64,000 nucleotides of DNA from Cenococcum geophilum 1.58. Lineage: Eukaryota; Ascomycota; Dothideomycetes; Gloniales; Gloniaceae. How positions within the stretch are numbered: position 1 is the first letter of the stretch; every line of letters begins with the position of its first letter. The notes beneath the pieces are model-generated. The model searched no databases. It saw nothing but the letters and a program-made list of their open reading frames with translations, and had not been told where the DNA came from. Location: contig KV748211.1 in NCBI GenBank assembly GCA_001692895.1, positions 930,001 through 994,000 of the forward strand, read 5' to 3'. Positions 1 to 64,000 of this stretch are shown here, one piece after another. The translations under genes were made by a program, and so were the position numbers.

Positions 1-216
1 TTGTAGTATCTTAAGCTTCTTTACCTATTAAACAAATAGACGATTAACCCTAGTTAATAAACGTACCTAACCGACAAACGAACTAATAAATTAAATTAAA
101 AGTTCTGAAAGTCTAAATAAGGTTCTGCTAAGACGCTAGCTAAACCCTAACCTAGACCCTTCCTAACCTATTAAATTCTAAAAATAACGACCTCTACTGA
201 ATTAAAAATTAACTTT

Positions 217-280
217 AAATATTTAAGGCGTCTCTACTACTACAGTAGCCACTACAGTGACAGAGACACCCTATATTTTA
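217..280. repeat. 64-bp imperfect palindrome, copy 1
   Basis: Two 30-bp arms (217-246 and 251-280) flank a 4-bp centre. The core reads gcgtctct...agagacacc. A related and better preserved palindrome lies at 61280-61343 inside the MULE. The flanking sequence of the two copies is not recognisably similar, so the palindrome itself appears to be the repeated unit. Its function is unknown. Confidence 0.6.
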
Positions 281-349
281 GTAAGCAATTAAGCCTATCC
301 TGTACGAGAATCTTATGCTATTAGTACTTACTAAATTACGTGCTTATAG

Positions 350-1343
350 GGCCTCCTATCTATAAATACTCCCTCCTTTATACCTTCCTCTCTTCTTTTT
401 TTTTTCCTTATAGTGGCTAGAGGTGCTCTAATACCCCTTTCTAGTCCCCACTAAGGGATCTATTAGTTGATGTGGCAATATAGACAGCATTAGATAAGGA
501 GATAGGTGAGAAAGAAGATAGAAAGGACGGAGGAGCCTCTAGTAAGTGTTAGTTAAGCAATGACAATGGCTATATTATAGCTGCCTAATCTCCTATACTT
601 GTAGGTTTCCTCCTATCTATAAATACTCCCTCCTTTATACCTTTCTCCCTTCTTTTCTTCTTTCCTATAAGAGCTAGAGGTGCTCTAATACCCCTCCCTA
701 GTCCCCACTAAGGGATTTATTGGTTAATGTGGTAATATAAACAGCATCGGACGACGAGACGGGCGAGAGAGGATAGGAAGGACGGGGGAGCTTTTGGTAA
801 GTGTTAGTCGAGCAATGTTACTGGCTATATTATAGCTGCCTAATCTCCTATACTTGTAGGCCTCCTCCCGTTTATAAATACTCCCTCCTCTATACCTTTC
901 TTTCTTTTTTTTTTCTTCCCTATAAGAACTAGAGGTGCTCTAATACTCCTCCTTAGTCCCCACTAAGGGATCTATTAGTTGACGTGGTAATATGGATAGC
1001 ATTAGACGATAAGACGGGTAAGAGAGGACAGGAAGGACGGAGGAGCCTCCAGTAGGTGTTAGTTGAGTAACATTAATAGCTATTTATAGCCGCCTAATCT
1101 CCTATACTTGTAGGCCTCCTCCCGTCTATAAATACTCCCTTCTTTATACCTTTCTTTCCTCTTTTCTTCTTCTTTACTGGAGCTAGAGGTGCTTTAATAC
1201 TCCTCCCTAATCCCCACTAAGGGATCTATTAGTTAATGTGGCGATATAGACAGTATCGGATAAGGAGATAATGGGTAAAAGAGAAGATAAAAAGGACGGA
1301 GGAACCTCTGGTAGGTATTAGTTAAGCAACATTAACGGCTAGT
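350..1343. repeat. Tandem array, about 255-bp unit, four copies
   Basis: The landmark tataaatactccct recurs at 361, 618, 873 and 1127, giving spacings of 257, 255 and 254 bp. Each unit also repeats a ctagaggtgct block, a cccactaaggga block and a gaggagcct-type block. Units differ mostly by C/T and G/A transitions, as expected for RIP or decay. No ORF runs through it. It may be a satellite or the internal repeat of a degenerate element. Confidence 0.85.
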
Positions 1344-2489
1344 TTTTATTACCTAAAGATTGCGTTACGTAACGATATTTGGGAACATAAATATATACCC
1401 CGTCCCGTACTCTACCACTACTAAATATTCTAGATTTTGTACTTGGAGCTGCTTATAATAGGCATTCCTAAAATATCTGCTGGTTTAAAGCTCTACAACT
1501 AAACGTTGTTAACGGTTTATATAGGGGTTGTTAATTAAGCTCCCGGGATATAATTTTTAAAGTTTAATACCATACCACTATTATAACCTTCTTGTAGTGG
1601 CCGAGCCACCCCTAATCTTCTACCCTCCCTTTCTTCCCCCCTCTTATTGCTTGGTGCCGAGTTATTACATTATTACCGAGCTATTGCGTCGTTGTATATC
1701 CGAACTGGTGGGCAACGATATAGTTAATTAATTATATTAGGCGTCGCTACTATAGCCGCACCGCCTCTACCCGTTAGGGGGAGAAGTCTTAGCATACTGT
1801 TATGTCTCTTCTTATATGCGTATTTAATTAAGTTAGGGTAGTAGACTTTAATTCCAGCTATGCGGCGATTTATTTATTAGGCATTAAAAATATTTAGTAT
1901 ATAAAGCTTTAAATTNNAATNANAATCTACTATATNAGATCCTACNTAGAGGGCTCTATATTAAAGCTCTGCAGTCTAAATATATACTAGATTCGTGACC
2001 AATATAACCTTTAAGCTTAGTTTAAGTAGGGCGCCTTAGTNACTNNAGTAGATCCTTACCTAGCGGTGACNAAGGCGCCTTAGTCTTACTACTACTTCTA
2101 AATTAAGTAAAAGCTCTATATAGGGGGGTCCCAGGGGGTCTCCCCCTGGAAAACCTCATCTCTATATATATTAATTAAAGTCTATATAATAAAGCTCTAA
2201 ATTACAAACTTGGGTCAAAATTTTAGTTGGGGGGCCAACTATCCGCATGTTAAAATATAGAGCGTTATTAGTAGGGTTATAGGGGGTGCTTTGTAATGGC
2301 TTAAGGCTCTCCGCTGACTTATCCGGCCCCTCCATTCCTAGAAATAAGTACCCCCTATAACTCTACCAAAACGGCCTTAAATTATATAAATAAAGGCTTA
2401 TTTTATAGCCCTAGAATAGAGCTATAAATTAGGCCTCTATTTATAAAATATAGAGTTATATTAGTGGGGCTATAGGTAGTATATTATTT
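1344..2489. other. AT-rich degenerate DNA without recognisable gene
   Basis: No coding frame and no element end could be recognised here. The stretch contains undetermined bases (between about 1916 and 2070). It also has a short C/G-rich hairpin near 2127-2149, with arms ccaggggg and ccccctgg. It is probably old transposon debris. Confidence 0.5.
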
Positions 2490-2572
2490 GGATATTATCC
2501 GGATATTATCCGATATCCGGGCTATCCTCGGATAAGATTATTATCCGCCCGACCGGATAGGATAATCTATCC
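2490..2572. repeat. Cluster of ggata/tatcc inverted motifs
   Basis: About 80 bp are packed with ggatattatcc, gatatccgg, ggataa and tatcc words, each partly self-complementary, so many alternative hairpins are possible. It lies just outside the 3' end of the pogo relic. It could be a simple satellite or a subterminal region of that element. Confidence 0.55.
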
Positions 2573-2783
2573 TCCGCAGGTCTGCTGGTTCCCCCCCCTC
2601 CGTGCACGGTCCCACTCAATGCATACCAAAATCAAATATTGCCAAGCCTCGATTTGAGGCCGTAGAATCACATATAATTGATAAAATCGTCTAGATTTTT
2701 AATGTAGTAATCTACTAAGTTTCCTCATTTGAATAAGCTACTATATGAGATTTTCCGACCGTAGGAAGTCGTTAAATTTAGTG

Positions 2784-3017
2784 TTAAGCGCGAGTAGCCC
2801 TAGATATAACCACTCTATCTATTACCTTAATTGCGACCTTTAAAATAACAATAAGAGATTGCCTAGAAGCTTATTTCTTCCGTCTACCTCCTCTTGTCAG
2901 TTTAAGGTCGTTTCAAAGCTGTAGATTTACTGCGCGAGCGTATATAGCCTCCTCTCTCTAGCGGCGTTTTTTTTTAGCTGCCTCCTTCTCTTGTTAAACC
3001 TTGGCTTGTATTCTAAC
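2784..3017 (-). pseudogene. Pogo/Fot1-type transposase relic, C-terminal part
   Basis: Read on the minus strand and joined to 27245-25328 by removing gypsy element A1 and one copy of its ctaac duplication, the reading phase continues. The translation is a highly charged Lys/Glu/Arg coiled-coil tail with patches such as QEKEAAKKKRR, once TAG/TAA are read as former Gln codons. The stop is at 2784-2786. Such basic coiled-coil tails are usual in fungal pogo/Fot1 (DDE_1) transposases. The rest of the protein is in the 25328-27245 entry. No terminal inverted repeat could be tested, because the other end of the element is missing. Confidence 0.7.
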
Positions 3018-3244
3018 TGTTACGGCACTGGCAGAACTTGGCAGAACTTTGTACAGGCAAGTTGCCACAGATTGCCGCATATTGCGGTCACGTGACGCGA
3101 AGATCTTATAAAACATCAAGCGGCGCTGCTCTTCTTCTCCTTCCCTTTCCCTAGCTTTAGATTCTTATTTATAGACAATCCAATCGTACAGGCTTGCGCG
3201 TCCCTCTTACCGTACTTATGCCTTAATTAACTAAGTCGCTAATA
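3018..3244 (+). repeat. 5' LTR of A1
   Basis: Starts tgttacggc and ends gctaata, where intact family members end gctaaca; this is a C-to-T change of the terminal CA. It contains two ctggcag/ttggcag words and a tcacgtga palindrome at 3088-3095. It aligns over its length with the 217-bp LTRs of A2. Confidence 0.9.
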
Positions 3245-3471
3245 TTATCTAAAGCTTAACTACCCTCTTCTTCCTAAGAAGGAACTTAAATATATTTATA
3301 AGACTACAAACCAGAATAGAATATAGAACTAGACCTAAAGATTATTACTAGAACTTAAAGAATAGAACGGAACTAGAAAGAATAGAAAAGAATAAAATAG
3401 GACTTATAAAATACGCATAGACTAAAACCCCTATAGAAACCTACCAGAAATTATATAATACCCCTACTACT

Positions 3472-6400
3472 ATACTACAAAATACAGCAGTAGGTAAAGC
3501 AGCTATAGGACCCTTAAATACCTTAGACAAAGAAATAATTAATGTTTTAACCCCCTAGGCGGAGCTTACGGCAGCTAATACTAAAATTAAATAACTATAA
3601 GAGCTGCTTAAAGCTAGAGATACCCCCTATATCTAATAATAAGTTATTCTTAGATAACTAAAGACTTGCTATAGTCCTTTAGGCCCTATCCTAGCGCCTT
3701 AGTAGATCTACTAAGGCCTATATAGTACCGAAGCGGTTAGCAAAGGTTATAGATCCCCTATTACTTACGGATAAAACAGACCTAATATTTAATAACTAGA
3801 AGCTTTAATTACCGGATAAGCTTAAAGTTAATACTAACTACTTTCCTACCCCCCGAGCTAAGATGGCCTATATCTTTAACCGTACTAGTAAAGATACCTA
3901 GACGTATTTACGCCTGTAATACACTAAAGACTTAATAAACCCCTTTATCTCTAAAGAAGAAATAATTAAATACTTATCTTCTATTTATAAAGACCTTTTT
4001 AAAGTATAGAATGCTTACCTTAGCTATAAAAGCCTAAATATAAAAACAGTGGAGACCTTTTTAGCCTTCTAGACCCGCTTTTTATACCTAGTTAGATAGG
4101 CCTAGATCCCCTAAAAAGACCTACTGCTAGACCTCTTTAATAAGCTTACTCTAGACCTATAGTGGGCCGTATTACTAGCTTATACTATAGCATAGACGCT
4201 AAAAGAACTTATGGACTATTGCCTAGCTATTAGCTAAGGCCTCTATTAAATTAAGGCATGCGCTAATTAGCTAAAAACTAAAAACCTTATAAACTAGGCT
4301 ATAAGTACTGCGAGAACGGCCTATAGTGCCCTAGTATAATCAGTAACCCATATAGTACTAGCCGCTTAGCCTATAGTTAATACAGCAGCTAGCCGCGTAG
4401 CTACCTTTACTATAGGTCTAGTATATACCTAGCTTATATATAGCGACCCCTATATATAGGCCCTTAGCGATTAAGGAGCTTACTTCTTATATAGTTAACC
4501 TAGCTACTCTATAAGAAACTGCCTAATAAAGGCAAAGATAAATAAGGTCCTATTAATTTAGGAGAATAGCATAAAGTTAGAAAAAGAGGAACCCTAGGGG
4601 AAGACTCCTCCCTAGGGTTAAAAGGAATTAATATGTTATATATTAATCTAGGTTAGCTAGTTAGTAAAAGAAGCTGCACTATTCCTTATACTTTATTCCG
4701 CAATAAATATTAAGTTTTAACCTCTGCTTTAGCTAACTTAGGAGTAAATACCTTTACCTTAATTAATATAAAGTGCGCTATAAAACTAGCTAACTTTTTA
4801 AATACGCCTTTAGAAGAACTGCCTAAGCTAATTCCTATTTATGGGTATAACGGACGGGTAGGACTACCTATTATAACTATATTATAGATTTACCTTTATA
4901 TTAACGGACAAAAGTAGTATAACATCCCCTTTCTTATTATAGACCTAAGAAGCTATAATATAATCCTAGGAAGAAAATAGCTAGCCTATTTAGGCTTATA
5001 GCTAGATATATAGAGTAAACGGCTTATTTAGCCTAAAACCCTACCCCTAACTCCTTCCTTTATAAAAGAAATTAGTATTATAATAGAAAATATTATACGG
5101 CCCTAGATTAATACTATTTACTAGGCTAATGCTATACGTAGGGACCAGGCCTTTAAGAAAGATATATAGCTTAATCCGTAATAGATCCGTATACTACGCC
5201 GCCCCTAGACTACCTACATTACGCTACCCGCATTAAAGACCTAGGAAGTTAGTAATAACCTAAAAAAGCCCCCTATAGAGAGCTTAGGCCCTATATAGCC
5301 ACGAAGAACAGCAAGAAATATTAGATACTATACTAAACTAATAGACCAGAGGAATAACTTACGGAAGATAGAATAGAAGCTAAGAAAGATTATAAACCCT
5401 AGACCGTAAAATACGGTCCAGTAAACGGCAGTAAGGAAATCTGCGGACCTCCCACTAGTTAATATCTGCTATATTAGCGCTATAGGATTCTACCGGAACT
5501 TAGTCTAGCCTAATACTATTACTTTTATAACTAGCTTATACAAAATTAATTAAATACTTAAGGAAAAGGAAAGTAAGCTTAGTAGATAGGAAAGCGAGCT
5601 TATAGATAAGGAGCTAGTAGAATAGAAACTACCCTATTAATACTAAAAGTTTAAGGACGTATTCTCTAAGGTAGTATCCAATATACTTCCACCGCACTAA
5701 CCGTACGACTATAAGATTAAGATTAAGTTAAATAAGGAAAACGCCCTTAGCTATACCCCCCTCTATAAATAATCTATTACTAAGTTATAGGCCACTAAGT
5801 AGTATCTTATTAATAACCTAGTAAAGGGGTTTATTAAGCCTAGCCAGGCCCCTTTTACCTCCCCTATTCTCTTTACAAAAAAGCTAAATAGAGAACTTTA
5901 TTTCTGCATTAACTACTATAAGCTTAATAATATAACCCGCAAAGACTATTATCCGCTATCCCTACTTAATAAGATACTGGCCCAAATAAATAGAGCTAAG
6001 GTATTTATAAAGCTTAATATCCGTTAGGCTTTTTACTAAATTAGAATAAACCCCAGATCTATAAATCTTACTATATTTTAGACTTAATATAGATTATATA
6101 AGTATAAAGTACTTCCTTTTAGACTAACTAATAAACTAGCTACGTACCAATAATATATAAACGATGTACTCTTTAACAACCTCGACGACTTCTATACGGC
6201 CTACTTAGATAATATTATAATTTACTCTAAGAATAAGTTAGAATACAAGGAGCACGTCTATAAGGTCCTATAATAACTCTATAAGGCTAGCCTATAGGCC
6301 AATATTAAGAAGTTAGAATTTAGTGTAAAGTATATAAAGTACCTAGGGTTTATTATTAGTACGGACGGAATTAAGGCTAACCTAGAAAAGACGGCCGTAA

Positions 6401-9086
6401 TTAATTAGTGGGAACTACCATAGACCGTAAAAGGGATACAGTTATTTTTAGGTTTTTATAACATCTACTAACGCTTTATTAAGAACTATAGCAGAATTAC
6501 TTAGCCCCTTAGCCGCCTTACTATAAAGGACCGGCCCTTTTATTTTAATACCGTATATAAGCAGGCTTTTAGTAAGCTTAAGAAACGGCTAGTTTCCGCT
6601 CCCTTGCTCACCTACTTTAACCTAAAACGGCCCTTAATGCTAAAAACGGATGCCTTAGATAGTGTTATTGCTGGTATTTATTCTTAAAAGCAGACTAACA
6701 GAGAATGGCACCCTATTGCTTACTACTTAAAGACTATAATAGATGCTAAGCTAAACTACCTAATCCACGATAAAAAAATGTTGGCTATTATCTCTAGCTT
6801 TTAGCACTGGCGAGTATAGCTAGAAGGGACCCCTAAGCCTATTTAGGTAGTTTTAGATTATAAGGCCCTAGAATACTTTATAATAACTAAGGCCCTTACG
6901 GCCTAGTAAGCGCGCTAGGCAGATATTTTATCCTAGTTTAACTTCCTAATTATATATAGGCTAGGCGCCACTAACCGTGCGGACGCTCTTATAAGACGTA
7001 AATAGGACCTAAATGACTAGATAGCTGTAAAGATCTTATTATAGACCTAGACGCTACTATAACTAGAGTACCTTAACCCTTAGATATAGGAAGAACTAAG
7101 TACTAAATCTCTAAGCGCTAAGATATATCCTATTAACCCTACGGAGTTTAACTTTATTAATAAATTACTATAAGTAAACCGTATAGATCCTTCTCTATAG
7201 GAATACCGTAAAAAGGCAAAGGATATTACTAGCCTATAGTCCCTTAAAAATAGACTACTTAAGTACTAGAAATGGCTAGTAGTAGTAAAGAAACGGAACT
7301 TATAAACCTGGCTTATATCACGGAGTAAGTATAAGCGACGATAATATATAGCAAGGTAGATATTATTAAGCTATGTATATAAACTGTATGAGGAGGTTAA
7401 GACGTTGCGAAAGGAAAGAAGGTAGGAAAACGGGGAGAAAGGGTATATATTGTTAACTTGGTTGCTTGGTTAATACGTACATAGGCAGAATAGGGTTCAG
7501 GTCGTGGTCCTGGCAGAACTTGGCAGAATTTGGTGGAACTTGGCAGAATATAGCAGAATGCCGTAGATTGCCGTTAGATTGCCATTAGATTGCCGTTAAA
7601 TTGCCATTTCGCGGTTAGTCTTTAATTGCTGAGTCGGTAGAAACAGGTAAACGTGTGCAAGGTGTTATAGGGGTGTCCTGTAACAGCTTATTACTAAAGC
7701 ATATACCTAGGTCTCTATAGCCTACCCTAAAAAGAATAAGACCTGCAAGATTATTGGTAACCGTTACTACTAGCCTAAAATGGTTATAGATATTAACCGT
7801 TACGTACAGAACTGTAATAACTGCTGTAGGTTTACGATTCTATAAGATAAGACCCTAGAACTATTAAAACCTCTCCTAATACCTAACCGCCCCTAGCAGT
7901 ATATCTCTATAGACTTTTATAAGCTACCTACGGACCGCAACGGATATAATATGGTTATAATTCTAGTTAACCGCTTTAGCAAGCGCCTGTTTTTAATTCC
8001 CTATTATAAGAATATTAATACTAAGAAGGCGGCCTAACTATATATCTACTATATCTACCGCATTTATAGACTATTAGATACTATAGTATCCGACTATAGT
8101 CTATAATTTATATCGGCCTTCTAAAACGAGTTTACCTAGATCCTAGGTATTAGGCTAAAGCTCTCCATAGTATACTACCCCTAGATAAATAGCTAGACGG
8201 AGATTATAAATTAATATTTGGATTAGAGACTCCGGCCTTTTATTAACTACTTTTAGGATAACTAGGGCGAACTGCTACCCCTAATAAACTATGCCCAGGT
8301 AATTCTACCCTATAACTCTACGGGATTTGCACCTATCTAACTAGAAATGGAGTATTTACCCTAAATAAGCTTTAACTAGGATAGACCAGAAGGACCACAG
8401 ACTGTACGCAAGAAGCTATCTTATAAGAAAGCCCAGCAGTACGCTAAGCGCTTAAAGGAAGCCTAGATAGTAGCCCGTATAAATCTAGAAAAGGCCTAAA
8501 AATTAATAGTATAATAGGTAAATAAGTATAGGCGCGAACCCGACTTTACCGTAGGCGATATAGTTTGGGTTATAATAAAGAACTAAAAGACGGAACGGCC
8601 TAGCCGTAAGCTAGACTATTAGATAGCGGGGCCGTACAAGGTCCTTAAGAAGATAGGTAACTTATATAAAGTAAAGCTCCTAGATTTAATTAAGGTTTAT
8701 TCTATTTTCTTATTAGATAAGCTATAGAAAGCTATAAATAACCTATTACCCGGATAAAAGAACGAACCTCCCCTGCCGATTTAAGTTAATAGCGACGATA
8801 AATAGGAAATTAAAGAAGTACTAGCCTGTAAACTAGTAAGGAAAACGCTAAAGTACTACGTTAGTTAGAAAGGCTATAACTTAGACCCTACCTAGTACCC
8901 TATATAGAACTTTATTAGCAGTCCCTATAAGCTTTAAAAATTCTATAACTATTACCCTAATAAACTAGGACTCCTAAAGTACCCAGATAAGTAGATAGAG
9001 TGCTAGTATAGTAAAGATAATAGGCTACTAGAAGAATATAAAGATAAAAACGCCCTATAGAAGTAATATAGATATATAAAGCCTAA
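3472..9086 (+). pseudogene. A1 gag-pol relic (RIP-degraded)
   Basis: The start codon position reads ATA at 3472, where copy A2 has ATG. Landmarks in order: gag; a zinc knuckle near 4460-4520 whose Cys codons now read Tyr; protease near 4750-4790; reverse transcriptase 5860-6360 with YLDN in place of YLDD near 6205-6216; RNase H 6560-6950; integrase about 7690-8300; chromodomain about 8790-8900. The 370-bp solo LTR at 7316-7685 interrupts it just before the integrase core. Stops are mostly TAG/TAA at positions where A2 or the family has Gln codons. No functional product is possible. Confidence 0.85.
7316..7685 (-). mobile_element. Solo LTR (family E) inside A1
   Basis: A 370-bp insertion absent from the corresponding place in copy A2. 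It is bounded by a perfect 5-bp duplication gctta (7311-7315 and 7686-7690). On the minus strand it runs tgttacag...cgtgata, i.e. TG...CA with the final CA changed to TA. It contains tandem ttggcagaa words (about 7517-7560) and a gattgccgtta repeat (about 7565-7605). No internal region remains, so LTR-LTR recombination is the likely history. Confidence 0.85.
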
Positions 9087-9116
9087 GGGCAGGCTTTACT
9101 AAAGGGGGGGGGGTAA

Positions 9117-9326
9117 TGTTACGGCACTGGTAGAACTTGGCAGAACTTTATATAGGCAAGTTGCCATAGATTGCCGCATATTGCGGTCACGTGACGCGAA
9201 GATCTTATAAAACATTGAGTGGCGCTACTCTTCTTCTCCTTTCCTTTCCCTAGCTTTAGATTCTTGTTTATAGACAATCCAATTATATAGGCTTGCGCGT
9301 CCCTCTTACTATACTTATACTTCGAT
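9117..9326 (+). repeat. 3' LTR of A1, left part (split by B1)
   Basis: Begins tgttacggc directly after the polypurine tract and matches the 5' LTR until 9326, where B1 begins. The last 22 bases resume at 25306-25327. The 5-bp tcgat at 9322-9326 is repeated at 25306-25310 and is the B1 target duplication. Confidence 0.9.
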
Positions 9327-9747
9327 TGTAATAAAGCCTTATAGCAGGAACTACGGTAGACTTATTAATAGGCCGGGTATATAGGTAAACAAGAAGTTAA
9401 CAACGTAATAATAACTAGTGGAGTAGTTGCCTAATAGATTAACTCTAATTATATTCTAAGATTTACTACAAAGGAGAGAACTATCTAGGTAGGGACTATG
9501 GTCCTTTAAATACACAACTATACTCCTAAGAAATCCCCTTTATACGTAAGGTACGTATACTTTATCTACTCTATTATAGATTATATAGATCCTATAGATT
9601 ATATGGATTACGTTATATAACCTTAGTTACTATTCCTCGTTATATAGCTTTATCGGCTCCATTTTAGACCATACTTAAATTAACCAACTAGCTTCTTCCG
9701 TCTCTTCTCTAAGTAGTTATAATATTATACTTAAAGCGTCCGTAATA
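9327..9747 (-). repeat. 3' LTR of B1
   Basis: 421 bp, ending cgtaata on the plus strand (cgtaaca before transition). Partner of 24885-25305. It shares the gtagggactrtggtcc and ggagagaactatctag blocks with the LTRs of B2 and B3. Confidence 0.9.
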
Positions 9748-12700
9748 CCATCTCCCTCCTCTTTATCTTTATCCTTAAAGATCTTAAATATCTTTAAGTT
9801 ATTTACTAAAGGTATAATATCCGTCTAATTAATTTAGTTAATATTTTAACTTATTATACCTAAAGCTCCTTCTTCTTCGTCTATAGCTTATTAGTCTCGT
9901 ACTATCGCTATAATATTATCTCTTAGTGAGATTATACTATCTCTATATTCTCGTTATTTAAAAGAGGGGTTAGTTTATATTACGTTAGCGAGTCCATCTT
10001 CGTAATAACCGTCCTCTTACTTAGAGTGCATTAAAGTAAATATTTATTCGTCCTATAACGTTCGCTCTGTCTCTAATGCTAAATATACGCAACCTATTAC
10101 TTTTAATAGTTGTCTAGTTCCTTAATTAATTTATTTTAGGGTCTTATATTTAATCTACTACTACGCGGCTAGATAATAAACTGTCTATTACTCTAGCGGA
10201 ACTTTATTGTTCTTATAACGCTAAATAAAAGGCTGCTAAAGCTTAGCAAAGGGCTCTTAATTCTTATCTTACTGCGTTCGCTTAGTTAATCCATCTTAAA
10301 AAGGTTTATAAGAAGGTTTGTTTTAAAGAGTAGAAACTTATAGAATAAGGTTTATAGGAACTTGGCGATAAAAGAACGGATTCTCTTCTAATAGAGAAGG
10401 AAATAGATCTAAGTAGTTTAGTAACTACTCTTCTTAGGTCCCCCTTAGGTGACTCGTTCTTTAGTAATTCTTTTTTATTAATACTACCTAACCTAATTTC
10501 TTCTAATACTCCTATACCTTTCTTATAGCGTTCTTTAAATTCTCTAGTAGCTTTTAGGTAGTCTTATTATAGCCTATTTACTTAACTTTATACTATATTT
10601 TATTATTAACGTTCTTATAACTAACAATCTTTAAAACTTACTATTTGTCTTCCTCTTATCCTCTATATATGTCTACTTTATAAATNNGTGGCTTAATATT
10701 CCCGTATACTAGCTCTAGTATTATAATATACTATATAGGGTAGATCCTTATCTTAGCTAGTAGGTTTAACTTAAATATAACCAGTAAAATCCTCTAAATA
10801 ATTTCGAAAGGCCTTAGTCTAACATAGTCTAACATCTTACTTAGTCGTTAACTCTTAAAATTTTTATATAGTAGCCACACTTTATCTCCCTCCTTAAGAT
10901 CTAGTCCCTTAGATCTCTTAGCATTATAGTACTTTTTTATTCTTTTTTATACTTTCTTTACTGATTCTATAAGGTCTACATAAAGATTTATTAGTGTCTT
11001 TATTTTTTCTTTAACTATACTACTTGTTTTCTTCGCTTACCGTAGTAATAACGATATTCTTAGCTTATATCCATAATTTGCCTTAAATAGTAATGTGCCT
11101 ATTCCTTCCTATGGTGTTACATTATATATAAACTATATAATTAGTAATAGTAATACCCAATTATTCTATGCATAATTGATATAATGTCTTAGATACTATT
11201 CTAGCGTCTAATTTAATCTTTCCGTTTAACCATCTGTCTATAGATAATATGCGGTAAAAGTTACTGCTTAAACTCCTTACTTTACTAAGAACACTTCCTA
11301 AAATATTACTATAAATTTTAGATCTCTGTCTAATATAATCTTACTTAGTACTCTATATCTTACGAACACTTCTTTAATATAGATTCTAGTAATATCTTCC
11401 GCTAAGATTTCTTTTATATATACTATAAAGTATCCCCACTTTATAAGCTTGTCTACTATTACTAAAATTACGTTATAATCTTGTCCGGTAATAGAGTCTC
11501 TTAACTTTAGTAACTTAATAATAAAGTCTTATAATATAACCTCCCATAGTCTCTCTGGTATTTTAATAGGTTGTAGCCCTCTATATGGCTTATGCCTTAT
11601 TAGTTTATTCCTTTAGCAATCTAAACACTCTTTTATCACTTTTCTTGCGATATTTCAGATTCTATTAATAATATATTCTTCCTAAAGTCTTAATACTAAG
11701 CCTATTGCTCCATTATGTCCTTAAGTTATTCCCCTATAGAAATCTTCCATAAAATGCTCTGCTATGCTTCTTAGGATATACTTCACTTCTCAATTTTCGT
11801 ATATATCCATTTATAGATCTTCTAGCTATGCTTTTAGAATTCTTTATACCTAAAAGCTTTCTAGTATCTTGTAAACTCTTTCTAGTTCGTTATCCTCTTA
11901 AGTTACTACTAGTTTAGGGTAATTATATCTAATTAATCCATCCTTATCTCTACGTAGTATTACTCCTAATAGTTTCTCGTTATTCTATAGTTTAGCCCTT
12001 CTGCTAAGTGCGTCTGCTCTTATATTCTTAGTTCCCTTAGTATACTAAATCTTAAAATAGTATTCTATAAGTATCTCTGCCTATCTAACCTATCTTTAAT
12101 TAAGTTCTTTTATTATTAGGAACCCCGTTAGGTTTTTATAATCCATCTTAACTATAAATGGTTTCTCTACGCCTTATAAAAATGCTCTCTATTTCTTAAG
12201 TGCTGCAACTATACCTAATAACTTTTTATTATAAACGTTATAGTTTAACTCTAGTGGTATTATCTTTCTACTATAGTATGCTACTAAATGCCATGCGTCC
12301 TTATACTTCTGTAGCAAATATACTCCTAGTGCGTAGTTTAATGCGTCCGTTTCCACAACCGTGTCTAGTCCTAGTTGGTAGATCTTAAGGATTGGCTCCT
12401 AGGTAAATAACTCCTTAAGTTCTTTAAATAACTTTCTTTATTTATCTCCCTATACCTATAGTTCCTCTTTCTTTATAAGCCTGGTAAATGGTTTAATATT
12501 CTTTAACCATTATGCTATAAACCTTCTGTAGTAGTTACAAAACCCTAAGAATAACCTTAACTATATTACATTCTCTAGTTCTTACCAACTTACTATAGCT
12601 TTAATCTTCTTTATGTCTATACTAATATAACCTAGTTTAATAATAAATCTAACGAAATCAGTCTTCCTTATAAAGAACTTGTATTTCTTAATTGCTACTA

Positions 12701-15109
12701 GCATCTGTTCTTCTTATAGTCTCTTTAAAACCCATTTAATATGTTCTTTATATTCTTCCTTAGTTATTAAGTAGATAATAATATCGTTAAGGTATACTAT
12801 AACAAACTTATTAAGGTATTCTTCTAACATACTATTAATTCTTTTCTAAAATATTATAGGTGCATTTGTTAGTCCGAATTGCATAACTAATAGTTTATAT
12901 AGTCCTTCTCTTAACCTAAAGGCTGCCTTCCATTTGTCACCTTCCTTAATTCTAATTTAATAGTACGCCTATCTTAGATCTATCTTCGTAAAGATTTGCG
13001 CGTTACCTATCCAATTTTAGATTTCGCTAATTAAGGGTAAAGGATACCTATCCTTCCTAGTAATGCTATTTAACTGCTTATAGTTAATGCATAACCTAAG
13101 TTTTCCATTCTTCTTTGGTACGAATAATACTAGGTAACCTACTAATGACTATAATAGTCTAATATATCCCTTTCGTAAGTTCTCTTAGACAAACTCTTTT
13201 AGTACGCTTGCCTCCTCTTAAGTAAGCTTATAGGTTGGAAAGAACCTTAGACTTATTCCTAGTTTTAACTCTATCTTATAATCCTATACTGTATAATCTG
13301 CCAGCTTTTTACTTTCCGGTAACTATAGTTTCTTACTATACTTATAGTATCTCTTTAGTATATAACTTAAGCTTTACTTAGTCTCTTTATATATCGCTCT
13401 AACTTAGTATTATACTAACTTAGTTTACTGTCGCATTTTACGGCGTTAAATATCTCTAATATTGACCTAACCTGTAATCCAATTAATCCTTAGGTTGTAT
13501 TCCTGTAACTAAGGCATGCCTAATACTGCCTTATCCCGTCCTAATAGTAGGATATTAAAAGATATCTCAATTCGTCTTCCTTTAATAGTTATCTAAATTA
13601 GTCCTATTTTAAGATTAATAATCCCTCTTCTATAGGCTATTAGATCTCCTAAAATTGTAACTAATAGGTAAGATTGTTTCTTCTATCTATAAGATAATCC
13701 TATTCTCTTTACTACTACTAATAAGATATAGTTCCGCGTTGCTCCACTATCTATTAGCGCCTTAAACTGCTAATCTTGCCATTTAACTTATAAATTTAGG
13801 TGTTGTTCTTAAATTCCTTTAAGGGTCTAAGGCTCTACTACTAGCTTTCTCTAGTCCCGTAGGCCTCTACTTTTCCTAACTATTAGCTACTTAATTCTAT
13901 TACATTTAGCTTACTCTTTAGCTAATGCCTAGTTCGCTTTTTATCTTTAATATACTATAGATACGTATTCTCTAGGCATTCCCACCACTATTATCTATCT
14001 AAGTATTCTTCCGTAAGGAATCTTCCTAGCTAAAGTATTAAATTTCCTTTCTTTTAGACTTCTACTAGATACCATCTATGCATATATTTGGCATTCCTAT
14101 ACTATCGCTTATTTATTATCTAGTATATCCTTATAGGGTATTTCTAATTCTTTTTCTTTAGATTCTTATACATCTTGTATATATTATCTATATATGCAAT
14201 CCATAATAGTATATAGTGTGCTAGGTGCTTTAGGTTAACTCTTAACTTGTCTTTATTTTTAAGTTTAAACCTTTATTATGCTAATCTAAACGTTATAACT
14301 TTATTCGCAGGTACTAAGATATGTCTTTCGCTTCTCTAGTCCTCTAATTATTTCTTTAGATTCTTTAATATTATAATTAAGGCTCCTTTAATATAAGTTA
14401 TGGCCTTCTCTATAATTAGGTGGTTTTAGATAACTCTTTTATCTAACCACATATAGAAATCTTCCTACTTATTATTATGCCTTTACCTATACTACTTTTA
14501 GTACAGCTGCTAGAGTATATACGGCTTATCCGTAAGGAAGTATCTTCTTATTACTACGTTATAACAGCCCTTTATATGTCGTTCTTTAAACCTAATAGGG
14601 ATCCCTAAATCCTCTTTATCTTCCAGTTTAATAAGCCACTTAGCTCTTAGTATGCCTGCCCTAGGCCTATTAGTAATTCTTCGTATTAGTACTCTATCCC
14701 TTATATGTCCTAATATACTAGATCTCTTATCTAGTTTCTGTTCTTACTATACGATAATCCTTTATCTAAATTCTTCTATAGTTTCTCTTAGTTTATATCT
14801 TATGCTTAGATCCTTAAAGTCTTTATCAGCAAAATATTGTCCCTTGTAAATGACCTCAGCTACTAAAAGTTGGCGTCGTTGGCGGGCTATTAAGGGCATT
14901 AACTAACTTGACAAACCAGCCTATATCGAGTTTATTTGACACGCAGCCTGCGCGCAGCCTGCGCATAGCCTACGTAACCTACGCAACCTACGCAACCTGC
15001 GCAACCTATATAACTTATAATTTTAGATAATAAAGGCTACTTTAAAGCCGTTTATAAAGCTATTAAGATAAATTGTATACACTTCTTTATATAATCTATT
15101 ATGTCTACA

Positions 15110-15435
15110 TTTACTACCTGTCTGCATTGTCTACCTATCTACATTACCTACCTATCTGCATTACCTACCTATCTGCATTACCTACCTGTCTATATCGCCT
15201 ACCTGTCTATATTATCTACCTATCTATATTATCTACCTGTCTATATTACCTACCTGTCTGCATTGCCTACCTATCTGCATTATCTACCTGTCTGCATTGT
15301 CTACCTATTTACATCGCCTACCTATCTGCATTGTCTACCGGTTTATATCGTCTACCTATCTATATTACCTACCTGTCTGCATTACCTACCTATCTGCATC
15401 GCCTACCTGTCTGCATTACCTACCTGTTTATATCT
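15110..15435. repeat. 17-bp tandem repeat (cattacctacctatctg type)
   Basis: About 19 units of a C/T-rich 17-mer. Because 17 is not a multiple of 3, all frames stay open and produce repeat-only ORFs, which are not genes. A shorter version of the same array is in C2 (about 34530-34690). Confidence 0.9.
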
Positions 15436-16349
15436 GCCTATAGTGTCTAATTTAATTTAGGGGAGAGGTCGGCCCGATTAAAGGCTCTGATTGATTTAAA
15501 TTGTTCTCCATGGCCGTTCGCTGGCTGTATATTCGAACAGTGGTTATCTAGGGTGCCTCCCTAGGAGGCCTTAATTCGATTCGATTTGGTAATAGGCTCT
15601 AGATTAATTCAATTGATCGATTAAATCGTTTGTAGTGTTCGCTGGCTAGTTGTTTAAACGGTTGTTGTCTGGTTCTGGTAACGGTCGTCTGCTAGTTCTA
15701 GCGACAGTCGTCTGGTTCTAGCGACGGTCATCTGGTTTTGGCGACGGTTATCTAGTTCTGGCGACGGTTGTCTAGTTCTGGTAATGGTCCTCTCTTACCT
15801 ACCTACCTGCCTGCCTACCTACTTGTCTGCCTACCTACTTATTTATCTATCTACCTACCTGCCCACCTACCTGCCTACCTGCCTGCGTTAGTATCTGGTT
15901 TAATTTAGGGGAGGAGTTGGCCTGATTAAAGGCTCTTATTGATTCGAATCGTTTTCTATGGCCGTTCGCTAGCTATACATTTAAACGGTAGTTGTCTGGG
16001 GTGCCTCCCTAGGAAGTCTTGATTTGATTTAGTAATAGGCCAATATTAAAGCTCTGGTTCAATTTAATCGATTAATTAATTAAATTGTTTGTGGTATTTG
16101 CTAGCTAGTTATTTAAACAGTTATTGTCTGGTTCTAGCGACGGTTATCTAGTCCTAGCGACGGTCGTTTAGTTCTGGCGACGGTTATCTAGTTCTGGTAA
16201 CGGTCGTCTGGTTCTGGCAACAGTTGTCTAGTTCTGGCGATGGTCCTTTACTAGCTGCCGTTCCAGTGCCTCCTAAGGTAGGGAGGATATAAGGAAGGGT
16301 AAAAAATAAGGTGGCTGTAAAGGGGGTAACTTGGCAGAGGTACGTGCGG

Positions 16350-16545
16350 GGACCTAATATAGAGCTTTATGTAGAGCCTCCGTATATAAAGCTTCGCGTA
16401 GAGCCTCGTGCAGAGCCTCTGTACGTAGAGCTTCGTGTAGAGCTTTGTGTAGAGCTTCGTGCAGAGCCTCGTGCAGAGCCTCGTATAGAGCCTCGTGTAG
16501 AGCCTCTGTCGCAGAGCTTTATGTAGAGCTTTGTGTAGAGCCTCT
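16350..16545. repeat. 12-bp tandem repeat (gtagagcttcgt type)
   Basis: Imperfect 12-mers alternating agagcttcgt and agagcctcgt. The unit length is a multiple of 3, so a frame coding for an RVEL/RAEP-like repeat appears open. The same array is expanded in C2 (35046-35403). Confidence 0.88.
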
Positions 16546-16599
16546 TAAGTATATAACTTAAAAATATTATATTATATTACCTTAATTGTATATTAAGGA

Positions 16600-16850
16600 A
16601 TATATAAGTTAGTTAACTGCGTATTATTTAACTTTTAAATATGTTAAGTTGGTTAATTATAGGTTAATTACAGGTCAATTGCGTGTTATTTAACTTTTAA
16701 ATATATTAAGTTGGTCAACTGCGTGTCATTTAACTTTTAAATGTGTCAAGTTGGTCAACTGCGTGTTATTTAACTTTTTGAATGTGTTAAGTTGGTCAAC
16801 TGCATGTTAATTACGCGAAACGCGCTTAACAAAGTCGACTTAAAACCCAG
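16600..16850. repeat. About 40-bp subterminal repeats of C1
   Basis: Units contain aagttggtcaactgcgtg followed by atttaacttttaaat. The same units occur at the right end of C2 (about 35450-35720). Both are followed by the small palindrome acgcgaaacgcgc and then the element terminus. Confidence 0.8.
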
Positions 16851-17544
16851 CCTGCGAATATTTTCCCGATGACTTCTTACTTCTTAATCTTAGTATTAAC
16901 ATTTCGATTTTTAAGCCGAACACTATATTCTCCTAGTAGGTCTTCTAGGTCTATATATCTATCTCCTAGTCTAATTGCTATTTATACTATAGATTCTCTA
17001 ATCTATAAAGAAGCCTCTTACCTCTTATTTATGGGTGTCCTTATCCGTACTCTAAATTCTTAGCCCTGTAGAATTCTTAATCCTAAGCTTACTTCTATCT
17101 TAAGCTTTACTCCAGCCTTAGTTTAACTAGGCTTACTTAGTGTTCTTATCTCGTCTTAAGAGTCTTAAATCTCACTTATCTTATCTTAAGAATCTTATAT
17201 TTCTAAAAAACTTCGTCCTAAGCTTATTTGTATATCACTAAACTAAGCTATTACTCTGCTCTATTAGTTATCGTCCGTTATAGGTCCTTAAGCTTACCTT
17301 ATCTTATTTTAAGAATCTTGGTCGTCTTATATCTCATCCTAAGAATCTTAAGCCTTTGGCCTTTTGCCTTTATTAAGTGCCGAAGTGGTTTACTATTCTA
17401 CTTCTCTTATATCTTATAAAGTAATAGATATCGTATCTAGTGAGGTCTTAATCCCTACTAATATTCCCTATTCTATAGTGGAATTATCCTCTATCTCTTA
17501 TATAACATCTCTAAGGTCTACTCGCTCCCAGTAAGCGGCCTTTA

Positions 17545-17761
17545 TGTTAGCGACTCAGTCAATCGAGACATAAGCACGGCAAAAGGGTCGCGCAAGCCTG
17601 TACGATTGGATTGTCTATAAACGAGAATCTAAAGCTAAAGAAAGGAAAGGAGAAGAAGGGGAGCGCCGCTCGAAGCTATATACGATCTTCGCGTCACGTG
17701 ACCGCAATATGCGGCAATCTGTGGCAACTTGCCGGTGCGTAGTTCTGCCAGTGCCGTAACA
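17545..17761 (-). repeat. 3' LTR of A2
   Basis: 217 bp, tgttagcga...ccgtaaca on the plus strand. It contains tcacgtga at 17694-17701. Nearly identical to 23289-23505. Confidence 0.95.
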
Positions 17762-17789
17762 TTACCCCCCCCTCCAAAAAAGCCTGCCC

Positions 17790-20700
17790 TCAGGCTTTTG
17801 CCGCTAAAAGTCTTGGCAAGAGAATCTAACCAATCAGACAACTTCGACCGCCGGTCGAAGTTCCTAGATATCTCAACACCTCACGTGACTAAGAAATTTC
17901 TGGGGCGTTCTTGTCCTTATGTTCTTCTGGTAGCTTATCGTCTTCGTTATACTAGCATTCTATCCACTTATCTAGGTACTTTGGCGGTCCAGGTTTGTTA
18001 GGGTAACGGCTATAGAACTCCTAAAGCTTATAGGGGCTACCTATAAAGTTCCATATAGGGTACTAAGTGGGGTCTGGGTCATATCCTTTCCAACTAACAC
18101 AATACTTTAACGTTCCCTTTACAAGTTTACAGGCTAGTATTTCTTCAATTTCCCATTCATTATCGTCGTTAACTTGAATTGGCAGGGGAGGTTCATTCTT
18201 TTGTCCGGGCAGTAGGTCATTTACAGCTTTCCGTAGCTTATCCAGTAAGAAAATAGGGTGGACTTTAATTGAGTCTGGGAGCTCAACCTTATACAAGTTG
18301 CCTACTTTGTCAAGAATCTTATACGGTCCTGCCATCTTATAGTCTAGCTTACGGCTAGGCCGTTCTGTCTTCTAGTTCTTTATCGTAACCTAGACCATAT
18401 CGCCTACAGTAAAGTTAGGCTCGCGCCTATGCTTATTTGCCTGCTGTTCCATTAATTTCTGGGCCTTTTCTAGGTTCGTACGGGCTACTTTCCAGGCTTC
18501 TTCTAAGCGCTTAGCGTACTGCTGGGCTTCCTTATGAGATAGTTTTTCGCGTACGGTCTGGGGCCCTTCTGGTCTTTCCCAGTTAAAGCTTATGTGGGGT
18601 AGGTAACCCATTTCTAGTTAAATAGGGGCAAATCCGGTAGAGTCGTGGGGTAGGGTCGCTTGGGCGTAGTCTATTAAGGGTAATAGTTCGGCCCAGTTAT
18701 CCTGGAAGTAGTTAACGAAAGGCCGGAGTCTCTGGTCCAAGTATTAATTTATAATCTCCGTTTAACCGTCTGTCTGGGGGTAATATGCCGTAGAAAGCTT
18801 TAGCTTAATACCTAGGATCTGGGTGAACTCATTCCAAAAGGCTGATATAAACTGCGGCCCGCGGTTGGATATAATAGTGTTTAGTAGTCCGTAAATTCGG
18901 TAGACGTAGTAGATATACAGTTAGGCTGCCTCTTTAGCATCGATATTCTTGTAATAGGGAATTAAGAATAGGCGCTTGCCGAAGCGGTCAATTAGGATCA
19001 TAACCATATCATATCTGTTACGGTCTGGAGGTAGCTTATAAAAGTCTATAGAGACATGTTACCAGGGGCGGTTGGGTATTGGGAGGGGTTTTAATAGTCC
19101 TGGGGTCTTATCTCGCGGAATTGTAGACCTACGGCAGTTGTTGTAGTTCCGTATATAACGGTCGATATCTATAACCATTCCGGGCCAGTAGTAGTGGTCG
19201 CCAATAATCCTGCGGGTCTTATTCTTTCTAGGGTAGGCCGTAGAGACCTAGGTATGTGCTTTAGCAATAAGCCGAGTCCGTAAGTTCTGTTTCTCTACCA
19301 CTACCAGCCGTTCCTAATGCTTAAGTAATCCATTTTTGAGGGACCATAGGCTGGTAATATTCTTTGCCTTTTTACGGTACTCCTGTAGAGAAGGGGCCGT
19401 ACGGTTTATTTACAGCAATTCGTTAATTAAGTCAAGTCCTAAAGGGTTAATAGGATATATCTCGGCGCCTAAGGGGTCTATACTTAGTTCTGCCTGTATC
19501 CGGGGGTTAAGGTGCTCTAGTCGTAGTAGCGTCTGGGTCTATAATAAGATCTTCGCAGCCGTATAGTCACCTAGGTCTTATTCGCGCCTAGTAAGAGTAT
19601 CCGCACGGTTTGTAGCGCCTGGTCTATACATAATTAAGAAGTTAAACTAAGATAGGATATCCGCCTAGCGTGCCTGCCGGGCCGTAAGGGCCTTAGTTGT
19701 TATAAAGTATTCTAGGGCCTTGTGATCTAATACTACTTTAATGGGTTTAGGGGTCCCCTCTAGCTGTACACGCCAGTGCTGAAAGCTAGAGATAATAGCC
19801 AGCATTTCTTTATTATGGATGTGGTAGTTTAGTTTAGTATCTATTATAGTCTTTAAATAGTATGCGATAGGGTGCCATTCTCCGTCCGGTTGCTTCTGGG
19901 AAAAAATACCGGCTATTGTGCCGTCTAAGGCATTAGTTTCTAGTATTAAGGGCCGTTCTAGGTTAAAGTGGGTAAGTAGGGGGGCCGACACTAGCCGTTT
20001 TTTAAGCTTATTAAAGGCCTGCATATATATGGCGTTAAAGTAAAAGGGCTAGTCTTTCCTAGTAAGGCGGTTAAGAGGCCGGGCGATCCTACTATAGTTC
20101 TTAATAAAGCGTCGGTAGAAGTTACAGAAACCTAAAAACGATTATACCCCCTTTACGGTCCGTAGGGGCGTCTACTAGTTAATTGCGGTCGTTTTCTCTG
20201 GGTCGGCCTTAATTCCGTCCGTGCTGATAATAAAACCTAGGTACTTTATACGCTTAACACTAAATTCCGACTTCTTAATATTGGCCTAGAGGCCAGCTTT
20301 GCGGAGCCGTTATAGAACTTTATGGACGTGCTCCTTATGTTTTAGTTCGTTCTCCAAGTAGATCATAATATTATTTAGATAGGCCATATAGAAGTTGTTA
20401 AGGTAGTTAAAGAGTACATCGTTTATATACCGCTGGTACGTAGCTAGTCCATTGGTTAGTCCAAAAGGAAGTACCTTATATTTATACGTCCCGTAACAGG
20501 TCCGGAATGTAGTAAGATCCTTAGACCTAGGGTCTATCCTAATTTGGTAAAAGGCCTAGCAGATATTAAGCTTTATAAAAACCTTAGCTCTACTTATTTG
20601 GGTAAGAGTCTTATTAAGTAAGGGCAGCGGGTAGCGGTCCTTACGGGTTATATTATTTAGCTTACGGTAGTCGATGCAGAAGCGCAGTCCTCTATTTAGC

Positions 20701-23080
20701 TTTTTGATAAAGAAAATAGGTGAGTTAAAAGGGGCTTGGCTAGGCTTGATGAAGCCCTTATTTAGGTTATCAATAAGGTACTGCTTTATAGCCTATAATT
20801 TGGTAATAGACTGTGGGTAGAGAGGGCTAAAGCTAAGGGTGCTTCCCTTGTCTTGCTTAATTTCAATCTTATAGTTATATGGTTAGTAGGGTGGAAGCAT
20901 GTTAGACGCTGCCTTAGAGAATACGTCCTTGAATTTCCGGTGTTAATCGGGTAGTTTTTACTCCACTAGTTCTTTATCCGTAAGCCCGCTTTCCTGTCCA
21001 CTAAGCTCGCTTTCCTTTTTTTTAATTATTTGGTTAATTTCGTATAGGCTAGTTGTAAAGGCAACGGTATTAGGCTAAACCAGGTTCTAGTAGAATCCTA
21101 TAGCGCTAATACAGCAGACATCAACTAGTAGGAGGTCTGTAGGTTTCTTTAGCGTCTGTTAGGCCGTGGTTTGCGGTATGGGGTTTATAGTCTTCCTCAG
21201 CTTACGTTCCATTTTCCGTAAGTTATCCTTCCTATCTATTAGTTTAGTGTAGCGTCCAATATCCCTAACTTTCCTTTATAGCTTCGTAGGGTTCTCCGTA
21301 GGGAACTTAGCTAGGTCACTACCGACTTCCTAGGTCTCTGGTGCGGGTGGCGTAATATAGGTAGTCTGAGGGCGGCGTAGTATACGGATCCGTTGTGGGT
21401 TAAGCTATACGTCCTTCTTAAAGGCCTGGTTTCTGCGCATAGCATCGGCCTAGTAAATGGTATTAATCTGGGGCCGTATAAGGTTTTTTATTGTAATGCT
21501 GATTTCTTTTATAAAGAAAGGGGTCGGGGGTAGAGTTTCGGGCTAGATAAGCCGTCTACTCTATACTTCGAGCTATAAGCCTAAATAGGCTAGCTATTTT
21601 CTTCCTAAGATTATATCGTGGCTTCCTAAGTCCGTAATAAGAAAGGGGACGTTATACTACCTTCGTCCGTTAACGCGGAGGTGGGTCCACAAGATAGTTA
21701 TAATAGGTGGCCCTATCTATTTGTTATAACCGCGAATAGGGATTAGTTTGGGCAGTTCTTCAAGGGGTGCATTTAAAAAGTTAGCCAGTTTTACAGCGCA
21801 TTTTGTGTTAATTAAGGTAAAGGTATTTACTCCTAAGTTAGCTAAAGTAGAGGTTAAAACTTAATATCTATTGCGAAATAAAGTATAAGGGATAGTACAG
21901 CTTCTTCCACCAACTAGCCAACCTAGATCGATATGTAATATATCAATCCCTTTTAACCCTAAAGAGGAGTCTTCCTCTAGGGTTCCTCTTTTTCCGGCTC
22001 CGTACTATCCTCCTAAATTAACAAGACCTCGTTTGTCCTTGCCTTTATCAGGCAGTTCCTTATAGGGTGACCTATTTAACTGCACGAGAAGCAAGCTCCT
22101 TAATTGCTAAGGGCCTATATACGGGGGTCGCTGTATGTAGGCCAGGTGTACACCGGGCCCGCAGTAGGGGTAGCTACACGGCCAGCTATTGGGTTAGCTG
22201 TAGGAGTTGCCGATCGTGCCAGGGCACTACGGGCCGTACTCGTAGTACTTACGGCCTGGTTTACAAGGTTTCTAGTTTTCAGCTAGTTAGCGCGTGCCTT
22301 AATTCGACGGAGGCCTTAGTCAATAGCTAGGCAATAGTCCGTAAGTTCCTTTAACATCTATGCCGTAGTATAAGCTGGCAATACGGCCCGCTATAGGTCT
22401 AGGGTAAGCTTATTAAAGAGGTCTGGCAGTAGGTCTTCCTAGGGGATCTAGGCCTATCCTGCCAGGTATAGGAAGCGGGTTTGGAAGGCCGAAAAGGTCT
22501 CCGTTGTTTTTATATTTAGGCTTTTATAGCCAAGGCGAGCGTTCTATACTTTAAAAGGGTCTTCATAAATAGAAGACAAGTATTTAATTATTTCTTCTTC
22601 AGAGATAAAGGGGTCTACTAAGTCTTTAGTGTATCGCGGGCGTAAATGCGTTTGGGCGTCTCCGCCAGTACAGCCGAAGACATAGGCCATTCTGGCTCGG
22701 GCGTTAGGGAAGTGGTCTGCATTAACTTTAAGCTTATCCCATAATTAAAGCTTCCAATTGTCAAATATAGGGTCGGTTCCGTCTGTAAGTAGTAGGGGGT
22801 CCGCGACCTTTGCTAACCGCTTCGGTGCTGCATAGGCCTCAGTAAATCCACTAAGGCGCTAGGATAGGGCCTAAAGGACTATAGTAAGTCTTTAGTTATC
22901 TAATAATAACTCATTATTAGATACAGGGGTATCTCTGGCTTTAAGCAGCTCTCGTAATCGTTTAATTTTGGCATTAGCAGCCGCAAGCTCCGCCTAGGGG
23001 GTTAAAACGTTAATTGTTTCTTTATCTGAAGTATTTAAGGGTCTTACAGCTGCTTTACCCGCTGCTGTAGTTCGTGGCAT
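17790..23080 (-). pseudogene. A2 gag-pol relic with chromodomain
   Basis: The ATG is at 23080-23078 (MPRTTAAGK). Gag is followed by a CCHC zinc knuckle at 22052-22093 with all Cys/His ligands intact (C-X2-C-X4-H-X4-C). The protease motif near 21796-21812 reads LINTKC where an Asp-Thr-Gly motif is expected. The reverse transcriptase reads YLNN in place of YLDD near 20365-20385. RNase H at 19665-20024 is uninterrupted but has ETN for the catalytic ETD. Integrase spans about 18390-19300. The chromodomain at about 18040-18200 is well kept ([10 protein letters not shown]). Frame-preserving stops are TAG/TAA. It is a dead copy, but the best template for reading A1. Confidence 0.88.
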
Positions 23081-23288
23081 AGTGGTAGGGGTATTAGGTA
23101 ATTCCGGGTAATTTCTTTAGGGGTTCTGGTCTGTGTGTATCTTGTAGGTCCTTTCCTTAGGGTTCTGTTCTTTTCTTTTAGGTCCTGTCCTTATGGTCCT
23201 AGTGGTGTCCTTAGGGTCCTATTCTGTGTTCTCGTAGATATATTTAAGTTCCTTCTCAGGAAGAAAGAGTAGAGTGAGCTTTAGATAA

Positions 23289-23505
23289 TGTTAGCGACTC
23301 AATTAATCGAGACATAAGCACGGCAAAAGGGTCGCGCAAGCCTGTACGATTGGATTGTCTATAAACGAGAATCTAAAGCTAAAGAAAGGAAAGGAGAAGA
23401 AGGGGAGCGCCGCTCGAAGCTATATACGATCTTCGCGTCACGTGACCGCAATATGCGGCAATCTGTGGCAACTTGCCGGTGCGTAGTTCTGCTAGTGCCG
23501 TAACA
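23289..23505 (-). repeat. 5' LTR of A2
   Basis: 217 bp. It differs from the 3' LTR at the cagtcaa/caattaa and ctgcc/ctgct positions, all transitions. It is followed, on the minus strand, by the internal start ttatctaaagc, shared with A1. Confidence 0.95.
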
Positions 23506-24884
23506 CTTTATCGCCTTATCGTTATAGAATATTTCGTCTACGTTAAATTTATCGTTCTTAATATCCGATCTACGAACTGGTTCGTTGGTTCCTCTATATC
23601 CTATAGGTACTAGCTCTTATAGCTAATAGCTTACGCTATACTTAGCGTCCTTATAAATTTAGTATGCGTTATTATAATAAAACACAAAACTTTTAATTAA
23701 ACATTCTTTTATTTCTTATAGCATATTATCGTTCCTCTATACGTGTATATTATCTACTAGTCTTATCCCTTTTACTATATAGTAACTTTACCCACTTCTA
23801 TAGTCTCTAATATAATAACCCTATTTTCCGCAATTTATATAAGCTCCCTCTTTAAACCATTTTTCTTGCTATAGAGTCCGCCTAAATATCTTCTGCTACT
23901 AAGATCCCTAGTTTAGCCTCTATTCCTTAGACCTTTAATTACTTAATCCTTATCCTTTAGGTTTTTATAATTTCTTATTCTATCTCCTAGATTCTTTAGT
24001 ACCACTTAGGTCTATTAGCTCTACGCTATACTATAGTTTTTAACTTAGCTTTAGTTATTGCGTGCTTTACGCCTTATATAACTATAAAACTCTATCCTGG
24101 CCTCTCTTAGCCTATTCCCTTTAGTAGATCCGATTATTAATCTTAATTACTTAATCTATTAGTTCCNNTAGGGTATCCGCATCTTCTATTAGGATAATTA
24201 CGTCCTAGACTTTAGCCTTAAGTCCTTACTTATACTATACTATAAGCGCCCTATTATTTTACTTTACTTATGTTGCTAATGTCTGGAACTATATTATATA
24301 CTTAATTGCTAAGGTTCGTTGCGTAATGTTTTAGAGTTTTCTTTCCGCCACAGTTGTTGCCTTTAGGTCTTTAAATATTTATATAAGTCGTTCTATAAAT
24401 CTATTCTAGCTTAAGAATATAAACCATACTTCTTAATTAGTAGTTATTATACTATTTACTTATATCTCTATAAGGTAAGGCTCGAACTATTTAAGTGCTC
24501 TTTCTATTAAGAACAGTCCTGTATATGCTATTTAATCTATAGGTATTACCAGCTTTACTCCCTCCTATGCTACCTTAAAGTGCATTTATATAAGGAATCC
24601 TTTAAGCTTTAATCTCTCTCCTAAGTATCTTTTAATTAATAGTAACTTAACCTTTACTGTGCCTATCTCGTTAATTCTATTTTCTAACGTCGCATTATTT
24701 TCTATTAACTGGTTAACTATCTCTTATAGCTGTCCGACTGTTATAGGTTACTATAAGTTAGTATCTGCTATACTAGTGTCGTTACTTAACCTTAAAGTAG
24801 TTGCCGCCGTCAATAGCGTTATAGTGGCTGCTTTTGGTGGCATGTTATTTAACTTTATTAATACTATAACCTTAGTAGTGAATG

Positions 24885-25305
24885 TATAACGAAGCCTTAT
24901 AGCAGGAACTACGGTGGACTTATTAATAGGCCGGGTATATAGGTAAATAAGAAGTTAATAACGTAATAATAACTAGTGGAGTGGTTGCCTAATAGATTAA
25001 CTCTAATTATATTCTGAGATTTATTACGAAGGAGAGAACTATCTAGGTAGGGACTGTGGTCCTTTAAATACACAACCGTACTCCTAAGAAATCCCCTTTA
25101 TACGTAAGGTACATGTGCTCTATTTGCTCTATTATAGATTATATAGATCCTATAGATTATATAGATTACGTTATGTGACCTTAGTTACCATTCCTCGTCA
25201 CATAGCTCTATCGGCTCTATCCTGGACCGTGCTTAAATTAACTAACTAGCTTCTTCCGTCTCTTCTCTAAGTAGTCGTAATACTGTACTTAAAGCGTCCA
25301 TAACA
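24885..25305 (-). repeat. 5' LTR of B1
   Basis: 421 bp, tataacgaagcc...cgtccataaca on the plus strand. It is the partner of 9327-9747. The outer flank tcgat (25306-25310) is the target duplication. Confidence 0.9.
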
Positions 25306-25327
25306 TCGATTAACTAAGTCGCTAATA

Positions 25328-27245
25328 CTAACCTACTTTCTCTATACTATTGTAAGCTATTATTCTTCCTTTATAAGTTACTTCTAAATCTTCTTATCCT
25401 ATTAGCGTACCTCCTCTTAGTATTATAGTTGTTTGCGCTCCTCTTAAAGCTCTATTACTTACTCGATTTTTAAAAGGCTAAAGAATATAGCCTTATAATT
25501 AGTCTCTGCACGTAGTTTATTAAAGAGAGGCTTGCTATAAGTTCTCTTCTTCTTTTTATTCCTAAACGCCTTTTAGAGGCCCCTATTTTCTAAGCAGAGG
25601 AGGGCAATATTAGTGATAAGCTTAAGAACCGTATTTTTAAAGCCTTTTGTCCTGCGGCTCTATAACCTTATTAACCACGTCTCGTAAAAGCTTGTGCACC
25701 TTCCTCTATTCGCTTACTAAGAGGGCTAAGGTATTTAAGTTCCTTAATAAAGGCTAAGAGGTTTTACCTTACTTTTATTAGGTCTTAATAGCGCTAAGAA
25801 CAACCTCTAGATTAAGGGGATTAATATAAGGCACATTGCCAGGGTATACGGTAGGGAGTAGGTAAGCCGAGTATGAGTTATAAGAAGAGTCGATAGAAGA
25901 GGACGATATAGTAATAAGGGTAGGCAATAGCCTTGTACGGAGAGACGAACCAATAAGGAGGGAAAGGGCTGCAAGCTTAAGGAGTTTATAAGGAGGTGCC
26001 AAGCCTAGCCTTCGGCTAGGCCTTGGCTACCCCTTAAAGCTCCTAGGCGATGCAGCCAAGTAAGGGCCAAAATAACTATAAGCTTTGCAGTGTGGAAGAA
26101 TTAAATAAGCGACTTAATTGTAAATTTATAGAAATCAAGTGGTATATATACATGAGAAAGGTGTAGACAATAAGGGGTAATTGACCGAGTTAGTGACCGA
26201 GTCAGTGACTAAGTCGGTAAGCGAGTTAAGAGGTAGGTGACTCAAATGGAGACAGTTTAATATGCAGTCGAGTCAGTGTAGTAGTCTGGCGGTGTGCTAG
26301 TAGTCGGTTATAATAACCCTTATAATTAAGCCTAGTATTTGCCCACCCACTAAGTATATTATTTGTAGTAAAGGCCCTATTATAGGCAGCCCAGAATAGA
26401 CGGAAGAAATCGCGTTTTATAACGGAGGAGAGGCCCTAACTCTTATAAATAAGAGTATTAAGTTCTTAGCTGTAATACGTGCTAAGAGGAAAGAAGAGAC
26501 TAACGTTAAGAGGTTATAGTTAGTGGGTTAAATAAGGCGGAAATATAGCCACTAATATCTTATGCTTATATTACTAGTAGAGGAAGTTTATATTAATATA
26601 AGATCTATATCCGTTTAATATTAAAAGCCTCTAAAATCTTCTATTTCTAGCTTTCTTCTTTATTTCTATATTAAAAAGGGTAGTAGGCTATAAGAATCCT
26701 ATCTTATTATTTATCTAACCTATTATAGTAGATAAAAAGAAGACACGGTGTTACTTAAGGTTAAAATTTTAAAGCTAGGAGTCCTGAAGGTTGCTAGAAA
26801 TAGCTTAATAAATTAGGCCTAAATAGAGGCTTATTCCGTTAGCGCAGATACTTATAACTACTATAATCTACTCTTTATTACTATCTTAACTAGCGCTAAG
26901 AAGCTTACCTTAAATTACTTCTAATCTAGTATAGATTCTCTTACTCTTATTAAGTATATTAATAAGAAAGCCCTTTTTATTTATATTGTATATATTATAC
27001 ACCTTAATCTTATACTTCTTAATTTTCTCCTTTAATAACTTATAAAAGAGCTAATACTAATATAAATTATTAGCCCTTTTATAGGCTATATTAGCTAGGG
27101 CTAAATAGCTTAATTTTATATTATCCTTATAGCGCTTAATAAACCACAAAACCTAGTTCTTTCTAGGCATTATTCTTAAGATCTTAAAGGCAAAATTTTA
27201 TACCATTTAAGGAGTAGGAGGTAGGCCACGTTTAGTAAGAAGATT
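25328..27245 (-). pseudogene. Pogo/Fot1-type (DDE_1) transposase relic, main part
   Basis: Read from 27245 downward. It opens inside the CENP-B/Tc5-type helix-turn-helix (LTKRGLPPTP), so the N-terminus is missing. The DDE core follows with recognisable family motifs: YNINKKGF (about 26970-26990), LLILNGYRSY (about 26600-26625) and PLNVSLF (about 26500-26518). All three catalytic Asp positions read Asn, as G-to-A changes. The FFRLFWAAY block (about 26400) is intact. A poorly alignable stretch of 300-450 bp with repeats (about 25870-26340) interrupts the expected order. A Lys/Glu coiled-coil tail then runs to the A1 insertion and continues at 3017-2784. Confidence 0.82.
25999..26026. repeat. 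Strong hairpin with ttc loop
   Basis: The arm ccaagcctagcc (25999-26010) pairs with ggctaggccttgg (26014-26026) with one bulged base. It lies in the unalignable insert of the pogo relic. Directly downstream (26180-26230) are gaccgagtcagt-type 12-bp repeats. It may mark a small independent insertion. Confidence 0.6.
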
Positions 27246-27584
27246 AAAATAATTGGGTATTATTATTACTAGTTATATAGTTTATATATAATATAACACC
27301 ATAAAGGGGTATTGAGATATTACTATTTTAAGTAAATTATAGATATATACCTAGAATATCGTTATTACTAAGATAAGTAAAGAAAATAAGTAAAATAATA
27401 AAGTAGAGAATAGAGACTCTAATAAATCTTTATAAGGACCTCTATTTTATAGCAAAAATAGTATAAGAAAAAATAAAAAAGTATTATAATGCTAAGAGAT
27501 CTAAGGGACTAGATCTAAAGGAGGGGGATAAAGTATAGCTATTATATAATTTTTTTACGAGTTAATAACTAAGTAAGAAGTTAG

Positions 27585-27755
27585 TGTCGGTATAACTCTC
27601 TTTACCAACGTGCACGAATATCACTTGTAGTGGTACGTATGCGGTGTTGAAGTTGGTAGTTAATTGTTGTCTAGAAGAAAGGGGTTGCTCCAAGGTTAGA
27701 CAGTTAGTCTCGCTTCGTAGTCCCGTGACTACGTCACGTGATTAATATTCCGACA
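27585..27755 (-). repeat. 3' LTR of D
   Basis: 171 bp, tgtcggtat...ttccgaca. It contains tcacgtga at 27734-27741. Its partner at 33555-33725 begins tgttag through transitions. Confidence 0.93.
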
Positions 27756-27839
27756 CTAGAGCAACTCTAAAAAGAAGGCTAATCTATACTCTAAAGTTAA
27801 GTCTTCTAGACTACTCGTAACGTATACGCAATAGCGACT

Positions 27840-27935
27840 TTCTGCCAAATTCTACTATATTACTAAATTCTGCCATATTACCAAATTCTGCCAAATTCTG
27901 CCATAATACTAAATTCTGCTAAATTCTGCCGAACC
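27840..27935. repeat. Tandem ttctgccaaa words in D
   Basis: About seven imperfect copies of an aaattctgcc decamer-type word just inside the D 3' LTR. The reverse complement, ttggcagaa, also occurs in the LTRs of families A and E. Confidence 0.8.
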
Positions 27936-27999
27936 TAACTTTATCCCCGAGATAGAAAATTACTATTAGCTCACTTAGTACTAGCGCCAACACTAAACT

Positions 28000-30900
28000 A
28001 AAGTTAAATCCGTTCGCTTAACCCACCCTATAGCCTATAATTCGACTTAATTTATATTAATAAGCTATAATAGTGCCGTATAGGGCTTACCCTTTATTAT
28101 AGCGTCCATAGGGTTAGTATCTCCATTAATCCACTTAACTTTAGTAATCTATCTTCGTTTATAAGCTTGGCGAAGGCATATTATATTAATTATTAAGTAT
28201 TTCTTTTATGTAGTTCCTAGTCGGACAAGACAGTTATATAAAGACTTTAAATTAGTACAGAGAATAAGTAGTAAGTTAACCTATAAGACCTTATCTAGCG
28301 TAGATTTAATTATAGCGCCTATGTTAAAACTATACGCTATGCCGTATAACTCTAAGGCTAATATACTCCTAGTAACTCTTTTGCACTTAATTAAGGACCA
28401 GTAAACAATATTTGCCTTATTTAAGGCGTCTGCTAGTATAAGTACGTAGCCAATTTATAAAGATAAGTCCTTATTATTGGTAAAGGAAGCGTCTATAAAT
28501 ACTAGGAGTTATAAGGTGTTAACGTCTAGCTTAATAAACTTTAGGCCTCTATTTGCGTTCTTAATCTGCTAGCTTAATTGCTTATTAAGACTCTTTATAT
28601 CGTCTTTAACTGGGTTAATTACCTAGGTAGTAAAGGATAGGTTAAATAAGGCCTCTAGCTAATAGACTAAGGCGATATAGGCTCCTCTGGCGCGTTAAGC
28701 GATATACTAGTCCTTTAGCATAAGCAGGCCACGCGTAACTCCTCTAGAGCTAGTGCTATCTACTAGCATAGTGTTAACCACACTAAGGTTCTTATACTAG
28801 CGCTTTTGCGTTAGCGTAATACTCCCGTCTTATATTAATTAAATAAGTCCTCTATTAAACTTAATTAGTATATTAGCGGTTAATTACTCTCGCTCCTTAG
28901 CCATAAATTTGGCCTTATATAGTTCGCTTTATTTAGCCTCTATAAAGGTATTATCTATAAGAAATAGTATATTATTAGTCTATAGGCCGACAATTCTAAA
29001 AGGCTTATTACTATAAAGTAAGTAAGGATTATATATAGACTAGTCTATTTGCAGCTAATTAACGTAGTATAAATAGTAGGTCTTAAACCAGTGGTTTCTA
29101 GCTTTAGGTACTCTATAAAGTAGCTTTATAACCTTTAAAACGGAGTCCGTATTAATTCCCAATTATTTATTTAGCTTATATAGTGGTTATACGTAAAACT
29201 CGCGGTTTAGGTTTATAGTGGACTAGACATAAGCTTATAAGATGTCTTGGAGGTAGAGTTGTATCTATAGTAGTATAGCAGTAATATAGAGAATTAGCCG
29301 CTGGCTAACCCGTTAAATTATTAGTAACTAAGTAAGGACTAGCTCTTTCTCTAAATTATTATAGGCCTATATAATAAGTTGTGATTTCTTAAAGGCTCTA
29401 TTAGTTCCCTTATTCTTAATCTTGTTAATAAACCGTAAGTTAAAGAGTCTAACCCCCTTTAGCATATCGTGTAGCTTAATAATCTTAAAGACGCCTTTCT
29501 TAAGTAGGCCTGTAACCTCCTTTTATCGTAAAGCGCTAAATTGGGTGTTATCATCGTTCTATAAGTAGATAGCGATATCGGTAATATCTGCAATATCACC
29601 TATAAAAGCACCTATATCTATTATAGCGTCTATAATAGCCGTGTCTGCGACAGCCGTAAGTAATAGGTATTTACGGGGGCGACCTCTACCTCGCTTTGGC
29701 GGTAGCTATAGTTCGGCTTTAGGTAACGATTAAGGTTTAGCTGGTAAAGGTACTAGTTTAGCTGATTTAATAGGCTCTCGTGGTTTAACTGGGTCTTATA
29801 GGTCCAGTAGGTAAGGTTTCACGACCGTAGAGCGAAAGGTTATAGGCCTATTTGGTAGCTTCATGGTACAGGTCTTACTGTTAACGGCAAGTAGCGTATA
29901 TAGCCCATCCTAATAACTACTCTGGCTAGTATTGCCTTCTCTCTAGACTAAGACAGGCAAACTAGGTAGGAGGCTATAAATAGCGTTAGTTTATGGTCCG
30001 TTTCGCATATTAAGAGCGTTAGCGATCTGTTGTTTAGCTTATAGCTTCTGGATTTCTACTATTGCTTTCTTAATAGCCGTAGCTCGCTGTGTAACTAAAG
30101 GTAATGGCGCGTCCGATTTAACCATTCGGGGGTAGGCTCTAAAGACTAGGAGTATAGGGATTAGGCCTTCTAGGCCAGCTGTGTTATTAATAGCTTTAAA
30201 GGCCATTTATAGGGCCATCTCCTTACTAATTTCAGGGATTTTAGTCGTAATGATTTGGTAGGCTCGTCGTAGCGGACTATAGTAGCGCTCTACCATTCTA
30301 ATAGAATTGTATAATTTGACTGGAACTGACTTTATAGTTACTCCTATAGTGGCAGCGTAGTGCTTAAACTCCTTACTGATAAAGTTCTTCCTGGCGTCTG
30401 TAGTGATTAGGTCTAGTGGTCCTAAGTAGCTATTAATTTAGCACATCCGTAGAATGTCTTAAGTGTGCTTAGCGCTGATATCTCGTAGCTATCTGCCAGC
30501 TTAAAATTAAGTTGCTTCGTTGACTACGTATAGTAGGGGGGAGCCGCTAATATATATAATGTTAACAATGATATTGTAATTAAAATTAACGTCGTTTTAT
30601 AGGGTGAAGCGAAATCTACCTAGAGATCTGCTATACTTCTAGCAATAGTGGCAGAGTCTAGTTAGCTCTTTAATAGCGGATCTATTAGTGTTATAGCCGT
30701 GGCCAGCCTTATTAAGAAGCTTTTGCAGTCTATTAACTAACGGGTAACCAAATCAACGGTATAGACGTTGTAGTTCTACGTTAGTTAAGTAGCAAGGGTT
30801 TATATTAAAAGACTTAACTAAATAGGACTATAAGGAGAAGCTCTATAAGAGAAATGGGTGGCCAAATTGTCTGACTACTGGTACCCTTTTAGTGCGAGTA

Positions 30901-33110
30901 ATGATAACGTCCTTTAGGTTATTGTATTTAATATAAAGTCTATCTATATCTACTAAGCAAAGTAGGAAAGGGGTATCTGCTTCAACAATATAGAATTATA
31001 CCTTGCCTATAGGGCTGTTAACGTCTATAGTTCCGATAGACGTAGATGCTCCAATTCCGAATTAGACAGTTACTTAATCTTTAGTTAACGTGTTAAGACT
31101 TACGGACTTATCTACGGCCTATAGAGCTTAGAATTAGCTATAGCCAGCCGTAGACTTATATAAAGCACCCGTATTAATTATAATTCCTATAAAGACCGTT
31201 AAGGTATATTATAACGCTGTGGTTATAGCCGTACTATAGGCAAATGGGTCGGTCTCCGTATAAGGTTCTGTAGTAGACTCCGTAGTAAGTTCTAAAGCTA
31301 TAAACAAGTATATATAAGCCTTATTAGCTAGCTCTACGCTTATAGAGGTTGCTTCCTCTGTGGTAAGTATTCCAAAGGTAGTAATATAGGCAGAACTATC
31401 GTTAGGTTCTCCGGTATCGTTCCTAAAGTCATTAGCGTCTTCAGCATCTTATATATAGGCTTTAAAGTCTAAATTATCGTCTTTATCTTTTTCGCAAGCA
31501 GCGACGTATTACTTAAAGTGGTTGTTAAAGTTACCCTTATTACGGCCCTTAATATTAGTAAAGCGTCTCTTATAATCGTCTCTGGACCAATTACGCTTCT
31601 CCTCTATATATTTCTATAAACGGCAGTCCTCCTTCTTACAGACGTAGTACTTAGCCTTTAGTCTGCCGTTAGTTCTATAGGGGCGATTGCTGCCGTAGCG
31701 GTTAGTATTTTAGTCTCGATTTTGGTTATTTTGGTAGTAGCGTTAATCTATAAAAAAAAGCTTAGTAAGACAATCTTATTAAGGCCTATAGGGGGTGTTC
31801 TTTTTCCTATGTAATAATAGAGGATTATAGTTTGCTAATTAACTAAGAGAGGTCTTCTAAAGGGTTGGAGACAGTAATACGGCATGCTAGTACTCCCTAG
31901 TAAGCAGTAACTAGCTTATTTATAAGAATGCGGTTTGTACGGAAGTCTAGGTGTAGTCTATAATGTTATTTTAGTAGCTTGTCTATAAGCAGTTAGAAGT
32001 TCTAATAGATTGACTTATTAGGGTTCTCGTCCATAACTCCTTAAAGGGTCATACTGTTCCACTCCATAAGGTTCTTACGGTAGTATTCTAGCCCTTTAAA
32101 GAACTGTTATATGTGGTTACAGGCTTCCATAAAAGGTCTCGACTTAAGGTTACTGTTATAGTAGTGGTCCTAAGCAAGCCCTTTTAGCATACTAGGGAAT
32201 GCTACTGTGTAGCCTTCTAGTGGCAAGCCAGATCTCTTGCAGATGTTGTAGAAGATGGTTAACTTAAAGTTAAAGCTGTCACTAACTCTATCGTACTTTT
32301 GGTCGTCTATATAGATCTTTGTAATTATAGCCACCTCCTTGCTATATCTAGGCCCTTGCCTAGGTTTTTGCTCCACACTAGGCACGACTAGTTTAGGTAG
32401 TATATATATAGGTAGCTGTTACGGCTGCTATAGTTGCTGCGACCATAGTAATTGGTCGATAAGAGTGTGGATTTAGTTACAATTGGAGGATTAAGGACCG
32501 GGAGGGGTAGTAGGGGTAGTAGGGGTAGCAATTGGAGTAGCTGGCGGTACAGCAATTGGAGTAGCTGGTGGTGCAGCGATCGGAGTAGTTAGCGGTACAG
32601 CAGTTAGAATAGCTAGTGGAAGAGCTGGTAATGCTTATGTAGCTAGTAAGGGACTATAGAAAGGTGTTAACGCCAGTAGAGCTATAGCAAGCTTATCTAA
32701 GGTTAAATTAAGTTAATCTTGCAGAGCTATAGTAATCATTGGCTTAATATCATTAAGGGCTAGACCAATCTCTTCGTCCGTCCATTTGTAAAACTCTTCT
32801 TTTTAAAGGAGGTCGAATAGTGCTTCTGAGATTAAATATCTGTTATTATGCTTTCCGACATATACTCCTCTCTTAAGTAGATAGATGCGTAACTTTGCTC
32901 TTATATCGGTTTATATGCGTTTAAAATCCTTAGTAGTAAAGCCTTTAAATTCCTCCTTAAATACTGTCCATAGTGTGTAGTCTGTGAAGTTCTCCTATAT
33001 ATATACATAGACCTTTATTACTACATAGTCTCCTAGCTTATCTTTAGAAGCTATAGCAGCAGTAATTCTATTACTATACTTCGATATCTTTTTTTGCCAC
33101 TCTATTATAG
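28000..33110 (-). pseudogene. D gag-pol relic (copia type)
   Basis: Gag is recognisable at 32170-32385 as an uninterrupted 71-residue stretch. A YYVCKKEDC-type knuckle lies near 31630-31660. Integrase covers roughly 30000-31000. It is followed by a basic linker with an AT-hook-like GRGRPRK at about 29661-29702. Reverse transcriptase blocks follow: NHWFKTYY (about 29090), then GLQTNN at about 28965-28985, where the family has GLQTDD. The RNase H region lies near 28000-28500. Both catalytic Asp codons of the reverse transcriptase are changed to Asn, and many stops are TAG/TAA. Confidence 0.8.
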
Positions 33111-33145
33111 TGTAAAGCAGTATGCGTTTAGGTAGAGGTTATAAA

Positions 33146-33228
33146 GGTTTAAGGTTTAAGATTTAAGGTTCGAGGTTAAGGTTAAGGTTAAGGGTTAAGG
33201 TTAAGGTTAAGGTTAAGGTTAAGGGTAG
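33146..33228. repeat. (ggttaa)n microsatellite in D
   Basis: About a dozen ggttaa/ggtttaa units with an occasional aggg. It lies in the D leader between the 5' LTR and gag, on the minus strand (ttaacc)n. It resembles but does not equal the fungal telomere repeat ttaggg. Confidence 0.9.
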
Positions 33229-33554
33229 TATATACATTCTCTACAGCCGTCGGGCTTGTAAAGTGTTCTTAGTAAAATTACTATTCTCTTAGTAATCTGT
33301 TATATTAGCTGTAAAGCCAGTATAAATTCTCTTAAGCTTAAGGGAGGTCGTAATCTTCTCTAAGTAAAGATATAATTCTCTAGGCGATCTGACGCGTTAG
33401 TAGTTAAGTTAATACGTAGTCTCGAGCTTTAAGGGTAATATAGCTTTCTCCTTTAATAAAACAGACAAGAACTAGGCAATCGTGAACTATTTCTAGTACT
33501 ACTTCTTAAGCGCTAGCTATTGCGTATTTCCTAATCTATACGTCTACTAATCAG

Positions 33555-33725
33555 TGTTAGTATAACTCTCTTTATTAATATACATAAATATTACTTGTAG
33601 TGGTACGTATGCGGTGTTAAAGTTAGTAGTTAATTATTGTTTAGAAGAAAGGGGTTGCTCTAAGGTTAGACAGTTAGTCTCGCTTCGTAGTCCCGTAACT
33701 ACGTCACGTGATTAATGTTCCGACA
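33555..33725 (-). repeat. 5' LTR of D
   Basis: 171 bp, the same length as the partner LTR. Differences are essentially all C/T or G/A. The tcacgtga word is retained. Confidence 0.93.
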
Positions 33726-34228
33726 GTTAGATTACGTTAAACTAGAACTATTTAAATTTTTAGCTAAATTTTTAGAAGTTATATATAAACTTAAATTACT
33801 AGTAAAGATAAAGATCTACCCTATATAGTATATTATAATGCTAAAGCTAGCGTATAAAAATATAGAGCTATTAGTTTATAAAGTAAATACGTATAAAGAA
33901 TAAAAGAAAGATAGATAGTAGGTTTTAAAGATTATTAATTATAAGGATATTAATAATAAAATATAATATAAAGTAAAGTAGATAGGCTATAATAAGACTA
34001 CCTAGAAACTACTATAAAATCTAAAGAACTCTATAAAAAAGGTATAGAAGTATTAAAAGAGAATAGGTTAAGTAATATTAAAAAGGAGCTAAAGATAAAG
34101 GGATTAGTTAAAGGTAATAGACGAGCTAGATTATTTAAGGGATCTACTACTAGTATATAAGTTATTTCCGCCTCTTCTTAATTAGAATTCTTTTTAGCCT
34201 CCTTAGCCTTAAGTTTAAAGAGACCTTA

Positions 34229-35777
34229 CATCGGCAAAATATGGTACCCTACTAATGGCCTCAATGGCTGGTGGTTGACGCAATTGGCGCGCAGTTGAGG
34301 GCATTTGGCAACTCGACCGACTAGCCTATGTCGTGTTTTTTTGACACGTAGCCTGCGCGCAACCTGCCAGCAATCTGCGCATTTAGCAACCATAATTATA
34401 TTTACCTCTTTTATACTAATAGCATATTTTAAATAAATAAAAGCTACTTTAAAGCTATTTATAAGGCTAGCAAAATAAATATTATTATTTTAGATAATTT
34501 AATATAATATAGCGATGGTTCTCTTCTACCTATCTACCTATTGACTTACCTACCTGCCTCTATCTACCTACCTGCCTGTATTGCCTACCTGTCTGCATTG
34601 CCTACCGTCTGCATCGCCTACCTGTTTGCATCTGCCTACCTGTCTATATCTGGCCTACCCGTCAGCATCTCCCTGTTTGTGCCGTACCTGTCTGTGCTAC
34701 CTTGATTCGATCGATCGATCGAATCGTTTAGTGTTCGCTGGCTAGTCGTTGTCGTCTGGGTTCTGGCGACGGGTCGTCTGGCTCTAGCGACGGGTCGTCT
34801 GGCTCTAGCGACGGTCGTCTGTCTCTGGCGACAGTCGGTCTGGCGACAGTCGGTCTGGCCTCTGGCGACGGTCGTCCTGGTTCTAGCGATAGTCATCTAG
34901 TTCTAGCAACGGTCCTCTGCTGGCTGCCGTTCTAGTGCCTCCCTAGGTTAGGGAGGATGTAAGGAAGGAAGGGTAAAAAATAAGGCGGCTACATAGGCAG
35001 AGACACGTGTAGAGGCTATCGGGAATATAGCGGGGACCCGATGCAGAGCTTCGTGTAGAGCCTCCGTATGCAGAGCTTCGCGCAGAGCCTTGTGTAGAGC
35101 CTCTGTACGTAGAGCTTCGTGCAGAGCTTCGTGCAGAGCTTCGTGCAGAGCTTCGTGCAGAGCCTCCGTACGCAGAGCTTCGCGCAGAGCCTCGTGCAGA
35201 GGCCTCGTGCAGAGCCTCGTGCAGAGCCTCGTGCAGAGCCTCGTGCAGAGCCTCTGTACGTAGAGCTTCGTGTAGAGCTTCGTGTAGAGCTTCGTGTAGA
35301 GCTTCGTGTAGAGCTTCGTGTAGAGCTTCGTGTAGAGCTTTATGTAGAGCTTCGTGTAGAGCTTTGTGTAGAGCCTTGTGCAGAGCCTTGTGTAAAGCCT
35401 CTAAGTAATAAGACTATATAAGATTATATAAGATTGCGTAATTGGCATATAACTTTACCTTAGTTGCATGTTAAGGAATATATAGTTAGCTTTTAAAGTC
35501 GTCAAATAGGTTAACTGTGTGTTATTTAACTTTTAAATATGTTAAATAGGTCAACTGCGTGTTAAGGAATATATAGTTAGCTTTTAAAGTTGTTAATTAG
35601 GTCAACTGCGTGTTATTTAACTTTTAAATATGTTAAGTTGGTCAATGGCGTATTAAGTTGGTTAATTACGTGTTAAGTTGGTTAATTCGTGTCAAGTTGG
35701 TCAATTTGCATGTCAATTACGCGAAACGCGCTAAACAAAGTCTACTTGAATCTCATCCTGCGAATATTTTCCCGATG
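34229..35777. mobile_element. Minisatellite-rich non-autonomous DNA element C2 (inside B3)
   Basis: Terminal inverted repeats catcggcaaaatat and atattttcccgatg (13 of 14 match) are flanked by TA on both sides (34227-34228 and 35778-35779). B2 has the empty site with a single TA. The interior carries the same minisatellite families as C1 but in different copy numbers: the 17-mer (about 34530-34690), the 20-mer ggcgacggtcgtctg type (34740-34915), a long 12-mer array (35046-35403) and about 40-bp subterminal repeats. No transposase is encoded. A TA duplication suggests mobilisation by a Tc1/mariner or pogo-type transposase. Confidence 0.8.
35046..35403. repeat. Expanded 12-bp array in C2
   Basis: About 30 units of agagcttcgtgt/agagcctcgtgc. 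It stays open in one frame, but the translation is only an RVEL/RAEP repeat, so it is not annotated as a gene. Confidence 0.9.
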
Positions 35778-36488
35778 TACTTTATAAGATATAGCTCTTT
35801 TAAGCATACCTTTTTATATACCTTTATAAGACGGCTTAGTTAAGTATAAGTATTAAGTTAAGCCTTTAGGGCCTAAGACGCTTTATTAGAATAATATTAA
35901 ACCTTAATAAGAGCTTTAGCTAGCTTACCCTTTAGTCTTTTAGCCGCTATTAATACGCGAGACCTTATAATAGATTAAATAAGGAACTAGATAGTTATAT
36001 TAAATTATAAAATATATATACTTGGTATTAGAGACGGATTAAATATTATAAGAGGATTATATATTCGCTTGCGTATACTTAGTATAAAAAAAGGTTAACA
36101 ACTAGATAGAGCCGTAATTATAATATATGTCACAGTACGTGCGGACTGTCAAGGTATGATGTACGAGGTGACTGTATATGATTGACAAACGATGTCGTGT
36201 GAGGATCTATGTAGGAGGTAAGGTGGTATTAACTGCCCGGCTGATCCTCGGTCAGCCGAAAAATCACGTGTTTAGCCAGCCACCTGGGTCAGATTCGAGG
36301 ATCTCCTCAGCGCTACTAGCGCTAAGCTGAGGAGATTCGCGTATCTAGGGCCACCTGCTGATTAAGCCGCTGATTGACGCCGACTGTAGGGTAATTAGGG
36401 CCATTGAGGCCCCAAGTATATATAAAAAAGTCCTCCCTACCTATCCTTAATCGCGGTAGTATGTCTGCTATTATACCTACTATATAAG

Positions 36489-38759
36489 ATGGCGCTGACT
36501 AACCGCGTAGAGATTAATATCGCTAATAATGCCGAATTACGCGCTAACGCGCAGTATGTCCTTGCCCTTATGTGTGCCGTAAGGCCTAAGAATATATCTT
36601 TAACGTACAATCCAAAGCAGAAGGAGTTTAAGGTAATACCCCCCCCCTCTCCTAAAAGTATCGTGGCCCGTGGCTAACGCGTTGTCTAGCTTTAGGCCTT
36701 CTATAAACGGAAGTAGTACTATAACAGCAATACCATTACGGAGGATAAGCTACTTCTTTTTCTCGTTAAGGAGGTTATAAGCCAGCCCTTAAAAGGGAAG
36801 AGCTGTAAAGCCGATATTAACGTACCCTAAGAGGAAACGTGGCTCTCGTGGCAGTTAGTTCGCGGCTATATTACCGCTCTAACGGACCTTTATTGGATGC
36901 AGAAAGCTATAGGAATAAATAGCCACCCGTCTCCGCGGGAGGACAGCATTAGGGAGTACCTAAAGACGTTATAGCGGAGGGACGCGTAGCGCGAGAAAGA
37001 GCAGTTCGCTAATAAGGGTAGAGATACCCTCCTTAACGGCTATACCAAGGACGAGTTCCAGAGCGTCTACCATAAGCTCTAAGCCAGGGGCGCCGCCTTG
37101 TCCCCAGAGTGCTACTTCCGCACGCTTGTTGATATCCTGCTAGGCCACTATATACTTACCCGCGGCGGCGATAAACGCTCTACTAAGATCTCAGATCTAT
37201 TTACCTTTAAGTTTAAGGGTAAAGGCCCTACGCGCTGTATGCCCTTAATATTCACTACACGCGCAGGTAAGTAGAACCAGCATAGCCGCCTTAAGACTAT
37301 TGGGGCCCTACGGAACAGGAAGCCGCTTATTTATATACTTAGCGGGCTAGCTTTCTATCTCCTATATTACTAGGATCTTAGTATGGAGCCGTTTCCGGAC
37401 TTTAGTAAGCGCTTAGTATAGTACAATATACGCCTAATTAAGGGCGGTAGGGACTACGAGGCGGCCCTCTTATATAACTTGCAGCGAGATTAGGTCACAA
37501 AGGCCTTTTAGTATGTTGGCGTTTTCTTAGAAAAGAAGACGTATATTAGGCGGAGCGCCGGCGCTAAGACGGCGGAGCTAAAGGGGGTTAGTAAGGACCA
37601 GATTTGGCGCGCTAGGAGGTAGAACTAAGAGTAAATAGTAGGCTATTACTTAAACTCTCTCCTATAAGAGTTTATAAGGTTAATAGTAGGGCACCTTTTA
37701 TAGATAGGCTGCTTTAAAATCCGCCGTGCGGGTATTACGCCGCCTAACGTACTGCTATTAATAATATGGCCTAAACTAGACAAATGGAAGGGCTGTTTTG
37801 GCCTATAGCTATACTAGATTAATAACCTTGCCGCTATAGGGGTTACGAACCTTCTCTTTTACCTCCGCGAGGTCATTTTATAGGACTTAGTAGCCCTCCG
37901 TAAGATGTTCCTAAGCTATCTAGTATAGAGCTACTCTGTCTTCTAGTATAAGGCGTATAAGGCCTTTATGTAGGATCTAGAGCCCTACCTACAGGAAGAG
38001 GGGAGCCTAAATTAGCTGTTAATTCTCTACTAGGCTATACCACTCCTTGCTAACTAACTAAAGGCTCTACGCGCCAAATATAAGCAGACAGCTAGTAAGG
38101 TTAAGGGCTTATTAGACTATTTAGATAAGTCCTAGCAGGCCTAGTCTTTATAGCTTTAATTACTAACGTCCGGAGGCCTTACATTTCGACTAGAAGCCCC
38201 TTTGGCTGTAGCTACGGCAGTAGCTGCAGCATGGCCTTAGGGCCGGTCTACTAACCCCCTACGTCCGCTTATAGAAGCGGCCCCTCTAGCTCTATCTGTT
38301 ACGGGATTTAATAGATATACGTCCGCCTAGGTAAGCGCTATAGGCTCTCCTTCCCGTATAGCTTCGCTACCGCCGCTGCCGTAATAGCCGTAGCCGTAGC
38401 CGCAGCTAGAGCCCGGGTCTGGGTCTCTACCTATATACTATATAAGCCGCGCGGTGAACTCTGTACGGGCCCTTTGGCGTAAGTGGACTAAAGGGCTAAG
38501 AGGTAATCCTTTTATAGTAGCGCTAGATTCTAAATAGGGTAGTAGATGGCGGGCTGGCTAGTAAAAGGAGGTTTAATAGTACTCCCTACGGCTCGAGGTT
38601 ATTAAGGAGATTAAGCGGGTCGCGTAGGTCTAGAAGGTCAGCGAGGAAGCGGCTATATAGTAGGTTAATCTACGGCAGGAGCAGATGTAGTGCTCACTAG
38701 ATTAGCTTTGTAAACGGCTTCGAGCGGGTAGAAAGGCTTTAAAATAGTTATATATATGA
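36489..38759 (+). pseudogene. Crypton-type tyrosine recombinase with GCR1_C domain (RIP-killed)
   Basis: A single reading phase runs from ATG 36489 to TGA 38757-38759, 756 codons, without a frameshift. It is broken only by in-frame TAG/TAA, in contexts where Gln fits. The middle third resembles the Ndc10_II/tyrosine-recombinase family: KTYIRR (about 37540-37560, where H-x-x-R is expected and a CAC/CAT-to-TAT change would explain Tyr), GYYLNSLP (about 37640-37665) and ITPPNVLLLIIWPKLD (about 37735-37790). The C-terminus (about 38460-38640) matches the GCR1_C DNA-binding pattern, with ALWRKWTKGLRGNP and WRAG. A Gln/Pro-rich linker separates them. Assignment is by pattern recognition only. Confidence 0.75.
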
Positions 38760-39004
38760 CTTCTAATAAGATACTAAGAGGTCCTCTATTAAAACCTTTG
38801 TCTATAGCCCCCTAGGGGCTCATTTTGGTGCCGTATAAGTTTGATGGGGTGCTTTAGGGTGGTGGCGCGCAACTTAAAACGCGAATATCTTCATTAACCC
38901 ACGGCCGATTCTTACCATTCTAGTGCGAGTAGAAAGCGCTCAGCAGGCTCTACGCATAGCGCTCGACGGGTGTTGAGAGTATGGCGTTGCTGGCGATTAA
39001 AAAT

Positions 39005-39036
39005 CGACTGTGGATATGGGGTAATATCCACAGTCG
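39005..39036. repeat. Perfect 13-bp hairpin near the right end of F
   Basis: cgactgtggatat (39005-39017) and atatccacagtcg (39024-39036) with a six-base ggggta loop. It contains CA dinucleotides that escaped transition. It could be a recombinase-binding or terminator structure. Confidence 0.8.
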
Positions 39037-39436
39037 CTGAACGCACGGACCTCCTCGCCCGCGTAATCGTGACTTAGCCGCTGATTCAGCCATATAAATG
39101 TACCTGTGGATATACTATTGGTATATATACACGTCGCTTAGGGGTCAGGTCCGTGCTCGTGTTATAACAACACTGAATCATAACAACGTGTTAGGTTAGT
39201 GCCGTGACAATATATACTAACTTCTTCTCTATATAGTAAGAATAAGATAGTATAACTTTACTAAGTAAAAGAATAAATATTACTAGCTAATTATAATGGT
39301 TAGACGTAGAAGATCTAATAGAAGGTATTAGAAATAATAAAGGTTATTAAATTAAAAATGGGAATACTATACCTCTAATAAACAACTTAGAGATAGGAGA
39401 TATCTTTAAGGATAAAGATAAAGAGGAGGGGGATAG

Positions 39437-39857
39437 TGTTACGGACCTTATATTAATAGTAGTACAACTATTAAGAAGATATATAAATAGGTTAATTAAG
39501 ATAGTATAAAAGACACTAGAACTAATTAAGCTATAAAATAAGGGGTAACTAAGTTATGTAGCTAGTTATATTATAAGTTTAAAATGTAGAAATATAGGAA
39601 TATAGGAATATAATATACCAATATACTAATATACCGACGTACTTAGTATATTTCTTAGGCGCAGTATTAAATACTTAAAGGACTATAGTCCCTACCTAGA
39701 TAGTTCTCTTCTTTATAGTAAATCTTAGAATATAATTAGAGTTAATCTATTAGGCAACTACTCTACTAATTATTATTATATTATTAACTTCTTATTTACC
39801 TATATGCCTAGCCTATTAATAAGTCTACCGTAGTTTCTACTATAAGGCTTTATTATA
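39437..39857 (+). repeat. 3' LTR of B3
   Basis: 421 bp from tgttacgga to tttattata. More diverged from the B1/B2 LTRs in its first third, but aligned through the agttctctt...aaggct part. Confidence 0.82.
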
Positions 39858-40042
39858 TTAAAAGGCAATATTTTTAGCAACTAATATAGAGGACTATAAT
39901 ATAATTCTTTTACTATAAAGAGGCCTTAAGGCGATTACCTAGTAGCTTATTAGCTAGAACGTCCTAAACTAATTCTAAGTTATAAAGGAAATAGTAGAAG
40001 AAGGTAAGGGAGTAAATAGGTACCCTTTAAAGGCTTTATAGT
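39858..40042. other. Spacer between B3 and B2
   Basis: About 185 bp of AT-rich sequence separate the two B copies. The last five bases, atagt (40038-40042), are the B2 target duplication. No feature seen. Confidence 0.6.
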
Positions 40043-40466
40043 TGTTACGGACGCTTTAAATACGATGTTATAACTACTTAGAGAGGAGTTAGAAGAAGCT
40101 AGTTGGTTAATATAGGCACGGTCTAGAATAGAGCCGATAGAGCTATATGATAAGGAATAGTAACTGAGGTTATATAACGTTGTACGTAGTATACGCAGTG
40201 TATAAAGGGAACGTACGTATAACACGTATAACACGTACATTACGTATAAAGGGGATTTCTCAGGAGTATGGTTGTGTATTTAAAGGACCACAGTCCCTAC
40301 CTAGATAGTTCTCTCCTTTATAGTAATTCTTAAAATATAATTGGAGTTAATCTATTAGGCAACTACTCTACCAGTTATTATTACATTGTTAGCTTTAATT
40401 TGCATCACCTATATACCTAGCCCATTAATAAGCCCACCGTAGTACTTGCTACAAGGTTCCGTTATA
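40043..40466 (+). repeat. 5' LTR of B2
   Basis: 424 bp, tgttacggac...ccgttata. The end was set by matching the length and sequence of 47382-47805. Confidence 0.88.
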
Positions 40467-40511
40467 CAATTACTACCTAGTTATAGTATTAAATACAGAA
40501 AGCCGAACAAC

Positions 40512-43500
40512 ATGCCACCAAAAGCAGCCACTATAACGCCATTAACGGCGGCAACTACTTTAAGATTAGGAGGCGATACTAGTATAGTAGATACTAACTC
40601 GCAGCAACCTATAACGGTTGGACAACTATAAGAGATAGTTGACTAACTAATGACTAATAATACGGCGCTGAAAGAAAGGGTTAATAGGATAGGAGTAGCG
40701 AAGATCAAGTTACTATTAATTAAGAGATACTTAGGAGAGAGATTAAAGCTTAAGGGATTTCTTATATAAATGCACTTTAAAGTCACATAAGAAGGGGTAA
40801 AGCTACTAACACCTATAGATTGAATAGTATACGCAGGACTATTCCTATTAGGAAGGGTACTTAAGTAGTTTAAGCCTTACCTTATAAAGATACAGGTAAA
40901 TAGGATAACGACTACTAATTAAGAGGTGCGATTTATATTCTTAAGCTAGGAAGGGTTTACGGAGCGACTTATATAAATGTTTGGAGACCTAAAGGCAGTA
41001 ACCACAGCAGAAAGAAAACTCTAAGACATTACGCAATAAACCTTAGCAATTAAGTATATAACGCAGTTCTAGACGTTAGCTATATAAGTAGAGTAGAATA
41101 ATAAGGCGCTTATAGCATAATATAAGCAAGGACTTAAGGCTAAAGTCTAGGACGCGATTATCCTAATAGAAGATGCGGATACCCTATAGGAGTTAATAGA
41201 TTAAGCGATTAAGATTAACAATTGGATCTACTAAAGGGAATAGGCTAAGAAAGGCTAGGATAGGGTTCTATAGTTGTATAAGGCGTAGAGTATATAATAA
41301 CTAAAGCTAAGTTAGAAACTATGGTATAGCGTAGAGCTAATAGACCTAAGTGGTACTAAAGCTATAAGAGATAGAGTAAGAAATTATGGAAACCTAGAGG
41401 ATAAGGATTAAGTAATTAAAGGTCTAAGGAGTAGAGGCTAAACTAGGGATCTTAATAGCAGAAGATGTTTAGGTAGACTCTATAGCAAGAAAGATAGTTT
41501 AAAGAAAGAGCTTATATAAATTACGGGAAATAAGGTTATTACGTTAAAGACTATAGAAGTGGGTAGAGTTACTATATAGTAAAAGGGATAAGACTAGTAG
41601 ACAATATACATATATAGAGGGATGATAATATGCTACGAGGAATAAAAGAATGTTTAATTAAAAGTTTTGCGTTTTATTATAATAACGCATGCCGAATTTA
41701 TAAGGACGCTAAGTATAGCGTAAGCTATTAGCTATAGGAGCTATACTTAGTAGAATATAGAGGAACTAATAAACCAGTTTATAAATCGGACATTAAGGAT
41801 AATAAATTTAATATAGGCGAAATATTCCGTAACAATAAGGTAATAGAGGCGGCTTATTAGGAGTATATAGACCTCAGAAATGTTATATAAGAGGTAGAGG
41901 ATAATTCTACTATAGAATAGGGAACATTAGTAGGGATTAAGACCCTACTAGATACGATATCTATTACTTTATAAGATATAAGAGAAGTAGAATAGCGAAC
42001 CACTTTGGCACTCGATAAAGGCAAAAGGCTAAAGGCTTAAGATTCTTAAGATAAGATAAGGTAAGCTTAAGGACCTATAACAGACAATAACTGATAGAGC
42101 AGAGCAATAGCTTAGTTTAATAATATATAAATAAGCTTAGGACAAAGTTTCCTAAAGATATAAGACTCTTAAGACGAGATAAGAACACCTAAGCCTAGTT
42201 AGACTAAGGCTAGAGCTAAGCTTAAGATAGAAGTAAGCTTAGGATTAAGAATCCTATAGAACTAAGATTTTAAGATATAAATAAGGACTATTAACGAGAT
42301 TAAGAAGCAGGAAGACTTTAGAGATCTACTCGTAAGACGTAAAAAGAAAGAAACCATAGAAGAATTTAGATAAAGAATTATTATATAGCAAGAATAGAAA
42401 CTAGATAAGAGATCTAGTATACTAAGTCGTATAAGGGATAGAGCACCTGTATAAAGAATTACTAATAGGCCTAGAGTAGGCATACTAAGAACTAAGTGGC
42501 TTACTAAACTAGAACAAGAAGAGGATCTAGGGATTCCTACTAGATTTAAAAAACGACATATAAAGGGCTATTACGACATAGTAATAAAAAGATACTTCCT
42601 TACAAACAAGCCGTATATACTCTAGTAGCTGTATTAAAAGTGGTATAGATAATAATATAATAATAAGTAGGAAGATTTCTATATATAGTTAGACGAAAGA
42701 GTTATTTAAGACCACCTAATTATAGAGAAGGCTATAAGTTATATTAAAGGAGCCTTAATTATAACGTTAAAAGATCTAAAGGAGTAATTAGAGGACTAAA
42801 GGAGTGAAAGGCAAATCTTAGTACCTGCGAATAAAGTTGTAACGCTTAGATTAATATAAGAGAGGTTTAAACTTAAGGATAAAGATAAGCTAAGAGTTAA
42901 CCTAAGATACTAAGCATATTATATATTAGCATAGATTGCGTATATAGATAATACGTATAATATATATAGAGCACCTAAGGACAAAAACCGAAAGTACTTA
43001 GTAAGGATATATTAGGCACCGGATGAGGCGAAATATTAAAACGCTAAATATATATATAGTTAGCACCTAGCGGAAGTATAAAGCTAAGGGGACTTAATAC
43101 TTTAACTAGGAAGATTCCTTACGGAAGAATGCCTAGATAGATAATAGTAGTAGGAATACCTAGAGAATATATGTCTATAGTATATTAAAGACAAAAAATA
43201 AATTAGGTATTAGCTAAAAGTGGACTAAGTATAAATAGGATTAAGCAGCTAATAGTTAGGAAAAGTGGAGGCCTATATAACTAGAGGGAACTAGTAGTAG
43301 AGCCTTAGACCCTTAAAGGAATTTAAGGATAATACCTAAATTTATAAGTTAAATGGCAAGATTAACAGTTTAAAGCGTTAATAGATAGTGGAGTAACGCG
43401 AAACTATATTTTACTAGTAGCAGTTAAGAGAATGGGATTACCTTATAGATAGAAAGAGTAACCTTATCTATTAGTTATAATTTTAGGAGATCTAATAGCC

Positions 43501-46500
43501 TATAGAGGAGGGATTATTAACCTTAAAATAGGACCTATTTAGATAACTATTAAAGGAAGATAAATTAAGATATCTTTTAATATCCTACTACTAGGATAGG
43601 ATAAGGCAGTATTAGGGATATCTTAGTTATAGGAATATAACCCAAAGATCGATTAGATTATAGGTTAGGTTGATATTAAAGATACTTAATACTATAAGAT
43701 GTAATAATAGGCTAAGTTAGTATAGTACTAAGTAGGAGCAACTTATAAAGAAACGGAAAAGGGATTAAGTTACGTACTAAAAAGATACTATAAGTATAGT
43801 AAGAAACTATAGTCACTGGAAAGTAAGAAGCTATTAGAGTATATAGTATAGGACTATAAGATAGAGTTAGAACTAGGAACAAGTCTAAGGTTCTTTTTAA
43901 CCTATAAGCTTACTAAAAAAAAGGTAGAGCACTAAAGGAGTTTATTTAGGAAAACCTACGTAAGGGATATATTAGACTATTACAATCATTAGCGGGTTAT
44001 CTAGTACTATTCGTACTAAAGAAAAATGGTAAACTAAGGCTATATATTAACTACTAATAGTTAAACAGCATTACTAAAAAGGATAGGTATCCTTTACCCT
44101 TAATTAGCGAAATCTAAGATAGGATAGGTAACGTATAAATCTTTATAAAGATAGATCTAAGATAGGTATACCATTAGATTAGGATTAAGGAAGGCAATAA
44201 ATAAAAGGCAGCCTTTAGGTCAAAAGAAGGACTATATAAACTATTAGTTATGCAATTTAGGCTTATAAATGCACTAGTAATATTCTAGAAGTGTATTAAC
44301 AATATATTAGGAGAATACTTGGATGAATTTGTTATAATATATTTTAATATTATTATTATCTACTTAATAACTAAGAAAGAGCACGGAGAATATATTAAAT
44401 AGGTCTTAAAGAGACTATAGGAAGAATAGATACTAGTAATAATTAAGAAATGCAAGTTCTTTACTAGGAAGACTGATTTTATTAGATTTATTATTAAACT
44501 AGGCCAACTTAGTATAGATCTAAAAAAGATTAAGGCTATAGTAAATTGGTAAGAACTAGAGAATATTATATAGTTAAGATTGTTTTAAGGGTTCTATAAT
44601 TACTATAGAAGGTTTATAGCATAATGGTTAAAGAATATTAAACTATTTACGCGGTTAATAAAGAAAGAAGAACTATAGGTATAGGGAGAGTAATAGCAGA
44701 AATTGTTTAAAAAAAGTTAAAAAGTTGTTTACCTAGGAGCTAGTTCTTAAGATCTATTAACTAGGACTAGAAACGGTTATAAAGACAAATATATTAGACT
44801 ATATACTAGGAGCATACTTTATATAGAAATATTAAGATAGATGGCACCTAGTGGTATACTATAGTTAGAAAATAATACTACTAGAGTTAAACTATAACAT
44901 CTATAATAAGGAGTTATTAGGTATAGTTATAGTACTAAAGGAATAGAGAGTGCTTTTATAAGGTATAGAGAAACTATTTATAGTTAAGACAGATTATAAG
45001 AACCTAATAGGATTCCTAATAATGAAGGAACTTAACTAAAAATAGGTTAGATAGGTAGAGATGCTTACGGAATACTATTTCAAAATTTAGTATACTAAGG
45101 GTACGGATAATATATAAGCAGATGCTCTAAGTTAAAAGGCTGAACTATAAAATAATAAAAAGCTATTAGGGGCTTTATTGCGAAAAGATATAGACGGACT
45201 AATTAGATATAATTATCCGAAAATTACAGTAACTTAAGAAGATAACAAACTAGATAGAGTTTATAAATTACTAGAGAGCTTTTAGGTATAAAGGATCTTT
45301 AAAGTATAACTAGAGGAATAGTTAGAACATCTAGGAGAAGAAATATTATATAAACACAGAGAGGTAAAGTATATCCCAAGAAGTATAGCAGAGCACTTTA
45401 TAGAAGATTTCTATAAGGGAATAACTTAAGAATATAATAGAGCTATAGGCTTAGTGTTAAGACTCTAGGAGGAGTATATTATTAATAAAATCTAAAGCTT
45501 AGCGCGAAAAGTTATAAAAGAATATTTAGATTACTAAAAGAATAAACTAATAAGGTATAAGCTATATAGAGGGCTATAACCTATTAAAATACTAGAGAGA
45601 CTATAGGAGGTTATATTATAGGACTTTATTATTAAGTTATTAAAGTTAAGAGATCCTATTACCGGATAAGATTATAACGCAATCTTAGTAATAGTAGATA
45701 AGCTTACAAAGTGGGAATACTTTATAGTATATACGGAAGAAATATCAGCAGAAGATATCGCTAGAATCTATATTAAAGAAATATTTATAAGATATAGAGC
45801 ACTAAGTAAGATTATATTAGATAGAGATCTAAGATTTATAGCAGTATTTTAGGAAGTATTCTTAGCGGAATAAGGAGTTAGAGTAGTAACTTCTACTATA
45901 TATTATCCGCAAATGGATAGTTAAATAGAAAGATTAAATTAGACACTAGAATAGTATCTAAAACATTATATTAATTATACACAGAATAATTAGGTATCGC
46001 TATTACCAGTTATATAGTTTATATATAATACAACACCATAGGAAGAAATAGGCATATTACTATTTAAGGCAAATTATAGATATAAGCTAAGAATATCATT
46101 ATTACTATAGTAAGCGAAGAAAATAAGTAGTATAGCTAAAGAGAGAATAAAGACGTTAATAAATCTTTATATAGACCTTATGGAATTAGTAAAGAAAGTA
46201 TAAGAGAGAATAAAAAAGTACTATAATGCTAAGAGATCTAAGGGACTGGATCTTAAGGAGGGAGATAAAGTATGGCTACTATATAAAATTTTTAAGAGTT
46301 AACAACTAAGTAAGAAATTAGACTATATTAGACTAGGACCTTTTAAAATTAAGTAAAGGATTTTACCGGTTATATTTAAGTTAAACCTACTAGCTAAAAT
46401 AAAGATTTACCCTATATAGCATATTGTAATGCTAGAGCTAGTATATGGAAATATTAAGCCACTAGTTTATAAAGTAGATACGTATAAAGGATAGAAAGAA

Positions 46501-46780
46501 GACAAATAGTAAGTTTTAAAGATTATTAACTATAAGGATATTAAGAACGAAATATAGTATAAGGTTAAGTGGATAGGCTATAATAAGACTACCTAGAAAC
46601 TATTAGAGAATTTAAAAAACGTTATAGGAAAGGTATAGGAGTATCGGAAGAGATTAGGTTAGGTAGTATTAATAAAGAAGGATTATTAAAGAATAAGTTA
46701 CCTAAGGGGGACCTAAGAAGAGCAGTTGCCGAACTACTTAGATCTATTTCCTTCTTAGATAGAAGAGAATCTATTCTTTT
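40512..46780 (+). pseudogene. B2 gag-pol relic with chromodomain
   Basis: Gag starts at ATG 40512 (MPPKAATITP) and is open for 40 codons. The zinc knuckle at about 41509-41560 has every Cys and His position reading Tyr while GK and KD spacers survive. The protease LIDSGVT (about 43378-43400) is intact. Reverse transcriptase covers about 44000-44420, with the YLDD box degraded to a Phe-Asn-containing YFNI near 44340-44352. RNase H is around 44780-45130 and integrase around 45380-46000. The chromodomain is at 46525-46645 with a clear KVKWIGYNKTTW. The true 3' limit of the pol frame could not be set. Confidence 0.82.
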
Positions 46781-47381
46781 ATTACTAAGTTCCTACAGAC
46801 CCTATTTTATAAGCTTCTACTCCTTAGAATAAACCTTCTTATAAACCTTCTTAAGATAAAGTAACTAAGTAGACGCCGCGATACGGGCCTTAAGAGCCTT
46901 CTACTCTATACTATAAGAACGTTCTAACTTAGTAAGAGCTTAAAATAGTTTACTATCTAGCTGCGTAGCAGTAGATTAAATATAAGACCCTAAAACAAAT
47001 TAATTAGGGAACTAGACAACTATTAAGAGTAATAGGTTACGTATATTTAGTATTAAAGATAAAGCGAACGTCATAGGATAAATAAATATTTGCTTTAGTA
47101 TACTCTAAGTAAAAGGACGGTTGTCGCGAAGATAGACTCGCCAACGCTATATAGACTAACCCCTCTTTTAAATAACAAGAACACAGAGACGGTTTAATCT
47201 CGCTAAGAGATAATATTGCAGTAATAGTATAAGTATAACGTTGCGCCTGCGAAAAGGAAGGAGTTTTAGGTATAATAAGTAACAATATTAACTAAATTAA
47301 TTAAACGGACATTATACCTCTAGTAAATAACTTAGAGATATTTAAAATCTTTAAGGACGAAGATAAAGAGGAAGGAGATAG

Positions 47382-47805
47382 TATTACGGACGCTTTAAGT
47401 ACAATGTTATAACTACTTAGAAAGGAGTTAGAAGAAGCTAGTTAGTTAATATAGGCACGGTCCAGAATGGAGCCGATAGAGCTATATAACGAGGAATAGT
47501 AACTAAGGTTATATAACGTTGTACGCAGTATACGCAGTGTATAAAGGGAATGTACGTACAATATATATAACACGTACATTACGTATAAAGGGGATTTCTT
47601 AGGAGTACAGTTGTGTATTTAAAGGACCACAGTCCCTACCTAGATAGTTCTCTCCTTTATAGTAATTCTTAGAATATAATTGGAGTTAATCTATTAGGCA
47701 ACCACTCCACTAGTTATTATTACGTTATTAGCTTTAATTTGCATTACCTATATACCTAGCCCATTAACGAGCCTACCGTAGTACCTGCTATAAGGTTCCG
47801 TTACA
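47382..47805 (+). repeat. 3' LTR of B2
   Basis: 424 bp, tattacgga...ttccgttaca. Keeps the terminal CA but has lost the initial TG. Confidence 0.9.
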
Positions 47806-47810
47806 ATAGT

Positions 47811-48765
47811 AAAAGAGTAAAGCTTAGGATACTAGCGCGTCTATAGGCTTACTATAGCAGTAATAGTTACTAGGGAGGTTAAAAGTAAGGATATAGAGGG
47901 CTATAGGCGACCCGTAGGCGACTTATAGGCGCTAAGTAGGCGGGGCTTAAAGGTAGAGAGATAGAATACGGTTTTTCTTATAGAGTTTTCTCCCTATATA
48001 TATAAAAGGTATAATCTGTATAGGCCTAACAGGGATCCAAATCGGACGTTAAGTAATAAATAAATAATAATAATAATAAATAAGAGATAAATTAAAATCC
48101 TTAACTTCTTAAACTCTAGAAAATATATTATACGATATTATATAGATAGAAGATAAACTTAGATATAGTATAAAGTTTTAATATACTAAGAAATATTATA
48201 ATATTATCTGAATATTAGTAGTATTAGCAATACCGATATTTTGTTAGTGCTAGCACTAATACACGTTATTTTATTCATGCACGGGCCTTCTTCTCTTAGG
48301 CTAAGGGATAGGAGATCTAGATAGCGCTAAGACGCGTCACAACCCATATATAACAACCAACTATACCTTTAGAACTCCTCTAATCCGTATTGAACCTTAG
48401 CGACACCCCTAGCAATATATTCAGAACTTAGACGGAATGAAGGGAAAGAGCAATTAGCAACGTGAAACGCTGACCGTAGATTTTGAGGAATAATTCTGCA
48501 GCATAGTACTGCATTAGTGAACTATTTCATAGCTTCATATAGCACAGCTCATATATCGTAGCATTTCGTCCAGCTGGTTGCTGTATTCTTTGCTTAGGAG
48601 TTGGCCATATGCCAAAGCAGGCATGAGAGTGATAATATCATTTAAGAAAGTTAAGGTATATATATAGGATTTGGAGACTATAGCCTTAAAACTTTGCTGA
48701 TTAGGATATTCACCTGATTTCTTTTGGTGCACCCAGCAGTCAACAATTACGATGACGATGCATGC
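47811..48765. other. Transition from transposon island to gene island
   Basis: 47811-48270 is AT-rich, with an (aat)n run near 48057-48085 and no recognisable element. From about 48270 composition becomes balanced. A 65-codon minus-strand frame at 48535-48732 begins with GTG rather than ATG and shows no family resemblance, so it is not called. The 3' end and terminator of the WW/FF gene should lie within 48400-48765. Confidence 0.5.
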
Positions 48766-50579
48766 TCACGGTCCTTTGCCTTCCTCAACACCAACCTTCT
48801 CACCCTTCTCACCCTTCTCACCATTCCCATCTGCAAGATATCCTAGCTGCGCCCTCAGCCCTTCCTTTCCAACCTTCATCGCTTGTTGTAGCTCTATCTC
48901 TTCCTGCCGCAGTCTGCCTTTTCCGAACTCGAGGTCACGCTGCTGCCGTCGTTTCTCCTCTTGTACCCTCTCTTCTCGCTCCGCAAGAGCTTTCTCTCGC
49001 CTCGCTCTCTCGGCACGCTTCTTCGCCAGCTCCGCCTCTTCTTCAGTCGAGAGCGAGGAACCGTCAGGGGCAGGTGGGAGGGTTGATATGTAAGTCTCAA
49101 CAAGCGGGTCACGAGTTGAGGTCGGGAGAGAGATAAACCGAATATCTGTAAGCAGCGCAGGAGGGAGGGCAGCAAGCGACGTTGAGCGATTGAGCACCGA
49201 AAGCGGTAACGACTTCAGCAAAGTGGAAAGGTCTGATTTCAAGGTACTCTGAGATAATTTCAGTCGATTTATGTGCTCTCGGTAACACTTCTCCCTCTCT
49301 TTGTCTGAAAGCTTCATGTCTTTCATTTCAGGCACCTTTTTGTATTTGCGGCGGAACTCTGGCCAGTACAATTTCGGCGTAGCATGCTTCTGTAAAAATG
49401 CCAAGTACGGAATCTTTGGATCTTTCTTCTCCTGCTTTTCACGCTGTTCTTTTAGCGCTTGAATCTTGTCCCGGGCCCACTCGCCCCAGCACTCTTTTCG
49501 CGACTTCATGTTTGGAAGGACAGTGTAGCGGTCGTCTTGGATGATATGGCCATCTTCAATGATCTTTTCCCAGGTGGAGTACGGGTTTATATGGCAATCA
49601 TCCAGAAGGTCTCTGAATAGAGCTTTCGAGTCTTCTTCGGTCAGAGGAAGGCCTTCAGCGCCCTCTTCCCATTCTTCGTCTTCGGCGTTGCCGTACTCGC
49701 TAGGGTCGAGGCCGTAGTCCTGGCCCATAGCAGCTAATTGGTATGCTATATCATTCTCATCGAATTCAATAGGCTGGTCGTTACCCGGCTCTTCTGTGCG
49801 TTGTCGTTTAGGCGCACTTCCTTCGTCCTCTTCATTGTCAGTAACCTCAACCTCCTCGTATTCACTTGAGTCTTCCTCTCCTTCATCACGCGTATGCTTC
49901 GTGTGGCTTCTTGTGTCTGCTTCGGCAGAGACCTCTTCATCTGGTTCGACCATATCCTGGTCCTCATCCTCGCTAGGTTCTCCTCGCTCTCTCCTTTCCT
50001 TCTTTTCCCGCTCTATCCGATCAAATTCCACCACACCCTTCATGACGTCAGCAGGGAACTTCCAAAAACTCTCATTCGTCTCTGTATTATACACAAATCG
50101 CCTTCCAATTTTGGTTTTCACCAATACCCACGGCTTGCATCCTGGTATGCCGTACCGATGTTTAGGCCTATCCTCAGGCTCACCTCTGTGGCGGTCTTGG
50201 GAACTGTGGCCACCTCGGAAACCACCTCGACCGCGGTTTTGCCCACCATGGAAATTCTGGTGTTCGTAATTATTGAAGTTTCCGCCATAAGACCCGCCCA
50301 TGGATGCGCCTGCGAAGCTGGGAGTCTGATACGGTATTGTAGGTGTAAATTGCCGAGGAGAGAATTGCGGCTGGGCAACGGGCCGGACGTATGTAGATTG
50401 CTTCGTCTGGTGGTTGTAGTAGTATAAGTGACCTGTTGTCTGTGATCAGCTATGTACATGTTAGTATTGAGCTTGGTAGATTAAATGATACCTGTCGGCG
50501 CTTTGTGTTCAGTCCACCCGGGTGGTAGGGGTGGAAGCCCAGGTGGAGGCTTTTGAGGCAGGTGAGCAGGCCCCAACAT
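48766..50579 (-). CDS. WW/FF-domain nuclear protein (URN1/Dre4/TCERG1-like), two exons
   Basis: The CDS is complement(48766-50432, 50492-50579), 584 aa. The 59-nt intron (50433-50491) has GT...AG and an actaac branch site, and splits a Gly codon (phase 1). Without exon 1 the first WW domain is lost. Features: a Pro-rich N-terminus; WW1 about residues 18-47 (LPPGW...YYYN...P), whose second Trp is replaced by Tyr; an RGG-like Gly/Arg patch near 92-104; WW2 about 130-156 with both Trp; a long acidic stretch 180-260; an FF domain about 293-353; a second FF-like region about 367-425; and a charged coiled coil about 491-563. Family members are spliceosome/transcription-elongation associated. The exact orthology (URN1, Dre4, 'formin-binding') is inferred. 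Confidence 0.88.
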
Positions 50580-50833
50580 GTTGGAGGGTAAAATAATTTA
50601 ATAGCGTGGTGAGGATTTGTGAAACTCTTGCATGCTGGTCTTGAGCCTCATTGACGTTGCTCAGAAAGTCATCAGGCTTGGCGCGGCGGTTCACCGACGC
50701 GTATGAGCTTGTGCCTGGAGCTCTCCGTCAACTACCAACCTCTACAGCTGTTTGCGCAGTCTTCCGCTTCGCAATCCCCCTCTCTGCTTTTCTATACCTC
50801 TCTTTGGCTATTGTTGCATAGCTCAAGCCCAAA
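50580..50833. promoter_or_regulatory. Divergent promoter between the WW/FF gene and PRE9
   Basis: 254 bp separate the two start codons, so the region must hold both promoters and 5' UTRs. On the PRE9 side there is a pyrimidine-rich tract (about 50770-50815), common upstream of fungal housekeeping starts. No TATA box is evident. The assignment rests on gene arrangement. Confidence 0.6.
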
Positions 50834-51778
50834 ATGTCAAGAAGATACGACTCAAGAGTGAGACCTTGTCAGCCATTCATTTTCGAAGCAAGCCCTGCTA
50901 ACAAATGGGCTCAAGACAACCATCTTCTCCCCAGAAGGCCGTCTCTACCAAGTCGAATATGCTTTGGAGGCCATCTCCCACGCTGGCACAGCATTAGGCA
51001 TTCTAGCACAAGACGGAATCGTTCTCGCTGCGGAAAGGAAAGTCACCAGCAAGCTGCTTGAGCAAGATACCTCTGCAGAGAAGCTGTACATTCTAAACGA
51101 GTGCGTTGCCCTATTGGTCCTAATTTACTGCTGAGCTGCGTTATTGATATTGAGATTGCAGTAATATGATCTGTGCTGTAGCAGGCATGACCGCCGATGC
51201 CAACATCCTGATCAATTATGCCCGCCAAGCCGCTCAACGCTACCTTCTCACCTACAACGAAGACATTCCGTGCGAACAGCTCGTACGCCGTCTATGCGAT
51301 CTTAAGCAAGGATATACACAACATGGTGGTCTACGACCCTTTGGTGTCTCGTTCATCTACGCCGGCTACGACCCCCAACGCCAATTTCAGCTTTACCAGA
51401 GTAATCCCAGTGGGAACTATGGTGGGTGGAAAGCGACGAGCGTGGGGGCGAACAATGCGAGCGCGCAGAGTTTGTTGAAGCAGGACTACAAGGAAGAGTG
51501 TGATCTGAAGGAGGCTTGTGGGTTGGCTGTTAAGGTGTTAAGCAAGACGATGGATTCGACGAAGTTGAGCAGCGAGAAGAGTGAGCTGTCTCCCCACGCC
51601 CGTAAAATTATATCTTTGACGGCAGCTGACATTTGAAATAGTCGAGTTTGCAACAGTGGGTAGGACGAAGACGGGAAAGATTTACCACCATTTGTGGGGA
51701 GCGGATGAAATTGATGCTTTGTTGAAGGAACACGGCTTAGCGAAGGCAGAGGACTCGGATATGACTGAAGGTACTTAG
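50834..51778 (+). CDS. PRE9: 20S proteasome subunit alpha-3 (PSMA4/Pre9), four exons
   Basis: The CDS is join(50834-50857, 50916-51100, 51162-51580, 51642-51778), 254 aa. The introns are 58, 61 and 61 nt, all GT...AG, with ctaac/ctgac-like branch sites; phases match at each junction. The first exon codes only MSRRYDSR. The second supplies the proteasome alpha-subunit signature ([15 protein letters not shown]). Further blocks are [35 protein letters not shown] and [12 protein letters not shown]. Alpha subunits form the outer rings of the 20S core and gate substrate entry; they lack the catalytic Thr. The [12 protein letters not shown] and [10 protein letters not shown] blocks point to the PSMA4/Pre9 class. 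Length fits the family. Confidence 0.95.
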
Positions 51779-52550
51779 TGTAGTTTGGGAGAATAGAACA
51801 GGGAATTGGTAAAACTCATCGTACCTCACTTCATAGTTGGGTCTGTAATATACCACTTCAGGTGAGATGAAACGGTTTTCTGTCTTAAAGACCCTTAGTT
51901 TGGGTTCTGACTTTAGTTTGTGCATCATGAGTGGCATACATTGTTGCACGTCTTGTCAATATACCTTTTCCGTCATACTTACAGTCCAATGCTGCCGATT
52001 TGTCTTGTCCTCCTACAACACTCGCTCCTTCCTAATCTATTGAATGTTAACTCCGCCAGCCTCGTAGCTTCTTTGGCTGTCTAAGATGGTTACCCTAAAA
52101 GTAGCGCGGTTGAGCTCAATAAGTTCTGAACATGAAAACTTCTGCGAAATTTGGACTTAGCCACAACTCTCTTTCCTTTGCATCCTATATGGCTCGGTAA
52201 ATACCGCTAATCACACTTTAAACATGAAATCAACTCGAGCAACATCTGTCGATTTAATTTCCTATAAGCGGAGGCTCTCGGGGCTGCTAGACGAAATCAA
52301 TGAGACTATTCCTCCAGAGCAGCATGCGATAAAACACCGGTCAACATCCCCTTGGACTGGTGGCAACCAGCAAGCTCGTTAAGCTTGAGACAGCTTTAAT
52401 CTTATGATCGACGTCGATCCCAAGGGGCTCTATTACCGACACTAAGTACAAACAACACCTGAGACCAGGCAACAACGGCAACACTCAGTAGACATTTAAT
52501 AGCCAACTCAAATCTCAACTTGAATCTCACCTCATATCATTGCTGGAAGT
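51779..52550. other. Intergenic region downstream of PRE9
   Basis: The region holds the PRE9 3' UTR. A 52-codon ATG-started frame lies at 52224-52382 (MKSTRATSVDL...) without recognised similarity. It could be a short upstream ORF or exon of the gene at 52551, but there is no splice evidence to join them. Otherwise no feature seen. Confidence 0.4.
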
Positions 52551-53009
52551 ATGGGGAGCTCTCCCATCGCATGCAGACCGTCGCTGGACACCCCAATTTT
52601 ATACACGGGTTATGTGAGAAGCATCTCCAATTCTTTGCCCGAGCCTACGCCCGACTCGCCTTCCTGCTCATTCCCTAACGATGGTGAAGTTTCTCCTCTC
52701 TCTACATCTCTCTCATCTCAGCCATCGTCTCCGGAATCTCCTCCGGAATCTCCTTATAACAATCGATCCATAACTACTAGCGCAATTGGACCCCCACCAC
52801 CTTCCTGTGTCCTTCCATTACACATCATAGATTTAGAATTCTCTGTCTACTACCAAACCCACAGATCTCCGCAGCCTAACCAGCGTTTATGCCTCCGCTG
52901 CTTTCGGACGCGAGGCGCGTTTGAGCCGGTCTCAGAAGAAATGGATGGCGTCCGTTACGTTTGTGGAGAGAACAAAGTGCCGAACAATTACTTTTGCGAT
53001 TTCGATTGA
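52551..53009 (+). CDS. Possible small Pro/Ser-rich protein with C-terminal Cys cluster
   Basis: An uninterrupted ATG-started frame of 152 codons in normal-composition DNA. The first 85 residues are Pro/Ser-rich and probably disordered. The C-terminal part contains LCLRCF followed by two more Cys (YVCGEN, YFCDFD), a spacing that could bind a metal but matches no family I recognise. No signal peptide or membrane segment. Because the region shows no other gene and no homologue is recalled, it may be a real lineage-specific gene or chance. Expression evidence is absent. Confidence 0.4.
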   Translation: MGSSPIACRPSLDTPILYTGYVRSISNSLPEPTPDSPSCSFPNDGEVSPLSTSLSSQPSSPESPPESPYNNRSITTSAIGPPPPSCVLPLHIIDLEFSVYYQTHRSPQPNQRLCLRCFRTRGAFEPVSEEMDGVRYVCGENKVPNNYFCDFD

Positions 53010-54976
53010 TATTGCTTGACTGGTGACGGCAGAAGAGGCGCGCTTGGTAGTGTCTAGGATGTTTATTGTTTTCATTTGACCGGCGAGGTTTTTACCTCGA
53101 CTTCTGTCATTTCCTTATTAAGAGCGCCGTTTTATGGTGATGAACTATACTTTCGCATGCTGTTCCCAAGTTGGTGATGCTTGAAGTCTTATTGAGAGTC
53201 ATTTTCAGATATTAAGCATTCCCAGGTGCCACGAAAACCCCTTTTATAGCTGCATCATTAAGTCCCCTGGGAATAAATAGATTTGCGGATAGCTTGGAAA
53301 TTGAATTCTGGTTTCCGAGGTCGGTATTCGGTGCCCGAGGTACTCAGTGCTGTTATTCTGGTGTTCGGGGATAGTCACTGGACAGCACCTTCAAGGAATA
53401 AGAAATTGGAATGGTTTGCTTTACGTCATGAGCAGAATATGAAACTTATTACTCGTTTGCTACTCATTTGGACTGCAAGTCACTAATCCCTTCAATATTT
53501 TGCTCTAATTCGGGTTCAATTTTTGACAACGAAGCCCCTAGCATTTGCACCACGTAGTCAAATTACTTACTCCAAGCCAACCCGATATCAGTATAGAATC
53601 CTCCTGAATGCATATATAACCATGTTCTATGTACGCTCACTAATGTATGAGTCCTATTTTGCACCAGCAAAACTGCTAGAATCCTTACTAAAGACCCATC
53701 CGGGGGGCAGACCTTCGACGATCACTTCAAGGCATCTCAGGAGACGAAGATATACGCTGGGTCCCGTGAAAATCCACGGGCAAAATAATATCATTCGGAA
53801 AAGGCGGCATCCAAGAATTACTAGCTACGAGAAGCTTCTGTTCGAAAGGCGGCCACTAACCCAACTGTGAGGCAAACGACAATGAAAACGATGATAGGAT
53901 GGGGTGGCGGAGACAGGAGCTGTAGTAAGGTCAGGGATTAGACCAGGATACAAAGAAAGCAGCGAAGGCATGGAGAGGCTCGGGGCATTCTAATGAATAA
54001 CCCTTATTAAAAATGGTAAACGGTGCCTGATAAGAGGAGATACAGATGTTTGAAGTACTGGAAAATGTCTCAGCAATGGAATTATAATGATTTGAATGAG
54101 TTCTCCAAAATGTGTGGGGGATGGAGAGTTGTTGGTGCGAATGGGAGAATAATATCGGCACATGGGTACGAAAAATTAAGCAGTTAACGATGAGTATGTT
54201 GATTTTATTACCTCATGTGATCAATTTTATAGGAGATACAACTCGGCTAGCTATGTTTCTATTTATGGACACTCATTAGAGGATAATAACAATATCGAAA
54301 CGTATATGGTATTGTTAAGTAATAGTTTACTATCAAAAGACCCGAGCAACGCGCTTTTAATAATTAATTACATTTCATGAGGATAATTAAAAGAGTCCGG
54401 CTTTCGGTAATGCGAACTTTTACTTACAGGTGACGGGCACTGTCATGTTACCAATCATCTCGCAGAAAATTTGGGTGTACGTGTTGCCTTACCGTTTAGT
54501 ATGAAATCAAGCCTAGTGATCTCTAGTTCCCGCCAACGAAGTTGGTAATTTGTCTGCAAGCTAGCCAATAATAGAACTACACGAAGGCATAATCTTTCCG
54601 TTGGCATTCTTCGGCTCACGGAATCGCTTTGTGCCACCCTCATCTCTTCCATCATTCAACCCCCACAATTCATCATGTTGAACCATTTAACATCGCCATG
54701 TGGAAGCCAGCGACTCGGAATTCTGTTAGACGGTAAAACTTAACGGGGCTAAGACATGGTGTGTGTATGCTCTCGTAGAATTGGTAACTTGACAGCTCTG
54801 CGCCAGCGACCTCCCGGACACCGATGTCCTGTCATGTTCGTTGAGAAACCTGGGTCATCCACATTTCTTCGTGCGCTCGTTTTTTTCGCTTTTCTCTTTT
54901 CTACGGGACAATTGACTTTATTATCATCAACAGGCCTTCCTAAATGTGACAGGAGTCGGTGATCTTTTCTTCCAAT
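53010..54976. other. Intergenic region without recognisable gene
   Basis: Only short frames occur, several beginning with TTG or GTG instead of ATG. A 66-codon minus-strand ATG frame at 54455-54655 resembles nothing known to me. No repeats, tRNA or transposon ends were recognised. The last few hundred bases should contain the promoter of the gene at 54977. Confidence 0.45.
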
Positions 54977-56580
54977 ATGCCTACTCGTGAATGCGGTCGC
55001 CGCTATCGCCCCGCCGACGTCCTCAATCAGCATCAGAAGTCTAAGGCATCGAAATGCCCGGAGCTGTCGCGACAAATGGTGATTGAAGTAAAGGAGCCCA
55101 ATGGTACTCCTGCTACAAAAACTGTCAAAGTGATAAGCCAGTCTATTAAAGTGGCTCCCATAGCAACGACTAAATCCGTCCCGGTTGACCAAAGGACTCC
55201 TAAGCACTATAGACGAGTCTCAAAGATCCACAGCATGTCTCCTGGGGATTCTCATGGAGAAGATCTACCATTCCCCTCGTCTCCTAGATCTCCGAGGTCT
55301 CCGAGATCTCCTAAGGCGATAGAGTTTCCCGTGGATGGCAAGCAAACTCAAGGAAAGGTGTGTGAGACTTTATTTTGGGCCTTCGCATTATTTATAGCGC
55401 CGTTAACTCCGTCTAGAGGCCAGAAAGAAGAAGGAGAAAATCTATCAGTCTTCATGACAGGCGGGATTGGATGATGAAAGGCACTGCGTTTCAGATTAGC
55501 ACATTCCAGTCCGCGGAACTTGAACCTTCCCCAACGCCAGTTTCTTCTAAGGACGGATTTGAATTGCTGTGTACCTATAACTGGGTCTCTTCCAAAGCTC
55601 CGACAGTATATGTACCAGGCATGTTGGTCGAAGTACCCTTCTAGCAGTTATAGTTACTTTGGCTAACATTCCAAGTAGGAGCTCCTCCGGTGTGGACGCC
55701 AGTGAAGTTACCCACTACTCTAGTCAAGGATTCCCGTATCAATTTCATTGACCAAGACGCCTTCCATGCCCCGACATATCCCTTTGAACCTCTCTTCGAA
55801 GCTGTCTCCCTTATGAATCCGAGCGTCCGCTTCAACGATGTTGACCTTGTTGCTAACCGAAATAGCCTTCGGAAGCTACTGAACTTCGCCATGGGCCGGG
55901 CGCACGAAAGCTTCCGCATGGACTTGCATGTGGTCAAGAATACACTATTTATAACGCGAAGAGAGAAAAGTGCATGCGAGTTTATCTACGGACACCAGAC
56001 ATCTGGCTTTGGGCATAGTTTTGAGCGTGCCTTTACAAAGTCGCCTCCGGAACTAGAAGATAGTAGCAGCCATCACCGTGCCATTCGCTACTCCCTAGGC
56101 GGTCTAAACTGTGTTGTCCGTTTCGAGGTTGATACGTGCTGTGAGGAGAACAATAATCCGGAAGCACCGGAAAATGGATCCGTTGACGCCATTTCTCGAA
56201 GAAATAGCGACAGCTCACTGGTTGATTCTCTCGCAAAAGTCTCAACAGCTGAGTCGGATCCGAAGCCACCAAAATGCCATTACACCAAGATTATTCGCCG
56301 TGGTCATGACAATGGCACTTTTAGAAAGGTTGAGCATACTAATGCCGAAGCACACTTTCTAGACTGGGAGAATAAGAATCAGAAAGAATTGCGCAAGCTA
56401 ACCCGCTTAATCGCAGACATACGCGACCTTACTATGAAGACGAAAGACAAAGCTTGTGTTGTAGTTTGCAATCATAACGTCAGGCCGCTAACCCTTAAGG
56501 TTTTCACCCCGATGGCAAGAAAAGGTGTATTACCAGAGAAGCTTATCAACCAGTTCTGGGATGAAAGCACTGGGGCGTGA
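54977..56580 (+). CDS. Conserved filamentous-fungus protein of unknown function, three exons
   Basis: The CDS is join(54977-55357, 55495-55618, 55679-56580), 468 aa. ATG 54977 was chosen because the upstream in-frame codon at 54959 is GTG. Intron 1 (137 nt) is GT...AG. Intron 2 (60 nt) appears to be GC...AG, with a ggctaac branch site; it rejoins VPG to APPVW, a boundary that fits a family widespread in Pezizomycotina. Residues 1-130 are basic and Ser/Pro-rich, with an SPRSPRSPRSP repeat. From about 145 the conserved part runs through YNWVSS, VYVPG, PPVWTP, AHESFRMDLHV, GFGHSFERAFT and LGGLNCVVRFEVD. Homologues are often misnamed geranylgeranyl pyrophosphate synthetase; I see no prenyltransferase Asp-rich motif. 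Function unknown. Confidence 0.8.
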
Positions 56581-57487
56581 CTATTTTGGGTGCCCGTGCA
56601 ACTGAGAAACGCTTATGCAACCGCATTGCGCCATTCGACCCTTCCGCTAATGATGGTTCCTTTTCCGCTATATGCAGCACTTCCACTTCCACCTCTCCTT
56701 CTATATTTCTGACAGTGCCATGAAGTTGTCTATGGGGCACCTATACACGTTAAGAGTTCGCCCTCTCCCTCGCCTATTGTATATTCTCTTTAGTTATCGT
56801 CTAGCCGTGTCATTATATTTGTGGGGGTCGGGCACTGCAACAGGCCGTCTCATTGGGATTGAAGGATTTGCATGGGTGGCGTCGTCCTGTTCCTATTAGT
56901 GGGAATTATATACAAAATCATAGCGGTCTAATGGATAGATTAAGAATGAGATTTTGCTCTCCAAATCTACAATATTACAATCGAAATTTCTCTGTACGCA
57001 CTGGAAACAAGTTTATTGTCTTTCCAGGAACGTCTGCGACCCATGTGTTGGCCGAGAGAACTAGAGATTGCTCCTTGCGTTGGATGACTGGGGAAAGTGA
57101 GATAAAATTAGGTCAAAATGCTAGGAAATATAAGATCCAATTTCGAAGAAATTCAAAGTGTCCGCCTAGAGTGTTCATGTCTTGCAGTTAGCTTAGCAGC
57201 CTTGGACACATGTTTTACACAATGATGGGTTTAGGAAACAAGGTGCAGAAGATGTTAAACGAACAATGCAGGATTAGGACTCTGTCTATTGAATATAGCT
57301 CTAGAAGCTCTCTATATAGATTAGGTAGGTCCAGGCAACTGAGTTAAATAGGTAATAGAAAATAGGTAATGAGACATTCGATGAAACGTTTAGTTATAAG
57401 TTGAGAGACAACTAAGACAAAGTACGTAAAGACGATCTAGGTCGTCAGACAGTAGTTCGATGGTGGTAAGGAAGTCCGATTTAGGTC
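56581..57487. other. Intergenic region left of the MULE
   Basis: No convincing gene. Near 57350-57385 there are aggtaatag/ataggtaat words. At about 57470-57487 a ggaagtccgatttaggtc block occurs whose inverted counterpart lies right of the MULE (about 62140-62163). This suggests the MULE landed in a small older repeat. Confidence 0.45.
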
Positions 57488-57496
57488 GACAGAAGA

Positions 57497-57551
57497 CGGC
57501 CAGGATCCGGGCAGTAACACTTGGCAGTAACTTTACTGCCCGAATCTTTTG
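57497..57551 (+). repeat. Left terminal inverted repeat of MULE G
   Basis: 55 bp beginning cggccaggatccgggcag. It contains an internal inverted pair ggcagtaa/ttactgcc and matches the right repeat at every base. Confidence 0.95.
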
Positions 57552-57810
57552 ATCGGCGGCGGCCTAGCAGGCGGTTAGGGTAGCCAAGGCACTACTCGGG
57601 CACCTATTTTACTAGTAAAAGCCATATAAATGCAATGTTTACCAAATGCCCCCCTACCCCGGCATGCCCCGTAGGCTGCCGCACGGTCAAACGGACGTGC
57701 ACGTACTTTTGTCACCGCTATGTCAACTATTACCGCTCAATCGCCACCCAAGCTCTATATAAATACGTGGTAATGGCTCCCTACGCTCCGTACTAAGATT
57801 CTTATTTAAA

Positions 57811-60800
57811 ATGGACGCTCCTACCTTAGTTGCTCCCGCCGCCGCGCTATAGGAAGCTTAGTCCGTTAAATGGAAGGCTTATAAGAAGCTAAGAAATAAG
57901 AACGCGATCGCGGCAATGTAGGTAGCTATTTAATTAATCCCTCCTGAATACTTGCTTGAGCTAGAAGCTGGTAAGCACTATAATACTTGAGACTTAGCAG
58001 TATAGCGCTTTAATAACTACGCGTTCTCTTAAGGCCGCGAACTCTGTATAAGTGGTGGCCGAATTATATAGCGACTCTATATGAAATGTAGAGCTTATGG
58101 TGGAGAGACTTGTAACTATTGGAAGCTTACTAAGGATAACCACCAGCAGAAGGATGAGGAAGGTTAATTACTTAGGCGGCCAAATAGAAAGATTTTAAAG
58201 AAGAATTGTCCCTATTATATCTCTGCTTATAAGCGCGTGAATAAAAGAGTTATTACCTAGGTTATAAAAGTTAATAACGGTATATATACCTGCGCAGCTA
58301 TACCGAATTCTCTTTTTTTTCTAAAATATAGGAACCGTTGGCTATAGTATACAGTAACTATAGCGGAAGCCCTTAACCACTAGGCTGCTAATGTATCCGC
58401 AGGAGAGGTACGGCGGCTTCTATCCGCTAATAACTTGCTACTAATAAGTAGTCGTAACTACTGGAATATAGGAGGGTAAGTTCATTAAGGTAAATAGATA
58501 GGAGGTGTAATAAAGCAGGAGCGATTTATAGAGCTCCATTCAGCTCTCCAATAAGCCGGCTTCTATACTTGCTTGCGTATTTATATGGAAGTTAATACTA
58601 AAACAGGTAAGCTTACTATTTTATTTAGTAAGATCTAAGAGGTAGTAAGATTAAGGCGATTAAGATTAAGGCGATGGTAAGATTAAGGTAATAGCAAGAT
58701 TAGGGTGATTATAATATCTAAGTAATAATAGGACTCTATTAAGAAGAATATTCCCCTTTATCTAGATTACTTGCTAGCCTTCTAAATAGGCGTATCTTGT
58801 AGCTTTATAGAAAGAACAGGAAAGGAATAAGTTACCGCTGTAGATTTAGGTTTATTGGATAAACGACCTTTAGCCTTAATCCCGGCAGTATAGATAATAT
58901 GGCATTTTCCGGTATATCTAAGTTATAAATTAGTATAGTGGGACCCACTAAATATAATAATCTAACCGTGCGGTGGTATATCTCGGAGTACTTTGGTATT
59001 AAAGCGCCTAGGATGTTTATTTGCTATCTACCACTAACTTAATACTAACTTGCTTTTCTCCCTAGGTAACGCTACCTCTTAAGTCCTTATTTAACTTACC
59101 TTTGTAACTCCCAAATAAATTACTTTTATATATTAATTTGCCTCTAGCTTCTATATTTGTACTAATACAACATTCTCTATAAACTAGCTCCGCATACCGC
59201 TATTAACCGTAGTAATAATAATAAATACTAGTAAGACAGTTCTAATTATATACTTAATTATTATATCTAAGGCTAAGTAGGTGTTTAAAGAAATGCATAA
59301 CTTTATAAATGAGTTTATGTTCTATAATATACCTATACTAAAAGTTTATATTAGCGATTAGGGAGCTAGCTTCATATTGGCTATAGAAAAGCTTATTTAG
59401 AAGGATATCTAGATGCAACTCTATAAGTGGCACGTTGTTAAAAATATTAAGACTATATTAGTTAACAGTGGTAAGTACTTAAAGGAGAAACGGAAGATAT
59501 TAGAGGACTTAATTTAGGCGTATACTAAGTTAGAGAGTCCCGCTAAACTTAAAGCCAATTATAATACACTTATATATTAACTTAACTAGCTAGAGGCTCT
59601 TAAAATTAAAGATTATTGGGGCCTAAGGGAGGCCTACTTTAATAGGGCTTATACTTGTTATTACTGTAATTTTAGTGCTAATACCTTATAAAGGGGCGAA
59701 TTAATTTACCTAGTAATAAAAGTAAGGTTATATAAGAACCTTGCGTTACTAGAAGTCATTAATTAGATTAAGTTAGTAATTAATAAAAAGTTTAAGGAGT
59801 ATAAGAGATTAGAATATAAGGATTATAGGGAGTCTTTCCGGCTTTAAGATATTTATATATTTTAGTTACTATAGGGTTAAGTAACTAATAAGGCTATTAG
59901 GCTTATACGAGACGAATAGGAAGTTATTAAATCTAACTATAAATAGTTTGGCTAGCTCGCTGAGGATAGTAAGAAGTATAGGCCGCTTAAAAGTAACTAT
60001 ATTATTACTTGCATGTATTAGCGACTCTTAAAGTTTTATACACGAAGATTTAATACTAAAGACGGCTATAGTAAATACGGCTGCTATTTAGAGCAAGGCG
60101 ACTATAATCTTCCTGTTCAATATAGCCTCCTATATTGTTATTAGATGGAAAAAACTCTACAGAAATTAGCGTTATTGCTATTAAGCCTTCTTTACCCCTA
60201 ATAGCTACTTAACAGGCCGTTTACTATTAGATTTAATTAGCAACTAAGTTATAATACCTAACTTAGTCCCAATGATAAAGCTATTACTAACAGTAACCGC
60301 TTTAGCAATAATGGAGCAGATATAGTATTAGGCGCGGCGACTGTAGTATATAACGTAATTACTAAATTATACCCTACTAAGTAAGTAGAAGTTCTTATAG
60401 ACTTATTTTAGCGGTAGACTTAATAGCTTCTTCTTAAATTTAAAGGGGTGCGTAGAAAGAATAATGCTATACTAATAGAACTACCTAATCCGGTTTAGAC
60501 TTTAAAGGTAAAGTTTAAGAAGAAGGGTAAGGCTAATAAGCATGGTCTTACTGGCCTTAAATAAGCTGAGAGGGCTATAAAGTATAAAGAGTAGGCAAAA
60601 CAATAGATATCTTAATAGAAGAAGAGGTAGAGATTGGTAGTAGGGGTCCGTAAGGAGCTTGAAATATCGTTAAATATACTACCTGTATTAACTGCACCTG
60701 CGAGATTATAGTGCTTACTATAAGCGGCTGTTAATAAGCGGAAACGTTAGTTAACCTTATTTAAATCCTCTTAAGAGTAACCGTTAATGATATTAAATAT

Positions 60801-61266
60801 ATTTATCTATCTATTTAGCCCACCGTCTCTTATACTAGTATCCTCTGGTTGGGACTCTAAAGATTCTAATGACTCTAATAACTTTCTTACGCAGCTAAAT
60901 ACTTAGGATCTTAGGTCGTCGCAATTCGAGATATAAGCTATAGTTATTCTACCTATGCGACTAAGCAATTAAGTGCACGGTAGGCTAAACCTAGTTTGGA
61001 AATTGTATACTGGCTTAGGGTTAACCAGAGACGTGGCCATTTAATGCTATTTCGCAGCTTTGATAAATATAACTATTCCCAACCAATAGTGGTAACCTAC
61101 GGCTTACTACCTTACTCTATTAAAGTTACTACCTTATGCTGTGTTTGATATGCATATAAAGAAGTCCTCTGTAACTTGGCTAGATCCTGCTACTAATATT
61201 AACGATATTAGTGGGGGGTTGTTAATGATGCCCCTACGGCAAGCTTTCCAGCGATACGATTTTTGA
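57811..61266 (+). pseudogene. MULE transposase relic
   Basis: The phase set by ATG 57811 is shared by the N-terminal zinc-finger-like region (CRAYGGETCNYW, about 58090-58120), the catalytic core and the tail to TGA 61264-61266; interruptions are TAG/TAA. The core shows PLLTVV (about 59195-59212), YISDQGASF with the Asp at 59356-59358, and WHVVKNI (about 59428-59448), as in the MULE transposase domain. A likely intron, 58607-59065 (gtaagc...tactaac...ctag), preserves phase; at 459 nt it is long for a fungus. RIP-type decay makes the product non-functional. The C-terminal limit is uncertain. Confidence 0.75.
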
Positions 61267-61279
61267 CGATCGCGATCTT

Positions 61280-61343
61280 GATTATTTGGGGCGTCTCCGT
61301 TACCGCAGTGGCTACCGCAGTGACAGAGACACCCCAAATAATC
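61280..61343. repeat. 64-bp palindrome, copy 2 (inside MULE G)
   Basis: Arms of 30 bp (61280-61309 and 61314-61343) match at 25 of 30 positions, all mismatches being transitions, around a ggct centre. The core words ggggcgtctcc and gagacacccc are shared with copy 1 at 217-280. Confidence 0.75.
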
Positions 61344-62015
61344 GACTCTCCTAAAGTTCGACACTACCCCTAAGCACTCTGGCTCTCCTGCAGTGACCGA
61401 GCGGCCTCAACTTCCTTCTAATGCTCGGCGCTGAGTCTCATCGCCGCTGAGCCTTAGTCCTCATTGCATCGCTGCAGAGCCTCACGAGCCTTATTACATC
61501 ATCGCCGAGGCCCCTAGCCTAATCGGGCAGTAGGAGGTCGCGGGTGCAGTTCCCATTAGTGGCGTGTCAAAAATATTAAAAAAAAAGAGTATTTCCTATT
61601 AAATTACGTATCAGTAAGGCTTTAAATTGATCGTGTTGTTCTTATCTTATTTTTAACGCCCTAAGTTATATTAAACCTATATATTTGCATTATAGCCTAA
61701 TAGGCCACTCAAGAACTTTGGGAAAGTGGTGTAATTATGTTAGGCTAGCTCTAAATTAAATTAAAGCAATTGCAGAACTGACTGTACCACTACGCCGCGA
61801 GGACTTTACATTATGATATCTACAATTTAATTGAATTATAACCCCTTCCTGAATCTTAATTGCATATTTTTGCGTACAACACCACGCTAAGGCTCACGAT
61901 GCAGGTGCAGATCACGACTCAAGCGGAGCTGAATTGCGACGCCGTGGCTTATTAAGATCTACAACACTAAAAACAAGCTCAAAGCCACTGATTTTACCGG
62001 CAGAATCGAACTTGG

Positions 62016-62070
62016 CAAAAGATTCGGGCAGTAAAGTTACTGCCAAGTGTTACTGCCCGGATCCTGGCCG
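62016..62070 (+). repeat. Right terminal inverted repeat of MULE G
   Basis: Exact reverse complement of 57497-57551. Confidence 0.95.
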
Positions 62071-62079
62071 GACAGAAGA

Positions 62080-62775
62080 GGTAGGGAATTGTCGAACAGG
62101 ATGATCAAGAATAAGAACAACAGGAATCATCTAGTTATATTGGCCTGAATCGGATTTCCATTACCTATCGACCTGTTTCTATTACCTATTCATTACCTAT
62201 TACCGACTAAGTGGCAATATCAACCGGGTGGCAATTGAGTACTGGGTCTAAGCGCCTAACGATCACTAAAAATCCATTTAAAAGCTTGGCAACAGCCAAG
62301 CAAGCGGACCTTTTTAGGCTGTCCAAGACAAGCAAGCAAGCAGCGGGCGGTGGAAATTGTAAGCAAGCAGGTAGAAGGCCTCAGTCTTGCTCATCTTGCT
62401 TAATAGCAAGTCTAACCTGCTAAAACGTGCCGGCGCAGGATGTGGGGCAGTCTATCAAGGCTACTAAGTAAACATGTAACTGCTAGGATCTATATAAGTA
62501 TCCTTAAGCTTTTTAGTCGTGAATGCTATATACTTAGAAGAGGTTTGGATTCCAAAGCGCTTCAATTTTCCTATTAAATACTGTCTATTCACTCACACTT
62601 TAAAAATAGCAGTCAAAGATGCACATCAAAGCCTGACATATATAGAAATCATTTTTTAACAATTGAGAGTAGAGTTACATCACCATTCAGGGTAGGCCTG
62701 CCGTTCAAGCTCCAACCCAGCTGACATCCTATTGCGATTTTGTTTTGCATTGCCACAATCCACCAGTGTCAACTC
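62080..62775. other. Intergenic region between MULE and nitrilase gene
   Basis: Contains attacctat words around 62158-62200 and a region rich in caagcaag words (62290-62380). No gene is recognised. The 3' UTR of the nitrilase gene should lie within the last 200 bases or so. Confidence 0.5.
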
Positions 62776-64000
62776 CTACTTAACTTTAACATACCCATTG
62801 CCATTGTCCTCTTCATCCTCTTTCGGCAGCGGCTTCTTCAAGCCCACCCTCTCCAATGTGCTCATCGGCAGCTCGCCCTTCTCTACCTGATTGGCATCGA
62901 CGATATAAGTCTTGGGTCTCTTATCAACATAGAGCCGAATCAAGTCAGGGCGCATATAATGACCACCCTGATGTTCGCGCTATCAATCAGCATCAATCCT
63001 AGAATTGCGGACATTTGAGACAGCCAAAAAACAGGGTTAACTCACAAAATCAGCAATGACCTTCGTCAAGTGCGCTTCATCTAAGTCGACATCAACGATC
63101 ATCAAGCCCTCCCATTCGCGGTCGGGATCGGCAACGGCGCGATATCCATCTGGGCGGTAGATGCGCGAATAGCCCGAGTGCATACCCTCGGTGACTTGGT
63201 CGCGGAGACGCTCAGGGGTATTCAGCTTGGCGCCCTCGGTGCTCACAACCTGGAAAGGCGCGAGGACCCAGGTGCCGGTCTCAATGGCGTAGGCGGGTGA
63301 GACGAGCTCCGACTGCGTCTCCGCAATATTCGTGTAGGGGTCCGGATACTTCAGCGTAGTGGCAGGCGGGTAGACGGGCCATGCCGCGACGTGGATCTGC
63401 TCGCCTAGAGCCGCTGCGTGTGCCTTCAGGAACGGGTTCATATTCTCCCAGCAGTTTAGGTGACCTAGTTTGCCGATCTCCGTGTCGACAACCGAGTCCA
63501 ACGAGTCGCCTGTGCCCTCACCGAAAACGAGTCGCTCGACGTGTGTGGGCTTAATCTTGCGCCGATGGTTGATAACGTCGCCTCGTGGGTCGATAATAAT
63601 TTGAGCCATGTAGAGAGAGTGTCCGTCAATTTCGCTGTATCCCATTGAGACGTAGATCTTGTTCATGCGGGCTGCTGAGCGGATTCGCTGCATTTCATCG
63701 GAATCGGAACGGAGGCTGTTCATGCGGTACTTTTTAAGAAGAGGAAGGCTGTCCTGGAAATTGACTTTCCATTGCCAGTACGGATAGCCGGGAATCCCTT
63801 TGGTTCTGTCAGCAACAGATGGCGGTATTTTCCGAAACTCCATCAAACTTACAGGTCTCAGGGAATGCAACAAGCCTACATCCCTTCCTCCCTGCTTCGT
63901 TAATATATTTGATGGTGATCTGGACAGACTTCTCAAGATCGAACCATCCTGGTTCAGCCTGAACACATGCAGCTTTGTACTGACGAATTGTGGCTGGCAT
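62776..64000 (-). CDS. Nitrilase / cyanide hydratase family enzyme, three exons
   Basis: The CDS is complement(62776-62967, 63046-63797, 63853-64000), 363 aa; the ATG is the last three bases of the window. Introns of 55 nt (63798-63852) and 77 nt (62968-63044) are GT...AG. The first restores ETWIPGYPYW, the second restores [15 protein letters not shown], so ending at the stop in 63037-63039 would truncate the protein. The carbon-nitrogen hydrolase triad is present: Glu48 (FPET), Lys130 ([11 protein letters not shown]) and Cys165 ([12 protein letters not shown]). Length and these blocks fit fungal cyanide hydratases (HCN to formamide) and aliphatic nitrilases (nitrile to acid plus ammonia); the sequence does not decide between them. 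Cytosolic, normally forming helical homo-oligomers. Confidence 0.92.

Follow-up and report, generated by a model that had tools for sequence, protein, structure and literature searches.

A broken CryptonF element nested within a solo LTR of Cenococcum geophilum, with unequal core sequences at Crypton junctions

The locus described here lies in a 64,000-nucleotide stretch of the Cenococcum geophilum 1.58 genome (contig KV748211.1, positions 930,001 to 994,000; contig C36 in our numbering of the 177-Mb genome). This whole stretch is called the window, and all unprefixed coordinates refer to it. A first-pass annotation had described 36128..39209 as one element enclosing a tyrosine recombinase gene. 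The pentamer ATATA occurs immediately to the left (36123..36127) and right (39210..39214) of this interval. The left terminus begins with TGTCACAGTAC and the right one ends in GTGCCGTGACA, whose reverse complement, TGTCACGGCAC, equals the left terminus at nine of 11 positions, the two differences being transitions. When the flanks were joined and aligned with two host-block paralogues from other parts of the window, the alignment was contiguous across the insertion, with 68.5% identity over 1,051 columns for the minus-strand paralogue (9320-10347) and 65.9% over 1,036 columns for the plus-strand one (46803-47815). On the minus-strand paralogue, the left flank ended at 9976 and the right flank began at 9981, giving an overlap of ca. 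5 bp, which is what a target duplication requires. The outer coordinates with ATATA on both sides, the inverted termini differing by transitions alone, and the precise insertion were thus all borne out. What the first pass could not show is that the interval holds two elements. The inner of these extends from 36224 to 39118, or to 39124 with its repeated core.

The window as a whole is a nest of repeats. It contains inverted repeat arms at 5432-7316/19267-21151 (1,885 bp, 80% complementarity) and at 10245-11803/45347-46905 (1,559 bp, 86% complementarity). Minisatellite-like arrays with periods of 17, 20, and 12 bp were seen at 15053-15495, 15642-16269, 16346-16543, and 35030-35438, the array with the 12-bp period being present in two blocks of the window.

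The interior of the interval carries a recombinase pseudogene on the forward strand (36489..38761). It reads in a single frame over 757 codons, the terminal TGA counted, and is interrupted by 49 internal stops, all of them TAA or TAG. Its predicted product retained an NDC10_II domain (PF16787, about 36900-37958, E 3.3e-55) and a GCR1_C domain (PF12550, about 38436-38669, E 3.4e-13), both on the forward strand, confirming the resemblance to these families noticed in the first pass. In Cryptons, the recombinase region is recognised by its NDC10_II domain, and a protein combining NDC10_II with GCR1_C, as seen in this relic, is a trait of CryptonF. Among 7,999 scored candidates, 140 proteins matched the relic at E ≤ 0.001, and the three best of the 120 listed protein matches showed 59-61% identity over 85-89% of the query. 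In an alignment of the relic with seven relatives, R225 and Y387, which we take to be the catalytic arginine and tyrosine of the R-H-R-Y set, were invariant and are kept in the relic, which no longer has the histidine of HxxR. A PDB sequence search with the relic gave no match up to E 1.

The outer segments were examined by genome searches, in each of which the best 40 candidates were scored, and 20 loci of the outer repeat were fetched, namely the window itself and 19 others. The left segment (36128..36229, forward strand, 102 bp) occurred at no fewer than 40 places in the genome at ≥97% identity, window included (288 candidates at first look). Joined to the right segment (39125..39209, forward strand, 85 bp), it forms a repeat of 187 bp, and all 19 other fetched copies (182-187 bp) were uninterrupted at the exact break point of the window copy, continuing into the sequence of the right segment. 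The joined 187 bp showed 90-98% identity to each of these contiguous copies; small gaps were present in ten of them, all away from the junction, and the ten bases on each side of the junction were the same in every copy save for one G/A difference. All 19 carried GGTGGTATATATACACG at the core position described below.

This repeat has TG...CA ends, and a perfect 5-bp duplication, whose sequence varies by copy, flanked 11 of the 19 fetched copies (in L039, four of five bases agreed). A search for partner copies in the same orientation within 1.5 kb found a second copy 1.1-1.3 kb away in six of the 19 loci, which represent five elements. One of these elements is bounded by L028 and L029, whose repeats lie 1,143 bp apart with ATTAT outside both; one copy, L022, had neither a duplication nor a partner in its locus. 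TG...CA ends, a 5-bp duplication, and solo copies are typical of terminal-repeat retrotransposons in miniature (TRIMs) and solo LTRs. The repeat is named an LTR on the grounds of its ends, its duplications, its solo copies, and its paired direct copies, and its layout is that of a short TRIM-like LTR element with solo LTRs. Inspection by eye, at L029, recognised no primer-binding site or polypurine tract beside the 187-bp repeat.

The inner element is a CryptonF of 2,895 bp on the forward strand when one copy of its core is counted (36224..39118), its limits being set by matches of its ends elsewhere. The left end (a query of 361 positions) matched at 40 other places besides the window, and 40 of the 41 scored matches began at query positions 89-108, around the boundary at 97 that corresponds to 36224. 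The LTR half was present in only one of the 41, the window's own copy. For the right end (510 positions), 39 of the 40 scored matches lay outside the window copy, and these 39 stopped at positions 318-434, the boundary being 425 (39124). A genome search with the body, 36490-38760, gave 44 match rows, one of them being the window itself. The recombinase element stands elsewhere with other flanks.

The hexamer TGGTAT is present at both ends of the Crypton in the window. The left core (36224..36229) is common to the LTR target and the Crypton, other Crypton left ends also beginning here, and the right core (39119..39124) is followed directly by the remainder of the LTR, both being on the forward strand. 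As the empty LTRs hold a single TGGTAT, insertion took place at the shared hexamer. The outermost 30 bases of the Crypton have no inverted repeats, with only three of the 12 outermost bases in agreement. The window copy thus shows the short terminal direct repeat (4-6 bp) without inverted repeats of its own that is a trait of CryptonF, and in most other copies this repeat is imperfect. Strong palindromes near the two ends, at 36290-36345 (-26.8 kcal/mol) and 39000-39045 (-21.3 kcal/mol), are candidate recombinase sites; these energies are for single-strand folds without a shuffled control. Two types of left end could be distinguished past the core, TAACTGCC/TGACTGCC and AAGAGGCC/GAGAGGCC (e.g. 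L047, L048, L057, L079, L081, and L085).

Decay was not confined to the window copy. In 19 other Crypton copies, at least 51 stops interrupted every frame along the copy, and no stop-free stretch was longer than 121 codons. Transitions outnumbered transversions by 292 to 3 between two Crypton units in contig C80 and by 330 to 2 between one of those units and the window copy. The TpA/ApT index of the window Crypton was 1.93 and its (CpA+TpG)/(ApC+GpT) index was 0.60, values that are a signature of repeat-induced point mutation (RIP). C-to-T and G-to-A changes of the RIP type wrecked the recombinase gene.

These results indicate that the interval consists of two independent transposons, a broken CryptonF inside a solo LTR, both in a repeat-rich genome with RIP-type transitions (probability ca. 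0.97). The first pass had offered a Crypton in a solo LTR as one alternative, and this is supported, its weak point being the name LTR, as neither priming signal was recognised by eye at L029. The Crypton splits the LTR and the duplication of the LTR lies outside, so the LTR must be the older of the two. The following order of events is proposed. A small TRIM-like LTR retrotransposon with 187-bp LTRs, whose paired starts in other elements are 1.1-1.3 kb apart, would have entered a host repeat and created the ATATA duplication. Recombination between its two LTRs would then have left a solo LTR, and a CryptonF would later have recombined into the TGGTAT at LTR bases 97-102, producing no duplication beyond the hexamer.

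The other alternative of the first pass was an undescribed composite, in which a recombinase gene captured between TG...CA ends moved as a whole. Such a unit would account for the intact ends, the inverted termini, and the 5-bp duplication that surround a single recombinase gene, and it has a precedent in MarCry-1_FO (PMC3212892). Multiple two-part copies, each with flanks of its own, are what a single composite element calls for, and this candidate was rejected: the window's copy was the only one among the 41 scored Crypton left ends to include the LTR half, the Crypton was absent from all 19 other fetched LTR copies, which form a contiguous family by themselves, and at many further sites the Crypton shows boundaries of its own. 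The two findings that the first pass had named as refuting, outer flanks on their own and the recombinase elsewhere among different flanks, were thus both made, and they favour the nesting. We, therefore, consider the composite extremely improbable. A different doubt concerns the outer repeat, which might be a MITE-like DNA element bounded by imperfect inverted repeats of 11 bp, in which case the Crypton would be nested regardless. The inverted termini (9/11), the existence of single copies, and the lack of a primer-binding site or polypurine tract recognisable by eye speak for this idea, but the same-orientation partners 1.1-1.3 kb away at six of the 19 loci (five elements) and the ATTAT outside both L029 and L028 represent the layout of an LTR element and make it unlikely.

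Crypton copies were also found in head-to-tail arrays, at C80:575312-583997, C19:829252, C23:1289297, C5:2170288 and 3754702, C95:101286, and L097. Seven array-internal left junctions adjoin the right end of another copy (two each in C5 and C80, and one each in C19, C23, and C95), L097 in C44 being the eighth, with junction sequences such as ACTAT-T(G/A)GTAT-TAACTG or -AAGAGG. In C80, three units follow one another with their left ends spaced 2,895 and 2,891 bp apart, and these units share 90-92% identity with 3-8 transversions per pair. The arrays fit the integration of a circle into resident copies; it is possible that they arose by unequal crossing-over or by the integration of multimers instead. 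Among the papers that a literature search on head-to-tail Cryptons found, none was about Cryptons by its title, and since the original description of Cryptons lay outside the scope of the literature examined, we make no claim of priority for the arrays or the asymmetric cores.

Several other insertion places were of note. At C106:227562-227637, two Cryptons of opposite orientation stand back to back, their left ends separated by 75 bp; they seem to occupy a pair of inverted sites within a single target repeat. Several copies were inserted at the 22-base motif TGGTCTGAGCTTGCTGAGGTAA (L061-L070), which occurs 273 times in the genome at ≤2 mismatches (145 forward and 128 reverse; 0 for the backward control). 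In places, this motif forms inverted pairs (C14:143845/144614 and C2:5708464/5709226), and it may be the terminus of some MITE-like repeat.

The cores of the Crypton junctions were compared in two sets. The first comprised alignments that started or reached within 12 bases of the end, with rows at one place merged; it held 23 left and 27 right junctions, window included, and removal of seven array-internal junctions on each side left 16 and 20. In the second set, the alignment was anchored outside the core; all 18 left loci were counted, and the 15 right loci were reduced to 12 by setting aside L090 and L091, in which the end was not reached, and the array-internal L097. L062 was read apart and is outside the 34 left junctions. 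T(G/A)GTAT was found at 15 of 16 left and three of 20 non-tandem right junctions in the first set, and at 16/18 and 1/12, respectively, in the second, which amounts to 31/34 on the left versus 4/32 on the right. When G-to-A changes were allowed at both G positions, the right count rose to 8/32 and the left count was still 31/34. Fisher's test gave p values of 6e-11 and, with the relaxed matching, 4e-8, to be read with the caution that copies in the same repeat are not independent. The three left exceptions were TGGTTT, AGGTAT, and AAGTAT. The right hexamers had T at position 1 in 31/32 and T at position 4 in 31/32. A strict 6-bp direct repeat in every Crypton copy was, thus, rejected, because the right cores differ.

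The origin of each hexamer was addressed through empty sites, compared at the family level for the LTR and for a short target repeat. Eight of the ten fetched loci of the short repeat read TTCTA-TGGTCT-GAG, and TTCTA and ATTTCT are two contexts found before TGGTCT in this repeat. TTCTA precedes six of the 34 left junctions (C106:227637, C70, L078, L083, L085, and L086), and ATTTCT precedes four (L071, L073, L079, and L081), although L071 is unmatched farther upstream and may be a chance case. In all ten, the core was T(G/A)GTAT and in none TGGTCT; overall, TGGTCT was the core of none of the 34 left junctions versus eight of the 32 right ones. Since TGGTCT is never on the left even though the short repeat carries it, the left hexamer is attributed to the element; for the right one, the simplest source is the target itself. 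Identical terminal 6-bp repeats, accordingly, arise when the target happens to hold TGGTAT, as the LTR does.

A one-sided core of this kind might come about if the TGGTAT of a circular Crypton were kept on the left and the partly matching hexamer of the target on the right, the two ends being non-equivalent and strand exchange by the recombinase, or its resolution, being biased; integrated copies would themselves serve as targets and build up the head-to-tail arrays. We give this model even odds. Biased mismatch repair would explain the asymmetry as well, as would a true crossover shorter than six bases. The asymmetry is a modest lead on the Crypton mechanism and the only mildly surprising part of the present results. 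For Cryptons, the choice of a target and the joining to it have been modelled on prokaryotic elements (PMC3212892). The present family offers a natural data set on both, as it combines about 40 matched places with empty sites, arrays, and a target carried by a repeat.

The Cryptons of fungi and oomycetes make up CryptonF (Kojima and Jurka 2011, PMC3212892), from which Cbf2/Ndc10 was derived, and an extrachromosomal circular intermediate has been proposed for Cryptons in the same paper. The present element resembles CryptonF in its recombinase with GCR1_C, its 6-bp terminal core, and its absence of terminal inverted repeats. Most fungal Cryptons are described as having 6-bp terminal direct repeats, which are likely recombination substrates (PMC3212892), whereas here the left core is nearly constant, the right one is variable, and both hexamers are identical in a minority of copies. 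The head-to-tail arrays are a further difference; in that paper, the word 'tandem' occurs once, within the reference list. MarCry-1_FO, a Crypton-Mariner fusion, is known from four copies that have 16-bp inverted repeats in common and show TA duplications (PMC3212892). It is similar in that a Crypton gene is enclosed by the termini of a different kind of element, but the combination found here occurred once among the scored matches. In TRIMs, a short internal region is bounded by short terminal direct repeats (PMC6934838), and the outer repeat shares this arrangement along with the TG...CA ends, 5-bp duplication, and solo copies, differing in that a primer-binding site and polypurine tract were not recognised by eye. 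A parallel to the one-sided core is found in the SE elements of Vibrio, which also have tyrosine recombinases, a 6-bp crossover region, and an apparently strict rule on the destination of the donor hexamer (PMC9345347). These elements are bacterial and share four genes, and their donor hexamer tends to go to attR, whereas the element's hexamer in the Cryptons examined here is at the left end.
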